Below are positions 1 to 49,696 of a DNA stretch of 49,696 nt, piece after piece. The notes under the pieces are model-generated. The model was not told the DNA's origin and did no database searches. It saw only the letters and a program-made list of their open reading frames with translations. How positions within the stretch are numbered: position 1 is the stretch's first letter; each line of letters begins with the position of its first letter. The stretch comes from Roseburia sp. (lineage in GTDB: Bacteria; Bacillota; Clostridia; Lachnospirales; Lachnospiraceae): NCBI GenBank assembly GCA_017549185.1, contig JAFYVJ010000066.1, positions 1-49,696 on the forward strand. The letters run 5' to 3'. A program made the position numbers and the translations under genes.

Positions 1-117
1 AAGGGTACGATAGGTATTATCGGACCAAAACGTATGGATTACGAAAATGTAATGGATAACCTAAGGACCTTAAGAAGCCAGCTTGATGGCATCTTAAATA
101 AGTCAAAGGAATCATAG
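1..117 (+). CDS. hrcA: HrcA heat-inducible repressor, C-terminal end (partial)
   Basis: The window opens inside this gene; only the last 38 codons and the TAG stop are present. The translation contains GIIGPKRMDYENV, the typical C-terminal signature of HrcA, the repressor that binds CIRCE operators upstream of heat-shock operons. HrcA folding depends on GroEL, which couples repression to chaperone load (family knowledge). It lies 14 bp upstream of grpE in the classical hrcA-grpE-dnaK-dnaJ order. Its promoter and any CIRCE site would lie left of the window. The identity is secure, but nothing can be said about its DNA-binding half. Confidence 0.93.
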   Translation, partial: KGTIGIIGPKRMDYENVMDNLRTLRSQLDGILNKSKES

Positions 118-131
118 AAAGGCAGGAAGAA

Positions 132-740
132 ATGGCAGAAGAAAAGTTTTGTCAGGAAAATGAAGTAGAAGAAACTGTGGAAGAAACAGTAGAAACTACT
201 GAGACAGAAGAAGTAGAAACTTCGAAAGAAGAAATTGTGGAAGAGACCACAGAAGAAACTGAAGAAAAGCCTAAAAAAGAAGGCTTCTTCAAAAAGAAAA
301 AAGACAAAAGAGATGAACAAATTGAAGAATTAAATGACCGCGTAGTTCGTCAGATGGCAGAATTTGAAAACTTCCGCAAGCGTTCAGAGAAAGAAAAGTC
401 TATGATGTTTGATATGGGAGCAAAAAATGTAATCGAAAAGATTCTTCCAGTTGTAGATAACTTCGAAAGAGGCTTTACTACAGTAGAAGAAGCAGACAAA
501 GACGATGCATTTGTTCAGGGTATGCAGCAGGTATACAAACAGCTGATGAAAGAGCTTGAAGCAATCGGTGTTACACCAATCGAAGCCGTAGGTCAGGAAT
601 TCAATCCAGACTTCCACAACGCAGTAATGCAGGTGGAAAGCGATGAATACGAATCAGGCATCATTGCCCAGGAATTTATGAAGGGCTATATGTATAAAGA
701 TAGTGTCGTAAGACATAGTATGGTAGGAGTTGTAAGTTAA
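132..740 (+). CDS. grpE: GrpE nucleotide exchange factor
   Basis: Cochaperone that drives ADP release from DnaK. The 202-residue protein has a very acidic, Glu/Thr-rich N-terminal tail (about residues 3-48), a short Lys-rich patch (KKEGFFKKKKDKRDE), a long helix carrying the family motif QMAEFENFRKRSEKE (about 74-88), and the C-terminal beta domain ending in GYMYKDSVVRHSMVGV. The ATG at 132 follows a GGCAGGAAGA ribosome binding site. It sits 14 bp after hrcA and 63 bp before dnaK, so it is co-transcribed with them. The low-complexity acidic tail is longer than in model GrpE proteins but common in clostridia. No key region is missing. Confidence 0.96.
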   Translation: MAEEKFCQENEVEETVEETVETTETEEVETSKEEIVEETTEETEEKPKKEGFFKKKKDKRDEQIEELNDRVVRQMAEFENFRKRSEKEKSMMFDMGAKNVIEKILPVVDNFERGFTTVEEADKDDAFVQGMQQVYKQLMKELEAIGVTPIEAVGQEFNPDFHNAVMQVESDEYESGIIAQEFMKGYMYKDSVVRHSMVGVVS

Positions 741-779
741 GACTTCTACAAAGAAATAAGAAACAAATCAACAATTTGA

Positions 780-2675
<1,896 letters not shown>

Positions 2676-2715
2676 ATAGTTACGAATTAGAAATAAAATA
2701 GTTTTTGAATTAATA

Positions 2716-2768
2716 AAATCCATCAAGGATACTGACAATGTATTTGTTTGGTATCCTTGGTGATTTTT
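2716..2768 (+). terminator. Rho-independent terminator after dnaK
   Basis: CATCAAGGATAC (2721-2732) pairs with GTATCCTTGGTG (2751-2762) with one G-U pair; AAAAT on the left can extend the stem into the following ATTTTT. An 18-nt loop separates the arms. It separates dnaK from dnaJ and would lower dnaJ expression relative to dnaK. Confidence 0.8.
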
Positions 2769-2880
2769 CAAGTGTAGAATCTTTTTTGTGAACAGGATAC
2801 AAATTATGAATGTTAGCAAGAAGATTTAACGGGTGCCGCAAAAGTTAGAAGGAAGCGGTTCTATAGATTGGAGATAACTC

Positions 2881-4059
2881 ATGGCTGATAAAAGAGATTA
2901 TTATGAGGTCCTTGGTGTAAGCAAGGGCGCAGATGATGCAGAAATTAAAAAGGCGTTTCGTACCATGGCCAAAAAATATCATCCGGACGCACATCCGGGA
3001 GATAAAGAGTGCGAAGAGAAGTTTAAAGAAGCACAGGAAGCATACGCTGTATTAAGTGATCCGGATAAGAGAAGACAGTATGACCAGTTTGGTCACGCTG
3101 CATTTGATGGAATGGGAGGCGGCGGTGCCGGTGGCTTCGATTTCTCTGGTATGGATATGGGAGATATTTTTGGAGATATTTTTGGCGACTTCTTTGGCGG
3201 CGGTAGTTCTAGAAGACGTAACGATGGCCCTATGAAGGGTGCTAATATTCGTGCAAGCGTACGTATTACATTCGAAGAAGCGATTTTTGGTTGTGAAAAA
3301 GAAATCGAATTAGTATTAAAAGACGAGTGTAAGACTTGTCATGGAACCGGTGCAAAACCGGGTACATCCCCAGAGACCTGTCCGAAGTGTAATGGTAAAG
3401 GTAAGGTTGTGATGACACAGCAGTCGTTCTTTGGAATGGTACAGAACGTGCAGACCTGTCCGGAGTGTCACGGCTCGGGTAAAGTAGTTCGTGAAAAGTG
3501 TTCAGATTGTTATGGCTCTGGTTACATCTCGAGCAAAAAGAAGATTCAGGTCTCAATCCCGGCTGGTATTGACCATGGACAAAGTGTTCGCATTCGTGAA
3601 AAAGGTGAGCCAGGGTTAAATGGTGGTCCAAGAGGTGATTTATTAGTAGAAGTAATCGTATCAAAACATGCACACTTACAGCGACAGGATATGAATATTT
3701 TCTCAACAGCTACCTTGAGCTTTGCACAGGCAGCTTTAGGTGGTGAGATTCGTATCAATACAGTAGATGGAGATGTGTTGTATGAAGTAAAGCCGGGTAC
3801 ACAGACAGGTACTAGAATTCGTTTAAGAGGAAAAGGTGTACCGTCATTGCGTAACAAAGATGTGCGTGGTGATCAGTATGTAGACTTAGTAATTCAGACG
3901 CCAACCGGATTAAATTCAGAAGCAAAAGAACTTCTTCGTCAGTTTGATGAAGCAACAGGCGGTTCATTGAAGAAAGGTTCAGAAGAAGCTGTAACTAAGA
4001 AAAAGAAAAAAGGTTTCATGGATAAGTTAAAAGAGTCCATTGATGACATTATGGAATAG
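2881..4059 (+). CDS. dnaJ: DnaJ (Hsp40) cochaperone
   Basis: Type I J-protein of 392 residues that stimulates DnaK ATPase activity and delivers substrates. The N-terminal J domain has the essential HPD (34-36). A Gly/Phe-rich linker ([17 protein letters not shown]) follows. The zinc domain has all four CxxCxGxG repeats ([32 protein letters not shown]). The C-terminal substrate-binding domains end in a Lys-rich tail. GGAG lies 8 bases before the ATG. It is 205 bp downstream of dnaK, beyond a terminator, so it is either expressed by read-through or from a promoter I could not place with confidence. Confidence 0.98.
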
Positions 4060-4102
4060 TACAAAGGTACAAATTGCAATTTTTAAATAATGGTGTTATG
4101 AT

Positions 4103-4142
4103 GTCGGTAGATATGTGAGTATACATATCTGCCGATTTTTTG
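4103..4142 (+). terminator. Rho-independent terminator after dnaJ
   Basis: TCGGTAGATATGT (4104-4116) pairs with ACATATCTGCCGA (4123-4135), with one G-U pair and a 6-nt loop, followed by TTTTTTGTTCT. It ends the heat-shock operon. Confidence 0.88.
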
Positions 4143-4340
4143 TTCTATAGGAAAGACCTTGATGCGTTAATTTGTGAAAGTCTATGACTTTCCTATAGAA
4201 TAAAAGCACTACGTGCAAACGATGCGCAGCTACGCGCGCGGAGCAAAAGCTGTGCTATATCAGTAAATGAGGTCGTGAGAGTGTGCGAAGCACACTTTTG
4301 TTCCGATGAGTGAGAAAAAGCGGCTGCTAATAGGTGGATT
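4143..4340 (+). repeat. Structured intergenic element with two competing hairpins
   Basis: Right after the dnaJ terminator, TTCTATAGGAAAG (4143-4155) is the exact reverse complement of CTTTCCTATAGAA (4188-4200). GAAAGTC-TAT-GACTTTC (4176-4192) is a second perfect hairpin using part of the same right arm, so the two folds exclude each other. Short perfect hairpins follow, such as GCAC-TAC-GTGC and GTGTGC-GAA-GCACAC, in a patch visibly richer in G+C than its surroundings. No start codon with a plausible reading frame was seen. Its look is that of a dispersed palindromic repeat, but only one copy is in the window. Confidence 0.45.
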
Positions 4341-4370
4341 TGGCGAGTAGCGGTATAGAAGGGGAATTGT

Positions 4371-4886
4371 ATGAGTCAGGTTAGTGCACAGATTGATGAC
4401 AGAAATGCGGCATTCCGTCAGTGGCAGTTTAAGGAAACCGTAGAATTAGAGCATCAAAAGCAACAACTGAAAGAGGAACGCAGACAACTTGCATTAGAAC
4501 GTGAGAAGTTTGAGAAAGAAAAAAAAGAATTCTACATCAATAAGCGTATCGAGGACAAGTGTGCAGAGCATGAGAAGCATCTTTTCGATATGAAGTGGAA
4601 GATATTAGAAGGGGAGCTTAAAAAGCTTGCTGCGGAGAAGGAACAGATAGAGAAACAACGTGATTTTTATCGCTATGTCAGTCAGCATGAGACACAGACT
4701 TACCATTCATCAAATGTAGTGAAAGGGGAGTTGTTTTTCTGTGGTGTAGATAGTGAAGATGCACTAAAGAAACGTTATAAAGATTTGATTAAAATTTATC
4801 ATCCGGATAATCTTAATGGAGATAAGGATACGATACAGGAGATTAATACAGAATACGAGAAGTTAAAAGCATTATACGAGGAATAG
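4371..4886 (+). CDS. Coiled-coil protein with C-terminal J domain
   Basis: A 171-residue protein with no recognised gene name. Residues about 17-105 are almost entirely charged heptads (for example LKEERRQLALEREKFEKEKK), a long coiled coil. The last 55 residues form a compact J-domain-like unit: ALKKRYKDLIKIYHPDNLNGD carries the HPD tripeptide, followed by a helix with INTEYEKLKALYEE. J domains activate Hsp70 ATPases, so a DnaK partner of narrow specificity is the natural inference. It is just downstream of dnaJ but separated from it by a terminator and a structured spacer. There is no zinc domain or Gly/Phe linker and no membrane segment. GGGG lies 8 bases before the ATG. The client is unknown. 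Confidence 0.8.
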   Translation: MSQVSAQIDDRNAAFRQWQFKETVELEHQKQQLKEERRQLALEREKFEKEKKEFYINKRIEDKCAEHEKHLFDMKWKILEGELKKLAAEKEQIEKQRDFYRYVSQHETQTYHSSNVVKGELFFCGVDSEDALKKRYKDLIKIYHPDNLNGDKDTIQEINTEYEKLKALYEE

Positions 4887-4931
4887 AAAAGAATTGGTTA
4901 AAAACAGAAATGAAAATATAATTAGAAAGAT

Positions 4932-4993
4932 TTAAAAAGAGGCTGTATTTCTACGATGATTGGTTGTAAGTCAGTGTAGGAATGCAGCCTCTT
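4932..4993 (-). terminator. Terminator of luxS (possibly bidirectional)
   Basis: AAGAGGCTGTATTTCTAC (4937-4954) pairs with GTAGGAATGCAGCCTCTT (4976-4993) over 18 positions with two G-U pairs. On the minus strand the stem is followed by a run of T (complement of TTTAAAAA at 4931-4938), so it best serves luxS. It could also stop the J-domain gene reading from the left. Confidence 0.7.
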
Positions 4994-5074
4994 AAATTAT
5001 TCGATTTAGGAAGTACATTGTTATGTTAGTTTATAAAAACATATAACGTTCTTATAGAATAACAAGCAATAAAT

Positions 5075-5554
5075 CTATTCGGGATATACAAGGTGTGCAT
5101 CATCAATTACATACAAAGTATGCTCAAGGTAACGCTTTGCTAAGTAATTAGCCATGCCAAGATTCATATCTAGATAATTACCACAGTCTTTTGCACTTGC
5201 ACCAGGAACTTCGTCATGGAAGTCACGGATAAATTCATACATTTCAATCATCAAATCTACGATATCTTTTGATTCATAGTCTCCGGCTAAAAGCAAATAA
5301 AAGCCGGTACGACAGCCCATAGGACCGAAATAAATGGTTTTATCCTTAAATACAGGATGATTGCGTAAAAAAGTAGCTGCCAAATGTTCAATGGTATGCA
5401 TTTCAGCAGTATTCATAACGGGTTCATCATTAGGTGAAGTCATACGTAAATCAAAAGTTGTGATAATCTCAGATCCTACATGGTCTTTTCGTGACACATA
5501 TACACCCGGTTCTAATTTAATATGGTCAATGGTAAAACTTGCGATTTTTTCCAT
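5075..5554 (-). CDS. luxS: S-ribosylhomocysteine lyase LuxS
   Basis: Cleaves S-ribosylhomocysteine to homocysteine and DPD, the precursor of autoinducer 2, within the activated methyl cycle. The 159-residue protein has the metal-binding HTIEH (His53, Glu56, His57), catalytic Cys81 in GPMGCRTG and the third metal ligand Cys124 in AKDCGNY. A longer reading frame starts 12 codons upstream, but GGAGGAATCACAT lies immediately before the ATG at 5552-5554, and the shorter form matches LuxS proteins. It is cytosolic and transcribed divergently from a sensor kinase. No pfs or metE gene is nearby. Confidence 0.97.
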   Translation of the reverse strand: MEKIASFTIDHIKLEPGVYVSRKDHVGSEIITTFDLRMTSPNDEPVMNTAEMHTIEHLAATFLRNHPVFKDKTIYFGPMGCRTGFYLLLAGDYESKDIVDLMIEMYEFIRDFHDEVPGASAKDCGNYLDMNLGMANYLAKRYLEHTLYVIDDAHLVYPE

Positions 5555-5624
5555 ATGTGATTCCTCCAGTATTTTTATAATAGTAATCAATCATTTGATA
5601 AAAAGGTATCTTTCTATGAAAAAC

Positions 5625-5651
5625 TTTATAGTATTTATACCTTTCCGTCAA
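5625..5651 (-). promoter_or_regulatory. Probable luxS promoter with inverted repeat
   Basis: Read on the minus strand: TTGACG (complement of 5646-5651), a 15-nt spacer, then TATAAA (complement of 5625-5630). The spacer is short. AAAGGTAT (5602-5609) and ATACCTTT (5637-5644) form an 8-bp inverted repeat flanking the -10 box and could be an operator. Confidence 0.4.
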
Positions 5652-5660
5652 GGAAAAATA

Positions 5661-5689
5661 GTTTCATTTCTAATAGAATTTGCTATAAT
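5661..5689 (+). promoter_or_regulatory. Extended -10 promoter for the sensor kinase
   Basis: TGCTATAAT (5681-5689) is a perfect TATAAT with the TGn extension; the sequence 17 nt upstream (GTTTCA) is a weak -35. It gives a leader of roughly 110 nt before the kinase ATG and lies back to back with the proposed luxS promoter. Confidence 0.55.
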
Positions 5690-5807
5690 AAAAATATATG
5701 TTAGATAAGCAGTGATTTGCTTACTGTACAGAGAGTTAGCGGATACTGGCTGTTCGATAGTGAAAGAACTTGATTCACGTAATTTATATAGAGGAGAAGG
5801 CAAGCGA

Positions 5808-8669
5808 ATGAAAAAATATTTACGAGACAGATATAAAAGAAAATGGGGTGTCTGTACAACGATAGTTCTATTATTAGTAGGCATGTTGATAGTGGGGATA
5901 CCACAGATAGTAAGTGCAGACGAACCAAAAACACAGTCTGAAAGGGTAATTCGTATTGGTTATTTGGGATATAAAGGTTTTATTACGCAGGATGGTGGAA
6001 GGAATTATTCCGGATATGGTATAGAGTTTTTAAGTGAGATAGCAGATTACACGGGTTGGAAATATGAATTTATATATGATGATTTTGAAAATCATTTAGA
6101 GAATTTGCGAACCGGACGAATTGATTTTATGATAGAGTTGCAAAAGACACCTGATAGAGAAGCAGAATTTTTATATTCGCAGAATATCGTAGGTGTCGAG
6201 TCTAGTGTTATGTATGTCCGAAGTGATGAAGAACGTTATTATTACAATGATTATGAAGCGTTTGATGGTATGAAAATCGCATGTGTATGGGGAAGCTTTC
6301 AGTCGCAGCAGCTTGAGGAGGTTGCAAAAGAAAAAGATTTTTCTTATGAAATGCATGTGTATGAGACACCAAACGGATGTTTTAGTGCATTAGAACGGGG
6401 ACTGGTAGATGCGGTTGCGATTGGAAGCAATGCTTTGAATGAAGGATATAAGATTGTCAGTCGTTTTGGATCAGCTGGTTTTTATGCCGTTACAGGAGCA
6501 TTTAATACAGAATTGATGGAAGAAATGAACGCTGCTATAGAACAGCTCTATTCGGTAAAACCTAATTATAGAGATTATTTGGCAGAAAAGTATTATGGTA
6601 AAGCGGGTGTTCAATCAGTGGTATTTACCCGAGATGAGGCGGAATATATCGCCACAGATGAGGAGATAACGATAGCATTTATTCCAAATAGAAAGCCGTA
6701 TTCATATGTAAATGAAAATGGGGAGATAGAAGGAATAACGGTAGATCTTGTGAAACAGATTCAGGAAAAAAGTGGTTTTCGATTTAAATATGTCATGATG
6801 GGAGCTGGAGAAACGGCAACTGAGTATTTAAAAAAACATCCGGAACATATAATTGCTGGTGTGTCAGCTCTAAATCCTCAATTTTTAAATAATAATTATC
6901 AGTTGTCTGAAGTGATATGTTCGGATAATGTGGCGATTGTAGGTCGACCAGGTATGGAATATAAGGTGGATTCACAAAGCGAGTATTATAGATTAGCCAT
7001 ACCGAAAAGCTTTATGGCATTGCAGTCATATATAAAAGAAAAATATCCGGAATTTGAAATTGTGCCTGTGGATTCTACAGAAGCATGCTTAAAAATGGTG
7101 TTGAACGAAGAAGTAGATTTTATGGCACAAAATATAAATGTGTTGTCTCCGTATTTACAGAAGCCGCTTTATGAGGACTTTACGGTCTTATCTAGTTTTT
7201 TTATGGAAGAGAAGATGGCACTTGTTGCACTTAATATTAATGAGCATAATGTATGGATGAATATTATTGATAAGTGTATTGCAACCATTACAGAACGTGA
7301 ACGGGCACAATGTATCGTAGATTATACGCTTAAGAATACTTATGAGCTTACATGGCTTGACATTCTCTATAAATCGCGTACAGAAGTGGCAATTATTAGT
7401 TTTTTGATCCTTTGGCTTTTTGTAATGATGATAACAAGTATGGTAGTCAGAAATCGACATTATGCATTGATAAAAAGTAAGAATATTGAACTGGCAGAAG
7501 CAGTGGCACAGGCAAATAGTGCCAATGAGGCAAAGAGTACATTCCTTGCACGCATGAGCCATGAGATTCGTACGCCGCTAAATGCGATTGTAGGAATGAA
7601 TGCTATCTGCAAGAATCATTTGGAGGAGCCTGATAAAGTAAAAGAGTACTTAAATAAAATGGAGAATGCTTCTAAAGTATTAAGTGGTGTTATTAATGAT
7701 ATTTTAGATATGTCAGCAATCGAGAGTAATAAAATTAAAATTGAATCAGCAAAATTGTCTGTCAAAGATGTTATTAAAACCGTAGAGGATATCTACTATG
7801 AACAATGTAAGGCAAAAGGTGTGAAATTAGACGTAATTATGGAAAATGTAAGAGATACGGAAGTTATGGGAGATGTACTTCGTTTGAAACAGGTATTTTT
7901 AAATCTTGTATCCAATGCTTACAAATTCACACCGGTTGGCGGTACGATTACGATCAAAGCAACAGAAGTATCAGAACGAGAGGATAAGGTTTTTTATAAT
8001 TTTAGTGTGTCGGACAGCGGTGAAGGAATGACAGCGGAGATGATGTCCAGATTATTTAAACCATTTGAACAGGAAAGTGCAAGTACAGCTAAGTCTCATG
8101 GTGGCAGTGGATTAGGTCTTTCTATTGTGAAAAATCTGGTGGAATTAATGTCCGGTTCTATTTCCTGTGAATCGAAAAAAGGAGAGGGGACGACATTCCT
8201 TGTATCTATTCCATTTGGAATTCCAGAAGAACAGAAAGTGATGAAAAAAGAGGAAAAACGGGAAGTAAGTCCAACGGAATATGATTTTGAGAATCGTAAA
8301 ATATTGTTGGCAGATGATACGGAGTTTAATGCAGACGTTCTAATTGATTTACTTGCTATGGTAAATATGCAGGTGGATTGGGCAGAGAATGGTCGTATTG
8401 CAGTAGAAATGTTTGAACGATCAGAAGTCGGACAGTATGAGGCGATTTTTATGGATATTCAGATGCCTGAAATGGATGGTTACGAAGCTGCAAAAACAAT
8501 TCGTGCGTCTGCACATCCACAAGCAAAGACGATTCCGATTTATGCGATGACAGCGAATACATTTACAGAGGATGTCAGTGAGTCATTTCATGCAGGTATG
8601 AACGGTCATTTGGAGAAGCCGATTGATACTGCATTGGTATATGAGATTTTACATAAGATTGTAAGGTGA
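5808..8669 (+). CDS. Hybrid histidine kinase with two SBP_bac_3 sensor domains
   Basis: A 953-residue membrane sensor. A signal-anchor helix (about 13-31) precedes two extracellular solute-binding-like domains in tandem (about 43-265, starting RVIRIGYLGYKGF, and 280-515, starting ITIAFIPNRKPYSY). A second membrane helix follows (about 527-549), then a short coiled coil and the HisKA domain with His585 in SHEIRTPLNAIVG. The HATPase domain has NLVSNAYKFT, DSGEGM and GGSGLGLSIV. A C-terminal receiver domain carries Asp883 in FMDIQMPEMDGYEA. No HPt domain or output regulator is adjacent, so the phosphorelay partner is elsewhere. A start 32 codons earlier is possible, but GAGGAGAAGG before the ATG at 5808 and the position of the signal helix favour this one. 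BvgS/EvgS-like architecture; the ligand is unknown. Confidence 0.93.
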   Translation: MKKYLRDRYKRKWGVCTTIVLLLVGMLIVGIPQIVSADEPKTQSERVIRIGYLGYKGFITQDGGRNYSGYGIEFLSEIADYTGWKYEFIYDDFENHLENLRTGRIDFMIELQKTPDREAEFLYSQNIVGVESSVMYVRSDEERYYYNDYEAFDGMKIACVWGSFQSQQLEEVAKEKDFSYEMHVYETPNGCFSALERGLVDAVAIGSNALNEGYKIVSRFGSAGFYAVTGAFNTELMEEMNAAIEQLYSVKPNYRDYLAEKYYGKAGVQSVVFTRDEAEYIATDEEITIAFIPNRKPYSYVNENGEIEGITVDLVKQIQEKSGFRFKYVMMGAGETATEYLKKHPEHIIAGVSALNPQFLNNNYQLSEVICSDNVAIVGRPGMEYKVDSQSEYYRLAIPKSFMALQSYIKEKYPEFEIVPVDSTEACLKMVLNEEVDFMAQNINVLSPYLQKPLYEDFTVLSSFFMEEKMALVALNINEHNVWMNIIDKCIATITERERAQCIVDYTLKNTYELTWLDILYKSRTEVAIISFLILWLFVMMITSMVVRNRHYALIKSKNIELAEAVAQANSANEAKSTFLARMSHEIRTPLNAIVGMNAICKNHLEEPDKVKEYLNKMENASKVLSGVINDILDMSAIESNKIKIESAKLSVKDVIKTVEDIYYEQCKAKGVKLDVIMENVRDTEVMGDVLRLKQVFLNLVSNAYKFTPVGGTITIKATEVSEREDKVFYNFSVSDSGEGMTAEMMSRLFKPFEQESASTAKSHGGSGLGLSIVKNLVELMSGSISCESKKGEGTTFLVSIPFGIPEEQKVMKKEEKREVSPTEYDFENRKILLADDTEFNADVLIDLLAMVNMQVDWAENGRIAVEMFERSEVGQYEAIFMDIQMPEMDGYEAAKTIRASAHPQAKTIPIYAMTANTFTEDVSESFHAGMNGHLEKPIDTALVYEILHKIVR

Positions 8670-8750
8670 CGGAAAAGCGACAAAGTCGCCTTTGTGAATG
8701 GCTAGGGCTGAAGTGTTATATTATACATTATCAATAAAAGAAAGGATAGG

Positions 8751-8780
8751 TTGCCAAGAGGATAAAAATTATGGTATGAT
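8751..8780 (+). promoter_or_regulatory. Promoter of prmA
   Basis: TTGCCA (8751-8756), an 18-nt spacer, then TATGAT (8775-8780). The start codon lies about 27 nt beyond the expected transcription start. Upstream, GCGAC-AAA-GTCGC (8677-8689) is a small perfect hairpin just after the kinase stop. Confidence 0.65.
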
Positions 8781-8813
8781 GTATCCAATTGTGTGCAGAT
8801 GGAGGAAAAGTCT

Positions 8814-9785
8814 ATGAAATGGAATAAATATACAATTGAAACCACTACAGCGGCGGAGGATTATATGAGTTCTATGCTGTTAGAATTGGGAATTGAGGGA
8901 GTAGAAATTGAGGATAAGATTCCGTTATCCGAAGAAGATCAGGCGGACATGTTTATTGACTTTTTGCCGGAACTTCCACCGGATGATGGAGTAAGTTATG
9001 TTAGTTTTTATATTGAAGACGATGGGAATGACGATACAGAATTATTAAAACAGGTAAAAATCGCATTGGAAGATTTAAGAGAACAGGTCGATGTGGGAAC
9101 AGGAACAATTACATCTGATCAGACAGAAGATGTGGATTGGATTAATAACTGGAAAGAATTTTTTAAATCGTTTTCTATTGACAATATTTTGATTAAACCA
9201 ACCTGGGAAGAATTAAGTGTAGAAGATAAGGATAAAATCTTAATTGAGATTGATCCGGGAGTTTCTTTTGGTACAGGAAAACATGAGACCACGCAACTTT
9301 GTATAAAGCAGTTACAGAAATATATTGGTGGAGTAGTAAAAGCACCAAAGGTATTAGATGTAGGTTGTGGTAGCGGTATTTTGTCCATTGTGGCGTTAAA
9401 GCTTGGTGCAAGGGAAGTCATTGGTACGGACTTAGATGCGGATTGTATTACATCTTCACAGGAAAATATGGCGGTAAATCATCTTTCTGAGGAGTTAGGT
9501 GTTTTTTATAAAGGCAATTTGATTGATGATGTAGCGTTGCAGGAGAAAGTAGGTACAGAGGAATATGAAATCGTAGTGGCAAATATTTTAGCAGATGTCA
9601 TTATTCCTATGGCACCAGTGATTCCAGCGAGATTAAAAGAGGGTGGTTATTTTATAACATCAGGTATTATTGATTTTAGAGAAAACGATGTAAAAGAGGC
9701 AATCGAAAAAGCGGGATTGAAGGTAATCGAGATTAACCATCAGGGAGAATGGGTGAATATTACTGCCCAGAAGATTACAGCATAA
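8814..9785 (+). CDS. prmA: Ribosomal protein L11 methyltransferase PrmA
   Basis: SAM-dependent methyltransferase that trimethylates ribosomal protein L11. The 323-residue protein has an N-terminal L11-recognition domain, then the linker motif EIDPGVSFGTGKHETT and SAM motif I DVGCGSG (182-188). A second motif, VANILADVIIPMAP, corresponds to the NPPY-like region of this family. GGAGG lies 8 bases before the ATG at 8814; a GTG seven codons upstream has no ribosome binding site. It is followed by rsmE, a widespread clostridial pairing of ribosome-modification genes. Confidence 0.96.
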   Translation: MKWNKYTIETTTAAEDYMSSMLLELGIEGVEIEDKIPLSEEDQADMFIDFLPELPPDDGVSYVSFYIEDDGNDDTELLKQVKIALEDLREQVDVGTGTITSDQTEDVDWINNWKEFFKSFSIDNILIKPTWEELSVEDKDKILIEIDPGVSFGTGKHETTQLCIKQLQKYIGGVVKAPKVLDVGCGSGILSIVALKLGAREVIGTDLDADCITSSQENMAVNHLSEELGVFYKGNLIDDVALQEKVGTEEYEIVVANILADVIIPMAPVIPARLKEGGYFITSGIIDFRENDVKEAIEKAGLKVIEINHQGEWVNITAQKITA

Positions 9786-9838
9786 TTTTTGTAGAGTTTT
9801 GCAGTGTTCCGGTTTTTGTAGGTTCAAGGAGAAATAGA

Positions 9839-10573
9839 ATGTATCAGTTTTTTGTTGAAGATGCTCAGATTTCTTCCACAGATGTGGTGATTGAGGGCAG
9901 TGATGTGAATCATATAAAAAATGTATTGCGAATGAAATGCGGAGAGAGAATTCGCATAAGCAGTACTAAAGGAAGGAATTTTTACTGTACAGTTGCTGAG
10001 ATTACAGCGGAATTTGTGAGGGCAGATATCGTAGAAGAGTTAGAAGAAAATACAGAATTGCCAAATCAGATCTATTTGTTTCAGGGACTTCCTAAAAGTG
10101 ATAAAATGGAGCTCATTATTCAGAAGGCAGTAGAACTTGGTGTGCATGAGATTATTCCGGTAGCTATGAAAAACTGTGTGGCAAAATTAGATGATAAAAA
10201 GGCAGCAGCTAAAATCGCACGTTGGCAGGAGATTGCTAAAAGCGCAGCAAAACAATCAAAACGAAGCTTGGTTCCGGAAGTGCAAATGCCGTTAACTTAT
10301 AAATTAGCGGTGCAGAAGGCAAAGGAGCTTGATGTGGTATTAGTTCCATATGAAAATGAGCGTGGAATGCAGGCGACCAGAGAAGTGTTAAGTGCTATAA
10401 AAAAAGGACAGTCTATTGGTATCTTTATTGGACCTGAAGGTGGTTTTGACCAGGCAGAGATTGAATTGGTACGAGAAGATGCTCACTTGATTTCATTGGG
10501 GAATCGCATCTTGCGAACAGAGACAGCTGGTCTGGCAACACTTTCTATGCTTATTTATCAGCTTGAAGTATAA
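9839..10573 (+). CDS. rsmE: 16S rRNA (uracil-1498-N3)-methyltransferase RsmE
   Basis: Knotted SPOUT methyltransferase that methylates U1498 of 16S rRNA near the decoding site. The 244-residue protein shows the N-terminal PUA-like domain (HIKNVLRMKCGERI), QGLPKSDKMELIIQKAVELG, and the C-terminal SAM-binding knot with GPEGGFDQAEIELV and LGNRILRTETA. The frame stays open 30 codons upstream into the prmA end, but AAGGAGAAATAG precedes the ATG at 9839 and the protein start (MYQFFVED) fits the family. It lies 53 bp after prmA, probably in one transcript. Confidence 0.95.
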   Translation: MYQFFVEDAQISSTDVVIEGSDVNHIKNVLRMKCGERIRISSTKGRNFYCTVAEITAEFVRADIVEELEENTELPNQIYLFQGLPKSDKMELIIQKAVELGVHEIIPVAMKNCVAKLDDKKAAAKIARWQEIAKSAAKQSKRSLVPEVQMPLTYKLAVQKAKELDVVLVPYENERGMQATREVLSAIKKGQSIGIFIGPEGGFDQAEIELVREDAHLISLGNRILRTETAGLATLSMLIYQLEV

Positions 10574-10579
10574 AATATG

Positions 10580-10734
10580 GTAACTATTCAGAGCCAAGGT
10601 GATTTTCATAAAATGCAGACTTTCAGCTTGCTGAAATGAATGTATTTTATGAAAATTTCTTTGGCGAGAAGTCAACATGAGCAAAAATAAAGCCTCGCAG
10701 AGGCGGTTTTGCGAATGGTGCTCTGAATAGTTAC
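10580..10734 (+). repeat. Nested palindromic element (outer 15-bp stem, two inner hairpins)
   Basis: GTAACTATTCAGAGC (10580-10594) and GCTCTGAATAGTTAC (10720-10734) are exact reverse complements. Inside, GCCAAGGTGATTTTCATAA and what follows (10592-10613) pairs with 10644-10665 over 22 positions with few mismatches, topped by TTTCAG-CTTG-CTGAAA. A second hairpin (10681-10712) has GCAAAA...GCCTC-GCA-GAGGC...TTTTGC. Together they form a three-way junction filling nearly the whole 184-bp spacer before the cysteine desulfurase gene. Related ends occur at 23388, 27985 and, more weakly, 17929 and 14996. It may be a MITE/REP-like repeat or a structured RNA. Confidence 0.7.
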
Positions 10735-10757
10735 AAAATAAAGATTTGGAGAGAAAT

Positions 10758-11912
10758 ATGCAGGCATATTTAGATAATTCAGCTACTACAAGATGCAGCA
10801 AGCGCGCCACTGATTTGATGGTAAAGCTTTTAATGGAGGATTTTGGTAATCCATCTTCTATGCATATGAAAGGTGTAGAAGCTGAGAATTATATCAAAGA
10901 AGCGAAAGCAAAGATTGCAAAAACTTTAAAAATAGATGAAAAGGAAATTGTATTCACATCGGGTGGAACAGAGTCTAATAATATGGCATTAATCGGTGCA
11001 GCATTAGCGAATAGGCGTGCCGGTAATCACATTATTACTACAAGTATTGAACATGCTTCTGTTTCTGCTACAACAGCGTATTTAGAGGAATTAGGATTTA
11101 AAGTGACCTACTTAAAGGTGGATACTTGCGGAATAATTTCTTTAGATGAGTTGAGAGAAGCGGTAACCGAGGAGACGATTTTAGTGTCTCTAATGATGGT
11201 GAATAATGAAATCGGTGCAGTAGAACCGATTGAAGAAGCTATAAAAGTCATTAAAGCAAAGAATCCAAAAGTATTAGTGCACGTGGATGCGATTCAGGCT
11301 TATGGTAAATATCGTATTTATCCAAAGAAAATCGGGGTAGATTTACTATCTGTCAGTGGTCATAAGATTCATGCACCAAAAGGTACAGGATTTTTGTTCA
11401 TCCGTGATAAAGTGAAGGTAAAGCCATTGATTTATGGTGGCGGTCAGCAAAAAGGTATGCGTTCCGGTACAGAGAATGTTCCGGGAGTGGCAGCTTTAGC
11501 AGAGGCAGCAGCCCAAATTTATGAAGATTTTGATGCTAAGATAGATTATTTGTATACGTTGAAAGAACGTTTTGTAGAAGGATTAAAGGAGATAGACGGA
11601 GTGACAGTCAATGGCAAGACGGGCAGAGATTCTGCACCTCATATTGTCAGTGTCAGCATTGATGGAGTGCGGAGTGAGGTCATGCTTCATACTTTAGAAG
11701 ACAGAGGAATTTATGTGTCTGCTGGAAGTGCCTGTGCATCCAATAAACCGGCAGTCAGTGCTACATTAACGGCTATTGGATTAAAGAAAAATCTGTTGGA
11801 TTCTACGATTCGTTTCAGCTTCTGTGGGGATACCACAGAAGAAGAAATCGACTATGCATTATCTGTGATGCAGGAAGTGATTCCAATGTTACAGAAATAT
11901 ACACGTAAATAA
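10758..11912 (+). CDS. Cysteine desulfurase (NifS/IscS family, ThiI partner type)
   Basis: PLP enzyme of 384 residues that removes sulfur from cysteine as a persulfide. It has the Schiff-base lysine in SVSGHKIHAPKG and the catalytic cysteine in the mobile loop SAGSACASNKP; TSGGTESNN is the family phosphate-binding turn. The ATG at 10758 has GGAGAG 6 bases upstream; a TTG four codons earlier is less likely. The next gene is thiI, so this copy most likely feeds sulfur to ThiI for 4-thiouridine in tRNA, as Bacillus NifZ does (inference from context). It does not have an adjacent iscU. Confidence 0.93.
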   Translation: MQAYLDNSATTRCSKRATDLMVKLLMEDFGNPSSMHMKGVEAENYIKEAKAKIAKTLKIDEKEIVFTSGGTESNNMALIGAALANRRAGNHIITTSIEHASVSATTAYLEELGFKVTYLKVDTCGIISLDELREAVTEETILVSLMMVNNEIGAVEPIEEAIKVIKAKNPKVLVHVDAIQAYGKYRIYPKKIGVDLLSVSGHKIHAPKGTGFLFIRDKVKVKPLIYGGGQQKGMRSGTENVPGVAALAEAAAQIYEDFDAKIDYLYTLKERFVEGLKEIDGVTVNGKTGRDSAPHIVSVSIDGVRSEVMLHTLEDRGIYVSAGSACASNKPAVSATLTAIGLKKNLLDSTIRFSFCGDTTEEEIDYALSVMQEVIPMLQKYTRK

Positions 11913-11970
11913 ATGTAGAGAGTATACACAATTTACAGAGAGAAAAAGTATTTAGAATGAGAGGAAGAAC

Positions 11971-13152
11971 ATGTATAAGTCATTTTTAATTAAATACGCA
12001 GAAATCGCAATTAAGGGAAAAAACAGATATTTGTTTGAAGATGCATTGGTAAGTCAGATTAACACAGCACTCAAAAAAGTAGATGGTGAATTTCATGTTC
12101 GTAAAGAACAGGGAAGAATTTATGTAGATACGTTAAGTGAGTATGATTTTGATGAGACAGTAGATGCACTTACGAAAGTATTTGGTATCGTAGGTGTTTG
12201 TCCGGTAGTGTTATTAGAGGATGAAGGCTTTGATAAATTGGCAGAAGATGTGATTGCTTATATCGATAAAGTATATCCAAATAAAAACTTTACATTTAAG
12301 GTAAATGCACGTCGTGCACGTAAAAATTATCCGATGGAATCTATGGTAATCAATTCTGAAATGGGCGGACGTATCTTAGAAGCATATCCGGAGACGAGTG
12401 TAGATGTACACAAGCCGGACGTAATGATTAATATCGAAATCCGTAATAAGATTAACGTATATTCTACGGTTATTCCAGGACCTGGCGGTATGCCGGTTGG
12501 AACCAATGGTAAAGCGATGTTATTGCTTTCCGGTGGTATTGATAGTCCGGTGGCAGGCTGGATGATTGCAAAGCGTGGTGTTGCACTTGATGCGACTTAT
12601 TTCCATGCACCACCATATACCTCAGAGCGTGCGAAACAAAAAGTAGTTGATTTGGCGAAAATTGTGGCGAAATATTCTGGTCCAATTAATTTACATGTAG
12701 TAAACTTTACAGATATTCAGTTATACATTTATGAAAAGTGTCCGCATGAAGAATTGACGATTATCATGCGTCGTTATATGATGAAATTGGCAGAGCATTT
12801 TGCAAAAGAGAATCATTGTTTAGGTTTGATTACGGGAGAAAGTATTGGACAGGTTGCAAGTCAGACGATGCAGTCACTTGCTGCAACAAATGAGGTATGT
12901 ACATTGCCCGTTTATCGTCCGTTAATTGGATTTGACAAGCAGGAAATTGTAACTATTTCAGAAAAAATTGATGCGTATGAGACATCTATTTTGCCATTCG
13001 AAGATTGTTGTACTATTTTCGTGGCAAAGCATCCGGTTACAAAACCAAATCTGAATGTGATTCACAATGACGAGAAGAAATTGGCTGAAAAGATTGACCA
13101 GTTGATGCAGGAAGCTATTGATTCAGTAGAAGTAATTCGTGTAGAAGGATAA
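11971..13152 (+). CDS. thiI: tRNA 4-thiouridine synthetase ThiI
   Basis: Adenylates U8 of tRNA and transfers sulfur to make 4-thiouridine. The 393-residue protein has an N-terminal ferredoxin-like/THUMP region (to about 165) and the PP-loop ATP motif LLSGGIDSPVAGW. GESIGQVASQTMQSL and the substrate Cys region LPFEDCCTIFVAKHP follow. It ends near residue 393 without the C-terminal rhodanese domain of the E. coli enzyme, the usual situation in Firmicutes, where a dedicated cysteine desulfurase supplies sulfur. That gene lies 58 bp upstream. GAGAGGAAG precedes the ATG. Confidence 0.96.
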   Translation: MYKSFLIKYAEIAIKGKNRYLFEDALVSQINTALKKVDGEFHVRKEQGRIYVDTLSEYDFDETVDALTKVFGIVGVCPVVLLEDEGFDKLAEDVIAYIDKVYPNKNFTFKVNARRARKNYPMESMVINSEMGGRILEAYPETSVDVHKPDVMINIEIRNKINVYSTVIPGPGGMPVGTNGKAMLLLSGGIDSPVAGWMIAKRGVALDATYFHAPPYTSERAKQKVVDLAKIVAKYSGPINLHVVNFTDIQLYIYEKCPHEELTIIMRRYMMKLAEHFAKENHCLGLITGESIGQVASQTMQSLAATNEVCTLPVYRPLIGFDKQEIVTISEKIDAYETSILPFEDCCTIFVAKHPVTKPNLNVIHNDEKKLAEKIDQLMQEAIDSVEVIRVEG

Positions 13153-13176
13153 GTTGTTCAACGGGCTTTGCACATA

Positions 13177-13206
13177 AAAAAACGCCACAGAGTAATCTGT
13201 GGCGTA
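13177..13206 (-). terminator. Terminator between convergent thiI and HPr-like gene
   Basis: ACGCCACAGA (13182-13191), loop GTAA, TCTGTGGCGT (13196-13205): a perfect 10-bp stem. The T-run is on the minus strand (complement of CATAAAAAA), so it mainly ends the HPr-like gene, with probable use by thiI. Confidence 0.85.
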
Positions 13207-13232
13207 AATAATTCTTTTATTAAGGGAAGTGA

Positions 13233-13463
13233 TTATACCAAATATGGTTTTAATACTTCCATGATTTCATCGATATCAGTTTCAGTATGAATTGCTAAAT
13301 CGATAGGTTTTGATAAATCTAAACTGAAGATACCCATGATTGACTTTGCATCGATAACGTATCTGCCAGAGATTAAGTCAAAATCAAAATTGAACTGAGC
13401 AATCGTATTAACAAAAGATTTTACTTTGTCAATTGAGTTTAATGAAATCTGTACTGTCTTCAT
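13233..13463 (-). CDS. HPr-like protein lacking the phosphorylatable histidine
   Basis: A 76-residue protein with the size and fold signature of HPr, the PTS phosphocarrier: the regulatory-serine region is conserved as DAKSIMGIFSLDL (compare the usual KSIMG around Ser46). The active-site histidine motif expected near residue 15 is missing: residues 8-20 read LNSIDKVKSFVNT with no His. It therefore cannot be a normal PTS phosphocarrier, and a Crh-like regulatory role is the natural comparison (inference). The start at 13461-13463 has GGAGGTCAAATAC before it; an upstream open extension of 67 codons is not credible. It is transcribed against its neighbours as a single gene. Confidence 0.8.
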   Translation of the reverse strand: MKTVQISLNSIDKVKSFVNTIAQFNFDFDLISGRYVIDAKSIMGIFSLDLSKPIDLAIHTETDIDEIMEVLKPYLV

Positions 13464-13634
13464 GTATTTGACCTCCTTAATCACTTTTCGTCTCAACCTT
13501 ATAGTAATGGTTTTTATTGGAAAAGTCAACAAAAATAAATAGAATGGTTTGTGAAAATTTCCGAAGAACTTCGGGAAAGCATTAGTAATAAAATGAGTAA
13601 AACATGACTTTAGAACTAGAAAGGAAAGTTTTAA

Positions 13635-14945
13635 ATGAGTAATAGAAAAAAAGCGGCATTGCATAACTTAGGATGCAAGGTGAACTCTTATGAGACTGAG
13701 GCTATGCAGCAGTTGTTAGAGGAAGCTGGCTATGAAATAGTGCCATTTTCTGAGTATGCAGATGTGTATGTGATCAATACTTGTTCTGTAACGAATATGG
13801 CAGATCGCAAATCCAGACAAATGCTTCATAAAGCAAAAAAACAGAACCCGGATGCGGTAATCGTGGGTGCAGGCTGTTATGTGCAGACGAAAGAGGCACA
13901 GGCATTGGTGGATGAGAGTATCAATATTGTTATTGGTAATAACAAGAAATCAGAACTTATAAATCTTTTAGAAGAATATGAACAGACTCATATGAAATGT
14001 AGTAGTATCGTGGATATTAATCACGAGAAACAGGATTATGAGGAAATGTTTTTGAGTCATACAGCGGAGCATACCAGAGCTTTTATTAAAGTACAGGATG
14101 GTTGTAATCAGTTTTGTAGTTACTGTATTATTCCATTTGCAAGAGGAAGGGTGCGTAGCAGAAAATTAGAAGATGTGATTTCAGAAGTGACAAAGTTAGC
14201 AGAGAATGGCTTTAAAGAGGTTGTGCTGACAGGAATACATTTAAGCTCTTATGGTGTGGATACGAATGATAGTCTATTGCATTTGATTGAAGAAGTACAC
14301 AAAATAGAAGGGATTAAGCGTATTCGTTTGGGAAGTTTAGAACCGCGTATTGTAACGGAAGAATTTGCCGGTGCTTTGTCAAAACTGGAAAAAATATGCC
14401 CACACTTCCATTTATCATTACAGAGTGGTTGTGATGCTACTTTAGTGCGTATGAACCGTCGTTACAATACGGCTGAGTATAAAGCAGGTTGTGATATTTT
14501 GCGTAAATATTTTGAACATCCGGCGATTACTACAGATGTGATCGTAGGTTTTCCTGGAGAGACAGAAGAAGAGTTTGCTGTTACAAAACAGTATCTGGAA
14601 GATATTCATTTTTATGAAATGCATATTTTCCAATATTCAAAGCGTGAAGGAACAAAGGCTGCTGTTATGAAGAACCAAATACCGGAACCGATGAAAAAAG
14701 AGCGAAGTGCAGAGCTTTTAGAATTGGAACAGAAGATGTCAAAAGAATTCCGTGAATACTATGTGGAACGCGAAGTGACCGCACTTATGGAAGAGGAATG
14801 GAATTATGGAGGCAACCGGTATTTTGTGGGATATACAAAAGAATATGTGAAAGTGGCCGTTAAAACACAAGAAGATTTAACCAATCAGTTTATTACCGGT
14901 AAAATTAAGGAATGTCTAATAAATGAAGTCTATGTTATGGGTTGA
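13635..14945 (+). CDS. mtaB: tRNA t6A37 methylthiotransferase MtaB
   Basis: Radical SAM enzyme that converts t6A37 to ms2t6A37 in tRNA. The 436-residue protein has an N-terminal UPF0004 domain with LGCKVNSYET and NTCSVTN. The radical SAM cluster motif is GCNQFCSYCIIPFARG (CxxxCxxC), and there is a C-terminal TRAM-like domain. The LGCKVN start and the length identify MtaB rather than MiaB or RimO. AAGGAAAG lies 7 bases before the ATG. It stands alone between the HPr-like gene and the ireB cluster, which has its own promoter. Confidence 0.95.
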   Translation: MSNRKKAALHNLGCKVNSYETEAMQQLLEEAGYEIVPFSEYADVYVINTCSVTNMADRKSRQMLHKAKKQNPDAVIVGAGCYVQTKEAQALVDESINIVIGNNKKSELINLLEEYEQTHMKCSSIVDINHEKQDYEEMFLSHTAEHTRAFIKVQDGCNQFCSYCIIPFARGRVRSRKLEDVISEVTKLAENGFKEVVLTGIHLSSYGVDTNDSLLHLIEEVHKIEGIKRIRLGSLEPRIVTEEFAGALSKLEKICPHFHLSLQSGCDATLVRMNRRYNTAEYKAGCDILRKYFEHPAITTDVIVGFPGETEEEFAVTKQYLEDIHFYEMHIFQYSKREGTKAAVMKNQIPEPMKKERSAELLELEQKMSKEFREYYVEREVTALMEEEWNYGGNRYFVGYTKEYVKVAVKTQEDLTNQFITGKIKECLINEVYVMG

Positions 14946-14949
14946 ATTT

Positions 14950-14978
14950 TAGACCGAACTATATTAAAATAATATAAT
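14950..14978 (+). promoter_or_regulatory. Promoter of the ireB-ruvX cluster
   Basis: TAGACC (14950-14955), 17-nt spacer, TATAAT (14973-14978), five bases after the mtaB stop. It gives a leader of about 80 nt that contains the hairpin at 14996-15040. Confidence 0.6.
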
Positions 14979-14995
14979 GATGGAGTATTTTTGCA

Positions 14996-15040
14996 GTAAC
15001 ATATAGAAACGAAGATTTTTATCGTTGAATATATAGTTAC
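14996..15040 (+). repeat. Leader hairpin with GTAAC/GTTAC ends upstream of ireB
   Basis: GTAAC-ATATA (14996-15005) pairs with TATAT-A-GTTAC (15030-15040) with one bulge; inside, AACGA (15008-15012) pairs with TCGTT (15022-15026). It falls in the expected 5' leader. Its ends resemble those of the element at 10580, so it may be a minimal member of the same family. Confidence 0.45.
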
Positions 15041-15067
15041 AAAATAGGCGCAGATGAAGAGGAAACT

Positions 15068-15328
15068 ATGCAGAACATTAATAACACACAGTTTTTTAGA
15101 GTTGAAAAAGCACCAGAATTAGAAATTAGTGACGTAATTAGAATTGTTCACCAGGCGTTGGTAGAGAAAGGATATAATCCTGTGAATCAGATTGTAGGAT
15201 ATATTATGTCCGGTGATCCAACCTATATTACAAGTCATAATAACGCTAGAAGTCTGATTATGAAGGTTGAGCGTGATGAATTGGTCGAAGAAGTTTTGAA
15301 AGAATACATCCGTAATAACGGTTTGTAA
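15068..15328 (+). CDS. ireB: IreB family regulatory protein (UPF0297/DUF965)
   Basis: An 86-residue small protein of the IreB/YrzL family, known in Enterococcus as a phosphorylation target of the IreK Ser/Thr kinase that affects cephalosporin resistance. The family core is clear: [38 protein letters not shown], and a C-terminal helix with EVLKEYIRN. It is the first gene of the conserved ireB-ruvX-DUF1292 trio, 12 bp before ruvX. Its function in this organism is not known from the sequence. Confidence 0.94.
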
Positions 15329-15340
15329 GAGGATTTAAAA

Positions 15341-15793
15341 ATGCGAATTTTAGGGTTAGATTTTGGTTCTAAAACAGTGGGTGTAGCAGTAAGTGATCCA
15401 TTGTTATTAACTGCACAGGGAGTGGAGATTGTCAGAAGACAGTCACCAAATAAACTGCGTCAGACATTAGCTCGTATCGAAGAGATTATTAAAGAATATG
15501 AAGTAGAACGCATCGTTTTGGGATATCCTAAGAATATGAATAATACGGAAGGCGAGCGATGTGAAAAAACGAAAGAGTTCAAAGAAATGTTAGAAAGGCG
15601 TACAGGGCTTTCTGTTATTTTATGGGACGAAAGATTAACTACGGTTTCTGCTGATCATTATATGATGGAGAGTGGTATTCGTAGAGAAGATCGTAAGAAA
15701 TTTGTGGATGAGATTGCAGCAGTCTTTATTTTACAGGGATATTTAGACTACCTCAGTTTACATCCAGAAGAGAAAGAGATAGGCAGTGATTGA
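15341..15793 (+). CDS. ruvX: Holliday junction resolvase-like RuvX (YqgF)
   Basis: RNase H-fold nuclease of the YqgF/RuvX family, linked to 16S rRNA 5' maturation in E. coli and proposed as a resolvase. The 150-residue protein begins [17 protein letters not shown], with the first catalytic Asp in LDFG. It also has [23 protein letters not shown] with the second acidic site, and [15 protein letters not shown] with the third. GAGGAT precedes the ATG. It is directly downstream of ireB in one operon. Confidence 0.95.
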
Positions 15794-15949
15794 AAATCAC
15801 GCCTGCACCACATGCGGTCACGAAGTGACGGTTTCCCTATGTGTATGTGTGTGCATCCCCCGGAGGGCTATAATGAGGCGAATTTTTTTGTCGCTGAATA
15901 TATAGAAAACTGTCGTCCATTGCTACGGCAGTTGGAAGGAAGTAAATGT

Positions 15950-16207
15950 ATGGAAAAAGTAGTATTTGTAGATCCGGAAACAAAAGAGAATATCGAATTC
16001 TTTGTCGTAGAAGAGACACAGATTAATGGAAAAAAATATCTTTTAGTGACAGAGGAAGAGGACGGCGATAGTGATGCATATATTTTAGAAGAACTGGCAA
16101 ATGATAATGACGATATCGTGTACGGTATGGTAGAGGACGATGCGAAGCTTGCAGCACTTGGTAAAGTATTTGCAGAATTAATTGACGACGCAGACATTTC
16201 ATATTAA
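15950..16207 (+). CDS. DUF1292 protein (YrzB family)
   Basis: An 85-residue, very acidic protein of the DUF1292 family (YrzB in Bacillus), usually the third gene after ireB and ruvX. Recognisable parts are VFVDPETKENIEFFVVEETQ, NGKKYLLVTEE and the DSDAYILEE stretch. The frame is open 46 codons further upstream, but that part is Cys/Pro-rich and unlike the family; GGAAGGA at 15935-15941 sets the start at 15950. The 156-bp gap after ruvX holds a small GTCAC-GAA-GTGAC hairpin and a possible -10 box (TATAAT at 15869-15874) without a clear -35. Function unknown. Confidence 0.88.
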   Translation: MEKVVFVDPETKENIEFFVVEETQINGKKYLLVTEEEDGDSDAYILEELANDNDDIVYGMVEDDAKLAALGKVFAELIDDADISY

Positions 16208-16261
16208 TTTGGATGGATTTTTGAGATTGATTTGAAATGATGCAAAAACGGAGGTAAGAAT

Positions 16262-17929
16262 TTGAACGGAAAAGAAACAACTTCAAAGCTTAAAATCATT
16301 CCATTGGGTGGTTTAGAGCAGATTGGTATGAACATTACTGCCTTCGAATACGAAGACAGTATTATTGTCGTGGATTGCGGATTATCATTTCCAGAAGATG
16401 ATATGTATGGAATTGATCTTGTAATCCCAGATATTAGTTACTTAAAAGAGAATATTGATCGTGTGAAAGGATTTTTTATTACGCATGGACATGAAGATCA
16501 TATTGGTGCGATTCCTTACGTATTAAAAGATATTAATGTACCGATTTATGCGACAAAGCTGACGATAGGTATTATTGATAACAAATTAAAAGAGCACAAT
16601 ATGTTAACGACCGTGAAGCGTAAAGTGGTAAAATACGGACAGCATATTAATCTTGGCTGTTTTAGAGTAGAGTTTATTAAGACCAATCATAGTATTCAGG
16701 ATGCAGCAGCACTTGCAATCTATTCACCGGCAGGTATCGTAGTGCATACAGGTGACTTTAAAGTAGATTACACACCGGTTTTTGGTGATGCGATTGATTT
16801 GCAGCGTTTTGGTGAGATTGGTAAGAAGGGAGTGCTGGCACTGATGTGCGACAGCACTAATGCAGAGAGACCAGGCTTTACTATGTCAGAAAAGTCGGTA
16901 GGTAAGAGCATTAATCAGATTTTTGAAGATCATTCCAGCTCTCGAATCATTGTTGCAACATTTGCATCAAATGTAGATCGTGTGCAGCAGATTATCAATG
17001 CAGCATATAAAAATGGGCGTAAAGTAGTGGTGGAAGGTCGTAGTATGGTGAATATCATTGGTATAGCTAGTGAATTAGGTTATATCAATATTCCAGAGAA
17101 TACTTTAATTGATATTGAAGCGATTAAGAATTATCCAGACGAGCAGCAGGTGATTATCACTACGGGAAGTCAGGGTGAGTCTATGGCGGCTTTGTCACGT
17201 ATGGCAAATGGCGTACATCGTAAGATTAGCATTAAGCCAGGAGATACGATTGTATTTAGTTCTAATCCAATTCCGGGTAACGAAAAAGCAGTATCAAATG
17301 TTATTAACGAATTGGCTATGAAAGGTGCACATGTTATTTTTCAGGATGTACATGTATCAGGACATGCTTGCCAAGAAGAGATTAAACTAATTTATTCTTT
17401 GCTACATCCAAAGTATGCAATTCCTGTGCATGGTGAGTATCGTCATCTGATGGCACAGGCGAGAATAGCAGAAAGTCTGGGTATTGATAAAGAGAATATT
17501 TTTATTTTGTCATCTGGGGATGTGTTGGAATTAGACAGTGAAAGTGCAGCAGTAAGTGGTAGAGTTCATACTGGTGCAGTTATGGTTGACGGTCTGGGCG
17601 TTGGTGATGTAGGTAATATTGTATTACGCGACAGACAGCATTTGGCAGAAGATGGTATTATTATTGTAGTTATGACCTTAGAGGCTGGAAGTGGTCAGGT
17701 TCTGGCAGGACCGGATATCGTTTCCAGAGGGTTCGTCTATGTGAGAAATTCAGAAAGTCTGATGGATGAAGCAAAACAGATTTTAGATGATACAATGCAG
17801 TATTGTATGGATAATGGAATTACAGACTGGAGTAAAATTAAGGCAGAGGTAAAGGATGCGTTAGGCGATTTTGTTTGGAAAGAAACGAAGCGTCGTCCAA
17901 TGATTATGCCGATTATTATGGAAGTCTAG
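16262..17929 (+). CDS. rnj: Ribonuclease J
   Basis: Metallo-beta-lactamase/beta-CASP ribonuclease of 555 residues with 5'-3' exo- and endonuclease activity in RNA decay and maturation. It contains PLGGLEQIGMN, the metal motif THGHEDHIGAIPY, HTGDFKVDYTP, and the beta-CASP motifs (SGHACQEEI; PVHGEYRH). The C-terminal domain ends METKRRPMI-like (KETKRRPMIMPIIMEV). It uses a TTG start at 16262 with a good GGAGG 6 bases upstream; no ATG is suitably placed. Only one copy is in the window, so J1 and J2 cannot be distinguished. Confidence 0.96.
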   Translation: MNGKETTSKLKIIPLGGLEQIGMNITAFEYEDSIIVVDCGLSFPEDDMYGIDLVIPDISYLKENIDRVKGFFITHGHEDHIGAIPYVLKDINVPIYATKLTIGIIDNKLKEHNMLTTVKRKVVKYGQHINLGCFRVEFIKTNHSIQDAAALAIYSPAGIVVHTGDFKVDYTPVFGDAIDLQRFGEIGKKGVLALMCDSTNAERPGFTMSEKSVGKSINQIFEDHSSSRIIVATFASNVDRVQQIINAAYKNGRKVVVEGRSMVNIIGIASELGYINIPENTLIDIEAIKNYPDEQQVIITTGSQGESMAALSRMANGVHRKISIKPGDTIVFSSNPIPGNEKAVSNVINELAMKGAHVIFQDVHVSGHACQEEIKLIYSLLHPKYAIPVHGEYRHLMAQARIAESLGIDKENIFILSSGDVLELDSESAAVSGRVHTGAVMVDGLGVGDVGNIVLRDRQHLAEDGIIIVVMTLEAGSGQVLAGPDIVSRGFVYVRNSESLMDEAKQILDDTMQYCMDNGITDWSKIKAEVKDALGDFVWKETKRRPMIMPIIMEV

Positions 17930-18060
17930 TAACTGTTTAGGATAGCTAAAAACGCTTGCTGTTTTGAGCGTAAGAACATGATTTTTGCATCGTAATTATG
18001 AAGGTACTGAATAATTACGAAGTCTAAGAGAATTAGATGAGATAATAAGAGAACAGTAAT
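17929..18060 (+). repeat. Degenerate palindromic element between rnj and mltG-like gene
   Basis: GTAACTGTT (17929-17937) faces AACAGTAAT (18052-18060) as an imperfect end repeat. Inside are ACGCT...AGCGT and a perfect TCGTAATTA (17990-17998) / TAATTACGA (18012-18020). Ends and layout resemble the element at 10580, but pairing is weaker. Confidence 0.4.
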
Positions 18061-18082
18061 GCAGTTAAGAGGATAAGATTTA

Positions 18083-18499
18083 ATGGGTACAAAAAGTACA
18101 AAGAATACAAAAAATAAAAACAAGGCAGTATTTCGTTTTGTAGAGATTAGTTTTTCGATATTAATAGTGTTAGTGGTGTTTATAGGTGTGTTTAAGACGA
18201 GCACTTATTGCTATGAGTTTGGGTATCGTATTTTTACAGAAAAAGCGGTAGACGAATATCCTGGGGATGATGTACAGGTTTTAATTAATGAAGGCGACTC
18301 CGCTTTTGATATTGGAAAAATATTAGAGGAAAAAGGATTGGTAAAAGATTCTAATTTATATGTGGCACAATATTATTTGTCAGCCTATGTAGATAAACTT
18401 TTGCCGGGTACGTACACATTGAATACTTCTATGACAGCAAAAGAGATGATGGACGTAATGTCAACGCCAGTAGAAGATGCAGAAGTGGAGAATGAATAG
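18083..18499 (+). CDS. Short MltG/YceG-like membrane protein
   Basis: A 138-residue protein with a Lys/Asn-rich cytoplasmic start, one membrane helix (about residues 21-41), and an extracellular domain resembling the N-terminal part of the lytic transglycosylase MltG (INEGDSAFDIGKILEEKGL, LPGTYTLNTSMTAKEMMDV). The MltG catalytic domain with its glutamate is absent: full MltG is about 350 residues. In Bacillus the equivalent locus is yrrL-yrrM-yrrN, matching the order here, so this is a positional and sequence relative of yrrL. It overlaps the next gene by one base. Catalysis is not expected; the role is unknown. Confidence 0.75.
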   Translation: MGTKSTKNTKNKNKAVFRFVEISFSILIVLVVFIGVFKTSTYCYEFGYRIFTEKAVDEYPGDDVQVLINEGDSAFDIGKILEEKGLVKDSNLYVAQYYLSAYVDKLLPGTYTLNTSMTAKEMMDVMSTPVEDAEVENE

Positions 18500-19152
18500 T
18501 GATTGTAGATGAACGACTGGTGACCTTTATTAATTCTTTTGATAGCGGTAACACAGAGGAATTAGAACAAATTGAAAAAGAAGCCATAGAGACTTATGTG
18601 CCGATTATTCGAAAAGAAATGCAAAACTTTCTAAAAATGTTGCTTGCGATTAAAAAGCCGGCACGTATTTTGGAAGTAGGAACAGCAATCGGATTTTCTG
18701 CAATTTTGATGGCAGAGTATAATCCGGCTAACTGTCATATTACTACAATTGAGAATTATGAAAAACGTATTCCAATTGCCAGAGAGAATTTTAAACGAGT
18801 GGGAAAAGAGCAGCAGATTACTTTGTTAGAGGGAGATGCAGCAGAGGTATTAAAGACAATAGAAGAGCCATTCGATTTTATTTTTATGGATGCAGCTAAG
18901 GGACAGTATATACACTTTATGCCAGAGGTATTACGTCTTTTGAAAAAGGATGGAATTTTGGTGTCAGATAATGTACTTCAGGATGGAGATATTATTGAGT
19001 CACGTTATGTGGTGACTAGAAGAAACCGAACTATTCATAAGCGTATGAGAGATTATTTGTATCAATTGACGCATCATGAAGAGTTGGTGACTTCTATTTT
19101 ACCAATTGGAGATGGAATTACAATCAGTGTAAAACATGAAAAGAACTTCTAA
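18499..19152 (+). CDS. trmR: tRNA 5-hydroxyuridine O-methyltransferase TrmR
   Basis: Class I SAM methyltransferase of 217 residues, the Bacillus YrrM/TrmR type that methylates ho5U34 to mo5U34 in tRNA. The SAM-binding motif is RILEVGTAIGFSAILMAEY; FDFIFMDAAKGQY carries the metal-site Asp of the O-methyltransferase 3 family; VSDNVLQDG follows. The start is GTG at 18499, overlapping the preceding TAG by one base (TAGTG), with GGAG upstream: translational coupling. The assignment over a generic catechol-type O-methyltransferase rests on the U32 peptidase gene next door. Confidence 0.87.
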   Translation: MIVDERLVTFINSFDSGNTEELEQIEKEAIETYVPIIRKEMQNFLKMLLAIKKPARILEVGTAIGFSAILMAEYNPANCHITTIENYEKRIPIARENFKRVGKEQQITLLEGDAAEVLKTIEEPFDFIFMDAAKGQYIHFMPEVLRLLKKDGILVSDNVLQDGDIIESRYVVTRRNRTIHKRMRDYLYQLTHHEELVTSILPIGDGITISVKHEKNF

Positions 19153-19221
19153 AGTTCACACCAAAGGGTGTTTCACTAAGAAGTTCTATGTTTCATGTAG
19201 AAGAACACAAAGTGTTCTTCT
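19135..19221 (+). promoter_or_regulatory. Tandem hairpins between trmR and the U32 gene
   Basis: CATGAAA-AGAACTTCT (19135-19150) pairs with AGAAGTTCT-ATG-TTTCATG (19179-19197) with a 3-nt bulge and starts inside the trmR coding end. AGAAGAACAC-AAA-GTGTTCTTCT (19199-19221) is a perfect 10-bp hairpin ending 19 bases before the next ATG. There is no T-run, so these look like mRNA processing or stability structures rather than a simple terminator. Confidence 0.55.
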
Positions 19222-19240
19222 GAATAGGAAAGGAATTTTA

Positions 19241-20467
19241 ATGAAGAAACCAGAGTTAATGATTCCAGCTAGTAGCTTGGAAGTTTTAAAAATTGCAGTC
19301 ATCTTTGGTGCTGACGCAGTATATATTGGTGGAGAAGCATTTGGGCTTCGTGCTAAAGCCAAGAATTTCACTATGGAAGAAATGAAAGAAGGTATTGAGT
19401 TTGCTCATACCCATGGAGTGAAGGTTTATGTAACAGCCAATATTTTAGCACATAATAGTGATTTGGAAGGTGTTCGTGCTTATTTTGAAGAATTAAAGGT
19501 ATTAAAACCCGATGCATTAATCATTGCGGACCCAGCTATTTTTATGATTGCCAAGGAAGTGTGTCCGGAAATTGAGAGACATGTTAGTACACAGGCGAAT
19601 AATACCAATTATGGAACATATCTGTTTTGGCATCAGCTTGGTGCACACCGTGTTGTAACGGCTAGAGAGCTTTCTTTAGCAGAGATTAAAGAAATCCGAG
19701 CAAATATTCCGGATGAGTTAGAGATTGAGACATTTATTCATGGTGCGATGTGCATCTCTTATTCAGGAAGATGCCTGCTTTCTAATTATTTCGTAGGTAG
19801 AGATGCTAATCAGGGTGCATGTACCCATCCGTGTAGATGGAAGTATGCAGTAGTAGAAGAGAAGCGTCCGGGAGAATATTTCCCAGTTTATGAAAATGAT
19901 AGAGGGACATATATTTTTAATTCCAAAGATTTGTGTATGATAGAGCATATTCCGGATATGGTAGATGCAGGGATAGATAGCTTTAAGATAGAGGGACGTA
20001 TGAAGACGGCGTTGTATGTAGCTACGGTTGCACGAACCTATCGAAAAGCGATTGATGATTTTTATGAATCTCCGGAAAAATATCAGGAAAATATGCCGAG
20101 GTATTTAGAACAGATTTCAAATTGTACTTACAGACAGTTTACAACTGGCTTTTTCTATGGAAAACCATCAGAAGAAGCACAGATTTATGATAGTAATACC
20201 TATTTGAGAGAATACACATATCTTGGTATTGTGGGAGAACAGAACGAAGAAGGTCTTTACCAGATTGAACAGCGAAATAAGTTCTCAGTAGGAGAAGAAA
20301 TCGAAGTTATGAAGCCAAATGGTGATAATATTTTGGTTACTGTAAAGGCGATTCGAGATGAGAAGGGAACTGAAATGGAATCAGCACCACATCCACAGCA
20401 GATTCTGTATATCGATTTGGGACAGCCATTAGAAAAATACGATATTTTAAGAAGAAAAGAAGACTAA
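19241..20467 (+). CDS. U32 family peptidase, tRNA uridine 34 hydroxylation (TrhP type)
   Basis: A 408-residue peptidase U32 family protein. The start MKKPELMIPASSLEVLK is typical, and the U32 signature ETFIHGAMCISYSGRC is followed by GACTHPCRWKY, giving the conserved cysteine set. TrhP proteins of this family make 5-hydroxyuridine at tRNA position 34 from prephenate; TrmR then methylates it. The adjacent trmR supports this role (inference from context). The frame is open 35 codons upstream through the hairpin region, but GGAAAGGA before the ATG at 19241 sets the start. There is no signal peptide, so an extracellular collagenase role is unlikely. Confidence 0.88.
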   Translation: MKKPELMIPASSLEVLKIAVIFGADAVYIGGEAFGLRAKAKNFTMEEMKEGIEFAHTHGVKVYVTANILAHNSDLEGVRAYFEELKVLKPDALIIADPAIFMIAKEVCPEIERHVSTQANNTNYGTYLFWHQLGAHRVVTARELSLAEIKEIRANIPDELEIETFIHGAMCISYSGRCLLSNYFVGRDANQGACTHPCRWKYAVVEEKRPGEYFPVYENDRGTYIFNSKDLCMIEHIPDMVDAGIDSFKIEGRMKTALYVATVARTYRKAIDDFYESPEKYQENMPRYLEQISNCTYRQFTTGFFYGKPSEEAQIYDSNTYLREYTYLGIVGEQNEEGLYQIEQRNKFSVGEEIEVMKPNGDNILVTVKAIRDEKGTEMESAPHPQQILYIDLGQPLEKYDILRRKED

Positions 20468-20500
20468 CAACGATGTAAAACTCACGGAGGGGTAATAGTC

Positions 20501-21559
20501 ATGAAACAGGAGAAATTTGTAGCATATGTGGGTACATATACCCATGAAAACAGTGTAGGTATTCATATTTATGATGTCGATGTAGAGAAACCATACATGA
20601 CAGAGCGAAAAGTAGTTCCAATTAATAACCCATCAGATTTGACGGTTTCAAAAGACAAAAGATTTTTGTATTCGATTGCTGATGAAGGTGTGGAGGCATT
20701 CCGTATTCTGCCGGATGGTGATTTAGAGTCGATTAACCGTGCAGGAATCGGTGGTATGAGAGGGTGCTATGTGGAAGTAGATGATACCAACAGATATTTA
20801 TTTGTTGGTGGACACTATGATGGCAGAGTTAGTATGCTTCATATTAATGAAGATGGAAGTCTTGGTACTGTCGCAGATGGTATCTTCCATAAAGGTATGG
20901 GAGTAAGTATTGAACAGCGTAATCATATTCCACATGTGGATTGTGTAAAGTTGACTCCTGACCAGATGTTCCTTTGTGCAGTGGACAATGGTTTGGATCA
21001 TGTGAAAGTTTATCGTGTAGATTATGAAAAAGGAAAATTGAAATTGGTACATATCATTCGTGGACAGATGGAATCAGCTCCTAGAATGATGCGTTTCTCA
21101 AAAGACGGTAACTATGCTTATATTTTATATGAATTAGCGAATATGGTAGAAGTATACAAATATTCGGTAGAAAATGGAGAACCGATTTTTGAACTAATTC
21201 AGACCATTTCTACGAAGACATCTGAAGACGCGAAGTCTCTATGTGCTGCTTCCGGTATGGAAGTATCACTGGAAGGTAATTATCTGTATTGCAGTATTGC
21301 GGGTACAAATGCGGTTGTATGCTTTGCAATTGATAAGGCTACAGGTATGTTGACTACTTCGTTTAATACACGAGTAAATAGTGATTTTCCGAAAGTGTTG
21401 GCAGTTTTACCGGATGAAAAGCATTTTATGACTTTGAATAATAATTCAAATCAGATTATGTTTTATGAGGCACATCATGATAAAGGATATGCGTTGTGGA
21501 AGGGTAAACCTATTAAGGTAGATAAACCGAACTGTATTGATATTGTGGCATTGCCATGA
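20501..21559 (+). CDS. Seven-bladed beta-propeller lactonase family protein
   Basis: A 352-residue cytosolic protein of the 6-phosphogluconolactonase-like propeller family (PF10282, Pgl type). It opens with YVGTYTHENSVGIHIYDV and repeats blade motifs such as LTVSKDKRFLYSIAD, DDTNRYLFVGGH, LTPDQMFLCAVDNG and EVSLEGNYLYCSI. GGAGGGG lies 9 bases before the ATG. The family hydrolyses 6-phosphogluconolactone in the pentose phosphate pathway, but members with other or no known substrates are common, so the substrate is uncertain. It is converging on aroC, with only the large palindrome between them. Confidence 0.85.
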   Translation: MKQEKFVAYVGTYTHENSVGIHIYDVDVEKPYMTERKVVPINNPSDLTVSKDKRFLYSIADEGVEAFRILPDGDLESINRAGIGGMRGCYVEVDDTNRYLFVGGHYDGRVSMLHINEDGSLGTVADGIFHKGMGVSIEQRNHIPHVDCVKLTPDQMFLCAVDNGLDHVKVYRVDYEKGKLKLVHIIRGQMESAPRMMRFSKDGNYAYILYELANMVEVYKYSVENGEPIFELIQTISTKTSEDAKSLCAASGMEVSLEGNYLYCSIAGTNAVVCFAIDKATGMLTTSFNTRVNSDFPKVLAVLPDEKHFMTLNNNSNQIMFYEAHHDKGYALWKGKPIKVDKPNCIDIVALP

Positions 21560-21571
21560 ATGATTGGTTGA

Positions 21572-22207
21572 AATAAACTTTCGTTTAGCGAGGTCTTAGA
21601 GAACGCACCGACCTCAGGAATATCTCGTTCGAAAAACTATAGAAAGTGCAAATATTTTAAATTCAGTAAATTTAGTTGTGTTAGAGAAAAGTTTAGAAAT
21701 TCTTTTCGCAGAATGCCGGAATAACGTTTTGTGTCCGCTAACGCGTTGCAAAAAGTTTAGAAAATATCTGACATAGCACGAACAGGTGCCTGTTATAGCT
21801 TTCAAGATTCTCTAGCAGGTGGCTTTGGCAAAGTCGTTATGTACTTCGCGGCGTCAAAACTCAAAGGGGACTTAGTTCATAGGTATTGAATGATTCAATA
21901 TCTACGTTCTAAGTCCCCTTTTCAAACAGTTGACTCTGCGAAGTACGTTTTGTCAAAGCTCACCTGCAAGAGAATCTACGAAACCTACAAGGGCACTGTC
22001 CGTGTCTATGCAGATATTTTTTCAACTTTGTGCAACCTTGAGCGGACAGGAAATATCACGTTTCCGGCATCTGCGAAATTAGAATTTCAAACTTTGCAAA
22101 ACCACAACTAAATTTACTGTTTAAAATATTGCACTTATTAAAGATTATATACGAGATAATCCTGTGGTCGGTGCGTTCTCTATTATTACGAGAAACGAAA
22201 GTTTATT
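21572..22207. repeat. 636-bp imperfect palindrome (giant hairpin element)
   Basis: The whole spacer between the lactonase stop (21559) and the aroC stop (22217) is one long inverted repeat centred near 21892. Perfectly complementary blocks in order: 21572-21586 with 22193-22207 (15 bp), 21597-21613 with 22166-22182 (17 bp, TAGAGAACGCACCGACC), 21664-21680 with 22103-22119 (17 bp, CAGTAAATTTAGTTGTG), and 21863-21875 with 21909-21921 (13 bp). The tip is TATTGAAT-G-ATTCAATA (21884-21900). Between the blocks the arms stay alignable with scattered mismatches and small indels. Short reading frames inside it carry no recognisable protein. It could be a fold-back (MITE-like) element or a long rod-shaped RNA; no transposase is present. 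Confidence 0.85.
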
Positions 22208-22216
22208 ACGATGACT

Positions 22217-23317
22217 TTAAAAATAAAATTCTCGGATTGAGTCCATTTTTGCACTCATATTTACAAAGAGTGCATCTACGATTGTCAGTGCTGCCATGGC
22301 TTCTACGACAACGACTGCACGAGGTGCGATAATCGGGTCATGTCTGCCATGAATGTTAATGTTGATTTCTTCGTTTGCTTTATTAACTGTCTGCTGGGTG
22401 GCTGAGATAGAAGGAGTCGGTTTGATAGAAGCACGTAGAATAATGTCACTTCCATCACTCATTCCACCTAAAATACCACCGGCATGATTGGTGGCTTTTT
22501 CAATTTTACCATGTTCATCAATGCGAAATGCATCATTATTGACTTTTCCGGTTGCTTTGGCAGCCTAAAACCCATCTCCGATTTCAAATCCTTTTACAGC
22601 ACCAATAGACATAATTGCTTTGGCAAGATTCGCATCTAATTTTTCGAAAACAGGATCGCCGATACCTACAGGCATACCGGAAATGACACACTCTACCATT
22701 CCGCCAACGGAATCGCCATCTGCCATGCAGGCTTCTAAATAAGCAGATGCGTTAGCAGCAGCTTCTGCATCCGGCATGTAGAGAGCATTTTGGTTAATCT
22801 GCATAGCGTCAAAGAGACGTTCATCGCATACGATTGGTCCGATGGATTTGGTATAAGTAGTGAATGTAATGCCTAATTGATTTAAAATTTTCAGTGCTAC
22901 GGCTCCGGCAGCTACACGACCGATAGTTTCGCGACCAGAAGAACGTCCGCCACCGCGATAATCGCGGAATCCATATTTCATATCGAAGGTATAGTCAGCA
23001 TGTCCCGGACGATAGAAAGATGCGATTTCACTATAATCTTTGGAACGTTGGTTTTCATTATATATTACTAAAGAGATTGGCGTGCCAGTGGTCTTTCCTT
23101 CGAAAACACCAGATAAAATGTGTACAATGTCGCCCTCTTTGCGTGGTGTAGAAAACTGGGATTGCCCAGGCTTTCTACGGTCTAAAAATTTCTGAATATC
23201 TTCTTCACACAGATATAATCCTGCAGGGCAGCCGTCGATTACTACGCCTAATCCTGCACCGTGAGATTCACCCCAGGTTGTGATTTTAAAAATGGTTCCA
23301 AATGTAGAGCCTGCCAT
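22217..23317 (-). pseudogene. aroC: Chorismate synthase aroC interrupted by one amber codon
   Basis: Chorismate synthase converts EPSP to chorismate, the last step of the shikimate pathway. The first 250 codons are intact ([41 protein letters not shown]-like and [14 protein letters not shown] motifs). A TAG at 22565-22567 then interrupts the motif FEIGDGF-stop-AAKATG. The same frame continues without shift for 115 more codons through HAGGILGGMSDG and RHDPIIAPRAVVVVE to TAA at 22217. Full length would be 366 codons, normal for the family. The change could come from a GAG, CAG or AAG codon by one substitution. TAG is used as an ordinary stop by other genes here, so read-through is not expected. 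Real mutation or sequencing error cannot be told apart. Confidence 0.85.
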
Positions 23318-23387
23318 AATATATTACCTCGTTTAAACTATTTTTCGAGCTGCACCAGAATTTATTGAGGCAGCTTGGAATATGATT

Positions 23388-23468
23388 GTTATTGTTCAGA
23401 GCTATCCAACATGTGCTGTCGGATGGTGAAAGAATATTTAAAGTCGCTTTCTGCGAGTGAACAGTAAC
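23388..23468 (+). repeat. Palindromic element of the GTTCAGAGC family
   Basis: GTTATTGTTCA (23388-23398, followed by GAGC) pairs with TGAACAGTAAC (23458-23468) over 11 bp with one G-U pair. Inside, ATCC...GGAT forms a small hairpin around TGTGCTGTC. It lies in the divergent aroC/aroA spacer, upstream of the aroA promoter. The rest of this 296-bp spacer shows an AGCTGC/GCAGCT pair (about 23348-23375) and the aroA promoter. Confidence 0.55.
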
Positions 23469-23492
23469 TTGTTAAGGAAGATTATAAAAGAT

Positions 23493-23521
23493 TTGACTTT
23501 GCATGACAACTAAAATATGAT
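23493..23521 (+). promoter_or_regulatory. Promoter of aroA
   Basis: TTGACT (23493-23498), 17-nt spacer, TATGAT (23516-23521). The match is strong and gives a leader of about 85 nt to the aroA ATG. Confidence 0.75.
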
Positions 23522-23613
23522 AGAGTAGATGAATGTATATGTGATGATATAACGAAATGAGTGCGAAAAGATTGCGTTTGGTAGTATTTTGAAACGCAAC
23601 ATGGTGATATAAA

Positions 23614-24978
23614 ATGAACGAACAATATCGTGTGAGTAAATTAGATAATCCGATTGACTGGACAGTAGCAGTTCCGGGGTCAAAGAGTATGACGAATCGA
23701 GTCCTTTTGTTGGCAGCGTTGCAAAGAGGAAAAATTACGATAGATGGAGTTTTGTTTTCGGATGATTCTAGAGTATTTTTAGGATCATTACAGTCGCTAG
23801 GATTTGATTTACAGATAGATGAAGAAAAAAAACAAGTTATTTTGGAAGGCTGTGGTGGTGAAATACCGAAGCAGGAGGCAGAGATTTATGTGGGAAGTGC
23901 CGGAACGGCAGCACGTTTTTTGACTGCGATGCTTGGATGTTCGAAGGGCACTTATGTAATAAATGCTTCTGAACAGATGAAGAAACGACCGATGCGTCCG
24001 CTTTTTGAATTGCTAGAGCAGTTAGGAGCAGAGATTACTTATTTGGAAGAGGAATATTTTCTGCCGGTACGTATAAAAGGCTGTGCCGATAGTGATGAAG
24101 AACAGAAAACAGGAATCTCAGCCATATGCAAAGAAGTAAAACGACAGGATGAATCAGTAATTTCAATGCGACCAAAATATATGGAACTTGATATCAGTAA
24201 AAGTACGCAGTTTTTGAGTGCTATGCTATTAGTAGCACCAATGTTTAAACAGGGATTACAGATTTATATTACGAGTGAGAAGAAAGATGGTTCTTATATT
24301 CGTATTACTCGTCACATGATGGAGGAGTTTGGAGTTACCGTTGCTTTTGATGGACAAAATTATCTTGTACCGCCTGAGGCAGAATATTATAAGGAACAGT
24401 ATATCGTAGAGCCGGATATGTCGGCGGCATGTTATTTTTATGCGGCAGCAGCTATGACAGGAGGACGAGCACAAGTATACAATGTGCACATGGATAATAC
24501 GCAGGGAGATTTAAAATTTCTTGAGGTGTTAAAAAAACTTGGCTGTAAAGTAGAAGAAGCACCAGCGGGAATTGTGGTAACTGGACCGGAACAAGGTTCT
24601 TTGAAAGGAATTCATATCAACTTGAATGATTTTTCTGATCAGACCATGACTTTGGCAGTAATTGCACCATTTTGTAAGGAAAAGGTACGAATTGAGGGAA
24701 TAGGTCATATCCGTTTACAGGAGTCAGACAGACTTCATGGAATTGCGACTGAACTTACCAATTTAGGCGTAACATGCGAGGAAGAGGAAACTTCGATTAC
24801 GATATATCCGGGTATGCCACGTGCTGGAGTAGTGGAGACTTATGAAGATCATCGGATGGCAATGGCATTTTCCCTAATAGGTCTTTTGGTAGAAGGTATT
24901 GTGATTGATAATCCGATGTGTTGTAGCAAAACATTTGAGAATTATTTTGATATATTAGATAGTTTGTGTCAAAAATGA
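23614..24978 (+). CDS. aroA: 3-phosphoshikimate 1-carboxyvinyltransferase (EPSP synthase) AroA
   Basis: Condenses shikimate 3-phosphate and PEP to EPSP. At 454 residues it is slightly longer than the usual 430. Substrate-binding motifs are all present: VPGSKSMTNRVLLLAAL, GSAGTAARFLTAML, KKRPMRPLFELLEQLGA, SKSTQFLSAMLLVAP, DQTMTLAVIAPF, LQESDRLHGIATEL and YEDHRMAMAFSL. An insertion around residues 150-185 (ADSDEEQKTGIS region) explains the extra length. The ribosome binding site is weak (TGGTGAT). It is divergent from aroC, the gene for the following pathway step, whose copy here is broken. Confidence 0.96.
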   Translation: MNEQYRVSKLDNPIDWTVAVPGSKSMTNRVLLLAALQRGKITIDGVLFSDDSRVFLGSLQSLGFDLQIDEEKKQVILEGCGGEIPKQEAEIYVGSAGTAARFLTAMLGCSKGTYVINASEQMKKRPMRPLFELLEQLGAEITYLEEEYFLPVRIKGCADSDEEQKTGISAICKEVKRQDESVISMRPKYMELDISKSTQFLSAMLLVAPMFKQGLQIYITSEKKDGSYIRITRHMMEEFGVTVAFDGQNYLVPPEAEYYKEQYIVEPDMSAACYFYAAAAMTGGRAQVYNVHMDNTQGDLKFLEVLKKLGCKVEEAPAGIVVTGPEQGSLKGIHINLNDFSDQTMTLAVIAPFCKEKVRIEGIGHIRLQESDRLHGIATELTNLGVTCEEEETSITIYPGMPRAGVVETYEDHRMAMAFSLIGLLVEGIVIDNPMCCSKTFENYFDILDSLCQK

Positions 24979-25030
24979 GACAACTATTCGATGCAGATAA
25001 GTAGAGAAAGAGTAAAAAGAAAGGAAAAGT

Positions 25031-26182
25031 ATGTACGAAGTATTAAAAGAAGAAGGAAGAGCAAAACGTGCAGTGTTCCATACGGTTCACGGCGATATTC
25101 AGACACCGGTTTTTATGAATGTAGGTACAGTAGCAGCTATTAAAGGTGCGGTATCTACTGAGGATTTAGAACAGATTAAATGTCAGGTAGAGTTATCGAA
25201 TACCTATCATTTACATGTGCGTACCGGTGATAAATTAATCAAGGAAGTAGGCGGTCTTCATAAGTTTATGTCTTGGAATAAGCCTATTTTAACAGACTCC
25301 GGCGGATTTCAGGTGTTTTCACTATCAGGACTCCGTAAAATTAAAGAAGAAGGTGTGTATTTCAATTCCCACATTGATGGTGCTAAGATTTTTATGGGAC
25401 CGGAAGAAAGTATGCAGATTCAGTCTAATTTAGGTTCTACGATTGCGATGGCATTTGATGAATGTCCTCCAGCACTGGCAGAGCGTTCTTATGTGGAAAA
25501 TTCAGTTGCCAGAACAACACGCTGGTTAGAACGTTGTAAAAAAGAGATGGCACGTTTGAACTCTTTAGAAGATACCGTGAACAAGAACCAGATGTTATTT
25601 GGTATTAATCAGGGAGCGATCATGCCAGATATTCGTATTGACCATGCGAAGCGTATTTCAGAGATGGATTTGGATGGCTATGCAGTTGGTGGTTTGGCAG
25701 TTGGTGAGTCTCATGAGGAAATGTATCATGTTTTGGATGAAGTAGTACCATATCTTCCGAAAAACAAGCCTACTTATTTGATGGGAGTGGGTACACCTGC
25801 CAATATTTTGGAAGGTGTAGAGCGTGGTATTGACTTTTTTGATTGTGTATATCCTTCGCGTAATGGTCGTCATGGGCATGTTTATACGAACCAAGGTAAA
25901 ATTAATTTATTTAACCAAAAGTATGAAAAAGATATGCGTCCAATTGAAGAAGGTTGTGGATGTCCGGCATGTCAGCGTTATTCAAGAGCCTATATTCGTC
26001 ATTTGTTAAAGGCAAAAGAAATGCTTGGTATGAGACTTTGTGTGCTTCATAACCTGTATTTTTATAACACAATGATGGAAGAGATTAGAGATGCGTTAGA
26101 CGCAGGCAACTTTAAAGCGTATAAAGAAGAAAAACTTTACAACATGGGACAGATTAATCGCGAGAAGGAAGCAGGAAAATAA
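25031..26182 (+). CDS. tgt: tRNA-guanine transglycosylase Tgt
   Basis: Exchanges guanine 34 for preQ1 in GUN-anticodon tRNAs, the key step of queuosine synthesis. The 383-residue TIM-barrel protein has LTDSGGFQVFSL (substrate-recognition Asp), GINQGAIMPDIR, YAVGGLAVGESHEEM, and FDCVYPSRNGRHGH, which contains the nucleophilic Asp. The zinc site is CGCPACQRYSRAYIRH with LHN downstream. AAAGGAAA precedes the ATG. No queA or preQ1 riboswitch was found next to it. It follows aroA by 52 bp, possibly in one transcript; yajC downstream is a typical neighbour. Confidence 0.97.
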   Translation: MYEVLKEEGRAKRAVFHTVHGDIQTPVFMNVGTVAAIKGAVSTEDLEQIKCQVELSNTYHLHVRTGDKLIKEVGGLHKFMSWNKPILTDSGGFQVFSLSGLRKIKEEGVYFNSHIDGAKIFMGPEESMQIQSNLGSTIAMAFDECPPALAERSYVENSVARTTRWLERCKKEMARLNSLEDTVNKNQMLFGINQGAIMPDIRIDHAKRISEMDLDGYAVGGLAVGESHEEMYHVLDEVVPYLPKNKPTYLMGVGTPANILEGVERGIDFFDCVYPSRNGRHGHVYTNQGKINLFNQKYEKDMRPIEEGCGCPACQRYSRAYIRHLLKAKEMLGMRLCVLHNLYFYNTMMEEIRDALDAGNFKAYKEEKLYNMGQINREKEAGK

Positions 26183-26209
26183 AAAAAGTGTGAAATAGTA
26201 AGGATTCAC

Positions 26210-26238
26210 TTGCCGAATTACTGTTTTTTGTGTACAAT
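26210..26238 (+). promoter_or_regulatory. Promoter of yajC
   Basis: TTGCCG (26210-26215), 17-nt spacer containing a T-run, TACAAT (26233-26238). The leader to the yajC ATG is about 65 nt. Confidence 0.6.
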
Positions 26239-26309
26239 GTTTAAAGTGTGTAAAATGGTAACGAAAAGTTACTTAAGATACTAAGATTATTTAGGAGGAT
26301 GGATAAGAT

Positions 26310-26615
26310 ATGTTATCAATTTTAGCAACAGCAGCTCCAGTTGGCGGAGCATTTACAATTGTATGGTTAATTGTATTATTTGCACTTATGTATTTCATGA
26401 CAATCAGACCACAGCAGAAGGAAGAAAAAAGAAAAAAAGCAATGCTTTCTGAACTTGCAACAGGTGATACTGTTTTGACAACAAGTGGTTTTTATGGAAC
26501 AGTTATCGATATTACAGATGATACAGTTATCGTAGAATTCGGTAGCAACAAAAATTGCCGTATCCCAATGCAGAAGGCAGCAATTGCAGCAGTTGAAAAG
26601 CCAGAACAGGCATAA
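26310..26615 (+). CDS. yajC: Preprotein translocase subunit YajC
   Basis: Small membrane accessory protein of the Sec translocase, normally working with SecDF. The 101-residue protein has one membrane helix (about 12-30, GAFTIVWLIVLFALMYFMTI) immediately followed by the family motif RPQQKEEKRKKAMLSEL. A soluble domain with GDTVLTTSGFYGTVIDI comes next. TAGGAGGATG precedes the ATG. secDF is not downstream here; a strong terminator follows. Confidence 0.96.
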   Translation: MLSILATAAPVGGAFTIVWLIVLFALMYFMTIRPQQKEEKRKKAMLSELATGDTVLTTSGFYGTVIDITDDTVIVEFGSNKNCRIPMQKAAIAAVEKPEQA

Positions 26616-26686
26616 TTATTATTTGGGGAGCTATCGGGCACTTGCTGTCAGATAGAGAAATAAGGAATAAAATTATATTGTAAATA

Positions 26687-26738
26687 AAAAAAGTGAGTGC
26701 TATACTGATTTTATTCAGAAAGCACTCACTTGTTTTTT
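26687..26738 (+). terminator. Terminator after yajC (bidirectional sequence)
   Basis: AAGTGAGTGCT (26691-26701) and AGCACTCACTT (26721-26731) form a perfect 11-bp stem, with CTGA/TCAG inside the loop, followed by GTTTTTTG and preceded by an A-run. Confidence 0.88.
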
Positions 26739-26874
26739 GAATTCGACTGTTATCTAAAGGCAGTCATTGCCAAATCTTTGGCATCACTTGGACAATTCAG
26801 GCGTTTCGCCATAATTCCCAAGTAAAACAACAACTATAGTTGCTAAAATTTATATTGGAAGGAAACCCAAGCCT

Positions 26875-27735
26875 ATGACAAAAGACAAGAAAGTACAATG
26901 GCATCCTGCGTTTTATGGTGCAATGCATCTAGAATTTCGAGAGAATAAGGATGACTTAGAATTTGCGGAGGAGGTAATTTTAAATACCCTGCCGCTGAGA
27001 GTGGATATGTTAGTTGTAAAGAAGAAATATCCCTGTGAGATTAAAAATGAAATTGGGAGGATATTTGAAAAGTATAATTTAATAGAATATAAGTCACCAA
27101 AGGATACATTAAATTATGATGTATTTCTAAAAGGAATTGCATATGCATATCTTTATAAATCTAATGGGTTGCATATTGATAAAATAGCATTAGAAGAGGT
27201 TACGCTGACTTTTGTGCGTGAAAGAAAACCTATAAAGTTATTGAAAAAGTTACAAAAGGAAAAATTTTATATTGAACAAAAATGTAATGGGATTTATTAT
27301 ATAATTAAAGAAGGTAATATTAGAATACAGATAATAGTTTCCAAAGAGTTAAGTTGGGAGAATCATATTTGGTTAAATTCACTATCTGATAAAGTGAATG
27401 TTCAGCAAGCAATACAATTGATTGAAAGAGTAGAACGGCTAGAGCATTTAGATGATAAAAATTATGCAGATTCATTATGGGAGGTAGTGGAAGCTGTAAA
27501 TAAGGAAATTGTACAGAAAGTAAGGGAGGATGAGAGTATGGCATGTAAAGCGTTGACGTCGATTATGCAACCGAAAATAGATGAGGCATTTAATAGTGGA
27601 TTTAATAATGGGAGTCTTGATAAGGGAGTTAGCATATTTAAAAATATGATTAAGGACGGTATGTCAAGAGAACTGGCACAGAAATATGCGGAAATCAGTG
27701 ATGAGTTGGTAAAGAAGGCATTAGAAGAAATTTAA
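26875..27735 (+). CDS. PD-(D/E)XK nuclease-like protein (Rpn/transposase-derived family)
   Basis: A 286-residue protein; I do not recognise a named gene. LRVDMLVVKKK followed by LIEYKSPKDTLNYDVFLK fits the D...(E)xK core of PD-(D/E)XK nucleases, in the style of the Rpn/PDDEXK family of recombination-promoting nucleases often labelled transposase-like. A long helical C-terminal part (about 180-286) contains FNSGFNNGSLDKGVSIF and AQKYAEISDELVKKALEEI, the repeat-rich tail typical of these proteins. A helix-turn-helix and flanking inverted repeats were not found. GGAAGGAAA lies upstream of the ATG and a clean terminator follows, so it is a single-gene unit. The spacer before it (26739-26874) shows only small hairpins, such as CAACTATAGTTG. 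Confidence 0.65.
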   Translation: MTKDKKVQWHPAFYGAMHLEFRENKDDLEFAEEVILNTLPLRVDMLVVKKKYPCEIKNEIGRIFEKYNLIEYKSPKDTLNYDVFLKGIAYAYLYKSNGLHIDKIALEEVTLTFVRERKPIKLLKKLQKEKFYIEQKCNGIYYIIKEGNIRIQIIVSKELSWENHIWLNSLSDKVNVQQAIQLIERVERLEHLDDKNYADSLWEVVEAVNKEIVQKVREDESMACKALTSIMQPKIDEAFNSGFNNGSLDKGVSIFKNMIKDGMSRELAQKYAEISDELVKKALEEI

Positions 27736-27748
27736 GACGTTTGTATTT

Positions 27749-27787
27749 TCCCTGCCCATGGATAAAACATGTGGCAGGGATTTTTTT
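27749..27787 (+). terminator. Terminator after the PD-(D/E)XK gene
   Basis: TCCCTGCC-CATG (27749-27760) pairs with CATG-T-GGCAGGGA (27768-27780), followed by TTTTTTT. Confidence 0.88.
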
Positions 27788-27930
27788 GATATATCAAGTA
27801 GTTGAAGCGAGTCCAAAATTTGCATATTAGAACTGTATTATAACCTACTATAAGTTGTAGTGTATCCCCAGTGAAAATAACCATAACAACAATTTATAGA
27901 AAGCATGAAAAAGTACCATGGCGTAGGTGG

Positions 27931-27959
27931 TTGAAATGTTTCCTAAGATACATTATGAT
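27931..27959 (+). promoter_or_regulatory. Promoter of leuB
   Basis: TTGAAA (27931-27936), 17-nt spacer, TATGAT (27954-27959). The leader of about 100 nt carries the palindrome at 27985-28036. In the 331-bp gap between 27736 and 28066 the terminator, this promoter and that palindrome are all I can identify; no T-box motif was seen. Confidence 0.65.
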
Positions 27960-27984
27960 AATACAAATAAGATTTGTTAATTGT

Positions 27985-28036
27985 GCAACTATTAAGAGCA
28001 AGAGGATTTTTCGAATATAGTGCTGAATAGTTATGC
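27985..28036 (+). repeat. Palindrome related to the GTAACTATTCAGAGC family, leuB leader
   Basis: GCAACTATTAAGAGC (27985-27999) faces GTGCTGAATAGTTATGC (28020-28036): ACTATT/AATAGT is perfect, with mismatches and a bulge on either side. The right arm read in reverse (AACTATTCAGCAC) resembles the element ends at 10580 and 23388. Confidence 0.45.
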
Positions 28037-28066
28037 AAGTATTAAATGGTTAGTGCAGGAACGGAA

Positions 28067-29170
28067 ATGAAATATAAGGTTGGTGTAATTGCAGGGGATG
28101 GCATTGGTCCGGAAGTAGTGGCCGAAGCTAAAAAAGTATTGAATCGAATAGGCGAAGTGTTCGGACATGAGTTTTGTTATGAAGAGATATTAATGGGAGG
28201 GTGTTCCATTGACGCGACTGGGGTTCCGCTTACAGAGGAAGCAATTGCAGCGGCAAAGGTATCGGACGCAGTATTGATGGGTTCTATCGGAGGTGATGCT
28301 AAGACTTCACCATGGTATCAGTTGCCACCGGAATTAAGACCAGAAGCGGGACTTTTGAAATTGAGAAAATCCTTGAAGTTATTTGCGAATTTGAGACCGG
28401 CGTATTTATACAAAGAATTGAAATCGGCCTGTCCGTTACGAGAAGATATTGCAAACGCAGGATTTGATATGATGATTATGCGTGAATTGACAGGTGGCTT
28501 GTATTTTGGAGAACGAAAAACAGAGGAATTAGATGGCGTTATGACAGCCGTAGATACTCTTGTTTATAATGAAAATGAAATTTATCGCATTGCAAAAAGA
28601 GGTTTTGATATTGCGATGAAACGTAAAAAGAAAGTAACTAGTGTAGATAAAGCGAATGTACTTGATTCTTCGAGACTTTGGAGGAAAGTGGTTGAGAAAG
28701 TAGCAAAGGACTACCCGGAAGTAGCTTGCGAGCATATGTTGGTTGATAATTGTGCAATGCAGTTAGTTAGAAATCCGGCACAGTTTGACGTAATTCTAAC
28801 TGAGAATATGTTTGGTGATATTTTATCAGATGAAGCTAGTATGATAACAGGATCCATAGGAATGTTACCATCAGCTAGTTTAAATGATACCAAATTTGGC
28901 TTGTATGAACCGAGCGGTGGTTCGGCACCGGATATTGCGGGAAAGGGAATTGCTAATCCGATCGCTACGATTTTGAGTGCAGCAATGATGCTTCGCTACA
29001 GCTTTGATTTGGATAAAGAAGCTGAGGTAGTGGAGGCAGCAGTAAAAAAGGTATTAACAGATGGATATAGAACGGAAGACATCGCACCACAGATAGTTTG
29101 CAGTAATAATGGAATTGAAATTGTTGGAACTGCAAAGATGGGAGATTTAGTCTGTGAAAATATTCGATAA
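28067..29170 (+). CDS. leuB: 3-isopropylmalate dehydrogenase LeuB
   Basis: NAD-dependent oxidative decarboxylation of 3-isopropylmalate in leucine synthesis. The 367-residue protein begins [19 protein letters not shown]. It has [16 protein letters not shown] (the leucine-type specificity region), [10 protein letters not shown], the catalytic Lys/Asp region [12 protein letters not shown], and [16 protein letters not shown] with [14 protein letters not shown] near the NAD site. AGGA lies 6 bases before the ATG at 28067; an ATG seven codons upstream lacks a ribosome binding site. It leads a set with ilvD, ilvB, serC and serA. leuA, leuC, leuD and ilvC are not in the window. Confidence 0.95.
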
Positions 29171-29191
29171 TGTGATATGATAAGTCTATTA

Positions 29192-29404
29192 TTCGTTTAG
29201 CGAAGGAGGAAAAAACCTCTGCTCGTCAGAGGATAAACTCAATAAGTTGAGTTGCATTTTCCTTCGGAAAACAAGGAGGCCAAATCCTCTCCTCACCAGG
29301 AGGATAAACTCTGCAAGCAGAGTTGGATTTTGCTTCGCAAAACAAAGGAGGAAAAAACCTCTGCTCGTCAGAGGACTCGCATTTTCCTTCGGAAAACAAG
29401 GAGG
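29192..29404 (+). repeat. Array of short hairpins with repeated GGAGG, ilvD leader
   Basis: Between leuB and ilvD a chain of hairpins fills about 210 nt: TTCG-TTTAG-CGAA, CCTCTG-CTCGT-CAGAGG, AACTCAA...TTGAGTT, TTTTCC-TTC-GGAAAA, ATCCTC...GAGGAT, AACTCTGC-AA-GCAGAGTT, TTTTGC-TTC-GCAAAA, then the second and fourth again. Two exact direct repeats exist: 31 nt (29203-29233 and 29345-29375) and 26 nt (29254-29279 and 29379-29404). Four hairpins are followed by GGAGG (at about 29205, 29275, 29347, 29400); only the last is placed to start ilvD. It could be a repeat-built translation-control leader. Confidence 0.75.
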
Positions 29405-29409
29405 TCTAT

Positions 29410-31077
29410 ATGAAAAGTGATAATTGTAGAGTGGGGATGGCACAGGCACCTCATAGAAGTTTGTTTAATGCATTAGGATTTACAGAAGAAGAAATGAAAA
29501 AACCAATGGTTGGTATTGTTAGTTCTTATAATGAAATCGTACCAGGGCATATGAACCTTGATAAAATTGTAAACGCAGTAAAGCTTGGTGTTGCAGAAGC
29601 TGGCGGTGTGCCGGTTGTATTTCCGGCGATTGCAGTTTGTGATGGTATCGCAATGGGCCATACAGGAATGAAATATTCTCTTGTAACTAGAGATTTGATT
29701 GCAGATTCTACCGAATGTATGGCACAGGCACATCAGTTTGATGCATTGATTATGGTTCCAAACTGTGATAAAAACGTACCTGGTTTATTAATGGCAGCAG
29801 CTAGAATTAATGTTCCAACTGTATTTGTATCTGGTGGTCCAATGCTTGCAGGTCGCGTAAATGGACATAAAACCAGCCTTTCTTCTATGTTTGAAGCAGT
29901 TGGTTCTTATGCAGCAGGCACCATGACAGAAGAGGAAGTAAGAGAATACGAAGAAAAAGTTTGTCCAACCTGCGGTTCTTGCTCAGGTATGTACACAGCT
30001 AACTCTATGAACTGTTTAACAGAAGCACTTGGTATGGGACTTGGCGGTAATGGTACAATCCCAGCTGTATATTCAGAGCGTATCAAACTTGCAAAACATG
30101 CAGGTATGGCAGTTATGGATATGTACAATAAAAATATCCGTCCAAGAGACATTATGACAAAAGAAGCGATTATGAACGCTTTAACCGTAGATATGGCACT
30201 TGGATGTTCTACAAATAGTATGTTACATTTACCTGCAATTGCACATGAAATCGGTTTTGATTTTGATATTGCATTTGCGAACCCAATCAGTGAAAAGACA
30301 CCAAACCTTTGTCACTTAGCTCCAGCTGGTCCTACTTATATGGAAGACTTAAACGAAGCTGGTGGTGTATATGCAGTTATGAAACAGCTTGCTGACATTG
30401 GTTTATTACATACAGACTGTATGACAGTAACAGGTAAAACAGTAGGCGAAAATATCGCAAATGCTGTTAATAAGAATCCAGAAGTTATCCGTCCAATCGA
30501 TAACCCATACAGCAAAACAGGTGGTCTTGCAGTATTAAAAGGTAACTTGGCTCCAGATGGAAGCGTTGTAAAACGTTCCGCTGTAGTAGAAGAGATGATG
30601 GTGCATGAAGGACCAGCCAGAGTATTTGATTGTGAAGAAGATGCAATCGATGCAATCAAAGGCGGCAAGATCGTAGCAGGTGATGTAGTAGTTATCCGTT
30701 ACGAAGGTCCAAAAGGTGGTCCTGGTATGAGAGAAATGTTAAATCCTACCTCAGCAATCGCAGGTATGGGATTAGGTTCTTCTGTAGCATTGATTACAGA
30801 TGGACGTTTCTCAGGAGCAAGCCGAGGTGCTTCTATCGGGCACGTTTCTCCGGAAGCAGCAGTTGGCGGACCGATTGCATTAGTGGAAGAAGGAGACATC
30901 ATTAAGATTAATATTCCAGAAATGACATTGGATATTGCAGTTTCTGATGAAGAAATGGCAGCGAGAAAAACAAAATGGCAGCCAAGAGAACCAAAGATTA
31001 CAGATGGTTACTTAAAGAGATATGCTTCTTTAGTTACATCAGGAAACAGAGGTGCAATTCTCGAGTTGCCAAGATAG
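29410..31077 (+). CDS. ilvD: Dihydroxy-acid dehydratase IlvD
   Basis: Fe-S dehydratase making 2-keto acids in valine and isoleucine synthesis. The 555-residue protein shows cluster-ligand cysteines in [11 protein letters not shown] and [34 protein letters not shown] and the C-terminal [16 protein letters not shown] with [12 protein letters not shown] follow. The frame is open 29 codons upstream into the repeat array, but AAGGAGG before the ATG at 29410 and the family start decide. It is directly followed by ilvB (15 bp). Confidence 0.97.
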
Positions 31078-31092
31078 AAAGGAAAAGAATTT

Positions 31093-32769
31093 ATGCAGTT
31101 AACTGGTGCACAAATCGTTATCGAATGTTTAAAAGAACAGGGTGTTGATACCGTTTTTGGATATCCGGGCGGTGCCATCTTAAATGTATATGATGAATTA
31201 TATAAACATAAAAATGAAATAAATCACGTATTGACTTCGCATGAGCAGGGAGCATCCCATGCAGCAGATGGTTATGCGAGAAGCACGGGAAAAGTTGGTG
31301 TTTGTTTTGCAACCTCGGGTCCTGGTGCTACTAACCTTGTAACCGGTATTGCGACCGCATATATGGATTCAGTTCCAATGGTTGCTATTACTTGTAACGT
31401 AACGGTTCCATTACTTGGTAAGGATAGTTTTCAGGAGATTGATATCGCAGGTATCACCACTCCGATTACAAAACACAATTTTATCGTAAAAGATGTAGAG
31501 AAATTAGCAGATACAATCCGCAGAGCGTTTAAAATTGCGAAGAAAGGTCGTCCGGGTCCAGTTTTAGTGGATATTCCAAAGGACGTTACTGCAGCAAAAA
31601 CAGAGTACATATTTAAAGAACCGGAAGCAATTGCAAGAATATCTGACACGATTACAGATGAAGCGGTAGCAGAAGCAATCAAGTTAATTAAAGAGTCAAA
31701 GAAACCATATATTTTTGTGGGCGGTGGTGCAGTAATTTCCGATGCAGATGCAGAGTTAAGGGAGTTTGTTAAGAAAGTAGACGCACCAGTTTGCGATACT
31801 TTGATGGGAAAAGGTGCATTTGACGGAACGCATGATTTGTACACAGGCATGCTTGGTATGCATGGTACGAAGACGGCTAACTTAGGTGTTAGTGAATGTG
31901 ATTTATTAATTGCAATTGGTGCACGTTTTTCAGATCGTGTACTTGGAAATGCGAAGAAGTTTGCAAGCAATGCCAAGATTTTACAGTTTGATGTGGATCC
32001 GGCAGAGATTAATAAAAATGTAAAAGCACATACTGCAGTGATTGGTGATGTAAAAGAGATTTTAACAAGAATCAATGCAGAACTTACCCAGCAGAACCAT
32101 ACAGACTGGATTGCACATGTGTTTGATTATAAAGTGAAGTTCCCGTTGAAATATCCGGAAGCAGGATTATCCGGCCCGTTTGTTATCGAGCAGATTTATC
32201 AAGAGACAAAGGGCGATGCCATTATCGTAACAGAAGTAGGTCAGCATCAGATGTGGGCAGCACAGTATTATAAATACAGTAAGCCAAGAACATTACTTAC
32301 TTCCGGCGGTCTTGGAACTATGGGTTATGGTTTAGGTGCAGCAATCGGTGCACAGATGGCGAATCCGGATAAACTGGTTATCAATATTGCTGGTGATGGA
32401 TGTTTCCGCATGAATATGAACGAACTTGCAACGGCAGCCAGACAGAATCTTCCATTGATTCAGGTGGTTATTAACAATCATGTGCTTGGTATGGTACGTC
32501 AGTGGCAGAGTTTATTCTACCAAGAACATTATTCTGCAACTATTTTAAATGACAATGTGGATTTTGTGAAATTGGCAGAAGCGTTGGGGGCAGAAGGTTA
32601 TCGTGCAACAACCAGAGAAGAGTTTACAGAAGCTTTCGAGAAAGCACTTGCTTCAAAAAGACCGGTATTAATTGACTGTATTATCAATAGTGATGATAAA
32701 GTATGGCCAATGGTAGCACCGGGAGAAGCTATTAGTTCCGCATTTACGGATGAGGATATAAAAAAATGA
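31093..32769 (+). CDS. ilvB: Acetolactate synthase large subunit
   Basis: ThDP enzyme that condenses pyruvate into acetolactate or acetohydroxybutyrate. The 558-residue protein has FGYPGGAILNVYDEL, the catalytic Glu51 in SHEQGASHAADGYAR and the FAD-region GKGAFDGTHDL. The ThDP motif GDGCFRMNMNELATAAR ends in INNHVLGMVRQWQ. The FAD-binding arrangement favours the biosynthetic enzyme over the catabolic AlsS. No ilvN regulatory subunit is next to it; serC follows after 40 bp. AAAGGAAAAG precedes the ATG. Confidence 0.93.
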   Translation: MQLTGAQIVIECLKEQGVDTVFGYPGGAILNVYDELYKHKNEINHVLTSHEQGASHAADGYARSTGKVGVCFATSGPGATNLVTGIATAYMDSVPMVAITCNVTVPLLGKDSFQEIDIAGITTPITKHNFIVKDVEKLADTIRRAFKIAKKGRPGPVLVDIPKDVTAAKTEYIFKEPEAIARISDTITDEAVAEAIKLIKESKKPYIFVGGGAVISDADAELREFVKKVDAPVCDTLMGKGAFDGTHDLYTGMLGMHGTKTANLGVSECDLLIAIGARFSDRVLGNAKKFASNAKILQFDVDPAEINKNVKAHTAVIGDVKEILTRINAELTQQNHTDWIAHVFDYKVKFPLKYPEAGLSGPFVIEQIYQETKGDAIIVTEVGQHQMWAAQYYKYSKPRTLLTSGGLGTMGYGLGAAIGAQMANPDKLVINIAGDGCFRMNMNELATAARQNLPLIQVVINNHVLGMVRQWQSLFYQEHYSATILNDNVDFVKLAEALGAEGYRATTREEFTEAFEKALASKRPVLIDCIINSDDKVWPMVAPGEAISSAFTDEDIKK

Positions 32770-32809
32770 TGATAGCTGTGAAAAACTAACACAGTTAAAG
32801 GAGGATCAT

Positions 32810-33892
32810 ATGAGTAGAGTGTATAATTTTTCGGCAGGTCCGGCTGTATTACCGGAAGAAGTATTGCGTGAAGCAGCAGATGAAATGATGGATTATCAGG
32901 GAAGTGGTATGTCGGTTATGGAAATGAGTCATCGTTCCAAGACATATGACAAAATCATCAAAGATGCAGAAGCTGATTTGAGAGATTTAATGAATATTCC
33001 GGATAATTACAAAGTGCTGTTTTTACAGGGTGGAGCATCTCAGCAGTTCGCTATGATTCCAATGAACCTGATGAAGAACAAAAAAGCAGGTTTTATTGTG
33101 ACAGGACAGTGGGCAAAGAAAGCGTACCAGGAAGCTTCGATTTACGGGGAAGCGGTAAAGCTTGCATCATCGGAAGATAAGACTTTCTCATATATTCCGG
33201 ATTGTTCAGATCTTGATATCCCAGAAGATTTAGATTATGTATATATTTGTGAAAACAATACGATTTACGGAACAAAATTTTGGGAATTACCAAATACAAA
33301 AGGACATACGTTAATTTCAGATGTATCTTCCTGCTTCTTATCTGAGCCGGTAGATGTAAGTAAATATGGGATTATCTATGGTGGTGTTCAGAAGAACATT
33401 GGACCTGCAGGTGTTGTTATCGTAATTATCCGTGAAGATTTAATTACAGAAGATACTTTACCAGGCACACCAACGATGTTAAAGTACAAAATTCATGCAG
33501 ACAATGCATCTTTATATAATACTCCTCCTGCATATGGTATCTACATTTGCGGTAAAGTATTCAAATGGTTAAAGAAAATGGGCGGTTTATCTGCTATGAA
33601 GAAACATAACGAAGAGAAAGCAAAGATTCTTTATGATTTCTTAGATGAAAGCAAACTTTTCAAAGGAACTGTAGAAGCAAAAGACCGTTCATTGATGAAC
33701 GTACCATTTGTAACCGGAAATGAAGAATTAGATGCGAAATTTGTAAAAGAAGCGGCAGCAGCAGGTTTTGTGAACTTAAAAGGTCACAGAAGCGTAGGCG
33801 GTATGCGTGCATCTATTTACAATGCAATGCCAAAGGAAGGCGTTGAGAAATTAGTAGCATTTATGAAAGAATTTGAAGCAGCAAACGTATAG
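32810..33892 (+). CDS. serC: Phosphoserine aminotransferase SerC
   Basis: PLP transaminase that makes 3-phosphoserine. The 360-residue protein starts VYNFSAGPAVLPEEVL and has FLQGGASQQFAMIPMN. The PLP lysine is in YGGVQKNIGPAG, with SDVSSCFLSEP before it and GHRSVGGMRASIYNAMP at the C terminus. AAAGGAGG lies 6 bases before the ATG. It is 11 bp ahead of serA, so serine synthesis is grouped with the branched-chain genes in one likely transcript. serB is not seen. Confidence 0.97.
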   Translation: MSRVYNFSAGPAVLPEEVLREAADEMMDYQGSGMSVMEMSHRSKTYDKIIKDAEADLRDLMNIPDNYKVLFLQGGASQQFAMIPMNLMKNKKAGFIVTGQWAKKAYQEASIYGEAVKLASSEDKTFSYIPDCSDLDIPEDLDYVYICENNTIYGTKFWELPNTKGHTLISDVSSCFLSEPVDVSKYGIIYGGVQKNIGPAGVVIVIIREDLITEDTLPGTPTMLKYKIHADNASLYNTPPAYGIYICGKVFKWLKKMGGLSAMKKHNEEKAKILYDFLDESKLFKGTVEAKDRSLMNVPFVTGNEELDAKFVKEAAAAGFVNLKGHRSVGGMRASIYNAMPKEGVEKLVAFMKEFEAANV

Positions 33893-33903
33893 GGGGTATC
33901 ATT

Positions 33904-35067
33904 ATGTTTAAATATCATTGCTTAAATCCAATCGCAGATGTAGGTTTGGATTTATTTGTAAAATATTATGAGAAAACAGAAGATGTAAATGAAGCAGAAG
34001 CGATTTTAGTTCGTAGTGCGGCTATGCATGATATGGAGTTATCTGATAACTTATTAGCAGTAGCAAGAGCCGGTGCAGGTGTAAATAATATTCCATTGGA
34101 TAAATGTGCAGAAAAGGGTATTGTAGTATTTAATACACCGGGTGCAAATGCAAATGGTGTAAAAGAGTTAGTAATTGCAGCGATGCTTTATGCATCTCGT
34201 GACCTCATCGGTGGTATCGAATGGTGTATTGCAAATCAAGATGATGAGAATATTGCTAAAACTGCTGAGAAACAGAAAAAGAACTTTGCAGGTACCGAGA
34301 TTGCAGGTAAAAAACTTGGTGTAATCGGTTTAGGAGCAATTGGTGCATCTGTTGCGAATGCAGCAACACATCTTGGTATGGAAGTATACGGTTATGACCC
34401 ATATATTTCTGTAAATGCTGCATGGAGTTTATCACGCAACGTTAAACATATCACAAATATTGATGATATTTATCGCGAATGTGATTACATTACGCTTCAT
34501 GTTCCGGCATTGGATACTACTAAGAAGATGATTAATGAAAAAGTAATCGCAATGATGAAACCTACAGCAGTAGTATTGAACTTTGCGAGAGATATATTAG
34601 TAGATGAAGAAGCAATGGTAAAAGCTTTAGAAGAAGGAAGAGTTGCTCATTATGTATCTGACTTTGCAAATCCAACTGTCGTTGGCAAAAAAGGTTGTAT
34701 CATTACACCACATTTAGGAGCTTCTACAGCAGAATCAGAAGACAACTGTGCAATTATGGCAGTTCGTGAATTAAGAGATTATCTTGAAAATGGTAACCTC
34801 GTTCATAGCGTAAACTTCCCAGATTGTAGTATGGGTGCATGTACAACAGCTGGTCGTGTTGGAATTATGCATAGAAACGTATCTGGTATGATTAGCCAGT
34901 ATACGAATATCTTTGGCGAAGCAGGTATTAATATTGCGAATATGACAAACAATTCAAAAGGTGAGTATGCATATGCACTATTAGACGTAGATTCACCGGT
35001 TACAGATGAAGTATTGGCTAAGTTAGCAGCAACAGATGGCGTACTTCGTGTGCGTAAAGTGAAATAA
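33904..35067 (+). CDS. serA: D-3-phosphoglycerate dehydrogenase SerA with ACT domain
   Basis: First enzyme of serine synthesis. The 387-residue protein has the NAD fold motif GKKLGVIGLGAIGASVANAA, catalytic His in TPHLGASTAESEDN and FARDILVDEEAM. A C-terminal ACT domain (about 317-387, GMISQYTNIFGEAGINIANM) usually gives serine feedback. The N-terminal part is short compared with E. coli SerA, the type common in clostridia that lacks the intervening domain. GGGGG lies 8 bases before the ATG, 11 bp after serC. Confidence 0.94.
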   Translation: MFKYHCLNPIADVGLDLFVKYYEKTEDVNEAEAILVRSAAMHDMELSDNLLAVARAGAGVNNIPLDKCAEKGIVVFNTPGANANGVKELVIAAMLYASRDLIGGIEWCIANQDDENIAKTAEKQKKNFAGTEIAGKKLGVIGLGAIGASVANAATHLGMEVYGYDPYISVNAAWSLSRNVKHITNIDDIYRECDYITLHVPALDTTKKMINEKVIAMMKPTAVVLNFARDILVDEEAMVKALEEGRVAHYVSDFANPTVVGKKGCIITPHLGASTAESEDNCAIMAVRELRDYLENGNLVHSVNFPDCSMGACTTAGRVGIMHRNVSGMISQYTNIFGEAGINIANMTNNSKGEYAYALLDVDSPVTDEVLAKLAATDGVLRVRKVK

Positions 35068-35128
35068 TAAAGTATTAAAAGACAGAGTAAATGACATTTA
35101 TAAATTATTTATGAGCATCAGACGAAAT

Positions 35129-35163
35129 AAAGGGAAGGCGGCAGATATTGCTGCCCTCCCTTA
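35129..35163 (+). terminator. Possible terminator hairpin after serA
   Basis: AAGGGAAGGCGGCAG pairs imperfectly with CTGCCCTCCCTT around loop ATATTG (G+C-rich, with small bulges). The T-run is poor, so termination is likely but not certain. Confidence 0.5.
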
Positions 35164-35245
35164 TGATGTTTATAACTAAAAAAAACAAATAATTTATTCA
35201 TGAAATTGAACGATATGAAAAAAGGAATAGAAGGAGAATGGTTAA

Positions 35246-36148
35246 ATGAATAGATTTTTGACATTAGCTACATCTGCGGTAGAGTCCACAGAAGAAATAA
35301 TTGTACTAGAAACGATTGAAAAAGTGGTAGAAAATCCTGGGATTCTCCATACTTATTTAGAAGGTATGGTGCCTAATTTGATTAGTTTTGTATTACAGAT
35401 AGTACTTGCTATTGTAGTGTATGTAATTGGAACCAAAATGATAAAATGGGCTGTAAAACTAGTGAAAAAAGCAATGGAACGCCATGAAGTAGATACGGGC
35501 GTTATCCAGTTTTTAAGTGCAATTGTAAAATACGCTTTGTATTTGATTTTAATTATGACCATTTTAGGTTTGTTTGGAGTAGCTACTACTTCTGTTGTGG
35601 CAGCAGTTGGTTCTGCAGGTGTAGCAGTTGGTTTGGCGTTACAGGGAAGCCTTTCAAACTTTGCCGGTGGTGTTCTGATTTTATTATTGAAGCCATTTAA
35701 AGTGGGTGACTATATTATTCAGGGCGGTAGTGAAGGTACTGTGTATGAAATTTCACTTTTCTATACGAAATTAAAGACCGGTGATAATAAAGTAGTGGTA
35801 ATACCAAATGGTACATTATCCAATAATACGATTATGAATGTATCTCATATGGATAGACGTCGTGTGGATATTGTGGTAGGTATTGCATATGAGGCAGATA
35901 TTAAGGTTGCAAAGGATATTATGTATAAACTAGCACAGAACGATGCGTGTAGATTACCAGAAGAAGATGCAATTGTGTTTGTGGATAATTTAGGTGCGTC
36001 TTCGGTAGATATCGGGGTTCGTTTGTGGGTAAGTGCAGCCGATTATTGGACAGTAAAATGGCGTCTGACAGAAAATATCAAGTATGCTATGGATGAAAAT
36101 GGAATCTCTATTCCATACCAGCAGATTGATGTGCAGATTAAACAATAA
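35246..36148 (+). CDS. MscS family mechanosensitive channel
   Basis: Small-conductance mechanosensitive channel of 300 residues that releases solutes on hypo-osmotic shock. Membrane helices lie at about 45-65 and 90-112; the pore-lining TM3 with its Ala/Gly pattern is AVGSAGVAVGLALQGSLSNF. GVLILLLKPFKVGDYI opens the cytoplasmic beta domain, and VVVIPNGTLSNNTIMN is typical. AGAAGGAGAA precedes the ATG. It is a single gene between the serA hairpin and the csp promoter. Confidence 0.94.
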   Translation: MNRFLTLATSAVESTEEIIVLETIEKVVENPGILHTYLEGMVPNLISFVLQIVLAIVVYVIGTKMIKWAVKLVKKAMERHEVDTGVIQFLSAIVKYALYLILIMTILGLFGVATTSVVAAVGSAGVAVGLALQGSLSNFAGGVLILLLKPFKVGDYIIQGGSEGTVYEISLFYTKLKTGDNKVVVIPNGTLSNNTIMNVSHMDRRRVDIVVGIAYEADIKVAKDIMYKLAQNDACRLPEEDAIVFVDNLGASSVDIGVRLWVSAADYWTVKWRLTENIKYAMDENGISIPYQQIDVQIKQ

Positions 36149-36183
36149 AAGTAAAAAAAGTGCGATTCAATTTATAAAAAATG

Positions 36184-36212
36184 TTGACAAAAAGTGCAGA
36201 TTATGGTACTTT
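36184..36212 (+). promoter_or_regulatory. Promoter of the cold-shock gene
   Basis: TTGACA (36184-36189, consensus), 17-nt spacer, TACTTT (36207-36212). Expected start near 36219. Confidence 0.7.
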
Positions 36213-36218
36213 TAGTCT

Positions 36219-36327
36219 TGTAGTGTATTAGATAGAAGTATACACGGCATGCAAATGCATGAACACACTAAAGTGTGAAGTATTTTGTAAGGCGAAGACC
36301 TTACGCGGATCTAGGAGGATTTTAGTT
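36219..36327 (+). promoter_or_regulatory. Long hairpin-rich 5' leader of the cold-shock gene
   Basis: About 109 nt of leader hold four consecutive small perfect hairpins: GTGTAT/ATACAC (36223-36245), CATGC-AAAT-GCATG (36248-36261), CACAC-TAAA-GTGTG (36264-36277) and GTAAGG-CGAAGA-CCTTAC (36287-36304), then the AGGAGG. Long structured leaders control csp mRNA stability and translation with temperature in other bacteria; the same is inferred here. Confidence 0.55.
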
Positions 36328-36531
36328 ATGCAGCAGGGAACTGTAAAGTGGTTTAATGCCAAAAAAGGTTACGGATTTATTTCAGATGAAGCAGGTAATG
36401 ACGTTTTTGTTCATTTCTCAGCTTTAAACATGGAAGGATTCAAAGAGTTAAAAGATGGCGAGAAAGTTGAATTTGAAGTGATTGATGGCGATAAAGGCCC
36501 TCAGGCAGCTAATGTTTCACGTCTTGCATAA
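36328..36531 (+). CDS. csp: Cold-shock protein (CspA family)
   Basis: A 67-residue single-domain RNA chaperone. It has [18 protein letters not shown] with RNP1 (KGYGFI) and RNP2 (VFVHF), and ends [11 protein letters not shown]. The frame is open 23 codons upstream in the leader, but TAGGAGG before the ATG at 36328 and the exact family start decide. Own promoter and terminator: a monocistronic gene. Which csp paralogue it corresponds to cannot be said. Confidence 0.97.
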
Positions 36532-36566
36532 TCATTGACAATAGATTGAATTGAGAAGACGAACCG

Positions 36567-36599
36567 AAGGCACTCAAAGTAATTTGAGTGCCTTTTTTT
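36567..36599 (+). terminator. Terminator of the cold-shock gene
   Basis: AAGGCACTCAAA (36567-36578), loop GTAA, TTTGAGTGCCTT (36583-36594), then a T-run. The rest of the 300-bp gap to the protease gene holds only its promoter. Confidence 0.92.
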
Positions 36600-36701
36600 G
36601 TTATTTTCAGAGACAGTAACAAGGATATATCTATTATTTGCAGAAAAATGGGATAGAATTTTAATTTCAATGATGTTAAAATAGTATGGAGTATGGCTAT
36701 C

Positions 36702-36730
36702 TTGTAAAAGATATGATAGAGAAATATAGT
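36702..36730 (+). promoter_or_regulatory. Possible promoter of the M16C protease gene
   Basis: TTGTAA (36702-36707), 17-nt spacer, TATAGT (36725-36730), about 100 nt before the start codon. Confidence 0.5.
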
Positions 36731-36831
36731 TAGTGGGGATGAGGATTTTAGTGTGAAAAATAAATTTTTTACACGCAAATTTGTGCCTGCGGCCCAAAGT
36801 TTGCAGGTATTGGAAGGGCATGGTTATTAGT

Positions 36832-39741
36832 ATGAATTTGGCAAAATTAAAAGAATATGAATTAGTAGAACAACATACACTTTCGGATTTGAACTCAGAA
36901 GGAATGGTATTTCGTCATAAAAAGAGCGGTGCAAGAATCGCAGTTATCAGTAATGATGATGATAATAAAGTGTTTTTTATTGGTTTCCGTACACCAGCAG
37001 AGGATTCTACCGGTGTACCGCATATCATTGAACATACTGTGTTATGCGGTTCAAAGAATTATCCGGTGAAGGATCCGTTCATTGAATTGGCAAAGGGGTC
37101 ATTAAATACTTTCTTAAATGCAATGACATTTCCGGATAAAACTATTTATCCGGTAGCAAGCTGCAATGATAAGGATTTTCAGAATTTGATGAGTGTCTAT
37201 ATGGATGCTGTTTTCTATCCGAATATTTACAAATATGAGGAGATTTTTAAACAGGAAGGTTGGCATTACGAATTAGAGGATATAGATAGTCCGATTATGA
37301 TTAATGGTGTTGTTTATAATGAGATGAAGGGAGCATTTTCTTCGGCAGATGATGTGTTAAGTCGTCAGATTTTAAATTCATTGTTCCCGGATACTTGTTA
37401 TGCTAATGAGTCTGGTGGCGACCCGGAATGTATCCCAGAGTTGACTTATGAAGCATATTTAGATTTTCACCGCAGATATTATCATCCAAGCAATTCATAT
37501 ATCTATCTCTATGGAGATATGGATGTGGAAGAGAAATTGCAATGGTTAGATGAAGCTTATTTAAGTCATTATGAGCAGATAGAAACGAATTCAGAAATCG
37601 GAACACAACAGGCATTTGATGAGCCGGTGGAGGTATATAAAAAATATTCCATTTCATCTAGTGAGCCAGAAGAGAATAATACTTACTTATCTTATAATCT
37701 GGTGCTAGGGACAACATTGGATGAAAAGCTATATCAAGCATTTGATATATTAGATTATGCATTAGTGGGAGCACCTGGTGCACCGATTAAAAAGGCTTTG
37801 ACAGATGCAGGGATTGGTAGTGAGATTAGTGGCGGTTACGATAGTAGTATTAAGCAGCCTACATTTAGTATTATTGCCAAAAACGCGAATACCTCAGATA
37901 AAGAACAGTTTTTAGCAATTATAAGAGAGGTATTAGAAAAACTTGTAAAAGATGGATTGAATAAAAAATCACTTTTGGCGGGAATCAATAGTTCAGAATT
38001 CCGCTATCGTGAAGCAGATTATGGTTCTTCACCAAAGGGATTACTTTACGGTATTCAGTGCTTAGAAAGTTGGCTGTATGATGATTCGAAAGTATTTTTA
38101 CATTTAGAAGCGAATGCAGTATATGCTTATCTGAGAGAACAGGTAGAGACGAATTATTTTGAAGAATTAATTCAGAAATATTTTCTTGATAATACACATG
38201 CCTCTGTAGTAATTGTAGAGCCGGAAAGAGGCTTAAATGCTAAGATGGAAGCTGCTTTAGAAGCCAGATTAAAAGATTATAAGGAAAGTTTAAGTGCCGA
38301 GGAAATCGATGCACTAATCGAGGCAACAAATCATTTAGAACAATATCAGGAAGAGCCATCTTCTAAAGAAGATATGGAAAAGATTCCGATGCTGACTAGA
38401 GAGGATATGAAAAAAGAAGCACAGCCATTTTCGAATAAGGAACGTCAGGTTGCAGGAACAATGGTGATGCATCATGATATTTTTTCAAATGGCATTATTT
38501 ATCTGGCGTTATTATTCAATATGCAGGATATACCGGAAGAGGATATTCCTTATATTGGGATTTTAAAAGCAATGTTAGGGTATGTTGATACTGCGAATTA
38601 TAACTATGCAGATTTTGCAAATGAGGTGAACTTCCATACCGGTGGTGTGGGCAGCACCATGGGCTTATATCCGAGCATACAGGATAAGGACGATATAAAA
38701 GTAATGTTTGAAGTCCGTACGAAAGCATTGGCAGATAAACTCGTGGATGCTAGAGAATTATTAGAAGAAATGATGTTAACCTCTAATTTTACAGACGAGA
38801 AACGTTTGCGAGAAGTATTGCTAGAACTGAAGTCCAGACTGCAGATGACTTTAAGCGGTGCCGGACATTCAGTAGCATCTACTCGTGCGATGAGCTATTT
38901 TTCAAAAACGGCAGTATATCGTAACAGTATAGAATTATATCGTGTGGTGGCAGATTTAGAGACAAATTTTGAAGAACGTAAGGTAGAATTGGCGAAGAAA
39001 TTACAGGCATTGACCGAAAAGATTTTTACAAATGACAGATTAATGGTTAGTGTGACTTGTAGTGAAGAAGACTATGCTATTGCGGAACAGGAAATTGCTA
39101 TTATAAAGGAAAAACTCTTTGCGGATAAAGGTATTGGTGCGGAGGTAGAGTTTACATTTGAACAGAAAAATGAAGGTTTCATGGATGCTTCACAGGTACA
39201 GTATGTTGCAAGAGCGGGTAATTATCGTAAGCACGGCTTTGATTATCATGGAGCACTACGGATTTTGAAAGTAATTTTGGGTTATGATTATCTTTGGAAT
39301 AATGTTCGTGTGAAGGGTGGAGCTTATGGTTGTATGAATGGATGTATGAGAAATGGTGATATGTACTTTGTGTCTTACCGTGATCCGAACCTTAGTAAAA
39401 CAAACGAAGTATACGATGGTATTCCGGCGTATATAGAAAGTTTTGAGGCAGATGAGCATGAAATGACAAAATATATTATTGGAACCATCAGCGATATGGA
39501 TACACCGATGAATCCATTTGCAAAAGGTGAACGTTCTATGACAGCATATTTGCAGGGATTAAGCTTTGAAAAAGTGCAGAAAGAGCGTGAGCAGGTAATT
39601 GGTGCAATAGATGCAGATATTCGAGAATTGAAGGAATTGGTTGCATCTGTATTAGAAGAACGGAATATCTGTGTAGTGGGTAACGAAGAAATGTTACAGA
39701 AGGAAGCAGAATTATTTAAAGAATTATTAAACTTATACTAA
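36832..39741 (+). CDS. M16C family zinc metalloprotease (presequence-protease like)
   Basis: A clam-shell peptidase of about 969 residues that degrades peptides in the cytoplasm. The inverted zinc motif HIIEH (His64, Glu67, His68) lies in STGVPHIIEHTVLCGS; YNEMKGAFSS carries the third-ligand region. Two M16 halves are joined by a middle segment and the C-terminal half has VKGGAYGCMNG. The length and the HTVLCGS motif are typical of subfamily M16C (PreP, falcilysin). The start is uncertain: ATG at 36820 or 36832, with GGAAGGG at 36811-36817 spaced better for the latter. Its stop TAA overlaps the first in-frame ATG of era. No signal peptide. Confidence 0.92.
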   Translation: MNLAKLKEYELVEQHTLSDLNSEGMVFRHKKSGARIAVISNDDDNKVFFIGFRTPAEDSTGVPHIIEHTVLCGSKNYPVKDPFIELAKGSLNTFLNAMTFPDKTIYPVASCNDKDFQNLMSVYMDAVFYPNIYKYEEIFKQEGWHYELEDIDSPIMINGVVYNEMKGAFSSADDVLSRQILNSLFPDTCYANESGGDPECIPELTYEAYLDFHRRYYHPSNSYIYLYGDMDVEEKLQWLDEAYLSHYEQIETNSEIGTQQAFDEPVEVYKKYSISSSEPEENNTYLSYNLVLGTTLDEKLYQAFDILDYALVGAPGAPIKKALTDAGIGSEISGGYDSSIKQPTFSIIAKNANTSDKEQFLAIIREVLEKLVKDGLNKKSLLAGINSSEFRYREADYGSSPKGLLYGIQCLESWLYDDSKVFLHLEANAVYAYLREQVETNYFEELIQKYFLDNTHASVVIVEPERGLNAKMEAALEARLKDYKESLSAEEIDALIEATNHLEQYQEEPSSKEDMEKIPMLTREDMKKEAQPFSNKERQVAGTMVMHHDIFSNGIIYLALLFNMQDIPEEDIPYIGILKAMLGYVDTANYNYADFANEVNFHTGGVGSTMGLYPSIQDKDDIKVMFEVRTKALADKLVDARELLEEMMLTSNFTDEKRLREVLLELKSRLQMTLSGAGHSVASTRAMSYFSKTAVYRNSIELYRVVADLETNFEERKVELAKKLQALTEKIFTNDRLMVSVTCSEEDYAIAEQEIAIIKEKLFADKGIGAEVEFTFEQKNEGFMDASQVQYVARAGNYRKHGFDYHGALRILKVILGYDYLWNNVRVKGGAYGCMNGCMRNGDMYFVSYRDPNLSKTNEVYDGIPAYIESFEADEHEMTKYIIGTISDMDTPMNPFAKGERSMTAYLQGLSFEKVQKEREQVIGAIDADIRELKELVASVLEERNICVVGNEEMLQKEAELFKELLNLY

Positions 39742-39752
39742 TGGAGAAAAAC

Positions 39753-40661
39753 ATGGAAAATAATTTTAAATCTGGATTTGTGACCTTAATTGGTCGTCCA
39801 AACGTAGGAAAATCCACTTTAATGAATCATTTGATTGGTCAGAAAATTGCAATTACATCAAAAAAACCACAGACTACACGTAATCGTATCCAGACGGTGT
39901 ACACTGACATGGAACGTGGACAGATTGTATTTTTAGATACACCAGGTATTCATCAGGCGAAAAATAAGTTAGGCGAATATATGGTAAATGTAGCAGAACG
40001 TACGTTGAGTGAAGTAGATGTCATTCTTTGGTTAGTAGAGCCATCAAACTTTATTGGTGCGGGAGAGCAGCATATCATTGAACAGTTAAAAAAGGTAACA
40101 ACACCGGTTATTTTAATTATTAATAAAGTAGATACTGTAGATAAAGAAAAAGTTATCGAATATATCGATACTTATCGTAAAGTTTATGACTTTGCAGAAA
40201 TTATTCCGGTATCAGCGTTACGTGCACAGAATTTGCCGGCGGTTATCGATATGATTTTTAAATATCTGCCATATGGTCCGCAGTTCTATGATGAGGATAC
40301 CATTACAGACCAACCAGAACGTGCGATTGTTGCGGAATTAATTCGTGAGAAAGCATTGCATGCATTAGATGAAGAAATTCCACATGGTATCGCGGTGTAT
40401 ATCGACCAAATGAAGCAGCGTAAAGGACAGAATTTTTTTGATATTGATGCTACGATTGTATGTGAGAGAGATTCACATAAAGGTATTATTATAGGAAAAG
40501 GCGGTGCGATGCTGAAAAAAATCGGTTCTAATGCACGATATGAAATGGAACGTATGTTAGACGCAAAAGTGAATTTAAAACTTTGGGTAAAGGTAAAAAA
40601 AGACTGGCGTGATAGCGATTATCTAATTAAGAACTTTGGTTATAATAAAGATGAAATTTAA
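39753..40661 (+). CDS. era: GTPase Era
   Basis: Ras-like GTPase that binds 16S rRNA during 30S assembly. The 302-residue protein has G1 GRPNVGKS (14-21), switch region PQTTRNRIQTVYT, G3 DTPGIHQ, G4 NKVD, and a C-terminal KH domain with IIGKGGAMLKKIGSNAR. An ATG four codons earlier overlaps the protease stop, but GGAG 6 bases before 39753 favours this start. Gene order era-yqzL-recO is conserved in Firmicutes. Confidence 0.97.
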   Translation: MENNFKSGFVTLIGRPNVGKSTLMNHLIGQKIAITSKKPQTTRNRIQTVYTDMERGQIVFLDTPGIHQAKNKLGEYMVNVAERTLSEVDVILWLVEPSNFIGAGEQHIIEQLKKVTTPVILIINKVDTVDKEKVIEYIDTYRKVYDFAEIIPVSALRAQNLPAVIDMIFKYLPYGPQFYDEDTITDQPERAIVAELIREKALHALDEEIPHGIAVYIDQMKQRKGQNFFDIDATIVCERDSHKGIIIGKGGAMLKKIGSNARYEMERMLDAKVNLKLWVKVKKDWRDSDYLIKNFGYNKDEI

Positions 40662-40777
40662 TAGCTACATTTACCAGTGAAATAGTGGTATAAGGGTTTT
40701 CACTATTGGAAATTCTATTCTTGAATTAAAAATTTTTCTAAGGAAAACAGCGAGGCTTACTGGCAGGAACAGTCGTA

Positions 40778-40800
40778 GTTTGCTTCGCAAAACAAGGAGG
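40778..40800 (+). repeat. Hairpin plus GGAGG module before yqzL
   Basis: GTTTGCTTCGCAAAACAAGG and the two following G (TTTGC-TTC-GCAAA hairpin followed by ACAAGGAGG) provides the ribosome binding site of yqzL. It is nearly identical to 29327-29351 in the ilvD leader. The remaining era-yqzL spacer (40662-40777) shows no clear terminator. Confidence 0.65.
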
Positions 40801-40807
40801 ATTAACA

Positions 40808-40963
40808 ATGGAGGAAACCTGGAAGCACTTTATGGTCACCGGTAAGGTGGAAGATTATTTGAAATTTAAGGAACGAGAATTACAACAGGAAGTAAAAACG
40901 GATGGGAGCAAACCTGATAGTAACGGGACTGGTTATCAGTGCCATGCCAATGGGCGAGTATGA
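40808..40963 (+). CDS. yqzL: YqzL-like small protein
   Basis: A 51-codon gene. The first 25 residues, MEETWKHFMVTGKVEDYLKF, then KEREL, match the YqzL family pattern (Trp-Lys-x-Phe...Thr-Gly...Tyr-Leu...Lys-Glu), a conserved protein of unknown function between era and recO in Bacillus. GGAGG lies 7 bases before the ATG. The last 20 codons overlap the start of recO in another frame and look like unconstrained sequence, so translation of recO is probably coupled to it. Context and motif together make it convincing despite its size. Confidence 0.8.
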   Translation: MEETWKHFMVTGKVEDYLKFKERELQQEVKTDGSKPDSNGTGYQCHANGRV

Positions 40964-41645
40964 CAAAAGAATAACGTTACTGACCAAAGAAAGAGGGAAG
41001 ATTACAGCTTTTGCCCGTGGGGCACGCCGGCCAAATAGCCAGCTTTTAGCTGCAACCAATCCTTTTTCTTTTGGTGAGTTTGAACTTTTCGAAGGACGTT
41101 CTACATATACGATTGCAAAAGCAACCATTTCTAATTATTTCAGAACATTAGCATTTGACCCGGAGGCTGCGTATTACGGGTTTTATTTTTTAGAATTTGC
41201 AGATTATTATTGTCAGGAAAACAATGATGAAAAAGAGATGTTAAAACTTCTCTATCAGACATTGCGGGCACTTGAAAGTGAAAAATACGATAATCGCTTA
41301 GTGCGGGCAATTTTTGAATTAAAAGCGTTGGCAGTGAATGGAGAAGCACCGAATGTATTTGGTTGCTTAGCGTGTGGGACGAGAGAGTGCTTGTGCTATT
41401 TTTCGGTGAGAAAAGGCGGGATATTGTGTAACGAATGTAGGCAGATGGCGGAAGATGCGTGGAGAATGAATGAATCTACCGTGTATACTATGCAGTATAT
41501 AATTTCTTCTGATATTGCAAAATTATACAGTTTTGCAGTATCAGAACAGGTTTTGGAAGAGTTGCAAAAGATGATGGAGCAATATATGAAGTTGTATGTG
41601 AATCATACATTTAAGTCTTTGAGAATATTGGAAGAGATAGGATAG
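40902..41645 (+). CDS. recO: DNA repair protein RecO
   Basis: Loads RecA onto SSB-coated DNA in the RecFOR pathway. The 247-residue protein has the N-terminal OB fold (VTGLVISAMPMGEYDKRI, GKITAFARGARRP) and a helical middle. A four-cysteine zinc site is formed by CLACGTREC and ILCNEC. AGGAAG lies 10 bases before the ATG, inside the overlapping yqzL. In Firmicutes glyQS usually comes soon after recO; here a three-gene insertion separates recO from glyS. Confidence 0.95.
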   Translation: MGANLIVTGLVISAMPMGEYDKRITLLTKERGKITAFARGARRPNSQLLAATNPFSFGEFELFEGRSTYTIAKATISNYFRTLAFDPEAAYYGFYFLEFADYYCQENNDEKEMLKLLYQTLRALESEKYDNRLVRAIFELKALAVNGEAPNVFGCLACGTRECLCYFSVRKGGILCNECRQMAEDAWRMNESTVYTMQYIISSDIAKLYSFAVSEQVLEELQKMMEQYMKLYVNHTFKSLRILEEIG

Positions 41646-41680
41646 TTATAAACTAAGAATATGAAGGAATAGCTAAGATT

Positions 41681-42751
41681 ATGCAAGAGAAAAGTCATGA
41701 AAGTAAATGGAGCGTATGGGTAATGATAGCGTTATTTATATGCTTATTTATATATGGTGCAGTTATTATTTATGTAGATCCATTTTTTCATTATCATGCA
41801 CCGATAAAAGGAATATCATATTCATTAGAACGTGATAATGAACGTTATCAAAATTGGGGGATTCTATCACATTTTTCTTATGATACGATTATAATCGGAA
41901 CTTCCCTAACTGAAAATTTTAAGCCTAGTGAATGGGAAGCATTAATGGGAGGAACCGTTGTTAAAACACCATTAGCTGGTGGGACATATAAAGAGATGAA
42001 TGACCATTTAAAAAGAGCCTTTTCATCTTCAAATGAAATAAAGATGGTTATTCGTGCTCTTGATATACAATGTCTTATCTATGATAAAGATGCCATGATG
42101 GAAAATTATGTATTTCCAACATATATGACAAACGACAATTTGTTGGATGATGTTTATTATGTTTTTAATAAAGATGTAATGAAATGGAGTATAACTGCAC
42201 TTCAAAATACAGCAAAAGGATATCCGATGACTTCTTTTGATGAGTATGCAAATTGGATGCCGGAGACATATTATGGAAAAGAGAATGTTCTTTTGACATA
42301 TAAACTTGGTGAGCCGGAGACAAGTGAACGTGAACTGACACAGGAAGAGATTCTAACGATTAAAGAAAATGTCAGACAGAATGTAACGGAATTAATAGAA
42401 GCATATCCGGAGACTACATTTTATTTATTTATCCCACCTTATAGTATTTGTTATTGGGATGAAATTGTAAATAAAGGGGAGTTATCTTATTGGCTGGCGG
42501 CAGAACGGGTGTTGGTCGAAGAATTGCTAAAGTATTCTAATATAAAATTGTATTCATTTGAGAATATCTTTGAAGTGATTTGTAATTTGGATAATTACAA
42601 AGATACGGTTCATTATGGTGAGTGGATTAATACAGAAATACTACAATGGATGGCAGAAGAACAATATCTGTTGACAGAAGAAAATTATATGGACTATTTC
42701 AAGGAGATGGAAGAATTCTTGCAGGTATATGATTATACGATATTTCATTAG
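41681..42751 (+). CDS. Membrane-anchored SGNH hydrolase-like protein (MBOAT partner)
   Basis: A 356-residue protein with an N-terminal membrane anchor (about 11-32) and an extracellular domain. IIIGTSLTENF (Ser75) resembles the SGNH block I serine; DTVHYGEWIN near the C terminus fits the Asp-x-x-His catalytic pair. Such proteins sit next to MBOAT acyltransferases (AlgX/AlgJ or DltD-like partners) and move or remove acyl groups on cell-surface polymers. The MBOAT gene follows after 11 bp, which supports this. The substrate polymer is unknown. GAAGGAATAG lies before the ATG. Confidence 0.78.
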   Translation: MQEKSHESKWSVWVMIALFICLFIYGAVIIYVDPFFHYHAPIKGISYSLERDNERYQNWGILSHFSYDTIIIGTSLTENFKPSEWEALMGGTVVKTPLAGGTYKEMNDHLKRAFSSSNEIKMVIRALDIQCLIYDKDAMMENYVFPTYMTNDNLLDDVYYVFNKDVMKWSITALQNTAKGYPMTSFDEYANWMPETYYGKENVLLTYKLGEPETSERELTQEEILTIKENVRQNVTELIEAYPETTFYLFIPPYSICYWDEIVNKGELSYWLAAERVLVEELLKYSNIKLYSFENIFEVICNLDNYKDTVHYGEWINTEILQWMAEEQYLLTEENYMDYFKEMEEFLQVYDYTIFH

Positions 42752-42762
42752 GAGGATTAGCG

Positions 42763-44211
42763 ATGCTTTTTAATTCATATATATTTGTTTTCTTATTTTT
42801 GCCGCTTACTCTGATTGGATATTATATATTAAATCATACGAAAAATTATTCAATGGCAAATATTTTCCTGATTGGGATGTCATTGTGGTTTTATGGGTAT
42901 TATAACCCAAGTTATTTGGCAGTCATTTGTACTAGTGTATTGGCAAATTATACTTTGACGCAGATGATGGATAAGCTAGAAAGTGAAAGTGTGCGGAAAT
43001 TCATACTTGGTATAGGAATTTTTGGAAATGCGGTTTCTATTTTTTACTTTAAATACTATGATTTTTTTGTTGATAACATTAATAGTGTGCTAAATACCTC
43101 TTTTCAGTTGAGACACATTGTACTTCCATTAGGAATCAGTTTCTTTACGTTTCAGCAAATGTCATATTTAGTGGATTCTTATAGAGGACAAACGAAGGGA
43201 TATGGTTTTATAGAGTATGCATTGTTTGTAGTCTATTTTCCACAGTTAATTGCGGGACCGATTGTTTTACATAATGAGGTAATACCGCAGTTTAGAGATG
43301 AAAACAGAAGAAGTGTAAACAGTGAGAATATGGCCAAGGGAATTTATATTTTTGCACTGGGATTGGCGAAAAAAGTGTTGATAGCAGATACTTTTGGACG
43401 CGCTGTGTCATGGGGATTTGGAACGGTAAGTTCGCTTAGTTCAATGGAAGCAATTCTTGTTTCGATATCATATACATTACAGTTGTTTTTTGATTTTAGT
43501 GGATATTGCGATATGGCGATTGGTATCGGGTATATGTTCAATATACAGTTGCCACAGAATTTTAATTCGCCGCATAAAGCAACGTCTATTCTTGATTTCT
43601 GGTCACGTTGGCATATGTCGCTGACAAGGTTTTTACGACAGTATGTATATTTTCCCCTAGGAGGAAGTAAGAAAGGAACGATAAGAACATATATAAATAT
43701 TATAATTGTTTTTCTGGTAAGCGGAATTTGGCATGGGGCAAATTGGACTTATATTGTGTGGGGACTTTTGCACGGCATATTAAATTGTTTAAATCGAATG
43801 TTTGAGAAACAGTGGAGTAAGGTGCATGTAGTGGTGCAGTGGATGGCAACATTTACGACAGTAAGTGGATTGCTTGTTATTTTCCGTTCAAATACCATGG
43901 CAGAAGCAATTGCTTTTTTAAAGAAGATTATTTGGCTGGGTGATTTTTCGATAAGAAATGAATTGAAACAGTGTTTTGCACTGTATGAGCTACAGTTGAT
44001 AGATGTAGGAAACGTTTTTACATCCAGAATAGATGGATTTTATATGTGGGGAATCCTGCTTCTTGGTTTTTTACTGATATTGAATGCTCCAAATAGCAAT
44101 GAGATTGTGTTTAAGCCGACCAAAAAGCGTGGAGTATTTACCGTGCTGTTGTTATTTTGGTCAATCGTGTCTCTTGCAGGTGTATCAGAATTCCTTTATT
44201 TTGGCTTCTAG
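42763..44211 (+). CDS. MBOAT O-acyltransferase (AlgI/DltB-like)
   Basis: A 482-residue polytopic membrane protein of the MBOAT family that transfers acyl groups, often acetyl, across the membrane to extracellular glycans. It has about 10 or more hydrophobic helices. The family motif SGIWHGANWTYIVWGLLHG contains the invariant His324, and FWSRWHMSLTRFLRQY and YFPLGGSK are typical of AlgI-like members. TTAGGAGGATTAGC precedes the ATG. Paired with the SGNH-like gene just upstream. DltA and DltC are absent, so acetylation of a polysaccharide is more likely than D-alanylation (inference). Confidence 0.9.
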   Translation: MLFNSYIFVFLFLPLTLIGYYILNHTKNYSMANIFLIGMSLWFYGYYNPSYLAVICTSVLANYTLTQMMDKLESESVRKFILGIGIFGNAVSIFYFKYYDFFVDNINSVLNTSFQLRHIVLPLGISFFTFQQMSYLVDSYRGQTKGYGFIEYALFVVYFPQLIAGPIVLHNEVIPQFRDENRRSVNSENMAKGIYIFALGLAKKVLIADTFGRAVSWGFGTVSSLSSMEAILVSISYTLQLFFDFSGYCDMAIGIGYMFNIQLPQNFNSPHKATSILDFWSRWHMSLTRFLRQYVYFPLGGSKKGTIRTYINIIIVFLVSGIWHGANWTYIVWGLLHGILNCLNRMFEKQWSKVHVVVQWMATFTTVSGLLVIFRSNTMAEAIAFLKKIIWLGDFSIRNELKQCFALYELQLIDVGNVFTSRIDGFYMWGILLLGFLLILNAPNSNEIVFKPTKKRGVFTVLLLFWSIVSLAGVSEFLYFGF

Positions 44212-44302
44212 AAGACTGTGTAAAAAATGCTTATTGAAATTCTCAGAGAAAATAGGTATAATATGTAAGATTAACCAAACTAGTTAGATAGGAGTGTTGC
44301 CA

Positions 44303-44920
44303 ATGAAACGAATTGGATGTGCAATACTTGCTGTGTTGATGCTTGGAATGATATTTGCCGGGTGTGGTTCCGTGGACAGCGAGAGTAATATGATTTTTGT
44401 TGAAAAAAAGGGAAAGGTTCAGACTGTAGATATAGAAGAGTTTGATAAATCTTATTACAGTGAGGAGGACTTTAAGACGTTTGCACAGGAAGCGATTGAT
44501 GAGTATAATAAGTCGCATGAAGTTGATGCAATAACTCTTACCGAGTTTGTAGTTAAAGATGAAGTGGCAAAGCTTAAGATGGAGTACAAATCCGTTTCTG
44601 ATTTTAGAAATTTTAATGAGATTACATTGTATCAGGGTTCAGTTACTGAGGCGGTAAGTGAAGGATATCTTTTCGATGTAGATTTTTCTAAAGTAGAAAA
44701 GGGTGAAGTGATAGGTAAAGCAACCAGATCAGATGTTTTAGCGGAAGAAGGACTATCTGTTGTAATTATTAAAGCGAATACCAATGTTATGGTGGAAGGT
44801 ACGATTTGTTACGTGTCTACGGCTAATGTGACAGTGACAGGCAATGATACCGTAGCTATTTACGATGAACAGAACACTTCGTTAAATACAGATGTATGCA
44901 CATATATTATTTATAAATAA
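44303..44920 (+). CDS. Putative lipoprotein
   Basis: A 205-residue protein with a lipoprotein signal peptide ([20 protein letters not shown] then Cys21 in the lipobox FAGC). The mature part is acidic and beta-rich, with no domain I can name; similar short lipoproteins are common in Lachnospiraceae genomes. The ATG at 44303 has AGGAG 10 bases upstream; a GTG three codons earlier is too close to it. It lies 91 bp after the MBOAT gene and 35 bp before glyS. It may or may not belong to the acylation pair. Confidence 0.8.
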
Positions 44921-44955
44921 ATGATAAAGGAAGCTTAAAAAGCAGGAGGAAAATT

Positions 44956-46353
44956 ATGGAAAAGACAATGGAAAAAATCGTTGCACTCGCAAAATCAAGA
45001 GGATTTGTATATCCAGGTTCTGAGATTTATGGCGGACTTGCTAATACATGGGACTATGGTAACCTTGGTGTTGAATTAAAGAACAACGTAAAAAAAGCAT
45101 GGTGGCAGAAGTTCGTGCAGGAAAATCCTTACAACGTAGGTGTAGACTGTGCAATTTTAATGAACCCACAGACATGGGTAGCATCAGGACATCTTGGTGG
45201 TTTTGCAGATCCACTTATGGATTGTAAAGAGTGTCATGAACGTTTCCGCGCAGACAAATTAATCGAAGATTACTGCGAAGAAAAAGGAATCAAATTAGAA
45301 GGTTCTGTAGATGCATGGACACACGAAGAAATGAAAAATTTCGTGGAAGAAAATAACATTCCATGTCCAACATGTGGAAAACACAACTTTACAGACATTC
45401 GTCAGTTTAACTTAATGTTTAAAACATTCCAGGGTGTAACAGAAGACGCGAAAAACGTAGTATACTTAAGACCTGAAACAGCACAGGGTATCTTTGTAAA
45501 CTTTAAGAATGTTCAGAGAACATCTAGAAAGAAAGTTCCATTTGGTATTGCCCAGATTGGTAAATCTTTCCGTAACGAAATTACACCAGGTAACTTCACA
45601 TTCCGTACACGTGAGTTCGAACAGATGGAATTAGAATTTTTCTGTGAACCAGGTACAGATTTAGAATGGTTTGCTTACTGGAGAAAATTCTGTCATGAAT
45701 GGTTACTTTCTCTTGGTATCAAAGATGAAGAACTTAGACTTCGTGATCATTCGCCGGAAGAATTATGCTTCTATTCAAAAGCGACAACAGACTTCGAATT
45801 CTTATTCCCATTTGGTTGGGGTGAATTATGGGGCATCGCTGATAGAACAGACTACGATTTAACACAGCATCAGAATGTATCTGGACAGGATATGAGCTAT
45901 TTTGATGATGAGAAGGGCGAACGTTATGTGCCATACGTAGTAGAGCCATCTCTTGGTGCAGACCGTGTGACATTAGCATTTTTATGTGCTGCATATGACG
46001 AAGAGAACATCGGAACAGAAGAAAAGCCTGATATGAGAACAGTTCTTCACTTCCATCCAGCATTAGCACCTGTTAAGATTGGTGTGCTTCCATTATCTAA
46101 GAAATTAAATGAAGGTGCAGAAAAAGTATTTGCACAGCTTTCTAAGAAATACAACTGTGAATTCGATGACAGAGGTAATATCGGTAAACGTTACAGAAGA
46201 CAGGATGAAATCGGAACACCATTCTGTGTAACATTCGACTTTGAATCTGAAACAGATGGTTGTGTAACAGTACGTGATCGTGACACTATGGCACAGGAAA
46301 GAATTAAAATTGAAGAATTAGATGCTTATTTCGCAGAGAAATTTGCTTGGTAA
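44956..46353 (+). CDS. glyS: Glycyl-tRNA synthetase (homodimeric class II)
   Basis: Charges tRNA-Gly. The 465-residue protein is the eukaryote/Gram-positive alpha-2 type rather than the alpha2-beta2 GlyQS type. The N-terminal [20 protein letters not shown] motif, zinc-like cysteines ([16 protein letters not shown]), class II motif 2 [19 protein letters not shown] and motif 3 [10 protein letters not shown] are followed by an anticodon-binding domain. CAGGAGG lies 7 bases before the ATG. No T-box leader precedes it. Highly biased codon use suggests high expression. Confidence 0.97.
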
Positions 46354-46388
46354 AAAAATTTCTCATGAAATTATGAGTGGTAAAATGC

Positions 46389-46426
46389 AAGGTTAGTCTG
46401 ACATAGTTCAGACTAACCTTTTTTTG
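46389..46426 (+). terminator. Terminator after glyS
   Basis: AAGGTTAGTCTGA (46389-46401), 6-nt loop, TCAGACTAACCTT (46408-46420), then a T-run: a perfect 13-bp stem. Confidence 0.95.
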
Positions 46427-46457
46427 GTAAAAAAAGGTGGTATTTGGTAAAATGGAG

Positions 46458-46486
46458 TTTACGTTTTATGGATATTATGTTATGAT
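46458..46486 (+). promoter_or_regulatory. Promoter of ppdK
   Basis: TTTACG (46458-46463), 17-nt spacer, TGT-TATGAT (extended -10, 46478-46486). The leader is about 100 nt. Confidence 0.65.
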
Positions 46487-46593
46487 TATTATGTGCGAAT
46501 TAAAACACAGAATCAGAACACATCTAGTATAAATTAATTGATTATGCATAGAGGTGGTATGGTTAAAATGTTAATTTTTAGGAGGAAACAATA

Positions 46594-49227
46594 ATGGCGA
46601 ACAAATGGGTTTATATGTTCAGCGAAGGTGATGCTAGCATGCGCAACACTCTTGGTGGTAAAGGTGCTAACCTTGCTGAAATGACCAAAATTATTGGTGC
46701 TGACGTAGTACCACAGGGTTTCACAATTACAACAGAAGCTTGTACACAGTATTACGAAGATGGTCGTAAAATCAATGACGAGATTCAGGGACAGATTAAT
46801 GAGTATATCGTTAAGATGGAAGAAATCACAGGAAAGAAATTCGGAGATAAAGAGAATCCATTACTTGTTTCTGTTCGTTCAGGTGCGAGAGCATCTATGC
46901 CAGGTATGATGGATACAATCCTTAACCTTGGTTTAAATGAAGATGTAGTTAATACAATGGCTGAGAAATCTGGTAATGCACGTTGGGCATGGGACTGTTA
47001 CAGACGTTTCATCCAGATGTACTCTGACGTAGTTATGGAAGTTGGTAAGAAATACTTTGAAGAACTTATCGACAAGATGAAAGAAGAAAAGGGTGTTACT
47101 CAGGACGTTGATTTAACAGCAGAAGATTTAAAAGAATTAGCTAACCAGTTCAAAGCTGAATATAAAGCAAAAATTGGGGAAGATTTCCCAACTGATCCAA
47201 AGGTACAGTTAATGGGTGCTATTCAGGCTGTATTCCGTTCATGGGACAACCCACGTGCAAACGTATACCGTCGTGACAACGATATCCCATATTCATGGGG
47301 AACTGCTGTAAACGTACAGTCTATGGCTTTCGGTAATATGGGTGATAACTGTGGTACAGGTGTTGCATTTACTCGTGACCCATCTACAGGTGAGAAGAAG
47401 CTTATGGGTGAATTCTTAACAAACGCTCAGGGTGAAGACGTAGTAGCTGGTGTTCGTACACCAATGCCAATTGCTCAGATGGAAGAGAAATTCCCAGCAG
47501 CTTTTGCTAAATTTACAGAAATCTGCTCTAGATTAGAGAATCATTACAGAGATATGCAGGATATGGAGTTTACAGTAGAAAACGAAAAACTCTATATGTT
47601 ACAGACTCGTAATGGTAAGAGAACAGCTCAGGCTGCTCTTAAGATCGCTTGCGATTTAGTTGACGAAGGAATGAGAACAGAAGAAGAAGCTGTTGCAATG
47701 ATTGATCCTCGTAACTTAGATACATTATTACATCCACAGTTCGATGCTGCTGCATTAAAAGCTGCTACACCATTAGGAAAAGGTCTTGGAGCTTCTCCAG
47801 GTGCTGCTTGTGGTAAAGTTGTATTCACAGCTGATGACGCAGTTGCATGGGCTGAAAAAGGTGAAAAAGTTGTATTAGTACGTCTTGAGACATCTCCAGA
47901 AGATATCACAGGTATGAAAGCTGCACAGGGTATCTTAACAGTTCGTGGTGGTATGACATCACACGCTGCTGTAGTAGCACGTGGTATGGGTACATGTTGT
48001 GTTTCTGGTTGTGGAGACATCAACATGGATGAAGAAAACAAGAAATTTACATTAGCTGGCCAGACATTCGTAGAAGGTTCAGAAATCTCTATCGATGGTA
48101 CAACAGGTAACATTTATGGCGGACTTATTCCTACAGTAGATGCTGTTATCGCTGGTGAATTTGGACGTATCATGGCGTGGGCTGATAAATTCCGTACATT
48201 AAAAGTACGTACAAACGCTGATACTCCAGCTGACGCTCGTAAAGCTCGTGAGCTTGGTGCAGAAGGTATCGGTCTTTGCCGTACAGAGCATATGTTCTTC
48301 GAAGAAGATAGAATTGCTGCATTCCGTGAAATGATTTGTGCTGACACAGTAGAAGAAAGAGAAGTAGCTCTTAACAAGATTCTTCCATATCAGCAGGGAG
48401 ACTTCGAAGGATTATTTGAAGCTCTTGAAGGAAACCCAGTTACAATCCGTTTCTTGGATCCACCTCTTCATGAGTTCGTTCCAACAGAAGAAGCTGATAT
48501 CGCAAAACTGGCTGAAGCTCAGGGCAAATCAGTAGAAGACATCAAAGCAATCATTACATCATTACACGAGTTCAACCCAATGATGGGTCACAGAGGACTT
48601 CGTCTTGCTGTAACATATCCAGAAATTGCTAAGATGCAGACAAAAGCTGTTATTCGTGCAGCTATCAATGTTCAGAAAGCACACGCTGATTGGGAAGTAG
48701 TTCCAGAAATCATGATTCCATTAGCATGTGATGCAAAAGAATTAAAATATGTAAGAGATATCGTTATCGCTACAGCAAATACAGAAATCGAAGCTGCTGG
48801 TGTAGAACTTCACTATGAAGTAGGTACTATGATGGAAATTCCACGTGCTTGCTTAACAGCTGATGAAGTTGCAGCAAACGCTGATTTCTTCTGCTTCGGT
48901 ACAAACGATTTAACACAGATGACATACGGATTCTCTCGTGACGATGCTGGTAAGTTCTTAGAAGCTTATTATGATACAAAGATTTTCGAGAACGATCCAT
49001 TCTCAAGACTTGACCAGACAGGTGTTGGTAAATTAATGGAAATGGCTATTAAGCTTGGTAAACCAGTTAATAGCAACCTTCACGTTGGTATCTGTGGAGA
49101 GCACGGCGGCGATCCAACATCAGTTGAATTCTGTCACAAGATTGGTCTTGACTATGTATCTTGTTCACCATTCCGTGTGCCAATCGCAAGATTAGCTGCT
49201 GCACAGGCAGCTATCAACAATAAGTAG
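46594..49227 (+). CDS. ppdK: Pyruvate, phosphate dikinase
   Basis: Interconverts PEP, AMP and PPi with pyruvate, ATP and Pi; in anaerobic clostridia it supports PPi-linked glycolysis. The 877-residue protein has the ATP-grasp domain (LGGKGANLAEMTKI, VSVRSGARASMPGMMDTILN), the swivelling phosphohistidine domain with His457 in GGMTSHAAVVARG, and the PEP barrel with LCRTEHMFF, FGTNDLTQMTYG and Cys834 in GICGEHGGDP. TTAGGAGG precedes the ATG. It has its own promoter and terminator, and codon use is strongly biased. Confidence 0.98.
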   Translation: MANKWVYMFSEGDASMRNTLGGKGANLAEMTKIIGADVVPQGFTITTEACTQYYEDGRKINDEIQGQINEYIVKMEEITGKKFGDKENPLLVSVRSGARASMPGMMDTILNLGLNEDVVNTMAEKSGNARWAWDCYRRFIQMYSDVVMEVGKKYFEELIDKMKEEKGVTQDVDLTAEDLKELANQFKAEYKAKIGEDFPTDPKVQLMGAIQAVFRSWDNPRANVYRRDNDIPYSWGTAVNVQSMAFGNMGDNCGTGVAFTRDPSTGEKKLMGEFLTNAQGEDVVAGVRTPMPIAQMEEKFPAAFAKFTEICSRLENHYRDMQDMEFTVENEKLYMLQTRNGKRTAQAALKIACDLVDEGMRTEEEAVAMIDPRNLDTLLHPQFDAAALKAATPLGKGLGASPGAACGKVVFTADDAVAWAEKGEKVVLVRLETSPEDITGMKAAQGILTVRGGMTSHAAVVARGMGTCCVSGCGDINMDEENKKFTLAGQTFVEGSEISIDGTTGNIYGGLIPTVDAVIAGEFGRIMAWADKFRTLKVRTNADTPADARKARELGAEGIGLCRTEHMFFEEDRIAAFREMICADTVEEREVALNKILPYQQGDFEGLFEALEGNPVTIRFLDPPLHEFVPTEEADIAKLAEAQGKSVEDIKAIITSLHEFNPMMGHRGLRLAVTYPEIAKMQTKAVIRAAINVQKAHADWEVVPEIMIPLACDAKELKYVRDIVIATANTEIEAAGVELHYEVGTMMEIPRACLTADEVAANADFFCFGTNDLTQMTYGFSRDDAGKFLEAYYDTKIFENDPFSRLDQTGVGKLMEMAIKLGKPVNSNLHVGICGEHGGDPTSVEFCHKIGLDYVSCSPFRVPIARLAAAQAAINNK

Positions 49228-49265
49228 GGTTAAGCAAAAAACTACTTAAAAACCTAGTGTTTATG

Positions 49266-49300
49266 CCCCTTAGAGCCACTTTGGTTCTAAGGGGTTTTTT
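49266..49300 (+). terminator. Terminator after ppdK
   Basis: CCCCTTAGAGCCA (49266-49278), loop CTT, TGGTTCTAAGGGG (49282-49294) with one G-U pair, then TTTTTT. Confidence 0.95.
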
Positions 49301-49341
49301 GTGTCTTGAGATACTTGAAATATGTAGAAAATTCTAAAATC

Positions 49342-49405
49342 ATTACTTAAAAGGATGATTTCATTTTTAAATCGTTACTATAAAGGACGATATCTTTTTA
49401 AAATC
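49342..49405 (+). repeat. Two tandem 32-nt repeats upstream of a -10 box
   Basis: Units 49342-49373 and 49374-49405 share 24 of 32 positions (core TTACT..AAAGGA.GAT.TC). TATAAT follows at 49411-49416 with no clear -35. The arrangement suggests regulator binding sites or a decayed duplication. The remaining spacer from 49301 has no gene. Confidence 0.5.
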
Positions 49406-49488
49406 CCAGTTATAATAAATTTAACAATTGAACAGCAATTACAGCACGAGAAAATCCGGTTGGAAATCAGAATTCAAATTTATTCATG

Positions 49489-49515
49489 ACAATTGAAAAT
49501 GAAATTTTCAATTGT
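49489..49515 (+). repeat. Perfect 12-bp hairpin
   Basis: ACAATTGAAAAT (49489-49500), loop GAA, ATTTTCAATTGT (49504-49515). No T-run follows; it directly precedes the structured-RNA candidate. Confidence 0.7.
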
Positions 49516-49696
49516 AGGCGTACATGAGTAAACGTAAATAGCTATGCGATGAGACTCAGTACCGAAAGGGAAAAGGTGTAGCGAGCACTGATAAGGTAAC
49601 ATCCAGGCGGAGGATAATCTCACCTACGAGGATTCGCAGTCCTTATCTCTTCAACATCTGGCAGGGGAGATAGTGTTTAGAAGAGATTCTAAGGGC
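49516..49696 (+). ncRNA. Candidate large structured RNA (cut by window end)
   Basis: No convincing start codon or long frame is present. The sequence is richer in G+C than the adjacent spacer and shows many small stems: ACC-GAAA-GGG with a GNRA loop (about 49561-49570), GTG-TAGCGAG-CAC, AGGA-TTCGCAG-TCCT, and TATCTC/GAGATA. The segment AGTAAACGTAAATAGCTATG is followed by a purine-rich core, the look of a conserved ornate RNA. A HEARO/omega-RNA-type element (upstream of an IscB-like gene) is one possibility from memory only; a self-splicing intron is another. What follows the window would decide. Confidence 0.4.

Follow-up and report, generated by a model that had tools for sequence, protein, structure and literature searches.

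The 636-bp palindrome lying between the lactonase and aroC genes of a Roseburia sp. contig (JAFYVJ010000066.1; the whole stretch analysed, 49,696 nucleotides, is called the window) belongs to a family of giant hairpin repeats that is real and spans several genera, and for which homology is firmly established. The reading preferred here, and held to be probable though well short of certain, is that this is a dispersed, non-coding repeat of some Lachnospiraceae, mostly 500–670 bp long, that folds into a hairpin rod, would spread as a hairpin into gene 3′ ends, would have its arms re-matched in tracts and would serve as a two-way 3′-end block. Under this reading an enzyme would carry the hairpin into gene 3′ ends, where insertion would be harmless. 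During replication the nascent strand would fold back and copy one arm from the other, whereby the arms would be re-matched in tracts and each site would drift to its own sequence with pairing kept; the rod at its site would then block in both directions, replacing the terminator that it had displaced.

The palindrome between the lactonase and aroC genes

An earlier note on this DNA had described a near-complete palindrome with a one-base tip that begins 12 bp after the lactonase stop and ends 9 bp before that of aroC, and each of these particulars was borne out. Positions 21572–22207 align end to end with their own reverse complement over 636 bp (76.9%, 411 bits), the best self-complement score of 100 Markov shuffles being 37.4 bits, and the arms at 21863–21891 and 21893–21921 are separated by a single base. 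From the lactonase stop (21559) to the left edge there are 12 bp, and from the right edge to the aroC stop (22217–22219) there are 9. Folding of the region, which the note had proposed as a check, gave −336.4 kcal/mol for the RNA of 21560–22220 (z −26.9, 20 shuffles) and a z of −32 for the DNA of 21572–22207. No Rfam match above the gathering score was obtained in the whole window, and a pattern scan found no terminator within the lactonase–aroC spacer. The features referred to below are as follows.

21572..22207, no strand: complete rod, a 636-bp imperfect palindrome and one copy of the family (self-alignment, fold)
21572..21891, + strand: left arm (arm A, first in the window copy)
21893..22207, + strand: right arm (arm B), the complement of arm A save for mismatches and bulges
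21819..21965, + strand: conserved tip, matched by covariance model R2 (41.5 bits, E 1.8e-10 per 1001 bases)
21827..21843, + strand: A side of the conserved unequal internal loop, GGCAAAGTCGTTATGTA (R2/tip alignment)
21944..21955, + strand: B side of the conserved unequal internal loop, TACGTTTTGTCA (R2/tip alignment)
21772..21784, + strand: arm A motif CATAGCACGAACA, retained with at most 1 mismatch in G028 and G021 copies
21997..22010, + strand: arm B motif TGTCCGTGTCTATG, retained in G028 and G021 copies and pairing with arm A via fixed bulges
21572..21586, + strand: left end AATAAACTTTCGTTT, common to most own-genome copies and inverted at 22193–22207
20501..21559, + strand: lactonase gene (7-bladed propeller family, PF10282), its 3′ end 12 bp from the rod
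22217..23317, − strand: aroC (chorismate synthase, PF01264), its 3′ end 9 bp from the rod

By eye, particular bulges recur at the same position between copies. Most other own-genome copies also show, by eye, some 25 bp of weakly conserved flank running on beyond the same edge, so that 21572 and 22207 need not be the original boundaries. The aroC gene carries one in-frame TAG at 22565–22567 (minus strand), with the frame and the Pfam chorismate synthase match continuing on both sides; it may be a real stop, a recoding or an assembly error.

Copies and relatives across genomes

The window's own genome (G000; 2.31 Mb in 78 contigs, 70% complete) contains the element in 19 places, the 18 beyond the window's being 78–92% identical. 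A contig end is reached by 16 of the 19 places, which therefore represent between 11 and 19 elements. The element is also the probable cause of the breaks in this assembly, and the family would explain why they fall where they do. In 14 of the 16 copies at contig ends, the element faces the 3′ end of a gene at most 100 bp away. Small palindromes of 46–156 bp in this genome have the outer part in common, with the tip at varying depths; such derivatives (46–450 bp overall) may reflect nested insertion into tips or central deletion, and the GTTT direct repeats in the ends would allow the latter by slippage. A second repeat in the same genome (L016, L020, L070, L071) has a non-palindromic body and the same end, AAACTTTCGTTT. 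Two of its loci, L016 and L020, contain a non-palindromic part and look like chimeras of the two repeats, L020 being a gapped palindrome of 829 bp. A 539-bp palindrome at L115 (12879–13417) is unlike that of the window.

A blastn search of 98 relatives and of 62 genomes of the genus found substantial homologues outside the own genome in G028 and G021 alone; G055 and G088 gave one hit each (22 and 26 bp), too short to count. Named records bearing the motif came from two ‘uncultured Roseburia’ assemblies. The G028 and G021 copies examined are full palindromes too (377–566 bp). Three of those from G028 are 93% alike in the core and have no visible similarity between their outer arms, and the arms within each of these copies match at 78–80%.

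Sampled stretches were also surveyed for any long palindrome, irrespective of blastn similarity. Four of 528–638 bp were found in 200 kb of G035, a complete R. hominis-type Roseburia genome of 3,592,125 bp that gave no blastn match to the window's palindrome. The survey further yielded palindromes of 566 and 377 bp in 379 kb of G028, one of 539 bp and the gapped one of 829 bp (L020) in 399 kb of G000, and one of 277 bp in 200 kb of G016. The samples of G082 and G079 held only palindromes of 101–157 bp, and the 100-kb samples of G053, G055, G084, G095 and G080 (three from other families) held none of 90 bp or more; the sample of G036 was 6 kb. The G035 family occupies at least 40 places by blastn and comprises at least 55 copies by structure model. 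All 30 of the copies fetched with their flanks are palindromes (513–669 bp, 69–79%) whose arms pair over the full length. Among its relatives in G054, G059 and G050, 6 of 7 loci are palindromic (241–606 bp), the exception being L213 (G048).

These separate families are joined by their tips. Tips from G035, G054, G059 and G050 can be aligned with one another and have in common conserved, unequal internal loops whose unpaired sequences are near-invariant across the four species, and the same unequal loop is present in the superfamily of the window; in all, about 130 bp of tip is homologous across species and genera. A first tip model covering all species (R1) held just 8 pairs and was set aside. 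Model R2 was built from 12 tips of the four species named above and includes no sequence from the window superfamily. It nevertheless matches the centre of the window palindrome at the score given in the feature list when filters are off (43.1 bits when run on the window locus as L001). Rods of G028 (five) and G021 (one) are likewise matched at their centres, and for G028 the filtered genome search recovered three of the five. Over 23 sources R2 found a match in 10 and none in the remaining 13 (L005, L006, L007, L009, L016, L020, L027, L074, L115, L136, L187, L188 and L222).

Searches with R2 across 397 genomes of the family gave matches in two, both from other genera, where 12 of 13 loci are palindromes (299–668 bp); across 392 genomes of the order the only match was again in G400. 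Within the genus, 9 of 62 genomes were matched, and 9 of the 10 loci examined are palindromes of 241–603 bp, three of the 10 having been in the model and some others being already known. Four genus genomes were first detected by R2, and a long palindrome stands at the locus in three of them (G047, G039 and G010), not in G020. All R2 genome counts are lower bounds, since the filtered genome search missed both G000 and G021. Similarity or a model match without a long palindrome was seen at L213, L267 and L288. The search of other Lachnospiraceae genomes that the earlier note had suggested thus returned homologues in other Roseburia species and in two other genera. Long palindromes of 277–539 bp (69–74%) that the tip model does not match were seen at L115 (G000), L222 2584–2904, L187 2039–2320 and L188 7957–8249 (G034), and L136 17500–17776 (G016), and are possibly other families of the same kind.

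Position behind genes

The placement of the rods was tallied for 64 copies from 13 genomes, a set that leaves aside contig-end copies, loci without a palindrome of at least 200 bp, and L037, L245, L248, L249, L251, L254 and L255. Simple ORF calling placed 34 copies between convergent genes, 21 between tandem genes and 2 between divergent genes, with one flank unread in the other 7, and 58 of the 64 (all but 6) lie within 60 bp of a stop codon. On a circular chromosome convergent junctions are as many as divergent ones, so that 34 against 2 amounts to a strong preference (p 2e-8). At five convergent loci (L034, L035, L169, L259 and L268) the stop codons of both genes fall inside the outermost bases of the palindrome, which could be chance arising from similar gene ends.

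The lactonase gene, present in 27 of 62 genomes, allows sites with and without a rod to be compared. In three species it is followed by a rod: G000 (L217), G034 (L222, 321 bp) and G035 (L223, 593 bp). The gene beyond that rod differs between G000 and G035, and the two families standing there have no blastn match to each other. The lactonase stop is followed within 130 nt by a hairpin in 16 of 21 readable non-carriers (in a few, a weak one) and in 0 of the 3 carriers; three further non-carriers, with too little sequence behind the gene, were excluded. The next gene starts 682 bp away in G035 and 112–257 bp away in seven relatives with, by eye, the same next gene. The longer spacer, together with a hairpin in non-carriers only, indicates that the rod is an addition standing in the terminator's place. 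From this we infer, as the weakest part of the reading, that the rod would act as a two-way 3′-end block in place of the displaced terminator. The idea that the outer layer of the G035-type rods consists of native R. hominis terminators was rejected, the CTGYCGC motif being present in 0 of 49 terminators called in 200 kb (by eye).

Arm pairing, spread and comparison with known elements

Between the 30 G035 copies, identity falls from 0.84–0.98 near the tip to 0.25–0.52 at the edge, the latter range holding for the four outermost alignment windows, with 0.43–0.58 in the next two and 0.70–0.98 further in. Within copies the arms pair at 0.54–0.83 (12 alignment windows with at least 27 copies), with no comparably steep trend. 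Within-copy pairing exceeded between-copy arm pairing in a way unmatched by any of 1000 permutations in 9 of these 12, and the remaining three gave p values of 0.007, 0.028 and 0.24, the last being columns 211–240, where no excess is seen in the G035 copies. Three alignment windows further out, which have 6–9 copies each and reach into the flanks, likewise showed no within-copy excess (p 0.17–0.84). In the 30-copy alignment 69 of 234 pairs are changed on both sides (shuffled 32.7 ± 3.5, slid 22–32) and there are 221 double-change cells (shuffled 63.1 ± 7.0). The four-species tips give both-side changes in 20 of 43 pairs (shuffled 13.6 ± 1.9) and 68 double-change cells against 23.9 ± 3.8, with further pair types not raised (33 against 36.8). 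The shuffles leave the relatedness of copies in, which the slid controls handle better. Covariation was counted on G035 copies and four-species tips, full copies of the window superfamily being few. That arm differences between copies are compensatory, as the earlier note had asked, is therefore firm for the R. hominis-type copies, in which the covariation is found within copies.

The way in which the arms are kept paired is probably correction by template switching, a process published as making and maintaining hairpins (PMC8794818) and described for quasipalindromes and RNA genes. Three observations point to it. At L163 conversion has affected 9 of the 9 arm-difference columns of the inner loop, so that arm B now complements arm A there, whereas the near relative L161 retains the loop; this fits a template-switch signature and the published description of imperfect-palindrome arms re-matched in one step (PMC8794818). 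Double changes are also clustered (81 neighbours against 53.1 ± 4.9), in a test partly confounded by the relatedness of copies. Lastly, the excess of G.U over A.C mismatches is slight and not significant: a set of 8 copies gave 62 G.U to 54 A.C, and among the G035 copies the 11 tandem ones, read on the sense strand, gave 77 to 64 (p 0.31), the remaining 19, read on the plus strand, 155 to 122 (p 0.054), and all 30, taken by arm orientation, 228 to 190 (p 0.07). The other converted tracts span 3–5 columns and are mostly common to one subfamily, so that they are not independent events. Double transversions make up 87 of the 221 double changes, and changes kept on one side number 169. Template switching as described (PMC8794818) is a mutation process, whereas the rods are a family of elements. 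Arm correction alone would erase the near-invariant tip loops of the four species, which argues for selection on at least the tip. If the arms are re-matched in this way, then strong covariation, which is usually regarded as proving selection on an RNA, would here be at least partly mutational, and the family, with dozens of replicate rods per genome, would offer a natural test of the long-standing question whether covariation arises by selection or by mutation.

The same data bear on two readings that do without a spreading hairpin. The rod could be a structural RNA, either part of a 3′-UTR or independent, whose fold is selected, whose arms covary for pairing and whose fixed bulges bind a protein or RNase III. 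The covariation in G035 copies and four-species tips, the near-invariant tip loops of the four species, the presence of the same unequal internal loop in the window superfamily and the very stable fold would all be accounted for, and this reading, although unlikely, is the most serious of the alternatives. A selected strand should tolerate G.U over A.C, however, and that excess is not significant; one-sided kept changes are fewer than double ones; and presence in the genus is patchy (R2 in 9 of 62 genomes). The earlier note had allowed that, with no further copies and no arm covariation, the palindrome would be a one-off inverted duplication. A single duplication decaying at the window locus has the imperfect arms in its favour and nothing further, and the 19 places in the genome, with homologues in other species and genera and covarying arms besides, leave it practically no probability. 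Of the note's two proposals, a fold-back element or a structural RNA, the former is by the same evidence well supported.

As to how such an element would move, no target-site duplication of 2–6, 8 or 9 bp was clearly above permuted pairings in 28 G035 copies, in a comparison where edges are fuzzy and old duplications wane, so that some could be missed. The end motif (at most 1 mismatch) occurs in 89 places in G035, most of which pair at about 510–550 bp, too close for a transposase gene, and a limited look for an autonomous version via this motif found none (12 stretches with odd ends, with the ORFs of one, L244, inspected by eye). Viral contigs (exact pattern) and plasmids and phages (blastn) gave no match. 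With neither a duplication nor an autonomous version, it is from copy number and shared sequence that we infer spread. It is improbable that the rods are ordinary MITEs whose inverted repeats happen to be full-length and whose movement depends on the transposase of an insertion sequence that escaped detection. This reading would agree with the dispersed intergenic copies with common ends, with the small derivatives of 46–450 bp and with the apparent chimeras L016 and L020, which involve a second repeat of the same ends. MITEs, as characterized in the portion of PMC10969869 available, resemble the rods in being non-coding, intergenic, present in many copies and size variants, and expected to form stem-loops when transcribed; since their direct repeats are said there to flank younger copies and to wane with age, the absence of such repeats from the rods is not decisive. 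Their inverted repeats are nonetheless given there as about 4–30 bp in a total typically below 500 bp, whereas the rod is nearly all inverted repeat; the ends of the rods are least conserved and the middle most, the reverse of what a transposase needs; and the arms covary. Far less probable still is an oversized REPIN mobilized by the Y1 (RAYT) transposase. REPINs, in the portion of PMC3116915 available, are likewise dispersed inverted-repeat hairpins that multiply in a genome, but their length is much smaller, with a distance of 71 bp between the starts of the 16-mers in one group, and they are thought to need the Y1 transposase, whereas PF01797 was found in only three of nine rod carriers searched (G028, G035 and G400) and is absent from the other six, three of which are 94–99% complete.

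Also among the closest known systems are SPRITEs, which by the partial text of PMC3049150 are also dispersed, enriched near gene 3′ ends and capable of a terminator-like hairpin, and for which a target-site duplication could not be established either. Their length is typically below 200 bp and their duplex 18 bp, whereas the rods mostly measure 500–670 bp (636 bp in the window), and a conserved tip with free arms is a feature of the rods that is not part of the SPRITE description in that text. No title or abstract describing the family was found among the best-ranked matches in the open-licence literature, and the R. hominis genome paper (PMC4645204) mentions, in the part available, only CRISPR repeats. 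The family thus appears to be undescribed, as the earlier note had thought possible, and would represent a new class of element at the gene ends of gut commensals.

In the complete G035 genome at least 55 rods of about 600 bp coexist with SbcD. Long palindromes are usually unstable in bacteria, with which this contrasts. Loss of SbcCD was considered as the reason for the long palindromes and rejected: among ten carriers from the genus (G000, G010, G021, G028, G035, G039, G047, G050, G054 and G059; the carriers G273 and G400 fell outside the search), seven have an SbcD match that passes the curated cut-off, so that the rods persist despite it. Over the 62 genomes searched, 58 had an sbcD match at E 1e-10 and 29 were over the cut-off; the matches are weak in G010 and G039, and none was found in G021 (68% complete).

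A further reading, which is put forward as a doubtful suggestion, would make the rod a hairpin replicator in which sequence is inherited through the tip alone. This tip would enter or displace a terminator hairpin that follows a stop codon; the arms would then be rebuilt on site by fold-back copying, partly from flanking DNA, so that the palindrome would grow outward and acquire arms that are private yet complementary. One case, suggestive only, fits such growth into the flank. At an orthologous locus behind an ftsH-like gene (named by eye), G028 carries a 565-bp rod and G000 a mini-hairpin, with the left flank common to both; the outer 22 bp of the G028 rod are identical to the flank beside the G000 mini-hairpin, and the inverted copy at the other edge of the rod matches at 23 of 26 bases. 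At L244 in G035, rod ends at 1426–1524 and 8553–8593 stand about 7 kb apart, with a 1013-aa ORF that by eye is beta-galactosidase-like and other ORFs in the interval; the separation may stem from the entry of a gene cluster through a palindrome.
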